A DNA stretch of 32,625 bases, taken from positions 1 through 32,625 of IMG/VR virus record IMGVR_UViG_3300031111_000027, one strand, 5' to 3'. The stretch is from a virus. Under the pieces are notes generated by a model, which worked only from the letters and a program-made list of their open reading frames with translations, did not search any database and had not been told where the DNA came from. Made by a program: the position numbers and the translations under genes. Numbering within the stretch: position 1 is the stretch's first letter; every line of letters starts with the position of its first letter. This document shows positions 1 to 32,625 of this stretch, piece after piece.

Positions 1-1
1 A

Positions 2-1654
2 TTTCTTGACTCTGCGGGTCTTCACAAATATATTGCCTCTCTTGAAGCACTGGGGAGTCGTCCAATGGCAGGACATACGGCTCTGGACCGTAGAATTGGG
101 GTTCAAATCCCTGCTCCCCAGCCATTCGTTACCATTTTGTGAACCCAAACCGCCCAGATCCGCCCTGTAAGTAATTAATATTTCTTTTTCACCTATGTAA
201 ATACCCACCAGAAACGCCCGAAGAAAAGAGCGCGTTGTTTTGACCGGCGCTTCGCTCAACATCTCGACCAGGGCGGTCCGGAACTCAACATAATCGATTG
301 CCTTCGGAGCAAGCTTATTTTCCGGTTCTAATTCGTCGCTCAGTTTTGAGATTATCGTTTCCTTCTGGGCAGATAATTCGAGAAACCGGTCTCGAATGTC
401 GGAACTGTCAACGCCGATTTCGATTGCCTGCAATATGTTTTTTATTCTCCGCTCGACGTCTTGAAGGCTTTTTTCAAGGCGTTTTTTCTCAGACTTATTC
501 CGAGTTTTCAGTTTTTCGTTGACGCGTTCGGCCAGCCGGACAATCCGGTCAATATTCGAGTCAGACAATACGTGAGAGAGGATTTTTTCGAGGAGGAACT
601 CTTCGAGTTCTTCGGCGGGTAGTTTTCCGATGGAGCAGGACTTCTCAGGACAACCGAAATAATAGTATAGCTTGCCGGTGTGAGAAGTGCCGCCCGAGAG
701 TCGCATTCTCCGATTGTGTTTGGCGCAATACAATAATCCGGAGAATAGCCACCTGCTCGACGTTTTTTTTACTCGACCCCTATCTCTATTCGAACGCTCA
801 TTTTGAACCTTGTCCCAGAGGTCTCTTGTGAGAATAGGAGGGCAGTAATTCTCTATTATTAGAGTGTCGTTTTGAGTTCGAGTATTTCTTTTGTGGAGAC
901 CGTAAGTCCGCCCGAATACCTTTTGACCGATATAAAGAGGGTTTGAAATTATGGACTCGACCAGACGCCGAGAGAATTTTCGTTTCTGCCTATTCCGATA
1001 CCCATTTCCGTCGAGGTGATTTACGATCGCGGTATATCCAAGACCCTCGGAATACAGCTTAAAAATAAGTCGAACGGTCTCCGCTTCGTCGGAGTGTATT
1101 CTCAGGACACTATGTTTCCCGCCACCAGCGTCGAACACTTTTTCGGTATAAAACCCATAGGGAACACCGCCGCCCGTGAAAAACCCCTTTTTCGCCGCCT
1201 CGATCATTCCCCGCCTTGCCTGCCGAGATAACGCCCTCGAATAGTATTCGTCGAACAGTTCGAGAATGCCTTCGAGAACGAAGCCGGACTCGCTTTCGCG
1301 GTCGATGTTCTGGGAGACGAAAAGAATGGACACACCGGCACGGCGGAGGAGTCTTTTGTAAACAATAGCATCCTCGCGATTTCTCGCGAACCGAGAAGTG
1401 TCATAACAAATAAACGCGCTTATGTCGTTTTCTTTTGTTCGAACATAATCAATAGCTTCGAGGAATGCCGGTCGGTCGTCGGTCCTTGCAGACTCGCCAG
1501 CGTCAGTAAAAACGCGGACAACTTTTATCCCTTGCTTCTGGGCGTATTCTCGACAGAGACGATCCTGCGAAGGTATCGATAAATTCTGGGCGGCCTGCCT
1601 ATCCGAGGACACTCTTAGATAGAGAACCCCCTTTTTGAGTTTTGTTTTTGGCAT
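2..1654 (-). CDS. Large serine recombinase (phage integrase), open at window edge
   Basis: This is a site-specific recombinase that would integrate and excise the phage. The start is ATG at 1654-1652 behind an AAGGA ribosome site. The N-terminus holds the resolvase catalytic motif YLRVSSDRQ (catalytic serine about residue 16) and a second motif, DTSRFARN, about residues 87-94. A central recombinase domain follows, then a zinc-ribbon region (YCAKHNRRM ... YYYFGCPEKSC) and a charged coiled coil (EKKRLEKSL...), the standard order of large serine integrases. The frame has no stop down to base 2 (551 codons). It runs antisense through the tRNA (residues reading GSRDLNPNSTVQSRM) and the tRNA promoter, so the C-terminus in the integrated state is partly host-encoded. 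The 5' end overlaps the repressor gene by 56 bases. Confidence 0.93.
   Translation of the reverse strand, partial: MPKTKLKKGVLYLRVSSDRQAAQNLSIPSQDRLCREYAQKQGIKVVRVFTDAGESARTDDRPAFLEAIDYVRTKENDISAFICYDTSRFARNREDAIVYKRLLRRAGVSILFVSQNIDRESESGFVLEGILELFDEYYSRALSRQARRGMIEAAKKGFFTGGGVPYGFYTEKVFDAGGGKHSVLRIHSDEAETVRLIFKLYSEGLGYTAIVNHLDGNGYRNRQKRKFSRRLVESIISNPLYIGQKVFGRTYGLHKRNTRTQNDTLIIENYCPPILTRDLWDKVQNERSNRDRGRVKKTSSRWLFSGLLYCAKHNRRMRLSGGTSHTGKLYYYFGCPEKSCSIGKLPAEELEEFLLEKILSHVLSDSNIDRIVRLAERVNEKLKTRNKSEKKRLEKSLQDVERRIKNILQAIEIGVDSSDIRDRFLELSAQKETIISKLSDELEPENKLAPKAIDYVEFRTALVEMLSEAPVKTTRSFLRAFLVGIYIGEKEILITYRADLGGLGSQNGNEWLGSRDLNPNSTVQSRMSCHWTTPQCFKRGNIFVKTRRVKK
6..34 (+). promoter_or_regulatory. 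Promoter of the tRNA-Gln gene
   Basis: A -35 box TTGACT (6-11) and a -10 box TATATT (29-34) are separated by exactly 17 bases. They sit 16 bases upstream of the tRNA, the arrangement of a sigma-70 type stable-RNA promoter. It marks the left edge of the window as host DNA, because a tRNA used as an attachment site keeps its own promoter on the host side. Confidence 0.75.
51..124 (+). tRNA. tRNA-Gln (anticodon CTG)
   Basis: A full cloverleaf can be folded by hand. The acceptor stem is TGGGGAG with CTCCCCA, the D stem GTCC with GGAC, and the anticodon stem TACGG with CCGTA around loop CTCTGGA, giving anticodon CTG (reads CAG, glutamine). The T arm has loop TTCAAAT, followed by discriminator G and an encoded CCA (122-124). 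The length is 74 nt. The tRNA is intact, so the phage insertion restored its 3' end. The antisense strand of the tRNA is an open reading frame continuous with the recombinase gene. Confidence 0.95.
98..124. other. Probable left attachment junction (attL) at the tRNA 3' end
   Basis: The host promoter and tRNA lie to the left and a phage-type recombinase gene starts facing the tRNA directly to the right, so the crossover most likely falls in the 3' part of the tRNA. The exact core cannot be fixed because the partner copy (attR) is not in the window. The interval given is the T arm plus 3' acceptor strand, the usual place for tRNA-borne cores; this is inference. Confidence 0.45.
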
Positions 1655-2096
1655 TGTTGCTTTCCTTGTTAGGTTGGTAGTGTTCTAAAAACATCAGAAG
1701 ATTTTTGCATTCCGAAATGGTCGAAACCGAAAGAATATACTCGACTCGAGACAGTAGTCGTTCGAGACATACCGCATATTCCTTGGATAACGAAGCGACT
1801 CGGAGAGACGAAAACCGGAAGATTAAATTCTCCGAGAGATCGACGTTCATTAATTCGTCAACTGTAATCTTGAAGCCGAGATACGATTTGACAAATTCGA
1901 CGATCATGTTCGCCTTTGTCCTTGCCGGTAGATGTCCCGTTTCCCAGCCAGCGATTGTTCGCCGAGATATTTCTAACGTCGAGGCAAAATCCGCCTGCGA
2001 AAACCTCTGGGTGTAGTCGAGACTCCGAGTCATAATCCAGCCGGTCATGAGCCTAATCAGAAGCATGTTTTTAGAAAAGAATTTCCCCTTATCCAT
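1599..2096 (-). CDS. Helix-turn-helix transcriptional regulator, probable prophage repressor
   Basis: A 165-residue protein with a helix-turn-helix near residues 33-56 (SQADFASTLEISRRTIAGWETG), the XRE/Cro-CI type pattern. The rest is helical and shows no peptidase motif (no LexA/CI-type Ser-Lys self-cleavage site), so it would not be induced by classical RecA-stimulated cleavage. The start is supported by AAGGGGG about 6 bases upstream. It sits between the recombinase and a divergent early operon, the normal position of a lysogeny repressor. Its last 56 bases overlap the start of the recombinase gene, implying co-transcription and translational coupling of repressor and integrase. The repressor role is inferred from position and fold. 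Confidence 0.8.
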   Translation of the reverse strand: MDKGKFFSKNMLLIRLMTGWIMTRSLDYTQRFSQADFASTLEISRRTIAGWETGHLPARTKANMIVEFVKSYLGFKITVDELMNVDLSENLIFRFSSLRVASLSKEYAVCLERLLSRVEYILSVSTISECKNLLMFLEHYQPNKESNNAKNKTQKGGSLSKSVLG

Positions 2097-2152
2097 CGCA
2101 AACCCCCTTTGTATAAGGATTAAAAAAATTCACAAAAAATGCAAAAAACCCC

Positions 2153-2180
2153 TTGACATTTGTAAAAACAGGCTTATATT
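2153..2180 (+). promoter_or_regulatory. Rightward early promoter
   Basis: TTGACA (2153-2158) and TATATT (2175-2180) with a 16-base spacer, in an AT-rich divergent intergenic region (2097-2296). It points into the early operon and is the best sigma-70 match there. The repressor gene on the other strand begins 57 bases away, so this is the likely target of repression. No clear operator dyad over the boxes was identified. Confidence 0.7.
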
Positions 2181-2227
2181 TGCATTTGAAGTTAAGTATT
2201 CGTTCTTTACTCAAAACATAAACAAAA

Positions 2228-2259
2228 CCGAGGGCAGTGCTCGCAACACTTACCCTCGG
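2228..2259 (+). promoter_or_regulatory. Leader hairpin or operator dyad upstream of the first early gene
   Basis: CCGAGGG (2228-2234) pairs with CCCTCGG (2253-2259), and an inner AGTG/CACT helix closes a 7-base loop. It lies about 40 bases downstream of the early promoter -10 box and ends 37 bases before the preferred GTG start of the first gene. No run of T follows, so it is not a standard terminator. It could be an RNA leader structure or a DNA dyad for a regulator. Confidence 0.55.
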
Positions 2260-2296
2260 AACGATGAGTAAACCAATAACCGTAGGAGGCTTACTC

Positions 2297-2578
2297 GTGT
2301 CAGAAGATACGAAGAATATTGCTTTTGTCAAGACGCACATCGATTCACTCCGTTGTAATCATTGGAGCTTTGCCAGGTCTCAGGCATACCGCGAAACCCG
2401 CGAACCTTATTTCCAAACAAATGAACAGCTTGCGCGAAAAGTCTCTGAACTTCTCGGACGGGACATAAGCAGGGAGTCTCTGTATTACTACTGGAGAAGT
2501 AATTCTCTGCCGGACGATCTTGCTCAGGCGCTTTGGAGTTTGCTCGGACAATATCTGACCCCCTTCCTTCCGGAATAA
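2297..2578 (+). CDS. Small early protein, possible DNA-binding regulator
   Basis: First gene rightward of the repressor. The GTG at 2297 is preferred because AGGAGG (2284-2289) lies 7 bases upstream. An in-frame ATG at 2264 has no ribosome site and would place the leader hairpin right against the start. The 93-residue product contains a helix-turn-helix-like stretch (LARKVSELLGRDISRESLYYYW), fitting a Cro-like or early regulator, but no family was recognised. Its TAA overlaps the ATG of the next gene (TAATG), indicating coupled translation. Confidence 0.65.
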   Translation: MSEDTKNIAFVKTHIDSLRCNHWSFARSQAYRETREPYFQTNEQLARKVSELLGRDISRESLYYYWRSNSLPDDLAQALWSLLGQYLTPFLPE

Positions 2579-2784
2579 TGAAAATCCGAGATAAATTTAC
2601 AGTCAAATATGCAAATAGTCCAGACGCGGAAACGGTTGTCTCAGCTATTGCTAATCTATTAATAGAGACTAATTCTGTCGATATTCTGGCAGGTTTGGCT
2701 ATCTGTTCTAATTGCAATTCTAACAATACGAATATTTTTGAAAATGTCAAGTTAGATGAAATAATTGGAGAAGGAGTCCGATGA
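2578..2784 (+). CDS. Hypothetical early protein (68 aa)
   Basis: Begins in a TAATG overlap with the preceding gene and ends in a 4-base overlap with the next. An upstream in-frame ATG exists at 2533, but it would overlap the previous gene by 46 bases and has no ribosome site. The protein has an acidic helical middle and one CSNC pair followed by an Asn-rich stretch, too little for a zinc site on its own. No family recognised. Codons here are more AT-rich than in the late region. Confidence 0.55.
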   Translation: MKIRDKFTVKYANSPDAETVVSAIANLLIETNSVDILAGLAICSNCNSNNTNIFENVKLDEIIGEGVR

Positions 2785-2963
2785 ATAACAGGCTTAAATC
2801 GATACTACCAACAGGAGATATTTCGGCGAAAGATATATTGCCGGAAATCAGAGAAGCACACGCCAAAGCCGATATGATCCGCGCTCGGCGGGAATATCGT
2901 AAGGCAAAAAGAAAAATGAAACTCGCAACACAAAACCGTAGGAGGTTATCATGTCGTTCGTAA
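2781..2963 (+). CDS. Small basic early protein (60 aa)
   Basis: Preceded by GAGAAGGAG and overlapping both neighbours (ATGA-type at the start, 13 bases at the end). The product is strongly basic in its C-terminal half (RARREYRKAKRKMK), which suggests nucleic-acid binding. No family recognised. It lies directly ahead of the recombination ATPase, so it may be an accessory of that protein; this is inference from order alone. Confidence 0.6.
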   Translation: MNNRLKSILPTGDISAKDILPEIREAHAKADMIRARREYRKAKRKMKLATQNRRRLSCRS

Positions 2964-3928
2964 AAGCTCAAAGAAACAAGGCGTTTCTCCGCGCCGCGAT
3001 TTTCGGACCGTCTGGTTCGGGAAAGACCTATTCCGCGCTTCGAATAGCATCCGGAATGGTAAAGGAGACGGGAGGAAAAGTCGCTGTAATTGACACCGAA
3101 AGAGGAAGCGCTTCACTATACGGAGCGGAGTTCGATTTCGATGTCGCTACTTTACAAGACTTCTCGCCACAGCAATATGTCCAAACAATAAACGAGGCGG
3201 CGAAAGCCGGTTATGATGTTTTGATAATCGACTCGCTGTCTCATGCCTGGGCGTGGATACTCGACTTCGTGGACAAGCGAAAGTCGAAATACGGCGGGAA
3301 CAAATGGTCTGCCTGGTCGGACGGAACTCCGATACACGACGCCCTTGTCCAATCGATATTGACATATCCTGGGCACGTTATCGCGACAATGAGGTCAAAA
3401 ACACAATGGGAAGTGCAACAGGAGAATGGGAGGTCGAAGCCCCAGAGAATAGGCACGTCTCCGATACAAAGGGACGGAACGGAATACGAATTTTCCCTTG
3501 TGTTATCGATGTCTCCAGATCATGTCTGCGAAGTCGCGAAAGACCGGACGCACAAATTCCAGGACAAAATGATTGAGAAGCCAGGCGAACAATTCGGGAA
3601 AGAGTTAATCGATTGGTTGAACGAAGGCGAAGGAGATCCGGTTGTCGAACAGCCTGCCTCGACGCCTGCGCCGATAACACCGGAGGAAAACAATACCCAT
3701 GCCGGAGACGCGAAGGAACTCGAATTCCGGAGGAAAGCCCTTCGGAAGATGCTTGTAAATCAACACGGCAAAGAACACGCCATCGAAGTATTCAAGGAAA
3801 CTGCCAAAAAGTATTCGATGGACTACGGACAACCAGCGCCGAAAGACCTCGACGCGCTTAACTCCGTTGACGAACTCGATGAGTTTTTATCGGTTTACAA
3901 TGGATTATACGAAATGGAGGGGAAGTAA
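2951..3928 (+). CDS. RecA-like AAA ATPase, Sak4/AAA_24 type recombination protein
   Basis: 325 residues. The Walker A motif GPSGSGKT is at residues 19-26, a second conserved acidic segment VIDTERG at 46-52, and Walker B DVLIID at 89-94. This pattern matches the phage Sak4-like single-strand annealing/recombination ATPases (Pfam AAA_24), built on a RecA core. The start ATG follows AGGAGGTTATC. After about residue 225 the chain becomes Pro/Glu-rich, then forms a separate helical C-terminal region. The surrounding replication and resolvase genes fit a role in phage DNA recombination and concatemer formation. Confidence 0.85.
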   Translation: MSFVKAQRNKAFLRAAIFGPSGSGKTYSALRIASGMVKETGGKVAVIDTERGSASLYGAEFDFDVATLQDFSPQQYVQTINEAAKAGYDVLIIDSLSHAWAWILDFVDKRKSKYGGNKWSAWSDGTPIHDALVQSILTYPGHVIATMRSKTQWEVQQENGRSKPQRIGTSPIQRDGTEYEFSLVLSMSPDHVCEVAKDRTHKFQDKMIEKPGEQFGKELIDWLNEGEGDPVVEQPASTPAPITPEENNTHAGDAKELEFRRKALRKMLVNQHGKEHAIEVFKETAKKYSMDYGQPAPKDLDALNSVDELDEFLSVYNGLYEMEGK

Positions 3929-4191
3929 TGTCCGGCTTTAATATGCCACCAGGGGCGACCGTCGCTCAGATACCTGGGAACACTCCAGAGGACGAACTTC
4001 TCTACGATTTAGAGCAAAGGCTAAAAAGGGATGCTTGCCGGTATTTCTCAGCCGAGAAACTCGCCTCGACCATAATAGACCACCTCGCTGAACTCGGAAC
4101 ATTTAACGAATGCTTCGATCCAAACGAACCGGACCGAGGTTATGAGGATATGTTCGGGAAACTAAGCCGAAAGATTGAACGAGGATTATAA
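3928..4191 (+). CDS. Hypothetical early protein (87 aa)
   Basis: Starts in a TAATG overlap with the ATPase gene, with GGAGGGG just upstream. The protein is mostly helical and acidic, with a middle segment (SAEKLASTIIDHLAELG) that looks like an amphipathic helix. No recognisable domain. Tight coupling to the ATPase suggests a related role, without further support. Confidence 0.6.
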   Translation: MSGFNMPPGATVAQIPGNTPEDELLYDLEQRLKRDACRYFSAEKLASTIIDHLAELGTFNECFDPNEPDRGYEDMFGKLSRKIERGL

Positions 4192-4193
4192 CA

Positions 4194-4283
4194 ATGATCG
4201 CCGCGGGTGAATATAACGGATATTGCAACCCCGTATTCTCCGAAAGGAAGCCGGTGAAATTCCGGACTCGCGGCGAACAATAA
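4194..4283 (+). CDS. Possible 29-residue small ORF
   Basis: Between two larger genes there is an ATG with GAGG about 10 bases upstream, opening a 29-codon frame ending in TAA. The product is basic at the end (SERKPVKFRTRGEQ). The same bases include a stretch resembling part of a cobalamin riboswitch, so the segment may instead be a structured leader for the next gene. Evidence for translation is weak. Confidence 0.3.
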   Translation: MIAAGEYNGYCNPVFSERKPVKFRTRGEQ

Positions 4284-4297
4284 AACAAAGGAACACC

Positions 4298-4789
4298 ATG
4301 AAAAAGGATTTTAACGTTGACAAGGAAATTCAAGAACTCGCGGTCATGAGACTTCGGGTAATTAGACGAGAAGAGACAATCGATAACCTTCGACAGTCGT
4401 TAAAAAAGACTCCGCTGGGGAAGTCTTTAGCTCTGAATGAGGCCGCCCTTCAATCGGAAAAAGATGCCTTGAACGAAGCAGAGCGCGATGTCAGAGCGAA
4501 CGTCGAAGAGTATTTCCGGAACACCGGAGACTTGAACGCGCACCCAGCGGTTACGATACAGCAAAGGACAGTTCTGGAATACGATGAGAAAGAAGCGATA
4601 ACCTGGGCGGAGTCGGTCGATGAAAAGATGGTCAAAAAAGCCCTTGTCAAGACCATATTCAATAAAACCGCCAAAGCCTTGAAACCGGATTGTGTCGAGA
4701 TAAAGAAAGAACCCAGAGCAACAGTCGCCTCAGACCTTATGCCGTATGTCCCGAAGGAAGAGACCGAGACCGAGGAGGTGGGTTTCTAA
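4298..4789 (+). CDS. Coiled-coil early phage protein of unknown function (163 aa)
   Basis: The ATG at 4298 is chosen because AAAGGAA lies a few bases upstream. An in-frame ATG at 4223 has no ribosome site and would overlap the small ORF. The first two thirds is a charged coiled coil (IDNLRQSLKK ... EAERDVRANVEEYF). The C-terminal part (KEPRATVASDLMPYV) looks globular. The layout resembles phage Gam-like or Gp157-like host-nuclease or resistance proteins, but no diagnostic motif was found. Its neighbours are replication genes. Confidence 0.6.
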   Translation: MKKDFNVDKEIQELAVMRLRVIRREETIDNLRQSLKKTPLGKSLALNEAALQSEKDALNEAERDVRANVEEYFRNTGDLNAHPAVTIQQRTVLEYDEKEAITWAESVDEKMVKKALVKTIFNKTAKALKPDCVEIKKEPRATVASDLMPYVPKEETETEEVGF

Positions 4790-5025
4790 TGAATAACTCG
4801 CTATTTCAAAAGGCGACCGAAATACAGGAAGAAATCGAAATCCTAAAAACCGCTAAAACGAAGATCGAAAAAGACCCTTGCCCACCGCATATGTCTTTCC
4901 CGAACACCGGCCAGGTGAATTTCCTTCACATACCGGAACCGGTTTGGAACAGGGCGAAAAGGGTTTTGCTCGAAAACATAGACCAAGAAATCATGAAACT
5001 CGAAGCTCAATTCTCGCAACTATAA
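4789..5025 (+). CDS. Hypothetical coiled-coil protein (78 aa)
   Basis: Starts in a TAATG overlap with the preceding gene, with GAGGAGG nearby. Two helical segments at the ends (ATEIQEEIEILKTAKTKIEK and ENIDQEIMKLEAQF) flank a Pro-rich middle containing one Cys. No family recognised. An upstream in-frame ATG at 4690 lies deep inside the previous gene and was not used. Confidence 0.6.
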   Translation: MNNSLFQKATEIQEEIEILKTAKTKIEKDPCPPHMSFPNTGQVNFLHIPEPVWNRAKRVLLENIDQEIMKLEAQFSQL

Positions 5026-5036
5026 AGGAGACCAAT

Positions 5037-5543
5037 ATGGATAACGAACTACTCGACGCCGCGAAAATCTTAAAATCCTCTGCCAAACAACTGGAAGCCC
5101 TCGACGTTATGTCGGAGGTTATCCCATACGCTCTGTGTGGAGACGTGGACCGGATATCGGACTGGAAGAACTTAAAAGCAAACGTTGTCGAGTTCATTAA
5201 GTCCGAGGCGGATACCGCCCTTTCGACAATCCAAGCCTTGACGCAGGCGGACAGCAACCAGCAGGAAATACCTTTCCCGACAGAGAAAGACATGATCGAA
5301 ACCGCGAGACAATACCAAAAAGGAATGCAGGATATTGTGGACAGAGACAATTCCGGAATTGAGAAAATAACCATCAAGGTCGGAGACTCCGATCCGGTTA
5401 CCGTCGCCGAGAAAAAACCAGACGAACCGGACGAACCAGATCGATTAGTCTCAGCTTGTTGTCAATCCGGACTAAAGGCAGAGGGAAATCGATATATCTG
5501 TCTCGAATGCCTGGAATATTGCGACGTTACCACAAAACCCTAA
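5037..5543 (+). CDS. Early protein with C-terminal zinc ribbon (168 aa)
   Basis: The start at 5037 has AAAGGAG about 6 bases upstream. The N-terminal two thirds is helical and acidic. A Pro-Asp-Glu linker (DEPDEPD) leads into a C-terminal four-cysteine cluster, ACCQSGLK ... YICLECLEYC, a probable single zinc ribbon. This points to nucleic-acid or protein binding, but the overall family is not recognised. It is immediately upstream of the replication initiator. Confidence 0.65.
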   Translation: MDNELLDAAKILKSSAKQLEALDVMSEVIPYALCGDVDRISDWKNLKANVVEFIKSEADTALSTIQALTQADSNQQEIPFPTEKDMIETARQYQKGMQDIVDRDNSGIEKITIKVGDSDPVTVAEKKPDEPDEPDRLVSACCQSGLKAEGNRYICLECLEYCDVTTKP

Positions 5544-5561
5544 AAACTGAAAGCAGGGAAT

Positions 5562-6425
5562 ATGTCTCGCCAGCGAATAATCAAACCGGAGTTCTGGGAC
5601 GATGAAAAACTCGCGATGGTATCTCAGCCAGCCAGATTGACTTTTATTGCCTTATGGAATTTGTCGGACGACTACGGAGTCGTAAAGGGACACCCGTATT
5701 GGCTCAAAAGCAATATATACCCATACGACCACGATTTGACCTTTGAAAAATTCTGCGAATGGATCGACTCGCTTGTCGAGGGGGGATTTATTTCCCCCTT
5801 CGAGGCGGGAGGAGAGCAGTTTTTTCATATCGTAAACTTCGCCAAACACCAGTATATAAAGAACCCATCTGCCACACGAAACCCCCCGCCCCCCGATACC
5901 CAAACCACCGAGAACGGGAATAAAAACAACCCGACTACCGGAGGACTACCGGAGGACGGGGGAAGGGCTACCCCAGACCAACCGAAAACCGACCCCCAGG
6001 ATAACCGCCCGAAAGAGAATAAGAAAGAGAATAAGAAAGAGAATAAGAATAATAGTCCGGAGCGGCTTGCCGACTCCGGACAATCGGACACCGAAAAGGT
6101 CGAAGAAAATGTCGAAGGAACGGACTACGTTTTTCCGCTTCGAGGCGGAGACGAATATGTTCTTCCAAAAAAGGATTTCGACGAATATGTCGATTTGTTC
6201 TCCGCGGTCGATGTCGATTGGACTCTTCGCCGGATAATCCAATGGAACAGAGACAACCCGCAGAGACAAAAGACTCGACGGGGAATTAAGAAGCATATAA
6301 CAAACTGGCTCGAATCGGAGCATAACAAAGGCGGACGGTTTCGTTCTGCCAGACCAGAACCCCCGACAAGTAAGACGCAACAAAAACAAAGCGAAGACTT
6401 CGCAGAAATAATCGGAGGAAAGTAA
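5562..6425 (+). CDS. Replication initiation protein, replisome-organiser-like
   Basis: 287 residues; start supported by AGCAGGGAA. The first 110 residues (RQRIIKPEFWDDEKLA ... LTFIALWNLSDDYGVVKG ... FFHIVNFAKHQYIK) match the winged-helix N-domain of phage replisome organisers/DnaD-like initiators. A low-complexity Pro-rich then Lys-Glu-Asn linker follows (KENKKENKKENK), encoded by tandem 12-bp repeats, then a C-terminal helical domain. It probably binds the origin and loads the DnaB helicase two genes downstream. By analogy with lambda O, the origin may be inside this gene. The TAA is one base from the next ATG. Confidence 0.75.
   Translation: MSRQRIIKPEFWDDEKLAMVSQPARLTFIALWNLSDDYGVVKGHPYWLKSNIYPYDHDLTFEKFCEWIDSLVEGGFISPFEAGGEQFFHIVNFAKHQYIKNPSATRNPPPPDTQTTENGNKNNPTTGGLPEDGGRATPDQPKTDPQDNRPKENKKENKKENKNNSPERLADSGQSDTEKVEENVEGTDYVFPLRGGDEYVLPKKDFDEYVDLFSAVDVDWTLRRIIQWNRDNPQRQKTRRGIKKHITNWLESEHNKGGRFRSARPEPPTSKTQQKQSEDFAEIIGGK
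6011..6046 (+). repeat. Three perfect 12-bp tandem repeats, candidate replication origin iterons
   Basis: The unit GAAAGAGAATAA is present three times end to end at 6011-6022, 6023-6034 and 6035-6046, followed by AT-rich GAATAATAG. It lies in the middle of the initiator gene and encodes a repeated Lys-Glu-Asn linker. Initiators of lambda-like phages bind iterons located within their own genes, so this is the best origin candidate in the window. It could also be simple linker expansion. Confidence 0.5.
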
Positions 6426-6426
6426 A

Positions 6427-6987
6427 ATGTCAAAAAAGGAATACCCGCTCAAATACGCGATGGAAGAAGCCGAGTATATTGTTCGACAATTCGAACCAGT
6501 AACAGAGCGAATAGATATCGCGGGAAGTATTCGACGCCGAAAGCCCTTTGTCTCAGATATAGAAATAATTGCCGAGATCATTCCCGCCTCAAAAAAGGCC
6601 GTTGCCTTCTGGGGAAAGGTTATTGATATGCTGGGCTATTGGTATCCGCACGTTGACAAACCCAACGGCGACCGCTTTTTTCAAAGGGTAGTTTACACGA
6701 AAATCGGACCGATAACCGTTGACTTTTTCGTCGTTATGCCACCGGCACAATGGGGATGGATTTACGCCTTGCGAACCGGACCGGACACGTTCAACACTCG
6801 GAAGCTATTGCCAGCGATAAAACGTCTCGGATACCGCGCACACGAAGGCCGAATACAAAAACCCTCGGAAAGCAAAGGCGGAATTTTCGGAGACGTTGAA
6901 CTCTGGGACGATGTCGCAACACCGACAGAATTAGACTTATTCGAACTTCTGGGAATGCCGTTTATAACTCCGGAGAAAAGATCGTGA
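6427..6987 (+). CDS. PolX-like nucleotidyltransferase (compact DNA polymerase beta palm)
   Basis: 186 residues. Residues 33-46 carry the polymerase X signature GSIRRRKPFVSDIE, with metal ligands D44 and E46; the third acidic residue is D99 in ITVDFFV. The fingers/thumb part continues to TPTELDLFELLGMP, the typical PolX C-terminal motif. The usual N-terminal 8-kDa lyase/HhH domain and the bacterial PHP exonuclease domain are both missing. Position two is Glu rather than the more usual Asp. GGAGGAAAG precedes the ATG. Located between initiator and helicase genes, it may fill gaps or repair phage DNA; specificity cannot be read from sequence. Confidence 0.85.
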   Translation: MSKKEYPLKYAMEEAEYIVRQFEPVTERIDIAGSIRRRKPFVSDIEIIAEIIPASKKAVAFWGKVIDMLGYWYPHVDKPNGDRFFQRVVYTKIGPITVDFFVVMPPAQWGWIYALRTGPDTFNTRKLLPAIKRLGYRAHEGRIQKPSESKGGIFGDVELWDDVATPTELDLFELLGMPFITPEKRS

Positions 6988-8378
6988 ATAACGAAACGCA
7001 ACTAACCGGAGACTGGACTGCCGAAGCCGCGATCCTCGGAGGAATATTATTTAATCCAAAACTGGGCAACAGGGTTTTTTCGTATCTCGACGAAACCCAT
7101 TTTCTAAACGAACAAAACCGGATAGTGTTCAGAGCGATGAGAGAATTGCACGAAGAGAAACAACCGGTTGACATTGTTACGATACCCCGAAGAATCGCAT
7201 CTATTTCGGAAGGTTTTACCGGAATAAATAAATACCTATCTGAACTTATGAGGATAATTGAGACGGCCTCGCCGGACAACCTCGACCATTATGTCCATCT
7301 GTTACACGAAGACGAACGACTCCGAAAAATGCAGGACATAGCCGAATATCTAAAAATCAAAACCAGCATTCGAGACGACAGCGAAGAACTACTCTCATAT
7401 TTAGCAGAGGAAATAAGAACCCTTCGAACAGGGAAAAGCGGGAAGGACTCGAACAGTTTAAGCGAGATGATGAGACCGCTTCTCGAACACGTTTATTCCG
7501 GCGAGAAAATGAAACCAGGGATCAAGGTCGGTTTCCCCAGTCTCGACAGGCTAACATATGGGTTTGGTAACGGTTGGCTGATCCTTATCATGGCGCGACC
7601 CAAAACCGGAAAAACCGCGATGATGTTACAAATGGCTTTGCAGGCCGCGAAGTTAAAACATAAGCCCTATGTCTTTAGCTTAGAACAAGGACAGACAGAA
7701 ATCTCAAATAGGATATTGACGAACAGAGCGAAGTTGAACCACCATTCTGTCCGGTCCGGAGAGTATTCTAAATTTGATATGAACAGAGTAAACAAGTGGT
7801 GCGAGGAACTGAATGAATACGGAGACAATATTCATTTCGACACAAGCGCCGTTGTAACTCCGGGGATTATAAAAAGTAAACTGGAAATCGCGATCGATAG
7901 ATATGGGACGGACATCGCTTTTATTGACTATTCGAAATTTATATCTCTGACAGATACCGCGGGAAAAAAGGGATACCAGATCGAAGGAGAAAAAATTCGA
8001 GAAACGAGAATAATCGCGAAGGAACTGGGTATTCCGATTGTGCTTCTCGGACAGGCCGGAAGGTCTGCGACAGAACACACGGACGGACGCCCTCGACCAG
8101 AGGATTGGTATGGAGCGGACGCCGCCGCCCAGGACTGCGACATGATGCTGATGTTGTGGAGGCCAGAACTATACGGAGTCGAAACGACAAAATACATGAA
8201 CCGGCATATCGATACCAAAAACCGGACTTGCATGATTGTCGCCCTATTCCGGCACGGACCGACCGGCGAGATATGGTTCGACTGGGAAGAGTCCCGCCAG
8301 ATGTTTACCGAGATAGATTGGCGACACGAAGAAGACGACAGGGAATACGATCATTCCCGAACAGACATTTATGGATAA
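6984..8378 (+). CDS. dnaB: Replicative DNA helicase, DnaB family
   Basis: 464 residues starting at a GTG that overlaps the previous TGA. The N-terminal helical domain (AEAAILGGILFNPKL ... LDETHFLNEQNRIVFRAM) is the DnaB N-domain. The RecA-like core has Walker A MARPKTGKTAM at about 203-213, the FSLEQGQTEI segment (FSLEMS in most DnaB), and Walker B AFIDY at 312-316, where most DnaB proteins have VDYLQ. A late LGQAGRSA ... DADMMLML-like stretch (here DCDMMLMLWRPE) completes the family. It unwinds DNA at the phage fork and is probably loaded by the upstream initiator. Confidence 0.93.
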   Translation: MNNETQLTGDWTAEAAILGGILFNPKLGNRVFSYLDETHFLNEQNRIVFRAMRELHEEKQPVDIVTIPRRIASISEGFTGINKYLSELMRIIETASPDNLDHYVHLLHEDERLRKMQDIAEYLKIKTSIRDDSEELLSYLAEEIRTLRTGKSGKDSNSLSEMMRPLLEHVYSGEKMKPGIKVGFPSLDRLTYGFGNGWLILIMARPKTGKTAMMLQMALQAAKLKHKPYVFSLEQGQTEISNRILTNRAKLNHHSVRSGEYSKFDMNRVNKWCEELNEYGDNIHFDTSAVVTPGIIKSKLEIAIDRYGTDIAFIDYSKFISLTDTAGKKGYQIEGEKIRETRIIAKELGIPIVLLGQAGRSATEHTDGRPRPEDWYGADAAAQDCDMMLMLWRPELYGVETTKYMNRHIDTKNRTCMIVALFRHGPTGEIWFDWEESRQMFTEIDWRHEEDDREYDHSRTDIYG

Positions 8379-8385
8379 CAATAAC

Positions 8386-8399
8386 CGCCCCTACGGGCG
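8386..8399 (+). other. Small hairpin ahead of the resolvase ribosome site
   Basis: CGCCC and GGGCG flank a 4-base loop CTAC in the 33-base gap between the helicase and resolvase genes, immediately before the GGAGG ribosome site. With no following T tract it is not a terminator. It may modulate translation of the resolvase or protect mRNA ends. Confidence 0.4.
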
Positions 8400-8411
8400 A
8401 GGAGGCCGACA

Positions 8412-8891
8412 ATGCCTAACATCCTCGCAATAGACCCATCGATAAACAACATGGCCTGGGCTTTCGCAACCTTCGAAGGCGCGAAAAAGAGCGACATCGC
8501 AATGGGAATTTTGCATCCAGAAGGGCGATCCCTCGAACCTCGACTCCGGCAGATACGCGAATATTTCGAGAAGCTAACTGTCGAACACCAGCCGGACGTC
8601 GTTTATGTCGAAGTGCCGGACGAATGGACGCGGAACAACGGCACGGCGATAATCAAGCTCTGTCGGTCGATCATGGAAGTCATGAGCGCCCTGTCGCTTT
8701 ACGGTGTTCGAACCGAACTCGCGCCCGTCAAAAAATGGAAAGGCAAACGGGGCAAACCATCAAAAGCGTATTTCGCTTTGACCCATAGGGAATGGCCTGC
8801 ACGCAACGAACACGAACGCGACGCGGCCATGATCTGGGAGTGGGCGCGAGGACAAGAAACCTTGAAAGGACATTATGCCTCGGACAGATAA
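8412..8891 (+). CDS. RuvC-like Holliday junction resolvase
   Basis: 159 residues with an RNase H-like fold signature. The first strand ends in AIDPSINNMAWA (catalytic D8), VVYVEVPDEW gives E67, and the C-terminal helix NEHERDAAMI gives D137 (with H134), matching the D-E-(H)D pattern of RuvC. Length is slightly shorter than bacterial RuvC (about 170). GGAGG precedes the ATG. It would resolve branched DNA before packaging, consistent with the Sak4-like ATPase and terminase genes. Confidence 0.85.
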   Translation: MPNILAIDPSINNMAWAFATFEGAKKSDIAMGILHPEGRSLEPRLRQIREYFEKLTVEHQPDVVYVEVPDEWTRNNGTAIIKLCRSIMEVMSALSLYGVRTELAPVKKWKGKRGKPSKAYFALTHREWPARNEHERDAAMIWEWARGQETLKGHYASDR

Positions 8892-9081
8892 AGGTCGCTG
8901 GAAATGCTATTGTCCTAATTGCGGAACTCCGCTGAGATATAACGACGGTCGGAAGGAAGGGGAAACCCCCGAGGATTTCGAGGGAATAAGGATATACGTT
9001 TGTCCGGAATGCCGGTGGGCAGGACAGACCTCGGAAGAGTTTACGGCCTTCGACATAAAACACCGGACAGCACGAACTTAA
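8875..9081 (+). CDS. Small zinc-ribbon protein (68 aa)
   Basis: Overlaps the resolvase end by 17 bases; GAAAGGAC precedes the ATG. Two CxxC knuckles (CPNCG at about 13-17 and CPECR at about 43-47) are spaced 26 residues apart, a classic zinc ribbon. It probably binds DNA, RNA or a protein partner of the replication machinery. It is the last gene of the early block; a 157-base non-coding stretch follows. Confidence 0.75.
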   Translation: MPRTDKGRWKCYCPNCGTPLRYNDGRKEGETPEDFEGIRIYVCPECRWAGQTSEEFTAFDIKHRTART

Positions 9082-9122
9082 CATAACTTGTGAAATAATA
9101 CCCATTATAACGGGGACAAAAC

Positions 9123-9150
9123 TTGACTTTTGCATTCCGGTGTGTATCTT
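9123..9150 (+). promoter_or_regulatory. Promoter at the early/late boundary
   Basis: TTGACT (9123-9128) and TATCTT (9145-9150) with a 16-base spacer, in the only sizeable gap between the early and late blocks. Transcription would start near 9157 and meet the hairpin terminator at 9193 within about 40-70 nt. It is therefore either a late promoter controlled by antitermination or the promoter of a small RNA. Confidence 0.6.
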
Positions 9151-9192
9151 TCAACTGGGAGCAAGGTAGTCTCCTTTGGTTATTGTTGCGAG

Positions 9193-9228
9193 AAGCCCTC
9201 CCGATGTATTTCGCGAGGGCTTTTATAA
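9193..9228 (+). terminator. Rho-independent terminator or attenuator before the late genes
   Basis: AAGCCCTC and GAGGGCTT form an outer stem. CGA/TCG pairing inside it is separated by a C-C mismatch and closes loop TGTATT. TTTTAT follows directly, as expected of an intrinsic terminator. It stops the early operon and/or the short transcript from the promoter at 9123. The late gene starts only 11 bases after it, so late expression requires read-through or antitermination. Confidence 0.8.
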
Positions 9229-9238
9229 AAGAAGCGTT

Positions 9239-9817
9239 ATGAGTAAAAAACAAAATAATCTCGGCGACACCATACGGCTTTCCGACCTTCGATTAAATCC
9301 TCGAAACCCTCGAACAATTAAGGACAAGAAGTTCGAAGCTCTTGTCAAATCTCTTGCCGACTTTCCGGAGACCCTCGAAAAAAGACCGATAGTAATTGAC
9401 TCGAGTAACGCGAACATGATCCTCGCGGGAAACCAGAGATATTGCGCGTTGAAAGAACTCGGATATTCTGAAATTCCAAAAGAATGGGTTTCTGATGCCT
9501 CGAATTGGTCTGAAAAGAAAAAGGAGAAATTCGTTGTCCTGGACAACGTCGATCCTTATGGGGACTGGGATCTGGATATTCTAAAAGAAGACTATGATAC
9601 CGAGGACTTGCTGGACATGGGAGTCCTGGAAGAAGTCGATTTATTTGAGGAAGACATGAAGGCCGTCGAGAAGAAAATTGTTACCGAGGAAATCCGCCCA
9701 TATAAACGAATACACTTTTTAATATCCTTCCACCCCGATGATTATGAGAAGATCCAAAACGAACTAAATACCATTGCCAGTATTCGAGACATAGAGGTCT
9801 TGCAGAGTGGAAACTAA
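9239..9817 (+). CDS. ParB-like nuclease-domain protein
   Basis: 192 residues. Residues 11-80 carry the ParB/Srx N-domain pattern: DTIRLSDLRLNPRNPR, then IVIDSSNANMILAGNQRYCALKELGY (the GNxRxxA box), then IPKEWV. The remainder is acidic and helical with a short C-terminal domain (RIHFLISFHPDDYEKI). Phage ParB-N proteins of this type usually sit beside DNA modification or terminase genes rather than in partition systems; no ParA is present here. The ATG at 9239 has only a weak AGAAG ribosome site. The next gene starts inside its last codons. Confidence 0.75.
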   Translation: MSKKQNNLGDTIRLSDLRLNPRNPRTIKDKKFEALVKSLADFPETLEKRPIVIDSSNANMILAGNQRYCALKELGYSEIPKEWVSDASNWSEKKKEKFVVLDNVDPYGDWDLDILKEDYDTEDLLDMGVLEEVDLFEEDMKAVEKKIVTEEIRPYKRIHFLISFHPDDYEKIQNELNTIASIRDIEVLQSGN

Positions 9818-10367
9818 AAAGACAAACAACTCTTTTTTATCCGAAAAGGTCGCCCTTCGACTCAGGAACATTCCCGACCAAAAGCGAGTTAAAGTATTGG
9901 ACGCATATGCCGGAGAAGGAATAATCTGGAACGCAATACAATACCAGCGAAAAGACATCGATTTCGAAGTAACATCGATCGACATAAAAGACTATGGATT
10001 GAAAGGATGTCTAAAGGGCGACAATCTCAAAATCATGGGAAATATGTCTCTGGATAACTTCGACATAATAGACCTCGACGCCTATGGAGTGCCGTCAGAG
10101 CAAATCGATTTAGTATTCCGGAAACAGTTCAAGGGAATAGTCTTCGCCACGTTTATCCAAACAAGCCTCGGAAAATTCAAGAAAAGAGTCCTTCGGGAAT
10201 ATGGGTTCTCAGATGAGATGATAAAAACTTGCCCAGTTCTATTGTCCAGCAAAAGGAACGAAGCGAAGATCATTAAACACTATATAGCAAGCAAGGGCGT
10301 TCGCTCAATTCAATATTATAGATTTAACCGGAAATGGTATATCGCTTTTGACACGAGGGAAGCATAA
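9807..10367 (+). CDS. SAM-dependent methyltransferase-fold protein
   Basis: 186 residues starting at a GTG overlapping the end of the ParB-like gene. VLDAYAGEGI (30-39) is a typical SAM-binding motif I. TSIDIKDYG is a plausible motif II. DIIDLDAYGVPS (86-97) resembles the catalytic loop of Trm1-like and related N-methyltransferases (DxDPFGSP). No target-recognition domain is present, so the substrate (DNA, RNA or protein) is unknown. Its pairing with a ParB-like domain is common among phage DNA methyltransferase loci, which favours DNA; this is inference. Confidence 0.65.
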   Translation: METKKTNNSFLSEKVALRLRNIPDQKRVKVLDAYAGEGIIWNAIQYQRKDIDFEVTSIDIKDYGLKGCLKGDNLKIMGNMSLDNFDIIDLDAYGVPSEQIDLVFRKQFKGIVFATFIQTSLGKFKKRVLREYGFSDEMIKTCPVLLSSKRNEAKIIKHYIASKGVRSIQYYRFNRKWYIAFDTREA

Positions 10368-11053
10368 TGCCTTTTGAAGAGGACAAAATGTTCGATTCCC
10401 CTGGGGAAGACTTGAACGATCTATTCGAGGAAGGAATTGAGGATACGAACCCCGAACCGGAGAAGGCCGAAGAGTCTGAAACTAAAGATAAGCCCAAGAG
10501 ACAGAAACTCCGCTCGGTATCGCTTGCCAGAAAAACCGCGAACATATATCGGAGGGCTTTTTCGGAGTGCCAGCTTTTGGACACTTTCGGACCGGACTTT
10601 CGTTTTGAAAAAGGAATGAGTTACCACGTTATAACAGCCGGAGACGTGGACGCCCTATCTTTTTTAAGAGTTATTCTCAGACAACAGGATTTGGAATATT
10701 GCCTATTCTCGACATGGTGCATGGCTCTGGAGGACGTTTATCAAATTGAAGATTTTCTCAAAACCGGAAGGATAAAGAAAGTCGATGCCTATGTCGGAGA
10801 GATATTCCCTGGATCGTATCGGGTCGAATACTCTGCCTTGAAAAATATCCTCGAGAAATACGGCGGAAGGGTTTGCGTATTTAAGAACCATTCTAAAATC
10901 TTCGCAGGCAAAGGCGACAAGTTCGCTTTCGGTATAGAGACCAGTGCAAACATAAACACAAATCCTCGGACAGAAAACGGGTGCATAACAATAGGCCAGG
11001 ACATATTCGAGTTTTATAAAACCTATTTCGATGGAATAAAAAGCTTTATCTGA
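10367..11053 (+). CDS. Phospholipase D-like domain protein
   Basis: 228 residues. The first 50 are acidic and probably disordered. The core runs from about residue 55. A single HxK motif is visible at H175/K177 in VFKNHSKIFAGKGD, followed by the ETSANINTN segment (N195) typical of PLD-superfamily phage proteins. Only one HxK is seen, so two copies would have to dimerise to form an active site. The gene begins in TAATG and ends overlapping the terminase small-subunit start, a position often taken by PLD-like or nuclease proteins in phage packaging modules. Confidence 0.65.
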   Translation: MPFEEDKMFDSPGEDLNDLFEEGIEDTNPEPEKAEESETKDKPKRQKLRSVSLARKTANIYRRAFSECQLLDTFGPDFRFEKGMSYHVITAGDVDALSFLRVILRQQDLEYCLFSTWCMALEDVYQIEDFLKTGRIKKVDAYVGEIFPGSYRVEYSALKNILEKYGGRVCVFKNHSKIFAGKGDKFAFGIETSANINTNPRTENGCITIGQDIFEFYKTYFDGIKSFI

Positions 11054-11643
11054 TGTCAAATACTCAGGACATAAATACGATAATCCAAGTCTCGAAAGCT
11101 CTGATAAAATCCGGAGTCGAGACCAAAAAGGAACTTGCCGAGAAGCTCGGAATAGGCCAGTCAACACTTTATAAGCGATTGAGAGAGAGTAAAGAACTTC
11201 GAGAAGTGTTGAAGGACATGAGTCCTGGGAGAAACAAAATAAAAATCGATTATAAGATTGTCGATAACTTAGCCGGAATACAATGCACAGAAGAGGAGAT
11301 CGCGACTGTCCTCGGCGTATCGGTCAAGACGTTACAGCGAGATGAAGAATTTAGTCGCGTCTATAAAAGTGCGATAACGAAAGGGAAAAAGAGTCTGAGG
11401 CGTTGGCAGTTCGAAACGGCCAAGGCCGGAAACCCGACAATGCAGATTTGGCTCGGCAAAGTTTACCTCGGACAACGCGACCCGAAGGATGTTCGCGTTT
11501 CAACGCCCGAAGGGAAGAAACTCGAAATAGAAACCCATAACAAGTTTGACGATGAATTTATTGCAAAGACAGCAGCTATCCTTGCGGAATGCGGTGTCTT
11601 CTCGGCCGGAACTCCGGACGATGTTGACGCCGAGACTAAATAG
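11053..11643 (+). CDS. Terminase small subunit
   Basis: 196 residues with two N-terminal helix-turn-helix units: KKELAEKLGIGQSTLYKRLRESKEL (about 25-50) and EEEIATVLGVSVKTLQRDEEF (about 76-97). A helical assembly region and the late motif AGNPTMQIWLGKVYLGQRD follow, a common sequence in phage small terminases. It recognises the packaging site on phage DNA and recruits the large subunit. The ATG overlaps the previous TGA, and its last 23 bases overlap the large-subunit start. Confidence 0.88.
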   Translation: MSNTQDINTIIQVSKALIKSGVETKKELAEKLGIGQSTLYKRLRESKELREVLKDMSPGRNKIKIDYKIVDNLAGIQCTEEEIATVLGVSVKTLQRDEEFSRVYKSAITKGKKSLRRWQFETAKAGNPTMQIWLGKVYLGQRDPKDVRVSTPEGKKLEIETHNKFDDEFIAKTAAILAECGVFSAGTPDDVDAETK

Positions 11644-12886
11644 CTTTATTCCGCATAGCCCGACCCCGAAGCAGGCGGCGTTTCTACTTCTGCCAAACCG
11701 AGAAGCCTTTTACGGCGGCGCGGCAGGCGGAGGAAAATCGGACGCCCTATTGATGGGCGCTTTGCAATACGTGGACAATCCTAATTATGCCGCCCTAATT
11801 GTCCGGAGAAGTTATCGCGATCTCGCTCTGCCAGGGGCGATCATGGACAGAGCATATGATTGGTTAATAAACACACCGGCAAAATGGAACGGCTCGGACA
11901 AGACCTGGTTATTCCCCAGCGGTGCGAGATTGACCTTCGGATATGCCGAGGCCGAGAAGGACGTCTATACTTATCGCTCTGCCGAGTTTCAATTCATAGG
12001 GATCGACGAGGTTACAGACCTATCGGAATTTATGTATACGTATTTGATGTCTCGACTTCGCCGGTTAAAAGGAAGCAATATAGTCGTAAGAATGAGGTCG
12101 GCCTCGAACCCAGGCGGACTCGGACATGAATGGGTCAAGCGGAGGTTCGTTTCCCCAGGAAACCACGATCGACCCTTTATTCCGGCCAAACTCGACGACA
12201 ACCCCCATCTGGATAAAGAGGACTATGAGAAGTCTCTTGCCGTTCTCGACCCGCTAACAAGACAGAGACTCCGAGAAGGAAACTGGGACGTCATTCCGGA
12301 AGGCCGGAAGTTCAAGCGGACATGGTTCGAGGGGAAGATCATTCCGGAGAGCGAAGTGCCGGACAATGTCCTTTGGATTAGAACCTGGGACAGGGCGGCG
12401 ACCGAACCGAAAAAGGGGCGCGATCCGGACTATACGGTCGGAGGACTAATCGGATTTAATCTCGACGGCCAATGGTTTTTGAAAGACGTTATTCGTTTCC
12501 GAGGGACTCCGCTAACAAACAAAAAAATAATCGCAGAGACCGCCGAAAGGGACGGCTGGGAAACTCCGATATGGATCGAACAGGAAGGCGGAAGCTCAGG
12601 GAAGGACGTCGCAGACAATTATAAACGAACAGTCCTGCCAGGATACGATGTCCATTTTCTCCGGCCAACCGGAACGAAGGAACTCAGAGCAAACGTCGTT
12701 TCGAGTGCCGCCGAAGCCGGAAACTTTTATTTAGTCGAAGGGGCGTGGATCGCAGACTATTTAAACGAGATTTGTGCTTTCCCAAACCCAGCGATACACG
12801 ACGACCAAGTCGATATGACGAGTCTCGGTTTCCGCGCTCACATGGAAGTCCAACCCAGAATGATAATGCTTGAACCAGGAGCATAG
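11621..12886 (+). CDS. Terminase large subunit
   Basis: 421 residues from the ATG at 11621; an in-frame ATG at 11546 would extend further into the small-subunit gene and adds no domain. Walker A GGAAGGGKS is at about 32-40, the coupling segment VRRSYRDLALPG follows, and Walker B FIGIDEVTDL lies near residue 120-130. The C-terminal RNase H-like nuclease begins at TWDRAATE (first catalytic Asp), continues through DPDYTVGGLIGF and ends with DDQVDMTSLGF, the last acidic cluster. It is the ATP-driven packaging motor and genome-cutting enzyme. Confidence 0.95.
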   Translation: MLTPRLNSFIPHSPTPKQAAFLLLPNREAFYGGAAGGGKSDALLMGALQYVDNPNYAALIVRRSYRDLALPGAIMDRAYDWLINTPAKWNGSDKTWLFPSGARLTFGYAEAEKDVYTYRSAEFQFIGIDEVTDLSEFMYTYLMSRLRRLKGSNIVVRMRSASNPGGLGHEWVKRRFVSPGNHDRPFIPAKLDDNPHLDKEDYEKSLAVLDPLTRQRLREGNWDVIPEGRKFKRTWFEGKIIPESEVPDNVLWIRTWDRAATEPKKGRDPDYTVGGLIGFNLDGQWFLKDVIRFRGTPLTNKKIIAETAERDGWETPIWIEQEGGSSGKDVADNYKRTVLPGYDVHFLRPTGTKELRANVVSSAAEAGNFYLVEGAWIADYLNEICAFPNPAIHDDQVDMTSLGFRAHMEVQPRMIMLEPGA

Positions 12887-12893
12887 GAGAGAT

Positions 12894-13247
12894 ATGTCAC
12901 GAACTGCCAGAGACACTTTGAAGAAATTTCTCGACGCGTGGATAAACGACGACCTCGCAAACGCTCGGAAGGTTTGCTCGAAAACCTATCTGTTATCGCA
13001 GAATAAGGTTCTCGAACTCGAAACCCTTTTTGAAAAGAAACTCGCGGAGGCGACTATCGAAGCGATGGTATCTCTGCCAGGGACAGAATTTATGAAAGAC
13101 TCCATTCTGTTGCTTCGGTTTGCAGAGGAGAAAAAACCGTTCAAGTTCAGAGTGCGATTAATCTCAGAAAAAGGATATTGCAAACCGGCCAGACCGCCCG
13201 AAGGCGACTGGGGAGTGAGGCCGGACAGTATTGTGAGAGTCAAATAA
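12894..13247 (+). CDS. Hypothetical protein between terminase and portal (117 aa)
   Basis: ATG at 12894 with AGGAGAG upstream; ends in a TAATG overlap with the portal gene. The opening pattern (TLKKFLDAWINDDLANARKVC) and the later strands (ILLLRFAEEKKPFKFRVRLISEKG) resemble an NTF2/SnoaL-like alpha+beta fold, but no diagnostic residues are seen. A role in head assembly is inferred from position only. Confidence 0.6.
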   Translation: MSRTARDTLKKFLDAWINDDLANARKVCSKTYLLSQNKVLELETLFEKKLAEATIEAMVSLPGTEFMKDSILLLRFAEEKKPFKFRVRLISEKGYCKPARPPEGDWGVRPDSIVRVK

Positions 13248-15505
13248 TGGACATTTTCGGAATACATATCGGACGCCTAAAAAAAGGGTTAGCCTTACCG
13301 CCCAGCGACGCAGACCCAGGGAAACGGTCGAAAAACGAAGGGGAACTCCAAAGCTTTGGATTGACTCAGACCTTGACTCCGCCCAACCCCCAACTTTGGA
13401 CTTTTGTCGAACAGGCCGCCCTTTATAACGCAGATTTTTCCGGAGCGATCCACACCATAAAAACCCTCGCCGATACCGCCTTCGAAATTCTCAACTCGGA
13501 CGGCGAAGCTCTGTCGGATAAAGCTCAGGAAATTGTCGATGATTTTACAGAGCGTTGTTTTCCGCTCGGGTCCGGACTCCGAGGATACCAGATTGCCTTA
13601 ATTCGTTCGTATGCTAAATACGGCGCCCTTTCGACCGAGGCGGAAATCCTGCCGGATCGGTCCGGCATAAAACAACTTTGGGGAGTGCCAGTCCCAGAGA
13701 TTCAGTTCAAATATATAGACGGAGAATATCGACCGTATCAGAAGGTTTCCGGAGGAGCGATTTCGAACCTTATTGAATTGAATAGCATAACCTATCAATA
13801 CACTTGCGGAGAACTCTGGAAGGACGGAGCGCCCTATGCCAAACCGCCCTTGTCCGGCGCGGCGGATGCTATTCTCCGAGGCGAGAAAATCCTCGACAAT
13901 ATCGATTTCGTAATTGAAAAAGGAATGATGGGAGTCCGAGACATATCCTTCGATCAGTTACCACCGCCACCAGGATACACCGAGGGAAGTCCGGAACATA
14001 TCGCAATAAACAAACTAATGCAGGACAAGATTATCGCGTCTGAGAAGAAATACGAAAGGGAAGGATTTCGAGTTCACCACAGCGGAATAAAATACGATAT
14101 AACTCAGGTCGTTCGAGACACTCGCGGGTTAAAAGATATACACCAGAGCAACGAGGAACTTGTCTCGACCGGCACGGGTATCTCGGAAGCCTTGCTCGGA
14201 CGTTCGAGGACGACGACAGAGGCTTTCGCTAATGTTATGTATCTACTCGCAACGAACAACGCGGAAACCGCCCAGAGTCTTGTCGCTTCTCATCTGTCTT
14301 ATTTTATCAATCTCGAACTTGCTTTGAAAGGCGTAAACGAACAAGTCAAAATAGTTCACGAACCGATCCCGTCGCTCGACCCCGAGGCCGAAGCGAAAGC
14401 CGAAGAGATACGAATAAACAATACGCTCGCCAAACTATACGCCGGAATTATAGACCTCGAAACAGCCGCCTCGGAACTCGGTTATAAAACTCTGCCAGAG
14501 GCCACACAAACCCCGCCAGCGGTCGAGACCCCCGAGAAGGACACAGACTCCGCGGAGAGTAAACGAAAGCTAACCTCGACACGGTTATCGATGCCAGACG
14601 GGGAGGCGGACAATCTGTTCAATTCGTTCAAAGGGGCGATCGGAGGCGCGGCGGTCAAAGCTCAGAAAACCGCCCTTGCTCGAATATCGATTTTCCTCGA
14701 AGATAAAGTCGCCGGAGACTTCGCGAACGGGGAGGATTTCGCTCGGCAGTTAATGAGTCAACTGGATAACACTTTCATGCAATACGCACCGGACTTCTCG
14801 AAAGCCGTCGAGAAAACCGCACCGGCATTTTACGAATACCTTGTCTTGAAAGACGCCTCGGCATGGGGAGGCGCGGCGGCGCCGGTCGAATTTACTTTCG
14901 GACAGGGCGCTCAGACCGTAGTGGATTTCGCGAACAGATTCGAACCCCATTTATGCACAACCCTTTGGAGAGACGGGAAACCAGCGACGGACAGCCTATC
15001 GCAATACTTGTCTCGGGAATACCTCGAAAAAGGAAACGACATATTCCGGAGACATAGCAAGGCAGGGTTTGACAATTTCCGGAAGGCGTTTACCGGCAAA
15101 CTCGACCATTTGACCGATATGCAGATTCGAGGCATTGAGGACACTTTCGTTATGAGAATGAGAAACAGCGCTATGCTTGAACAATTCCACCAGGCGGGAG
15201 TCCCGCAGGCCAGAATAACATTGACGCCTAACTGTTGCATAGTTTGCGAACCGTTTCAAGGTCAATTGGTTGACGTCGAAAATCAATATAACGGCATGAT
15301 GAGACAGATGGAAATGTCTCCGGATCAATACCTCGGACATTTGAAAGAGAATAACAGTCTAATCCGGTCCGCCGCGCGACAGAACGACGAACCGTATGAG
15401 GATTGGCAGAATAGAACTGAGAAGGTATGGAATGAAATGGCAGGCGCCCAAGTTCAGTTACCGCCATACCATACGCGATGCGAACACGATATAACAACAG
15501 CCTAA
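13247..15505 (+). CDS. Portal protein fused to MuF-type head morphogenesis domain
   Basis: 752 residues. The N-terminal about 430 residues have portal features: MFVEQAALYNADFSG-type early helices, the long stem/wing region, and STGTGISEALLGRSRTTTEAFANVMYLLATNNAETAQ, characteristic of the portal clip/crown. After a Pro-rich linker (LPEATQTPPAVETPEK) the C-terminal part is helical. It ends with TLTPNCCIVCEPFQGQLV ... LPPYHTRCEHDI, the cysteine-containing head-morphogenesis (Mu gpF-like) motif. Fusion of the two functions is known in some phages; here it puts the genome channel and a minor head protein in one chain. Confidence 0.82.
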   Translation: MDIFGIHIGRLKKGLALPPSDADPGKRSKNEGELQSFGLTQTLTPPNPQLWTFVEQAALYNADFSGAIHTIKTLADTAFEILNSDGEALSDKAQEIVDDFTERCFPLGSGLRGYQIALIRSYAKYGALSTEAEILPDRSGIKQLWGVPVPEIQFKYIDGEYRPYQKVSGGAISNLIELNSITYQYTCGELWKDGAPYAKPPLSGAADAILRGEKILDNIDFVIEKGMMGVRDISFDQLPPPPGYTEGSPEHIAINKLMQDKIIASEKKYEREGFRVHHSGIKYDITQVVRDTRGLKDIHQSNEELVSTGTGISEALLGRSRTTTEAFANVMYLLATNNAETAQSLVASHLSYFINLELALKGVNEQVKIVHEPIPSLDPEAEAKAEEIRINNTLAKLYAGIIDLETAASELGYKTLPEATQTPPAVETPEKDTDSAESKRKLTSTRLSMPDGEADNLFNSFKGAIGGAAVKAQKTALARISIFLEDKVAGDFANGEDFARQLMSQLDNTFMQYAPDFSKAVEKTAPAFYEYLVLKDASAWGGAAAPVEFTFGQGAQTVVDFANRFEPHLCTTLWRDGKPATDSLSQYLSREYLEKGNDIFRRHSKAGFDNFRKAFTGKLDHLTDMQIRGIEDTFVMRMRNSAMLEQFHQAGVPQARITLTPNCCIVCEPFQGQLVDVENQYNGMMRQMEMSPDQYLGHLKENNSLIRSAARQNDEPYEDWQNRTEKVWNEMAGAQVQLPPYHTRCEHDITTA

Positions 15506-15515
15506 TCGGAGGATC

Positions 15516-15767
15516 ATGAAACGAATACGGAAAATATGCCAAAAATGCGGGAAGTTAATAGAGGTCAAAAGACTGCCAGGCGTCGGAATAGTAGAGCTAT
15601 TCGAACTCTGCGACCAATGCCAGGCGACCGCAAAGGCCAAACCGGAAACGAAGCCGGAAACCCCTGCGGAGACAAAGGCCGAGACCTCGACCAAACCCAA
15701 AGCCAAACCGAAAAAGGGAACGGCCAAAGCCAAACCTAAAAAGGGAAGGAAGGCGAAGGATGTATAA
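15516..15767 (+). CDS. Zinc-knuckle protein with Lys/Pro/Ala-rich tail (83 aa)
   Basis: GGAGG precedes the ATG. CQKCG (8-12) and CDQCQ (32-36) form one likely zinc site. From residue 40 the chain is a histone H1-like tail of Lys, Pro, Ala and Thr with repeated KPKKG and AKAKP units. Such tails bind DNA or acidic protein surfaces. It overlaps the protease gene by 8 bases and is embedded in the head module, so it may be a minor head or DNA-binding component. Function not recognised. Confidence 0.65.
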   Translation: MKRIRKICQKCGKLIEVKRLPGVGIVELFELCDQCQATAKAKPETKPETPAETKAETSTKPKAKPKKGTAKAKPKKGRKAKDV

Positions 15768-16851
15768 AAAACTTTCGGTCAATAAAGGCAGTGTTGCCCT
15801 CGAAGCAGATTTCCCGAACAGGTCTGGACGAATGAGAGCGGTTTCGCCAAACCGTAAACTCGCGACCAAACCGGACCGGCCAGAGGGAATAGCTCAGGAG
15901 GAATATATCTCCGAGTATTTCCGGTTTTTGTCCGCGACCATTATCGAAGGACACGAACTAAACATTTCCGAGGAAGTGTTGAAAAAGGCCGTCAAGCTCT
16001 GGGAACACAAACCGGTCCAAATAGACCATCGCTTCGACGTAAACGAAAACGTCGGGTTTACCAGCAATCCGGAATGGGACGGCGAAAGCGATCCCCCTGG
16101 AATAAACGGCTGGATACACGTCTCGAAAAAAAGAGACGAAGCAAAGGGCTTCGCTATTTCGGAAGGTCTCAAAATGGGTTCGGTTGCGGCGACCTCGGTC
16201 TGGTTCTATTTCGACTGGGAGCCGTCTCATCCGGAAATGGAAGAGGATGATTTCTGGATGCTTCTCGGACAGGAGGTCGAAGGCGAACGGGTTACAATTC
16301 GAATAACCGAGATAACCGAAGTCTGGGAGCAAACGCTCTGCCTTCTCGGCGCAGATCCAAACGCTCGGAAACTGAGTGCAGACTCGAAACTAAACAAACC
16401 GGAACAACCAAAAAACGAAGAAAAGGAAACCCATAAGGAGGAACATATGAAAGAACAGATGATTGCCTTTTTGAAGGCGCTCGGCGTAGAGGTCGAGGAC
16501 AATGCTTCTCAGGAAACCCTCGAGAAGCTTGTCGCCGAAAACCTCGAAACCGTCAAAACGCTGAGGCGGAAGTCGGAAGGGTTCGACACGATGCTGGAAG
16601 CGGTCAGAGACAAAGGGAAATCCGCCCTTAACGCTCTGAAAAAGGCAGGCAAGGAAGTCAATCCGTATCTCGAAAAGATGCTGGAAAAAGACGACCCAGG
16701 CGACATTGAGTTCGCGGCGACGGAACTCGAAAAAGCTCTGAAAGACAGCCTGCCGGAAAACGGAAGAAGCTCGAAGGCGGACAAACTCGAAACCGAACCC
16801 GAGGAAACTCCGAAATCTCGGAGGGTTTCTGCCGGTGTCGAACATCTCTAA
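15760..16851 (+). CDS. Prohead protease fused to scaffold protein
   Basis: 363 residues. Residues 50-205 look like a capsid maturation protease: EHKPVQIDHRFD (candidate catalytic H90), GWIHVSKK, then ISEGLKMGSVAATSVWF (candidate S141), ending in EVWEQTLCLLGADPNA, typical of phage S14/S78-type proteases. From residue 230 a highly charged helical segment follows (ASQETLEKLVAENLETVK ... DIEFAATELEKAL), the expected form of a scaffold. A separate internal start exists (see 16447). The gene lies between portal and capsid genes, as in lambda C/Nu3. Confidence 0.82.
   Translation: MYKKLSVNKGSVALEADFPNRSGRMRAVSPNRKLATKPDRPEGIAQEEYISEYFRFLSATIIEGHELNISEEVLKKAVKLWEHKPVQIDHRFDVNENVGFTSNPEWDGESDPPGINGWIHVSKKRDEAKGFAISEGLKMGSVAATSVWFYFDWEPSHPEMEEDDFWMLLGQEVEGERVTIRITEITEVWEQTLCLLGADPNARKLSADSKLNKPEQPKNEEKETHKEEHMKEQMIAFLKALGVEVEDNASQETLEKLVAENLETVKTLRRKSEGFDTMLEAVRDKGKSALNALKKAGKEVNPYLEKMLEKDDPGDIEFAATELEKALKDSLPENGRSSKADKLETEPEETPKSRRVSAGVEHL
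16435..16441 (+). promoter_or_regulatory. Internal Shine-Dalgarno for scaffold start
   Basis: AAGGAGG inside the protease gene, 5 bases ahead of an in-frame ATG (16447). Its strength equals the best ribosome sites of the window (for example the one at 16850). A full-strength site exactly at the protease/scaffold domain border is unlikely by chance and decides the start of the internal scaffold product. Confidence 0.75.
16447..16851 (+). CDS. Internal scaffold protein (Nu3-like), in frame within the protease gene
   Basis: A 134-residue product read from the internal ATG at codon 230 of the protease gene and sharing its stop. The sequence (MKEQMIAFLKALGVEVED ... KADKLETEPEETPKS) is acidic, helical and coiled-coil-like, as scaffolds are. 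Making the scaffold from its own strong ribosome site gives many copies relative to the protease fusion, as in lambda, where Nu3 is read from inside gene C. Assignment rests on the ribosome site and domain boundary. Confidence 0.7.
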   Translation: MKEQMIAFLKALGVEVEDNASQETLEKLVAENLETVKTLRRKSEGFDTMLEAVRDKGKSALNALKKAGKEVNPYLEKMLEKDDPGDIEFAATELEKALKDSLPENGRSSKADKLETEPEETPKSRRVSAGVEHL

Positions 16852-16861
16852 GGAGGACATA

Positions 16862-19237
16862 GTGAAGCTCAAAATTATACTGGCCTTCATGGGCATAATG
16901 CTTCTCGCCTCGGCAGTGCTCGCTTTGGCCGGAGTCAATTATAACATTGTCCCTCGAACATGGTGGGGAAACGCGGCGGACTACATCGAGGAGCGAGACA
17001 CTTCGTGGTTCGACTATTCCGTAAGCGTATTCACCGGAGCGATGGGAGATACCGCCGACGCGGTTCGAGGGGATATTCGAGATACTGCCACAGTCGTTTG
17101 GACAGACAGCTCGGAAGCCCTTCGCGGAGAACTCCGAGATTCGACAAACGCATGGTGGGCGGACACCTCGGCGAATTATTATCCTCGCGGAGGACATCTT
17201 AATGTCGGAGCAAACCTTATCCAATTCCAAAGCGCCGCGCCGTTGACAAATACATATTATCTCGGCGTCGATACCGTAACAAATGTCGGCTTGACTGTCT
17301 ATGATGACCTTATGGTATCGGACAGGCTTATCGCAGATGGTATTCATGCCTTTGGACTTTGGGGATATTCGACCGGATATGCGGACAGCTTTTCCTTGAC
17401 CGACGACGGCGACACGACCCGTTTCGAGTCCGGAAATCCAATTAAAATAGGCGACGCCTCGCTTATTATTAGCACGGGCGGGGACGTAAGCATAACCGGA
17501 GATTTGACGGTCGGAGCAGGCGAGAGCGCGGTCAATATAGTTGACGCAATAGCCGCCATCGATACTACTCTGGATACGATGACAACCGGCTTGTGGCTAA
17601 GTACGGAAGGCTCTACTCAACTAAAAACACCGGAACAAATCGCCCTATCTCAAAGGATTACCGCTGAGACAGACCACGAAGAGCATTCAAGTCGTTTCGT
17701 GAACAGTAGTGCCGGGAATGCAGTAACAGCGGAAGCCTCGTCTGGCATGGGTATCTACGCAAGTTCGAGTTCAAATATAGGTGTTGCTGGTCATTCTGGT
17801 TCGAACTATGGTGGATATTTTTATTCCGGTTCGAGTTATTCTATTCGGTCTGATGGGCATACGTATTTGTTCTCAGATACGATAAGTGTTTCCGTCGTGA
17901 GGGATTCGTCTGGGATAACGATAGCCGGAGTCGACACCACAATCGAAACAGTAGAACAATTCCCTTCGGAGTTTTACACTACCGGCGGACAGACAGGCGA
18001 AGGTCAAGTTTATGCCGTCGCTTACAGCGAAGGAGATAGCCTCTGGCTATATTACTATTCCGGAGAACTCGATGCTGTAAATGATAGCTTCGTAATTTAC
18101 GTCCACGAAGAAATGTTTTATTCGGCATTTGATACTACATCAAATATAGATACAGCTTTGACGGTTATTGGAGACGCCCTATTCGCACGGGCTTATGGAA
18201 ATTATTCTGCCTGGGATAGTCTCCGCGCATCCGTCGTTTATGCCGATTCTTTCGTCGGGACTGCCACGTTCGCGGACTCGGCGGACAGGGCGGTTTATGC
18301 CGATAGTGCTCGAGGCGCGGCGGTTGCGGTCTATGCCGATTCGTCTGGTTCGACGGCAAGCTATGCCGTAGTCGCAGATACAATGTTTGCGCAGAAAGCG
18401 GAGACAGATACCATTACCGCTAAATGGTTATTCTCAAGCACAGTAGAAATAGATGATACGCTGTATCTCGACAATGGGATATTATCCTCGAACAGCGCAA
18501 GTATCGCTATCGACGCTCCAGATAATACCGGCACAACTCCTTATATTATTCTAAACGGAGCCACCGAAGCCGCCGCGCCCGGAGGGGGTGTCAACATTAT
18601 CGGTGGCAACGGAACGACAGGCGGAGGAATTAATTTACAGGCAGGCGTGGCGAGTTCCCCAGGGCTTTCTGGAAGCGTAGCTATCTCCGGTGGAAGCAAC
18701 AGCGTAAGCGGAGGTTCGGGCGGTGAGGTAACGATTCTTGGGGGAAACGCAACAGGCGCAGGCATTCAAGCAGGTAAAGTGTCTATAGATGCTGGCAATC
18801 CAAAGTCAGGAGCAACCGGTGCACGCGTGAAAATCGCTTATCAGTATGCGTCGGCTTGCTCACTCGGCTACGCAGGTATGAACTTCTATGTTTTGGCAGA
18901 TTCTTTAATCGGTTCGCCGGTTTGGGAAGGCAACATGGAAGTTACCGGAGATGTTACTGTTGTCAGCGGGCTTTCTATGTTTGGCTCGGCAATAGACTCG
19001 ACAATATGGGTGGATAACCTTGTCAATAATTATGTTGACAGTTGTTTACACGCCCTCGACATGGACACTACCGCGATGGCCGCCTTGTCGGCTTATCTCG
19101 GAGATAACTATCAAGCAAAATCGGACGTATTGACTCAACTCGCGGCGGCTTATGATTCGTTTACGGTCGCGGCGGCGGGTTCTGTCGTAGTCGGATGGAC
19201 GGTCGGATTATCGGACACGATAACCGACGTTCGGTAA
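16862..19237 (+). CDS. Large exported fibre-like, beta-rich repetitive protein
   Basis: 791 residues from GTG at 16862, chosen because AAGGAGG (16850-16856, overlapping the previous stop) lies 5 bases upstream; the upstream ATG at 16835 has none. Residues 1-23 are a textbook signal peptide: KLK, a long hydrophobic core, then a predicted cut after ALA. The mature part is low in Lys and Cys and rich in Gly, Ser, Thr and Asp. It has fibre-like phrases (GDVSITGDLTV), a Gly-Ser-Tyr block (GIYASSSSNIGVAGHSGSNYGGYF), repeated YADS units near residues 459-500, and a Gly-rich parallel-beta-helix-like stretch (NIIGGNGTTGGGINLQAG). No family recognised. It may be a surface adhesin or lysogenic-conversion protein, or an atypical receptor-binding fibre. 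It is translationally linked to the scaffold gene. Confidence 0.7.
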   Translation: MKLKIILAFMGIMLLASAVLALAGVNYNIVPRTWWGNAADYIEERDTSWFDYSVSVFTGAMGDTADAVRGDIRDTATVVWTDSSEALRGELRDSTNAWWADTSANYYPRGGHLNVGANLIQFQSAAPLTNTYYLGVDTVTNVGLTVYDDLMVSDRLIADGIHAFGLWGYSTGYADSFSLTDDGDTTRFESGNPIKIGDASLIISTGGDVSITGDLTVGAGESAVNIVDAIAAIDTTLDTMTTGLWLSTEGSTQLKTPEQIALSQRITAETDHEEHSSRFVNSSAGNAVTAEASSGMGIYASSSSNIGVAGHSGSNYGGYFYSGSSYSIRSDGHTYLFSDTISVSVVRDSSGITIAGVDTTIETVEQFPSEFYTTGGQTGEGQVYAVAYSEGDSLWLYYYSGELDAVNDSFVIYVHEEMFYSAFDTTSNIDTALTVIGDALFARAYGNYSAWDSLRASVVYADSFVGTATFADSADRAVYADSARGAAVAVYADSSGSTASYAVVADTMFAQKAETDTITAKWLFSSTVEIDDTLYLDNGILSSNSASIAIDAPDNTGTTPYIILNGATEAAAPGGGVNIIGGNGTTGGGINLQAGVASSPGLSGSVAISGGSNSVSGGSGGEVTILGGNATGAGIQAGKVSIDAGNPKSGATGARVKIAYQYASACSLGYAGMNFYVLADSLIGSPVWEGNMEVTGDVTVVSGLSMFGSAIDSTIWVDNLVNNYVDSCLHALDMDTTAMAALSAYLGDNYQAKSDVLTQLAAAYDSFTVAAAGSVVVGWTVGLSDTITDVR
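18236..18380 (+). repeat. YADS-type tandem coding repeats
   Basis: The segment encodes VYADS, TFADS, VYADS, VYADS and the decayed SYAVVADT. The DNA word TATGCCGAT recurs near 18239, 18295 and 18334 with about 40-55 base spacing. Alanine-Asp-Ser repeats of this kind form regular beta or stalk structures in bacterial fibre proteins. Such repeats can vary in number by recombination. Confidence 0.55.
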
Positions 19238-19276
19238 AAATATGAATTCAAAATCTAACATAGGAGGATTTCTCTA

Positions 19277-19705
19277 ATGTCAACACAGAGAACCAAAACT
19301 GTCGGGAATTATGATAATCTCGACACCTATCGCGTCGATCCGGCATTTAGCTGCGATTTGACCCCCAGCGATAGGAATACGGCAGGCGACGAATACAAAC
19401 CGGTAAAGTATTCCGCCGTTTCCTCGGGAAGCACATTGCCGGAGGTTGACCTGCCCAGCGAGGACGACGTCGTTATCGGAATGGTGCATAACATTTCGCC
19501 GGACGGCAAAGTCTGCCGAGTTCAGAGGTCAGGTTTTATGGCTTTCCTTTACACGGGGAGCGACCCAACAATCAACACGATGGTCAAGCTAACAGGCAGC
19601 GCAACGGCAGGGAAAGTCAAGTGCGTTACGCCCACACTCGGAGCAAAACAGTTCGAGGTCGTGGACGTGGACACCGAAAATTCCATTGTCGAAGTAGTCT
19701 GCTAA
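19277..19705 (+). CDS. Capsid decoration (head-stabilising) protein
   Basis: 142 residues directly upstream of the major capsid gene, with TAGGAGG upstream of the start. The sequence is beta-rich (VVIGMVHNISPDGKVCRVQRSGFMAFLYTGSDPTINTMVKLTGS), resembling the small decoration proteins of the gpD/DUF2190 type that sit on capsid vertices or three-fold axes. The assignment depends on size, composition and position; no catalytic motif is expected. Confidence 0.65.
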   Translation: MSTQRTKTVGNYDNLDTYRVDPAFSCDLTPSDRNTAGDEYKPVKYSAVSSGSTLPEVDLPSEDDVVIGMVHNISPDGKVCRVQRSGFMAFLYTGSDPTINTMVKLTGSATAGKVKCVTPTLGAKQFEVVDVDTENSIVEVVC

Positions 19706-19720
19706 CAAGGAGGAAAACGA

Positions 19721-20887
19721 ATGCACGGAATAGGAATATTCGACAAAAACTTTCCGAGAGTAACTTTGTCAAAAGACGAAGTGCAGGAACATCTCGGAGT
19801 TACAACTCCGCCCAGGGACGCGGAAGGAAAGATCGACCTGTCTCAGAGTCCGCTCACAAAACTTCTGGAAAAGAAGGAGCGGGAAGCCCTGGACAGACTC
19901 GGCGAAAAAGAAGGACACGCTCTAAAGATCGTAGAACACGGAGCGGAACTCGACGCCTTCCAGCGCCAGCTATTAACTCGCGGAATAGACGGGAGTTCTC
20001 CGATGGGAGCTTTACTCGCCGCCTTCTGGAGGCCGGACGAAATCGGTGTTTTCGCAGAATACGTGGAGAGGGCGGTTTTTCTGTCCGAACACACTCTCCA
20101 GCCGGACGAAGTCAAGCCCAGCGACATCATTGCCTCGACCAAAGCGGTCAAGGGATCGATGACGGCGACTGTGCCGAGACTTCAACTGGTCGGAACAACC
20201 GAACAGAAAAAGGCGAAGCGGACCGTAGCCGGTGCCGGAACAAAGACCTACGAACTCAGCGAGTCCGAGGATACCTATAAACTCGAGGAGTATGGGTTCA
20301 AACTCAAAATTCAGGACATCGCGAAGGACTCGGAAACGGTGGATACCGCGAGTCTGATAATCCAGGAACTCGCCGCCGAGAATAACCTTCGGGCAGAAGT
20401 CGAGAAAATGGTCGAACTCGCTCTGGACGCAACAGCGGGAACAGGTTTCGACGAAGCCCAGGAGTTCGAGACTTCGACGTTGACCTGGGAAGACATTCTC
20501 AAATTTTTCTACGGCGGGAAAAACGCCTCGCGTTTCCCCGATGTCATTTTCACCACAAACTATGCCGAAGGCGCGGTTATCGATATGGTGAATATCCTTA
20601 ATCTCGCGACCGTTACCGATCCGATGGCAGTCCCTGGTTCTGTTACCTCGGATGTCCTGCCAACCCTTCGAGGCCGGAAGCTCAAATTCCATTCAAGCAC
20701 AGACTTGAAGGACAAGCTTATCGGTATTCGAAAGAACTTCGGTTTCGTCAAGGCCGAGAACCGGAACGCAATGCAGAGCGAATGGGAACGTATCGCAACC
20801 GGAGGGTGGAACGTTTACCATTGGAAGACGAACAAGGCTTTCGGCCTTATCACAGACTCTGCGATTACTCGACTGGTTAAGGCATAA
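19721..20887 (+). CDS. Major capsid protein, HK97-fold
   Basis: 388 residues; AAGGAGGAAAACGA precedes the ATG. Helical N-terminal arm (LTKLLEKKEREALDRLGEKEG), then FAEYVERAVFLSEHTLQPDEVKPSDIIASTKAV. The core has TWEDILKFFYGGKNASRFPDVIFTT and a late VLPTLRGRKLKFHSSTDLKDKLIGIRKNFGFV, the usual pattern of phage capsid P-domain and A-domain. Order protease-scaffold, decoration, capsid, connector supports it. The N-terminal arm may be cut by the prohead protease. Confidence 0.82.
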   Translation: MHGIGIFDKNFPRVTLSKDEVQEHLGVTTPPRDAEGKIDLSQSPLTKLLEKKEREALDRLGEKEGHALKIVEHGAELDAFQRQLLTRGIDGSSPMGALLAAFWRPDEIGVFAEYVERAVFLSEHTLQPDEVKPSDIIASTKAVKGSMTATVPRLQLVGTTEQKKAKRTVAGAGTKTYELSESEDTYKLEEYGFKLKIQDIAKDSETVDTASLIIQELAAENNLRAEVEKMVELALDATAGTGFDEAQEFETSTLTWEDILKFFYGGKNASRFPDVIFTTNYAEGAVIDMVNILNLATVTDPMAVPGSVTSDVLPTLRGRKLKFHSSTDLKDKLIGIRKNFGFVKAENRNAMQSEWERIATGGWNVYHWKTNKAFGLITDSAITRLVKA

Positions 20888-21319
20888 ATGTCAATCGCAA
20901 CCGCTGAATACATTGCCGAGGTCGGAAACTTTTTCGAGACAGAAAACCTCGAATATTTGGCGGCGCCGTTGCGCCGGGCTTCGCTTATTCTGAAACGGTG
21001 GACAGGTGCCACAGTTTACGATGCGGCGGCGGAGTCCGGCTCTGGTGATGCTTATAACGCTTTACTCGAAGCAGAGGCGTTGCTCGCGGTTGCGGAAGCC
21101 CTGCCAGCCGTAAACAGAGCGGACACCGGCAGAGGGATAACCTTGTCCGTTGGGACAAACTCAGAAGCTGGGTCTCAGACAACGCGATTTCTCGACCCAA
21201 AACAGATATCGGAAGAACAAGCTCGACTCCGTAGTGAGGCCGCGATTGTTGCTCAGGACTATCTGTTGTCGAGTTATAAAGGCGGACTGGGACCGGACTT
21301 TGTATCGGATAGCGAATGA
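20888..21319 (+). CDS. Head-tail connector (adaptor) protein
   Basis: 143 residues, starting 1 base after the capsid stop. The helical N-terminal part (AEYIAEVGNFFETENLEYLAAPLRRASLILKRWTG) and the later helix (QARLRSEAAIVAQDYLLSSYKG) resemble gp6/gp15-like adaptor proteins that bind under the portal. Position right after the capsid gene and before an HK97-gp10-like gene supports the role. Ends in an ATGA overlap. Confidence 0.65.
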   Translation: MSIATAEYIAEVGNFFETENLEYLAAPLRRASLILKRWTGATVYDAAAESGSGDAYNALLEAEALLAVAEALPAVNRADTGRGITLSVGTNSEAGSQTTRFLDPKQISEEQARLRSEAAIVAQDYLLSSYKGGLGPDFVSDSE

Positions 21320-21633
21320 AGCCAGTAAGACCACAGGAATTAGCGTCTCTATTCCATTCCGCGATTGACAGAGGATTTCGGAGAATGGTGTTCGACGTCG
21401 CGAAATTAGCGAAAACGGAGGAAGCCCCTATCATAACGGGTAACCTTCGACGTAGCATAACGGCGCCGGAGTTCAAGTCCGGTTATCCTTTGACAGCGGT
21501 GCAACCGATACAGGCGACATATGCGAGGAAAGTGCACGAACGAAACCCATATATGGAACGCTCGGTCGCTCGGAGTCATGCCGAGAATTTCGATACGATT
21601 ATGGAAGAGGCGTTTAGGAGTGTATTCAAATGA
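21316..21633 (+). CDS. HK97 gp10-like tail completion/neck protein
   Basis: 105 residues. The motif EEAPIITGNLRRSI followed by TYARKVHERNPYMERSVARS is characteristic of the HK97 gp10 family (P.xTGxLrxSI ... Y...vE.G....). This family links head and tail. ATGA overlap with the connector gene and a 4-base overlap with the next gene show coupled translation. Confidence 0.82.
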   Translation: MKPVRPQELASLFHSAIDRGFRRMVFDVAKLAKTEEAPIITGNLRRSITAPEFKSGYPLTAVQPIQATYARKVHERNPYMERSVARSHAENFDTIMEEAFRSVFK

Positions 21634-22172
21634 GAAGCATAAAAAACTTTTTCCTTGAATTACTTCTCGACGGCGACGCCGGTTTCGAGGCATATCTCGA
21701 AAGCCTCGAAACCGACCCGCCTATCTCTTGCAAAGTATTGAAAGACGGACTGGACGTCTCGGACAGGGCGAAGTCGGAAGATTTTCCTCATTTGGTTATC
21801 GATACCATACCGGACAAAATTGTTCGCTCGCCTGCCAGTAGTCCATCGCGCGGCCAGCTTAGGCAGGGGGGTTTTGACGTTGTTATCGCGGTATATCGCG
21901 ATAAAACATATAAATCCTATTTCGAGACAAAAGAACAGGCAGAAATCCTTATGGAACACTTCGCCGAGTATCTCGACACGAAGAGAGATACCATACGGGC
22001 GGCAGGATATTCCGACTTGCGATACCGCGACGACGATGAAAACTGGGGAGTGTTTCTCGCTCGGATCGGCGGAGTCGATTGCGTAGCCGGTCGAATGAAG
22101 TTCGGTCTCGAATATGAGTGGTCGCAAGGAGTCGTTATGAAAAACAAACCAATTACACTTAGGAGGAGCTAA
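21630..22172 (+). CDS. Probable tail terminator protein
   Basis: 180 residues between the gp10-like gene and the tail tube. Alpha-beta pattern: helical N-terminus (SIKNFFLELLLDGD), then strands (LVIDTIPDKI ... GGFDVVIAVYRD), a helix (FETKEQAEILMEHFAEYLD) and a final beta part. This fits the tail terminator fold (lambda gpU/SPP1 gp17 type). The assignment is by order and secondary-structure pattern; no signature motif. Confidence 0.6.
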   Translation: MRSIKNFFLELLLDGDAGFEAYLESLETDPPISCKVLKDGLDVSDRAKSEDFPHLVIDTIPDKIVRSPASSPSRGQLRQGGFDVVIAVYRDKTYKSYFETKEQAEILMEHFAEYLDTKRDTIRAAGYSDLRYRDDDENWGVFLARIGGVDCVAGRMKFGLEYEWSQGVVMKNKPITLRRS

Positions 22173-22820
22173 ATGCCTCAGGTAGAAATAGGACCGGCGT
22201 GGTTGATCGCTCAGTATCTCGACCCAGATACCGAAGACCTCGACCCAGTCGGAGATATTGTAAACTTGCTATATAACCAGGAGGTTATTGCCAGGTTTCA
22301 AGAGAAGGAATACAAAATTCCTGCGGACAACGCGGCAAGTCATGTCGGACACGTCGCCCTCGGACTGGAAGAAGCATCGATCGCGGCGAAGCTTGTCAGT
22401 ATCTCGACAGACATTTTGGCCGCCCTTGTCTCGACAGCAAGAACAGACGCGGCGACCGCCTTCGGAGACGAAGACGTTGTCCCGATAACCGGTTTCGGAA
22501 GGAAACCGTATTGGAGGGTTCTCGCTATTTTCCCGAATATGCTGGAGTCCGACAATATTTTCTCGGTTGTCGAGTCCGGTGGAGACCTTGTTTGCACAGT
22601 CATCGAAATGAGAATTGCGTCGTTCGGCGGCGAAGCCCTCGAATACGCAGGCTCGAAAGACGAAGAGCGGAAACTGCCGTTCAAAGCAAACGCGATGACA
22701 AAGGAAGGGATAACCGCAGTCCCTGCGTATATCCAAAGAAACAAAACAATCTCGGTTTCGGCAGGAGAGTTGAACTCAGCAACTTTGTCCGCCTGGCCGA
22801 TAACTTCACTTTATTCGTAA
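22173..22820 (+). CDS. Probable major tail tube protein
   Basis: 215 residues, start 1 base after the previous stop, with AGGAGGAG upstream. Moderately beta-rich (EVIARFQEKEYKIPADNAASHVGHVALGLEEASIAAKLVSIS ... DLVCTVIEMRIASFGGEALEY ... RKLPFKANAMTKEG). The step from terminator to this gene to the G/GT chaperones is the usual siphovirus order for the tube. Size fits (150-260 residues). No sheath gene is present, in line with a non-contractile tail. Confidence 0.6.
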   Translation: MPQVEIGPAWLIAQYLDPDTEDLDPVGDIVNLLYNQEVIARFQEKEYKIPADNAASHVGHVALGLEEASIAAKLVSISTDILAALVSTARTDAATAFGDEDVVPITGFGRKPYWRVLAIFPNMLESDNIFSVVESGGDLVCTVIEMRIASFGGEALEYAGSKDEERKLPFKANAMTKEGITAVPAYIQRNKTISVSAGELNSATLSAWPITSLYS

Positions 22821-22835
22821 GGAGGTGAGTGAAAA

Positions 22836-23741
22836 ATGGCGAGAACAATAACAATCCAAATAATCGACGCAGATTCCGGCAATAACCTCGAAGATGTCGC
22901 CGTCGCAGTTAAGAAAAACGCGGACGACGCCGAACTGTCAAGCGGAGTTACGGACGTCAACGGCGAATATACCAGCGACGCCCAGACCGCCGCAACAGAG
23001 TATTATTTGACTGCCAGCAAGACGGGCTATATTCCGTATGTCAAGCACGGCTCAGGAGCAGGCGAAAACTTCGAGATGAAACTCCATTGGGACAGTCCGA
23101 CCGCGGACGAAACCCAGGAGATTCAAATCCTTATGATGCCGGAACGGTCGAGAACTCAAATAGTCGTTACCGAAGGCGCAGGAGCGACATCCGGCGCGGC
23201 ACAGGCGCCCGTTTCCGGAGCGACCGTATTGGTCAAAAAGACCAGCGATAACACTCTTCTCGAAACCCTAACGACCGACAGTAACGGGGTCGCTATTATG
23301 GACGAGAGTGCATATGGAGCGGTTGCCCATTATGCCGTCGTTTCGAAGACGGGTTATAATTCCCATACCGTTTACGGACCGTCGTTCGTCAAGGGCGGAA
23401 CAATCTCGGTTACGCTCGAACAGTCCGTTTCGTTCACGACCTATGAGTTCGCAGGCCGGTTGATCGACGCGGAAGGAAACCCGATTGTCGGAAAGACGTT
23501 GAAACTCGAGGTTGCCGGAATGCATAGCATAACGGACAGCGGAGTCGAATACTACGTCGCGACCGGCGAGGTTATTTCCTTGACCAGCGACGAAAACGGG
23601 AAATTCTCGAAAGACATTGTCTCAGGACTTCGCGTCAGACCGAAGACCGGTTGGACATCGTATTTCGGTTATCCGGAAAAAGTCGAGTGGACAATATCCG
23701 CCGACATCGATCTCGGAGACGGAACAGCCGGAAGCATCTAA
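22836..23741 (+). CDS. Ig/carboxypeptidase-regulatory-like tail-associated protein
   Basis: 301 residues behind a perfect long ribosome site AAGGAGGTGA (22819-22828). Three beta-sandwich-like repeats are visible, each with the CarboxypepD_reg pattern: ITIQIIDADSGNNLEDVAVAV ... GVTDVNGEYTSD; PVSGATVLVKKTSDNTLLETLTTDSNGVAI; and FAGRLIDAEGNPIVGKTLKL ... LTSDENGKFSKD. Such modules often decorate phage tails or heads and bind cell-surface sugars. The strong ribosome site implies high copy number, fitting a tube-decorating subunit or a second tube protein. The function is not proven. Confidence 0.7.
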   Translation: MARTITIQIIDADSGNNLEDVAVAVKKNADDAELSSGVTDVNGEYTSDAQTAATEYYLTASKTGYIPYVKHGSGAGENFEMKLHWDSPTADETQEIQILMMPERSRTQIVVTEGAGATSGAAQAPVSGATVLVKKTSDNTLLETLTTDSNGVAIMDESAYGAVAHYAVVSKTGYNSHTVYGPSFVKGGTISVTLEQSVSFTTYEFAGRLIDAEGNPIVGKTLKLEVAGMHSITDSGVEYYVATGEVISLTSDENGKFSKDIVSGLRVRPKTGWTSYFGYPEKVEWTISADIDLGDGTAGSI

Positions 23742-23759
23742 ACAATAACTCGAACAAGT

Positions 23760-23791
23760 TCTGGGGAAAGGGAATTTCCCCTTTCCCCAGA
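23760..23791 (+). terminator. Strong 13-bp hairpin between tail genes
   Basis: TCTGGGGAAAGGG (23760-23772) pairs perfectly with CCCTTTCCCCAGA (23779-23791) around loop AATTTC. Downstream is ATACTTATTG, not a clean T run, so termination would be partial. It follows the highly translated tail genes and would lower expression of the chaperone and tape-measure genes or stabilise the upstream mRNA. Confidence 0.7.
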
Positions 23792-23810
23792 TACTTATTG
23801 AAAGGACAAA

Positions 23811-24023
23811 ATGTCAACTGATAAGAAAAGCACAATCTCGAAAAAACCCACCTCGAACGAGGTTTTGAAAAATACCGAAGAACTCGCGGCCAAGATTGCC
23901 GGAAACGCGAGAAACCCTTTGGAACGAAACGTCGGCGCTCTATTTCTCGAAGCTATCGATAGTTTCAAAAAAGGGAAAAAATTCGTCGGGTTCGCTCGGT
24001 ATGGAATAAGCTGGAGAGAATAA
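23811..24023 (+). CDS. Small tail-region protein (70 aa)
   Basis: AAAGGAC precedes the ATG, 19 bases after the hairpin. The protein is basic and helical (NEVLKNTEELAAKIAGNARNP ... FLEAIDSFKKGKKFVG). It ends in TAATG with the G-type chaperone gene, so the two are coupled. No family recognised; it may be a tail assembly accessory. Confidence 0.6.
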   Translation: MSTDKKSTISKKPTSNEVLKNTEELAAKIAGNARNPLERNVGALFLEAIDSFKKGKKFVGFARYGISWRE

Positions 24024-24580
24024 TGCAAAAACCGGAGACTTTCAAAATCCCAGGGGCAGAAGGTGAATACCATTGTCCATATATCAATTTCGACCAGCTC
24101 GGTCGAATAATTACTCTATTCCCTCGGCTTAAAGACCTGTTGACCGCAACAGAGTTTCGACCGGACGATCCAGACCACCTTTGTTATGCCACCTTGCTGA
24201 TGGTAACAGAGCGAGACCTATTTAATAAGCTCGCCGCCCTTTGCATATGTCCGGCGTCGAGGGAATACTGGAAGCCGGAGGACTACGACAAAAACCTCGA
24301 ATTTGTCGGACGTTTGACTCCGGACTATTTAATCGATACCGCCGAAAACGGCGACGCGAGACCAGGGGTTCTCGCTCGATCTTTTTTATTCAGCAACGGC
24401 AACTTTCTCGAGGTTTTGAAAAGCTGGGTAAACTCATTCAGGTTGGCGAAGATATTCTCCGGCGAACAGGAGACGCCGGACAATTCTCAGGATACCAGCC
24501 GGAAGGATGGGACTGGATCGACGAAACCGTCAAGCTCTGTTCGGGAGGCGACCTTCTCAATGAGCGAAGATACCGGATAG
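24023..24580 (+). CDS. Tail assembly chaperone, G-type (zero-frame product)
   Basis: 185 residues. The N-terminal two thirds is globular (FDQLGRIITLFPRLKDLLTATEFRP ... DLFNKLAALCICPASREYW). The last 45 residues are a low-complexity tail (QETPDNSQDTSRKDGTGSTKPSSS), as expected where the sequence also codes in a second frame. It lies between the tail tube genes and the tape measure, the standard place of lambda G/T. A T TTT TTA heptamer in this frame (24382-24388) allows a -1 shift into the downstream frame. Confidence 0.78.
   Translation: MQKPETFKIPGAEGEYHCPYINFDQLGRIITLFPRLKDLLTATEFRPDDPDHLCYATLLMVTERDLFNKLAALCICPASREYWKPEDYDKNLEFVGRLTPDYLIDTAENGDARPGVLARSFLFSNGNFLEVLKSWVNSFRLAKIFSGEQETPDNSQDTSRKDGTGSTKPSSSVREATFSMSEDTG
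24382..24388 (+). other. Slippery heptamer for -1 ribosomal frameshift
   Basis: T TTT TTA in the zero frame (codons TCT, TTT, TTA) is a canonical X XXY YYZ slip site of the U UUU UUA type. After a -1 shift, reading continues ATT CAG CAA in a frame open to 24798. It is the only canonical heptamer noted in the overlap. A downstream stimulatory structure is only weakly suggested (CAGC at 24391 with GCTG near 24425). Confidence 0.7.
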
Positions 24581-24798
24581 AAATTCCGGTCGTATCTGCG
24601 TTGACTTATGTAACTTCGTCTTTAGCAGATGCCTACAATTCCGCCTATAATTCCGACCCAGAAAAATTCCAGGGGCTCGGTTTGGAACATAGGGACTACG
24701 GAAATTTGAGATCGATGACACCGGAACAACGCCGAGAATACTACCAGCAGAAAACGAAAGAACATATTGAGAAACTAAAGGCAGGAAATGCTAAATAG
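24388..24798 (+). CDS. Tail assembly chaperone, T part of GT frameshift product
   Basis: The -1 frame after the slip site. It adds 136 residues to the first 122 of the G-type protein, giving a fusion of about 258 residues. The segment reads as real protein, notably from about 24490 (GYQPEGWDWIDETVKL ... IEIPVVSALTYVTSSLADAYNS ... LEHRDYGNLRSMTPEQRREYYQQ). It has no ribosome site of its own at a suitable ATG. In lambda-like phages GT binds the tape measure and G binds the tail tube; the tape measure gene follows here. Confidence 0.75.
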   Translation: MQQRQLSRGFEKLGKLIQVGEDILRRTGDAGQFSGYQPEGWDWIDETVKLCSGGDLLNERRYRIEIPVVSALTYVTSSLADAYNSAYNSDPEKFQGLGLEHRDYGNLRSMTPEQRREYYQQKTKEHIEKLKAGNAK

Positions 24799-25096
24799 GG
24801 CGAAAAACAAAAGGAACGACAGCGGACATTTTTTCAGACAGATTAGATGCCAAACCGCTTATTTTCAGGAAAATACCCTAAAAATAGTTAAAGCTATATA
24901 TATCAATAACTTAACTGTTTGCCATATTGCCTGCCTATGCTGTTTCAAAAATTCTTTAATATACCTATTCGCGAGGTTGGTCCGGCGTTATCTCGGACTA
25001 TTAACGGCCGTCTATAAGCGTTTTGAGAAAATATTTCTCAAAATTATTTTCGCCCGCAAAGCCTATGAATTGGGTTTTTGGCACGGAGCTTGCTAA
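24788..25096 (+). CDS. AT-rich small ORF before the tape measure (102 aa, basic)
   Basis: Begins 11 bases inside the end of the GT frame, with AAAGGCAGGAA near its ATG, and ends in TAATG with the tape measure start, the same coupling seen across the late operon. The product is very basic with Cys-rich and hydrophobic stretches (TVCHIACLCCFKNSLIYLFARL). The segment is visibly richer in A and T and poorer in GA-type codons than its neighbours, and contains a 23-bp palindrome and a sigma-54-like site. It may be an acquired gene or largely a regulatory insert. No family recognised. Confidence 0.4.
   Translation: MLNRAKNKRNDSGHFFRQIRCQTAYFQENTLKIVKAIYINNLTVCHIACLCCFKNSLIYLFARLVRRYLGLLTAVYKRFEKIFLKIIFARKAYELGFWHGAC
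25021..25043. promoter_or_regulatory. 23-bp perfect palindrome, possible regulator site
   Basis: TTTTGAGAAA and TTTCTCAAAA flank the three bases ATA. It lies in the AT-rich segment ahead of the tape measure, centred about 73 bases upstream of the start predicted from the sigma-54-like site. It could be a dimeric regulator (enhancer-type) site or, in RNA, a weak hairpin terminator followed by TTATTTT. Confidence 0.55.
25079..25094 (+). promoter_or_regulatory. Sigma-54 (-24/-12) consensus-like site
   Basis: TGGCACG-GAGC-TTGCT matches the sigma-54 promoter consensus (TGGCACG, four bases, TTGCW) at every fixed position, with the preceding T also fitting. The predicted start would fall about 12 bases downstream, within the first codons of the tape measure gene, and the GGAG inside the spacer also serves as its ribosome site. 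It may be a real regulated promoter or coincidence. Confidence 0.4.
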
Positions 25097-27669
25097 TGTC
25101 GAACTTTACAATCAAATTACTTCTCGAAGGCGCGGAACGAGCTAAACAAGCGATGGCCGGAGTCGCGAACGAAGCGAAACGCGCGAACAATCAGACTAAG
25201 CCCGTAAACGCCAGGTTGCCAGAAACTACCAAAGGCGTAAAGAGTCTCGGCGGAGAACTCAAAGGTCTTGCTAATAGTTGGATCGGAACGGCGGCGGCGG
25301 TCGGTCTATTCGTTGCCGGTGCGCGGGATGCCTATAAAGGCGCGATGAGTCTCGAGGAGGGTTTGCAAAATGTATCGACTTTACTCGGCGACCAGTCCGA
25401 GAGATTAATTCCAAAATACCGACAAGGCATTCTCGACATATCCTCAGAATACGGAATTGCCGTCGAGAATTTTAACGAACCCCTTTACAATTTGATATCG
25501 CGAGGAGTGGACGCCGAAAACGTTCTCGCCGTTCTCGAAAGGGCGTCTCGACTATCGATAACAGGCGTCGCCGACTTAGGCGAGGCGGTTGATGCGACGA
25601 CAACCGTATTGAATGCTTTCAATATGGATGTCAACGAAACCGACCGAGTCATGGCCGTTCTGCAGAAGGGAACAAAGGACGGCGCGACCACAGTCGGAGA
25701 AATGGGTCGATTTCTATTTCAGGCCGCACCAGCGGCCTCGGCTCTGGGAGTTAGCATCGAACAGGTTGTCGCCGCGAACGCGACCTTGACGAAGTCCGGA
25801 ACACCGACATCTATTGCGATGGTGCAAATACGCGCGGCGCTTATGGAATTGTCAAAATCCGGAACTTCTGCCTCGACAGCTTTCAAGGAAGCGGCAGGCG
25901 TCGGATTCAAGGAATTTATTGAACAGGGCGGAAGCCTGCAGGAAGCGATGGTAATCCTTCAAGAACACGCCGATAAAACCGGCGTCGGAGTAAACGACCT
26001 ATTCGCGAATGTTCGAGGCGGAATGGCCGCCCTCGGTCTTGCCGGTAAAAACGCCGAAGGCGCGGCGGCGGATCTCGAGTCTATGAAAGACGCGGCGGGA
26101 GAAGTCGAAAAGGCTATGGAAGCGGCGGAGCAAAACCCAGCTTTCAAAATGAAACAGGCGAAAGAGACATTTAGAAACCTTTGGGTTTTCCTAATGGGTA
26201 AACTTCTGCCGGTTTTGGCCGGACTCGCTTCTGGTGTCGTTAAGGTATTCAAAACAATAGGTGTCGCTTTCGAGGCAGGTTTCCGCCAGTTGTTTAATCT
26301 AAAGCAAGCTATTGTTGATTTCTGGGGATACTTAACTGGGTCGGCTAAAAAGACATTTTCCGCTGTTCGAAAAGCCCTAAAAGGCGACTTGAAAGGCGCG
26401 GTCGAAGACCTTAAATCCGTTGGGGAGGACTTCAAAAATACAACCGGCGACATCATGGACAGAGAGAAGGATGTCCAAAAAACCGCCCTCGGAGATATAA
26501 AGGACATCTGGGGACAGAGCGGAAAGGATATGCTATTCGAACTCGGCGGAGGAATGCAGGACGGAGAGCAAGACCTATTGGACATAACCGGCGAAATCGG
26601 AGCGAACGCCGGAGAGGAAGCCGGAAAATCATTTCTCGAAAAATTCGAGGAGAAACTAAGCGAAAAAGAAAAACTCCGCGGACTTGCCGAGAAGTATTTC
26701 TCCGAGGTGTTCGGAAACCCCGAGAATATAAACGTCGAAGAGTCCTTCGGGAAGTTAATGTCTCATATTGCCAGTATTCCGGTTACCGCCGAAGAAGAGG
26801 CGGCCTTGATCGATATAGTCCAGGAACGCCTCGACATTGTCGCAGATGTAGCAAAGGAAAAATTGCCGGACGTTTGGTCGGAAGCCTTCGGCGGAGGAAT
26901 GCCGGTGTCCGAGGAAATGGAAGGTCTCGACTTAGACCTCGCCAGCGAACTCGACGTTTCCGGATGGGACTATTTTCAGACCCATGCTATACAAAGCATG
27001 AAAGCAATCGGAGAAGCGGCGCCAGGGATATTAAATCCAATAGCAGACTTGACCGCTCAGTTATCCGCGAAAACGATCGCGAACAAGGAACGGGAAATCG
27101 AAGCGGTTCGCGCCCTCGGACTTGCCGAAGAGGAAGAGCGTAAACGAATTGAAAAAATAAACAGCGAATACGCCGAGAAAGAAAGAAAAATCGCGATGGC
27201 ACAAAGGGCTATTAAAATAGCTCAGGCTATTTCTAACACAGCCCTTGCGATAACGAACGCCCTCGCTAAAGGCGGACCGCCACCGCTCAATATAATCCAA
27301 GCCGGTCTTGCCGGTGCGACAGGTGCGGCGCAGGTCGCGACTATTGCCGCCCAGCCGTATTATTTCGGAGGTATTCTCCCAGCGGGACAGCCTGGATATT
27401 TCGAGGGACAACGCGATGAGTTAGTAACTCCGTTGAAAGGCGCGGGAAGTTTCGAGGCTATTGCGAAAACCTATCTTGTGCCGGACATACTTCGAGAATT
27501 GAACGAACAGCGTCGAGGATACGCCGGAAGAAACGAAATCGTAAACGTTACAAACAATAATTATAACGCACCAGTCTTGAACTCGGACGCCGCCGCCGTT
27601 GACCAATGGCAGAGGCGAGGAGCGAAAGCTAATGCGGACCGATTGAAGAAAATGCGGGAGGTATTTTAA
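25096..27669 (+). CDS. Tail tape measure protein
   Basis: 857 residues, the longest protein here; start ATG at 25096 with GGAG 7 bases upstream. Residues 1-60 form a Lys/Ala-rich coiled coil. A TP901-type tape-measure core follows (SLEEGLQNVSTLLGD ... DLGEAVDATTTVLNAF ... TVGEMGRFLFQAAPAASALG ... TPTSIAMVQIRAAL). Two hydrophobic segments follow, then charged helices, and a C-terminal Ala/Gly-rich region (AIKIAQAISNTALAITNALAKG) before a Pro-Gly tail. It sets tail length and enters the host envelope during injection. At about 0.15 nm per residue the tail would be near 130 nm. Confidence 0.93.
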   Translation: MSNFTIKLLLEGAERAKQAMAGVANEAKRANNQTKPVNARLPETTKGVKSLGGELKGLANSWIGTAAAVGLFVAGARDAYKGAMSLEEGLQNVSTLLGDQSERLIPKYRQGILDISSEYGIAVENFNEPLYNLISRGVDAENVLAVLERASRLSITGVADLGEAVDATTTVLNAFNMDVNETDRVMAVLQKGTKDGATTVGEMGRFLFQAAPAASALGVSIEQVVAANATLTKSGTPTSIAMVQIRAALMELSKSGTSASTAFKEAAGVGFKEFIEQGGSLQEAMVILQEHADKTGVGVNDLFANVRGGMAALGLAGKNAEGAAADLESMKDAAGEVEKAMEAAEQNPAFKMKQAKETFRNLWVFLMGKLLPVLAGLASGVVKVFKTIGVAFEAGFRQLFNLKQAIVDFWGYLTGSAKKTFSAVRKALKGDLKGAVEDLKSVGEDFKNTTGDIMDREKDVQKTALGDIKDIWGQSGKDMLFELGGGMQDGEQDLLDITGEIGANAGEEAGKSFLEKFEEKLSEKEKLRGLAEKYFSEVFGNPENINVEESFGKLMSHIASIPVTAEEEAALIDIVQERLDIVADVAKEKLPDVWSEAFGGGMPVSEEMEGLDLDLASELDVSGWDYFQTHAIQSMKAIGEAAPGILNPIADLTAQLSAKTIANKEREIEAVRALGLAEEEERKRIEKINSEYAEKERKIAMAQRAIKIAQAISNTALAITNALAKGGPPPLNIIQAGLAGATGAAQVATIAAQPYYFGGILPAGQPGYFEGQRDELVTPLKGAGSFEAIAKTYLVPDILRELNEQRRGYAGRNEIVNVTNNNYNAPVLNSDAAAVDQWQRRGAKANADRLKKMREVF

Positions 27670-28259
27670 TGCCGACCTATTTGACGCCGAAGACCTGGGG
27701 CGACGGAGTAACAAACCCGCAGTTTTTAATAACTGGACCAGGCGGGACTCTGGACGTTTTGATGCCGCCCTTGCTCGAAGCCTTCGAACCAGAACTCAAC
27801 GAAGGAATTATAAAAACCGCTAAATACACCGGACGAATTGCAAAGGTATTGAGAGGGAATACCTGGGACGCGAGACTCCATTGGATATTGACCGCAGACA
27901 GACCAGTTCTCAGAGGGAACGGAATGGAAGTCTTGCCAGACCTAAACTATCTGGACGTTATCTATTATCTGTTGAACGTTGACGCGAAAATGGACACCGT
28001 CTCCGGTTGTTCGATTTACTTCTCGCCACACGGTCAGGACATGAGAGCACCAGCGGAGGCGCGGGACTTTCGAGGACATTCCGGCATTGCCGGTTGGCCG
28101 ATGGTGAAAATACGCCTCACGAACAGAGCGGACATTCTCAGGGCGCTTGCCCAGAAAACGGTTGCGAAGGACGTTACTCTGGAAATACGGACAGACGGAT
28201 ATATTGAAAGAATACCCATAAACACAGCGAAACCGCCAAAGGTTATTTACGAACTATGA
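27669..28259 (+). CDS. Tail tip protein, probably distal tail-like (196 aa)
   Basis: Starts in TAATG with the tape measure and overlaps the next gene by 4 bases. Beta-rich protein (FLITGPGGTLDVLMPPLLEAFEPE ... GNTWDARLHWILTADRPVL) with a helix (LNYLDVIYYLLNV) and a C-terminal beta region (KDVTLEIRTDGYIERIPI). Position directly after the tape measure is that of the distal tail protein. No clear family motif. Confidence 0.6.
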   Translation: MPTYLTPKTWGDGVTNPQFLITGPGGTLDVLMPPLLEAFEPELNEGIIKTAKYTGRIAKVLRGNTWDARLHWILTADRPVLRGNGMEVLPDLNYLDVIYYLLNVDAKMDTVSGCSIYFSPHGQDMRAPAEARDFRGHSGIAGWPMVKIRLTNRADILRALAQKTVAKDVTLEIRTDGYIERIPINTAKPPKVIYEL

Positions 28260-30805
28260 GTGTTTTTTATGGAATACAGGCATACCTATTGAACGACGAA
28301 GGGGAATGGGTTACTTGCTCAGAAAGCGGCTTGCCTATAAGCTCGGCAGAACCGATGAACCCAGGACATTTCGGCAGGGACTTCGCCCGAGGAAGAATAC
28401 TGTCGGACGGACCGATAAGATACGCCCTCGCGAAAGGTTTCCGGAGCGTTGAAGGATCGCCGTTGTCTCTTGTCCTAAACAATCTCGACGGTTCGTTCGG
28501 TTCTATTGACGGCAGACCGCCCTTTGATATGTTCGTTTGCAATAAGGACAAATATCTTTTGATGTTATCGGTTTGCGTTGACAGAGCGGAGATCCGGCAC
28601 AGTTCGCCGGAGTTCGTCGAGTCCGGCCCAGGTGTTTGTGTTTGGCGCGGGTTTCTCGAAAACACAAAATATTTGAAAGGCGGAGACGAAGTATCCTTCG
28701 AGTTCGGCGATTTGACATACTGGGCGGGACAATTCCAAACATCTCAGAATTACGCTCTGATTGACCGCGAGGAACTTTTTAACGCCCTCGCGGACAAACT
28801 GCCTTTTGTAGTTGGAGACGAAGCGGACCCAGACGATCATGGTGTGGACATGGATGTCGAAGAACCCCCGCCATGCTGGGACATGAGACTTTTGAACACA
28901 TTGCAGAGCATAACAAAAACCAGCGACCCCGTTGAAATAGCAAGAAAAGACGAAACGACGTTGTGGCTTAGACAGGGGAGTGTGGTTTGGGAAATTGACG
29001 TCGAGACCGGAGAGACAATACCTGGGACGGCGCTTTCGAGTGCTAACTTCGAACCGCCAGACAGTTACAACAGGGGAAGATTTATTCATGATCCTAACGT
29101 CTTATTTGGTGTCGATTATGGATTGTCTTCGCCAGTCCCATTTTATAAAGACGGGACAGAGGAAGTCCCAGACCAAACAACCCCCTTTAATAACGTTGTT
29201 TATACGTGGAAAATGTCCGCAGACGGCTCAGAAATATATATCTATTTCTCGAACTGGGACGATACTACATTCTCTTGGTCGGCTTTAATGGCGACCACCT
29301 TCGGACCGAAAGACACTTATGGACAAAGTAATTGGAGTATAGTTTTAGGACGAACTGTCGGAGGGACTCATATTCGAGTTTTGACGCCAGAGAGCAACAT
29401 GAAGGGATATTATTACTCATCCCCAGACGAAGGGGAATTTCTTTATACTCGAACAGGACAAATCCTTCATTATGTCCGAGGGCACAAAATCGAAGGCGAT
29501 GAATACCCATTTCTCGGATATCGCAGAGAAACAAAAACCTGGATTTGGACACGAATAAACGACGATTTTTCTCTTGAAACAAAACAAGCTTTTATTGTCG
29601 GAGAAGCCTCGGACAGAGCGGCCTCGGTTAGTAAACATTCTCTTTATTATCTAAACACAGCCCGATATCCGAATTGTCTCTGTTACGTTGACCGCGAGGA
29701 CGATATCGATGTCCTTGTAATCGTAAACGACAAATTCGAACTCCTCGAAAAACTATACCCAGGCGAAAGGCCGGTTTCCGCCAGCGGAGACAACACTGCG
29801 GAAAGCATTGCATCGATGACTTTGACCGGCGAGGACGATCTGCCGACCATGATCGGATATTGTCCGCAGGGACACGAAGGTTTTATCGACGACGCCCTTC
29901 ATATTGCGAGACTGAACAAGGACCGGCCAGAGACACTTTCGAGGGGAAAGTGGGAGGATGTATCTGTCGGCAAAGCTCTGAGCGAAGCAGTTAAGCCCTG
30001 GGGCGCGTGGTCGTGGATTAAGCCTAATATGAGATTAGCAATAAACAACCCAGGAGCGACACCGCCCAGGACGACTTTCGACCTTTGGCCGGAAGTATCT
30101 GATAACGACGGCGACGAAGACAGCGTCGGATATTGGGAAGAGCAATACGAAAGAATAGTTTGTAAATACGGCGCCGGTCGAGAAGTCTCGATCGGAACAA
30201 AAAAATGGAATTATAAGGACGGAAGTCTCGACCTCGAAAACGTCGTTTTTTCTCAGGATCATGCCGAGAAACTTGCCTTGCAGGAATTTCTAATTTACAA
30301 CCCATTTCGCCTCGCGGTTGACGCCCCCTTGTATCGGGGGATATTACTCGGACTATGGCAGGCTATGATTTTGCATAGGGAATGGGTTTCGACAGAAACG
30401 GAATTAAACCAATACAGTTTGACCGGTTTTGTGAAAGGTATAGAAAAACCGATAACGCTCGGAGAAGTCTGGACAGAAATAGAATTCTGGATTGTGGTCT
30501 TTTTTTATGATGTCCAATGGGGTTGGTATTATCTCGGAATGGACAACCCAGACGCACCTTGTCCGGCGTCAGGAGCGCCCTGGTGCGGAACGGTATTTCT
30601 CGGCGACGAACTCGGATACACTCCGGATATTAGCGAAATGCTTCGAGACTTATTCGACTCCATTCTCGACGCCTTGAACGATCCAGTCTGGGAAGGCGAT
30701 TTCGAGACCTGGTGGGAAATGAATTATCTAACATACTGGTCAGAGATATACGCAATAATAGAAGCCTTGCACGAAATAGGATATTTTGAGGAAGAGGAGG
30801 ACTAA
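28256..30805 (+). CDS. Large tail tip/baseplate protein with beta-propeller-like middle (849 aa)
   Basis: The N-terminal about 200 residues (GIQAYLLNDEGEWVTCSE ... FEFGDLTYWAG) look like a baseplate-hub domain. The middle, about residues 220-520, is beta-rich with recurring strand-turn units ending in aromatic residues (TTLWLRQGSVVWEIDVETGE; VVYTWKMSADGSEIYIYFSNW; FLGYRRETKTWIWTRI), suggesting a beta-propeller. The C-terminal 300 residues return to hub-like sequence (SYGKALSEAV-like segment, YNPFRLAVDAPLYRGIL). It probably combines the central tip and host-contact functions, since no separate fibre gene follows. Confidence 0.65.
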   Translation: MSVFYGIQAYLLNDEGEWVTCSESGLPISSAEPMNPGHFGRDFARGRILSDGPIRYALAKGFRSVEGSPLSLVLNNLDGSFGSIDGRPPFDMFVCNKDKYLLMLSVCVDRAEIRHSSPEFVESGPGVCVWRGFLENTKYLKGGDEVSFEFGDLTYWAGQFQTSQNYALIDREELFNALADKLPFVVGDEADPDDHGVDMDVEEPPPCWDMRLLNTLQSITKTSDPVEIARKDETTLWLRQGSVVWEIDVETGETIPGTALSSANFEPPDSYNRGRFIHDPNVLFGVDYGLSSPVPFYKDGTEEVPDQTTPFNNVVYTWKMSADGSEIYIYFSNWDDTTFSWSALMATTFGPKDTYGQSNWSIVLGRTVGGTHIRVLTPESNMKGYYYSSPDEGEFLYTRTGQILHYVRGHKIEGDEYPFLGYRRETKTWIWTRINDDFSLETKQAFIVGEASDRAASVSKHSLYYLNTARYPNCLCYVDREDDIDVLVIVNDKFELLEKLYPGERPVSASGDNTAESIASMTLTGEDDLPTMIGYCPQGHEGFIDDALHIARLNKDRPETLSRGKWEDVSVGKALSEAVKPWGAWSWIKPNMRLAINNPGATPPRTTFDLWPEVSDNDGDEDSVGYWEEQYERIVCKYGAGREVSIGTKKWNYKDGSLDLENVVFSQDHAEKLALQEFLIYNPFRLAVDAPLYRGILLGLWQAMILHREWVSTETELNQYSLTGFVKGIEKPITLGEVWTEIEFWIVVFFYDVQWGWYYLGMDNPDAPCPASGAPWCGTVFLGDELGYTPDISEMLRDLFDSILDALNDPVWEGDFETWWEMNYLTYWSEIYAIIEALHEIGYFEEEED

Positions 30806-30811
30806 AGGCAT

Positions 30812-31030
30812 ATGGGAAACGGAAGCCCAGACTATACAATCGGCGGACTGACAGCGACCTCGAAAGAGCACGATCGCCGTATAATCAATTTGGAAACGGA
30901 AATGGGAACAATGAAACAATGTATTGACCGATTCAAAGGAAGCGTCTCAACGCTCAAATGGATTGCTCTATTCGTCGGATTTTCTTCGATAGTGAATTTC
31001 GCGACGGTGTTAGTTCAATCAATCAGATAA
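30812..31030 (+). CDS. XhlA-like coiled-coil/transmembrane protein (holin-associated)
   Basis: 72 residues. A heptad-patterned helix (EHDRRIINLETEMGTMKQCIDRFKGSVSTLKW) is followed by one membrane segment (IALFVGFSSIVNFATVLV). This is the plan of the haemolysin XhlA family, encoded beside phage endolysins and holins. The start follows GAGGAGGACTAAAGG. It is the first gene of the lysis-type cassette. Confidence 0.75.
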   Translation: MGNGSPDYTIGGLTATSKEHDRRIINLETEMGTMKQCIDRFKGSVSTLKWIALFVGFSSIVNFATVLVQSIR

Positions 31031-31055
31031 ACCAAAAACGAAACAGGAGGACGAA

Positions 31056-31448
31056 ATGAAAAAAACAATTCTCGGACTACTCGCTCTGGTTCTAATTTTC
31101 GGAGCTGGAGTATTGTTCGCAGAGGTCGCCGGAGGAGAAATTCCCCTTCCGCCCGAACCGGAAATTCCTTCGATACTCGACTGGATCATGGAAAACCTTT
31201 GGGGTTTTATCCTCGGAGGTCTGGGCGCTTTCGGAATATCGATCGCGATATTCTGGAAGGTATCTCGACAGGTCGGTGAATTTCTACTTGCCGTCGCCGA
31301 GTTCGGCGAAGGGGGAGGAGACTGGGCAACAGTAAAAAAGGAATTCCTGGACATTATTCAGCTATTCCGAAACTCGAACCCGCTGGACACCGAGAAGGGC
31401 ATTAAAAAGGCGACTCATATCGTAAGCGGGAAAACCAAACATCGATAA
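31056..31448 (+). CDS. Two-segment membrane protein, probable holin or spanin-like component
   Basis: 130 residues; AGGAGGACGAA precedes the ATG. An N-terminal signal-like segment (KKTILGLLALVLIFGAGVLFAEV) and a second hydrophobic segment (LWGFILGGLGAFGISIAIFW) are separated by a Pro-rich loop; a soluble helical C-terminus ends in basic residues. Two membrane segments next to an M15 endolysin fit a class II-type holin, though a signal-cleaved form with a single membrane anchor is also possible. Confidence 0.6.
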   Translation: MKKTILGLLALVLIFGAGVLFAEVAGGEIPLPPEPEIPSILDWIMENLWGFILGGLGAFGISIAIFWKVSRQVGEFLLAVAEFGEGGGDWATVKKEFLDIIQLFRNSNPLDTEKGIKKATHIVSGKTKHR

Positions 31449-31456
31449 GGAGAAGC

Positions 31457-31921
31457 ATGAAAGCAAAGGGAATATTAATCCTCTGCCTTCTGGTTTTCGT
31501 ATCTTTAGGACAGACCACAGGTCTATTTCTCGAAATGGGATTAGCCCCGCCGTCTGGACAATACCGAACGGCGGTCGGCCTTGTGGATATCAATGTCCTC
31601 GGAAAGGGGACAGCATTCGGCTCAGAGTTGGCCGCCGTTGACTCGAAAAGTCTCCTGGGTTGTTACCATGAGACGAGTTACTCGAAAGAAATCTGGGCGG
31701 GTCTGGGACTCCGTGCAGGGTATAGGAAAGGACTCTGTTACATCATAACCGAGGAACGGGCAGGAGTAACGACAGGAGCGTCTTTTTCCGTATTCTGGAA
31801 TTGGGCAGAACTTCTCGCGACCTATACCGCGGTAACATACGTCAAGGACTCTGTTGTCCGCTCGGCGTCGTCGTGGCATATCGGTTTGGCCTTTAGTTTA
31901 TTGTGGAGTTCTAATCCATGA
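31457..31921 (+). CDS. Exported small protein, possible outer-membrane barrel or lysis accessory
   Basis: 154 residues; AAGGAGAAGC precedes the ATG. Residues 1-20 are a signal peptide (KAKGILILCLLVFVSLG). The mature part alternates hydrophobic and polar residues in strand-like segments (TAVGLVDINVLGKGTAFGSEL; IWAGLGLRAGYRKGLCYII; GASFSVFWNWAELLATYTAVTYV; WHIGLAFSLLW), as in small outer-membrane barrels. It has two Cys. It overlaps the endolysin gene by 4 bases, so it may assist lysis, or alter the host surface. Family not recognised. Confidence 0.6.
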   Translation: MKAKGILILCLLVFVSLGQTTGLFLEMGLAPPSGQYRTAVGLVDINVLGKGTAFGSELAAVDSKSLLGCYHETSYSKEIWAGLGLRAGYRKGLCYIITEERAGVTTGASFSVFWNWAELLATYTAVTYVKDSVVRSASSWHIGLAFSLLWSSNP

Positions 31922-32409
31922 TAGGCGAACAGGACAAAGGGGAGAAGTATCTCAGCCGGAATTTTCAAGCGAAAGAGTTCGCTTGTTATTGCGGTTGTGG
32001 GTTTGGATTGAACGACGGAGACGTCTCAGAACTTGCCGTCGCTAAATTGCAAACCCTTCGAGACATAATCCAAAAGAAAACCGGCGTCGAAGTGCCTTTG
32101 CGAATTACTCCGAAAGGCGGATGTCGATGTCCGGAGGCAAACCGGAAAGCAGGCGGAGCGATGCCGGACTCAAGAACCGGTGCGCCAGGGAGCGCCCACC
32201 TTCGAGGCGCCGGATTCGACATTCTGCCAGTTTGGGGTTGGCCCAAAACCTATAATGTAACCGGCTTGACAAGACTGGACATCGTAAAGCTCGCGGAAGA
32301 TGTCTTCGCCGAGGGCGGAGTCGGTTCGAACAGATACGGCGCGGACGGAATAATCCACATCGATTATGATCCAATCCTAATTGAGTGGAAACGCTTTCGG
32401 CGCTGGTAA
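31918..32409 (+). CDS. Endolysin, peptidase M15 family
   Basis: 163 residues. The N-terminal FQAKEFACYCGCGFG and the core pattern are typical of M15_3 peptidases. Zinc ligands are H94 and D101 in GSAHLRGAGFD (the SxHxxGxAxD box) and H147 in GIIHIDY. It cleaves a peptide bond in the cell wall cross-bridge/stem. No signal peptide, so it depends on the membrane proteins just upstream. It starts in an ATGA overlap and is the last gene of the late operon. Confidence 0.9.
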   Translation: MIGEQDKGEKYLSRNFQAKEFACYCGCGFGLNDGDVSELAVAKLQTLRDIIQKKTGVEVPLRITPKGGCRCPEANRKAGGAMPDSRTGAPGSAHLRGAGFDILPVWGWPKTYNVTGLTRLDIVKLAEDVFAEGGVGSNRYGADGIIHIDYDPILIEWKRFRRW

Positions 32410-32417
32410 ACAATAAA

Positions 32418-32480
32418 CCCCCTATAAGCCCCTTCGACAAATACCCCAGCTCGGAGGGGCTTCCCCCCCTATAAACCCCC
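32418..32480 (+). repeat. Direct repeats CCCCCTATAA in the 3' non-coding region
   Basis: CCCCCTATAAGCCCC (32418-32432) and CCCCCTATAAACCCC (32465-32479) are a near-perfect direct repeat flanking the terminator hairpin. Spacing is 47 bases. Possible roles are protein-binding sites near the phage end, packaging or attachment; none is proven. Confidence 0.6.
32426..32462 (+). terminator. Hairpin terminator at the end of the late operon
   Basis: AAGCCCCTTCGA (32426-32437) pairs with TCGGAGGGGCTT (32451-32462), 12 pairs with one T-G wobble, around a 13-base loop, 16 bases after the endolysin stop. It is followed by a run of C rather than T, so it may stop transcription only partly or act with a protein factor. 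Confidence 0.6.
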
Positions 32481-32526
32481 GATCTATTCCGGACCGATTC
32501 GGTCATTTTTGCCGAGAAAATGGACT

Positions 32527-32558
32527 CCGGAAAAAACTTTTTTTCGAGTTTTTTCCGG
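32527..32558 (+). terminator. Second hairpin (12-bp perfect inverted repeat)
   Basis: CCGGAAAAAACT (32527-32538) and AGTTTTTTCCGG (32547-32558) flank TTTTTTCG. On either strand it could act as a terminator, the inner T runs being part of the stem. A smaller GCCTT/AAGGC hairpin (32563-32575) and a second copy of GGAAAAACTTTTTTTC (starting near 32594) follow. No coding sequence is seen from 32410 to the window end. Confidence 0.55.
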
Positions 32559-32625
32559 CGTTGCCTTCAAAAGGCGTTAATACAATGTCTCAGGGAAAAA
32601 CTTTTTTTCATTTTTTCAAAATATG

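Follow-up and report, generated by a model that had tools for sequence, protein, structure and literature searches.

A temperate siphovirus of 32,625 bases, analysed over its whole length and called the window here, carries in its late head operon a gene for a large fibre-like protein with a Sec signal peptide. The gene is mobile, its body has been exchanged in modules between unrelated phages, and its conserved parts are under purifying selection. The reading that we put first, with a confidence just short of even, is that of an exported protein made with the late head genes and acting at the host envelope. The usual assumption is that tailed phages synthesise and assemble their large fibre-like proteins in the cytoplasm. 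One with a signal peptide in the head clusters of two unrelated phage groups, passed along with similar lysis genes, implies that such a fibre is exported by some phages to act on the host envelope late in infection, or else that the route of certain virion fibres is extracytoplasmic. Other phages can be screened for this combination of a signal peptide and a large fibre-like body within a structural operon.

The gene and its signal peptide

The gene set of the window comprises a repressor, a DnaB helicase, terminase, portal, protease, capsid, tape measure and tail tip genes, a lysis cassette and an M15-type endolysin. The 2.4-kb signal-bearing gene that the first-pass annotation had singled out in the head cluster proved to be a real open reading frame with a perfect Shine-Dalgarno sequence (Table 1), its GTG start codon lying at 16862-16864. 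An alternative start at 16835 (800 aa) was discarded because the perfect ribosome-binding site serves the GTG, and a chance open reading frame or sequencing artefact was ruled out by two independent homologues and by dN/dS values far below 1. A translational link to the upstream stop codon had been proposed. The ribosome-binding site does overlap the TAA, but the genes themselves stand apart, with 10 nt between TAA and GTG and no overlap of reading frames. The upstream gene, previously called scaffold, encodes an XkdF/phrog_8158 head maturation protease, of which the C-terminus is scaffold-like.

Table 1. Features of the fibre-like gene and its neighbours (window coordinates unless prefixed)
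Feature	Position	Strand	Remarks
XkdF-like head maturation protease, scaffold-like C-terminus (phrog_8158)	15760..16851	+	upstream neighbour
Shine-Dalgarno AAGGAGG	16850..16856	+	overlaps TAA (16849-16851) of protease/scaffold gene
Modular fibre-like protein, predicted Sec-exported	16862..19237	+	791 aa, GTG start; homologues L093:9573-11576, L119:9554-11728
Predicted cleavable Sec signal peptide, 23 aa, without lipobox	16862..16930	+	score 7.8
Conserved mature N-terminal domain (GVNxxxIPxTxWxNxADYIExRDTxWFD...)	16931..17125	+	common to L093, absent in L119
Shared body segment, LADSF..DDGDTTRF..NPIKIGDASLI	17321..17644	+	78% aa identity to L119, dN/dS ~0.12
Variable segment, GIYASSSSNIGVAGHSGSNYGGYF type	17645..17896	+	31% identical to L119; foreign codon usage
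Shared body segment, YADS repeats	18125..18391	+	80% aa identity to L119, dN/dS ~0.23
GGxVxI-type glycine-rich repeats	18581..18796	+	in neither homologue; foreign codon usage (z -4.3)
C-terminal domain	18959..19234	+	91.5% identity to L119 over last 248 nt; weak conservation in L093
Head decoration-like virion protein (phrog_4588)	19277..19705	+	downstream neighbour
Major capsid protein (phrog_3922)	19721..20887	+	

The predicted signal is MKLKIILAFMGIMLLASAVLALA, with the cleavage site directly before GVN. Signals were scored on a rough home-made scale (hydrophobic core, charge, A-x-A site) rather than with SignalP, and on this scale the window protein reached 7.8, compared with 7.4 for OmpA, 6.3 for MalE, 5.5 for PhoA and -1.5 for LacZ. 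The only other window proteins above 6 belong to the lysis cassette (31056-31448 and 31457-31921). Both homologues, designated L093 and L119, also carry a signal peptide (scores of 6.7 and 6.5). Because the signal layout has been kept in three of three family members although its letters have diverged, export, as the first-pass annotation had read it, is well supported, and judged from the sequences it is the best-supported step of the proposed action. Between the window protein and L093, 6 of the 23 signal residues are identical, compared with 18 of the first 28 mature residues; conservation thus begins sharply at the predicted cleavage site, the trace that a cleaved signal leaves. The protein does not have the features of a bacterial lipoprotein, its first mature residue being Gly and its first Cys lying at position 666.

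With a mean of 2.69 over 19 residues, the N-terminal segment is sufficiently hydrophobic to form a membrane helix. It might therefore, as the first-pass annotation had also considered, stay uncleaved and hold a periplasmic fibre in the inner membrane, where it would block DNA entry or the access of superinfecting phages to the envelope. We regard such an anchor as improbable, given the good A-x-A cleavage motif, the short charged n-region and the abrupt onset of conservation; moreover, the L119 segment is less hydrophobic (1.87) and better suited to a cleaved signal. An ordinary head or tail fibre assembled in the cytoplasm, with the hydrophobic N-terminus belonging to a virion fold and the likeness to a signal being accidental, would agree with the gene position and the fibre-like sequence. 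It is nevertheless very unlikely, as the complete signal layout recurs in all three homologues, two of them with unrelated mature N-termini. Furthermore, only 14 of the 820 open reading frames that reach 150 aa in related virus loci scored 6 or more, and those longer than 300 aa among them were the two homologues and an 820-aa fibre-like protein of the L119 phage.

The mature protein has 768 residues and is very acidic (27 K+R versus 88 D+E), and we saw in it no second membrane segment, recognised C-terminal anchor or outer-membrane transport signal. Its designation as a fibre is suggested by repeats and composition. It had been called repeat-rich, which holds at the protein level (YADS-type motifs and five GGxVxI-type units) but not at the DNA level, tandem repeats being absent from the gene. 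The sequence pattern is likewise fibre-like, as had been noted, but structure prediction did not confirm it, with pLDDT values of 29 for the full protein and 42 for one domain.

Homologues, exchange and selection

The window protein matched no entry in Pfam, PHROG, NCBIfam or the PDB, fibre families and solved fibre structures included, and single-protein scans of 50,697 phage records, plasmids and viral and genome contigs left it unmatched. Within these libraries, the suggestion of an undescribed system is borne out. No cellular homologue was detected in 199 genomes of a single phylum, which was reached through a TerL relative and is not necessarily that of the host. TerL-based scans, tried as a route to relatives, returned 80 or more loci, but their head genes were unrelated. 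L093 was reached through the protease and L119 through the shared body domain, giving a family of three members with the window.

The L093 copy (667 aa) occupies the same gap as in the window. From terminase to tail tip the genes of the two phages come in the same order, with 59% identity in the protease N-terminus and 50% in the portal. The L119 copy (724 aa) lies between head-morphogenesis and scaffold genes of a siphovirus with a phrog_38 terminase, an SPP1-type portal, a MuF-type head protein, Phage_scaffold and a Phage_cap_E capsid; the TerL, portal and capsid of the window (phrog_979, phrog_3753 and phrog_3922) are all unrelated to these counterparts. Both copies have good ribosome-binding sites too.

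The window and L119 genes have three DNA segments in common, with identities of 82, 85 and 91.5%. At the protein level, identity is 78% over residues 154-261, falls to 31% over 262-345, and is 53% over 346-421, 80% over 422-510, 23% over 511-700 and 86% over 700-791. In the conserved segments dN/dS is 0.12, 0.23 and 0.26, indicating purifying selection. Codon usage is phage-like at both ends of the gene and foreign in two stretches, near residues 240-345 (z -3.9) and near 600-690 (z -4.3), whereas none of 206 windows in other genes fell below z -2.3. By these measures the protein is a mosaic, parts of which have been exchanged. Apart from the fibre-like gene, the two phages share only a repressor (34%), two signal-bearing lysis-cassette proteins (56% and 47%) and the endolysin (70%), the kind of genes that go with a shared host and not with a shared particle.

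The check on related phages called for by the first-pass annotation thus revealed two homologues with modular variation, as well as relatives devoid of the gene. It is missing from all 14 relatives in which the protease is homologous and the interval could be read (L005, L095-L104 and L107-L109, L096 and L097 being near copies); there, the decoration gene directly follows the protease. Since these phages have the same order of protease, decoration and capsid genes, the head does not need it. A gene that only some of the phages sharing its neighbours possess behaves in this respect as a moron does.

Expression and site of action

In the window and L093, the fibre-like gene starts 10-16 nt after the protease gene, and this close packing within the late head operon leaves no room for a promoter of its own. 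Expression in the lysogen is therefore unlikely, except from a promoter within the protease gene. Consensus scans for promoters and terminators rose at most slightly above chance in the window region. The earlier idea of lysogenic conversion is right in that the phage is temperate, with a serine integrase and a repressor, but the lack of promoter room speaks against it. Embedding in the operon would suit a protein produced together with the capsid. A strong intrinsic terminator (-28.3 kcal/mol, z -5.8, followed by U6) precedes only the L119 copy, as would suit a moron, expressed independently. In L119, a similar hairpin followed by GTTAAAnnnCGTAG flanks the fibre gene on both sides (9500-9521 and 11750-11776) and occurs nowhere else in that record or in the window; the pair may represent recombination borders or transcription signals of the cassette.

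Under the envelope reading, the signal peptide would carry the protein through the inner membrane and be cleaved after ALA, and the soluble, acidic mature protein would end up in the periplasm or outside the cell. Its exchangeable beta-rich segments might then bind some envelope component, for example the phage's own receptor, whose occupation late in infection would keep progeny or rivals from re-adsorbing or injecting. The signals in all three homologues, the copies in unrelated phages, the sharing of the repressor and of the envelope-facing lysis genes, the purifying selection, the dispensability of the gene and the terminator ahead of the L119 copy argue for this reading. Against it stand the lack of promoter room in the window and L093, the absence of an anchor or outer-membrane transport signal and the small size of the family.

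Lambda Lom, which is exported although its gene lies among those for the virion, would provide the logic, but it is a protein of a different kind. Lom is an outer-membrane protein with a signal peptide, its gene lying between the tail spike and tail fibre genes (PMC12309495); its transcription in lysogens has been reported, yet was undetected in another study (PMC2147009). Like Lom, the window protein bears a Sec signal, present in all three homologues, and is encoded among the structural genes of a temperate siphovirus. Unlike this beta-barrel membrane protein of the tail region, it is a modular, soluble-looking protein of the head region, and it gave no Ail/Lom match in Pfam, NCBIfam or PHROG. 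PblB of streptococcal prophages has a role in adhesion (PMC4508584). PblA and PblB resemble the window protein by description, as phage-encoded fibre-like proteins acting on the bacterial surface. PblB is of tail type, and no Sec signal is known for it.

A second possibility, likewise raised in the first-pass annotation and given about one chance in four here, is a virion fibre that passes through the periplasm: exported, folded outside the cytoplasm and docked on finished particles at lysis, its N-terminal domain binding head or tail and its exchangeable body the host. Such late docking might be likened to that of decoration proteins, which are able to bind finished capsids. The fibre-like repeats suit a virion fibre, and so does the place of the gene: in two phages it lies between protease and decoration or capsid genes, in the third between those for head morphogenesis and scaffold. 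As the first-pass annotation had stated for the window, no other fibre gene follows the tail tip there, nor does one in the L093 record; on the other hand, receptor binding may fall to the tail tip protein itself (28256-30805). The mature N-terminal domain is present in the two phages whose heads are related and missing from the third, whose head is not, and the C-terminal part is exchanged, a pattern resembling that of fibres that dock on the virion by their N-terminus. With one phage per kind, however, common descent of the 5' end, with recombination elsewhere, accounts for it as well. Absence of the gene from the 14 relatives with the same head module also speaks against a virion fibre. No tailed-phage precedent with a Sec signal was found in the literature searched, and in a survey of phage DGR target proteins signal peptides were lacking (PMC6199706). 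Slightly less probable still is a fuller form of the proposal, in which a Sec-exported virion fibre would mature in the periplasm and be fitted only at lysis, its bodies being traded between phages that use the same envelope but have different heads.

Comparison with known virion fibres is similarly divided. The window gene adjoins the major capsid genes, as do those of capsid head fibres. Long, fibre-like and dispensable-looking products of genes next to the capsid genes are also known in phi29 (gp8.5), T4 (Hoc) and SPP1 (gp12). Unlike these, which are not known to carry a Sec signal, the window protein is signal-bearing, and it matches no solved structure. With modular tail fibres it has in common a mosaic body, segments exchanged between unrelated phages and purifying selection outside the variable region, but its signal peptide, which tail fibres are not known to carry, its location in the head cluster and the absence of a fibre family match set it apart.

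Other features of the two phages

The 820-aa signal-bearing protein of the L119 phage (L121:3338-5800, minus strand) is D/T-rich and encoded directly after the tail genes, the usual position of a tail fibre; its sequence is unrelated to that of the window protein. In the tail region of the window, a 301-aa protein (22836-23741) is made of carboxypeptidase-regulatory/Ig-like domains and is 55% identical in L093.

Between the holin-like gene and the endolysin of the window lies a gene for a small, signal-bearing, outer-membrane-like protein of 154 aa (31457-31921), without a family match; the unrelated L119 phage has a copy of 47% identity in the corresponding position. It is possibly an outer-membrane lysis factor replacing spanins, and its outer-membrane-like character hints at a host with two membranes.

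The serine integrase frame reads from 1654 off the left end of the record (1-1654). A complete tRNA-Gln(CTG) gene at 51-124 overlaps its 3' end, which suggests an attachment site at the tRNA, a location uncommon among large serine integrases; the right end of the window record showed no repeat to match.

The large terminase (11546-12886) has the archaeal Methanothermobacter phages psiM2 and psiM100 as its closest sequenced relatives (47%), and the portal and protease are closest to those of human gut phages, indicating a mosaic packaging module.
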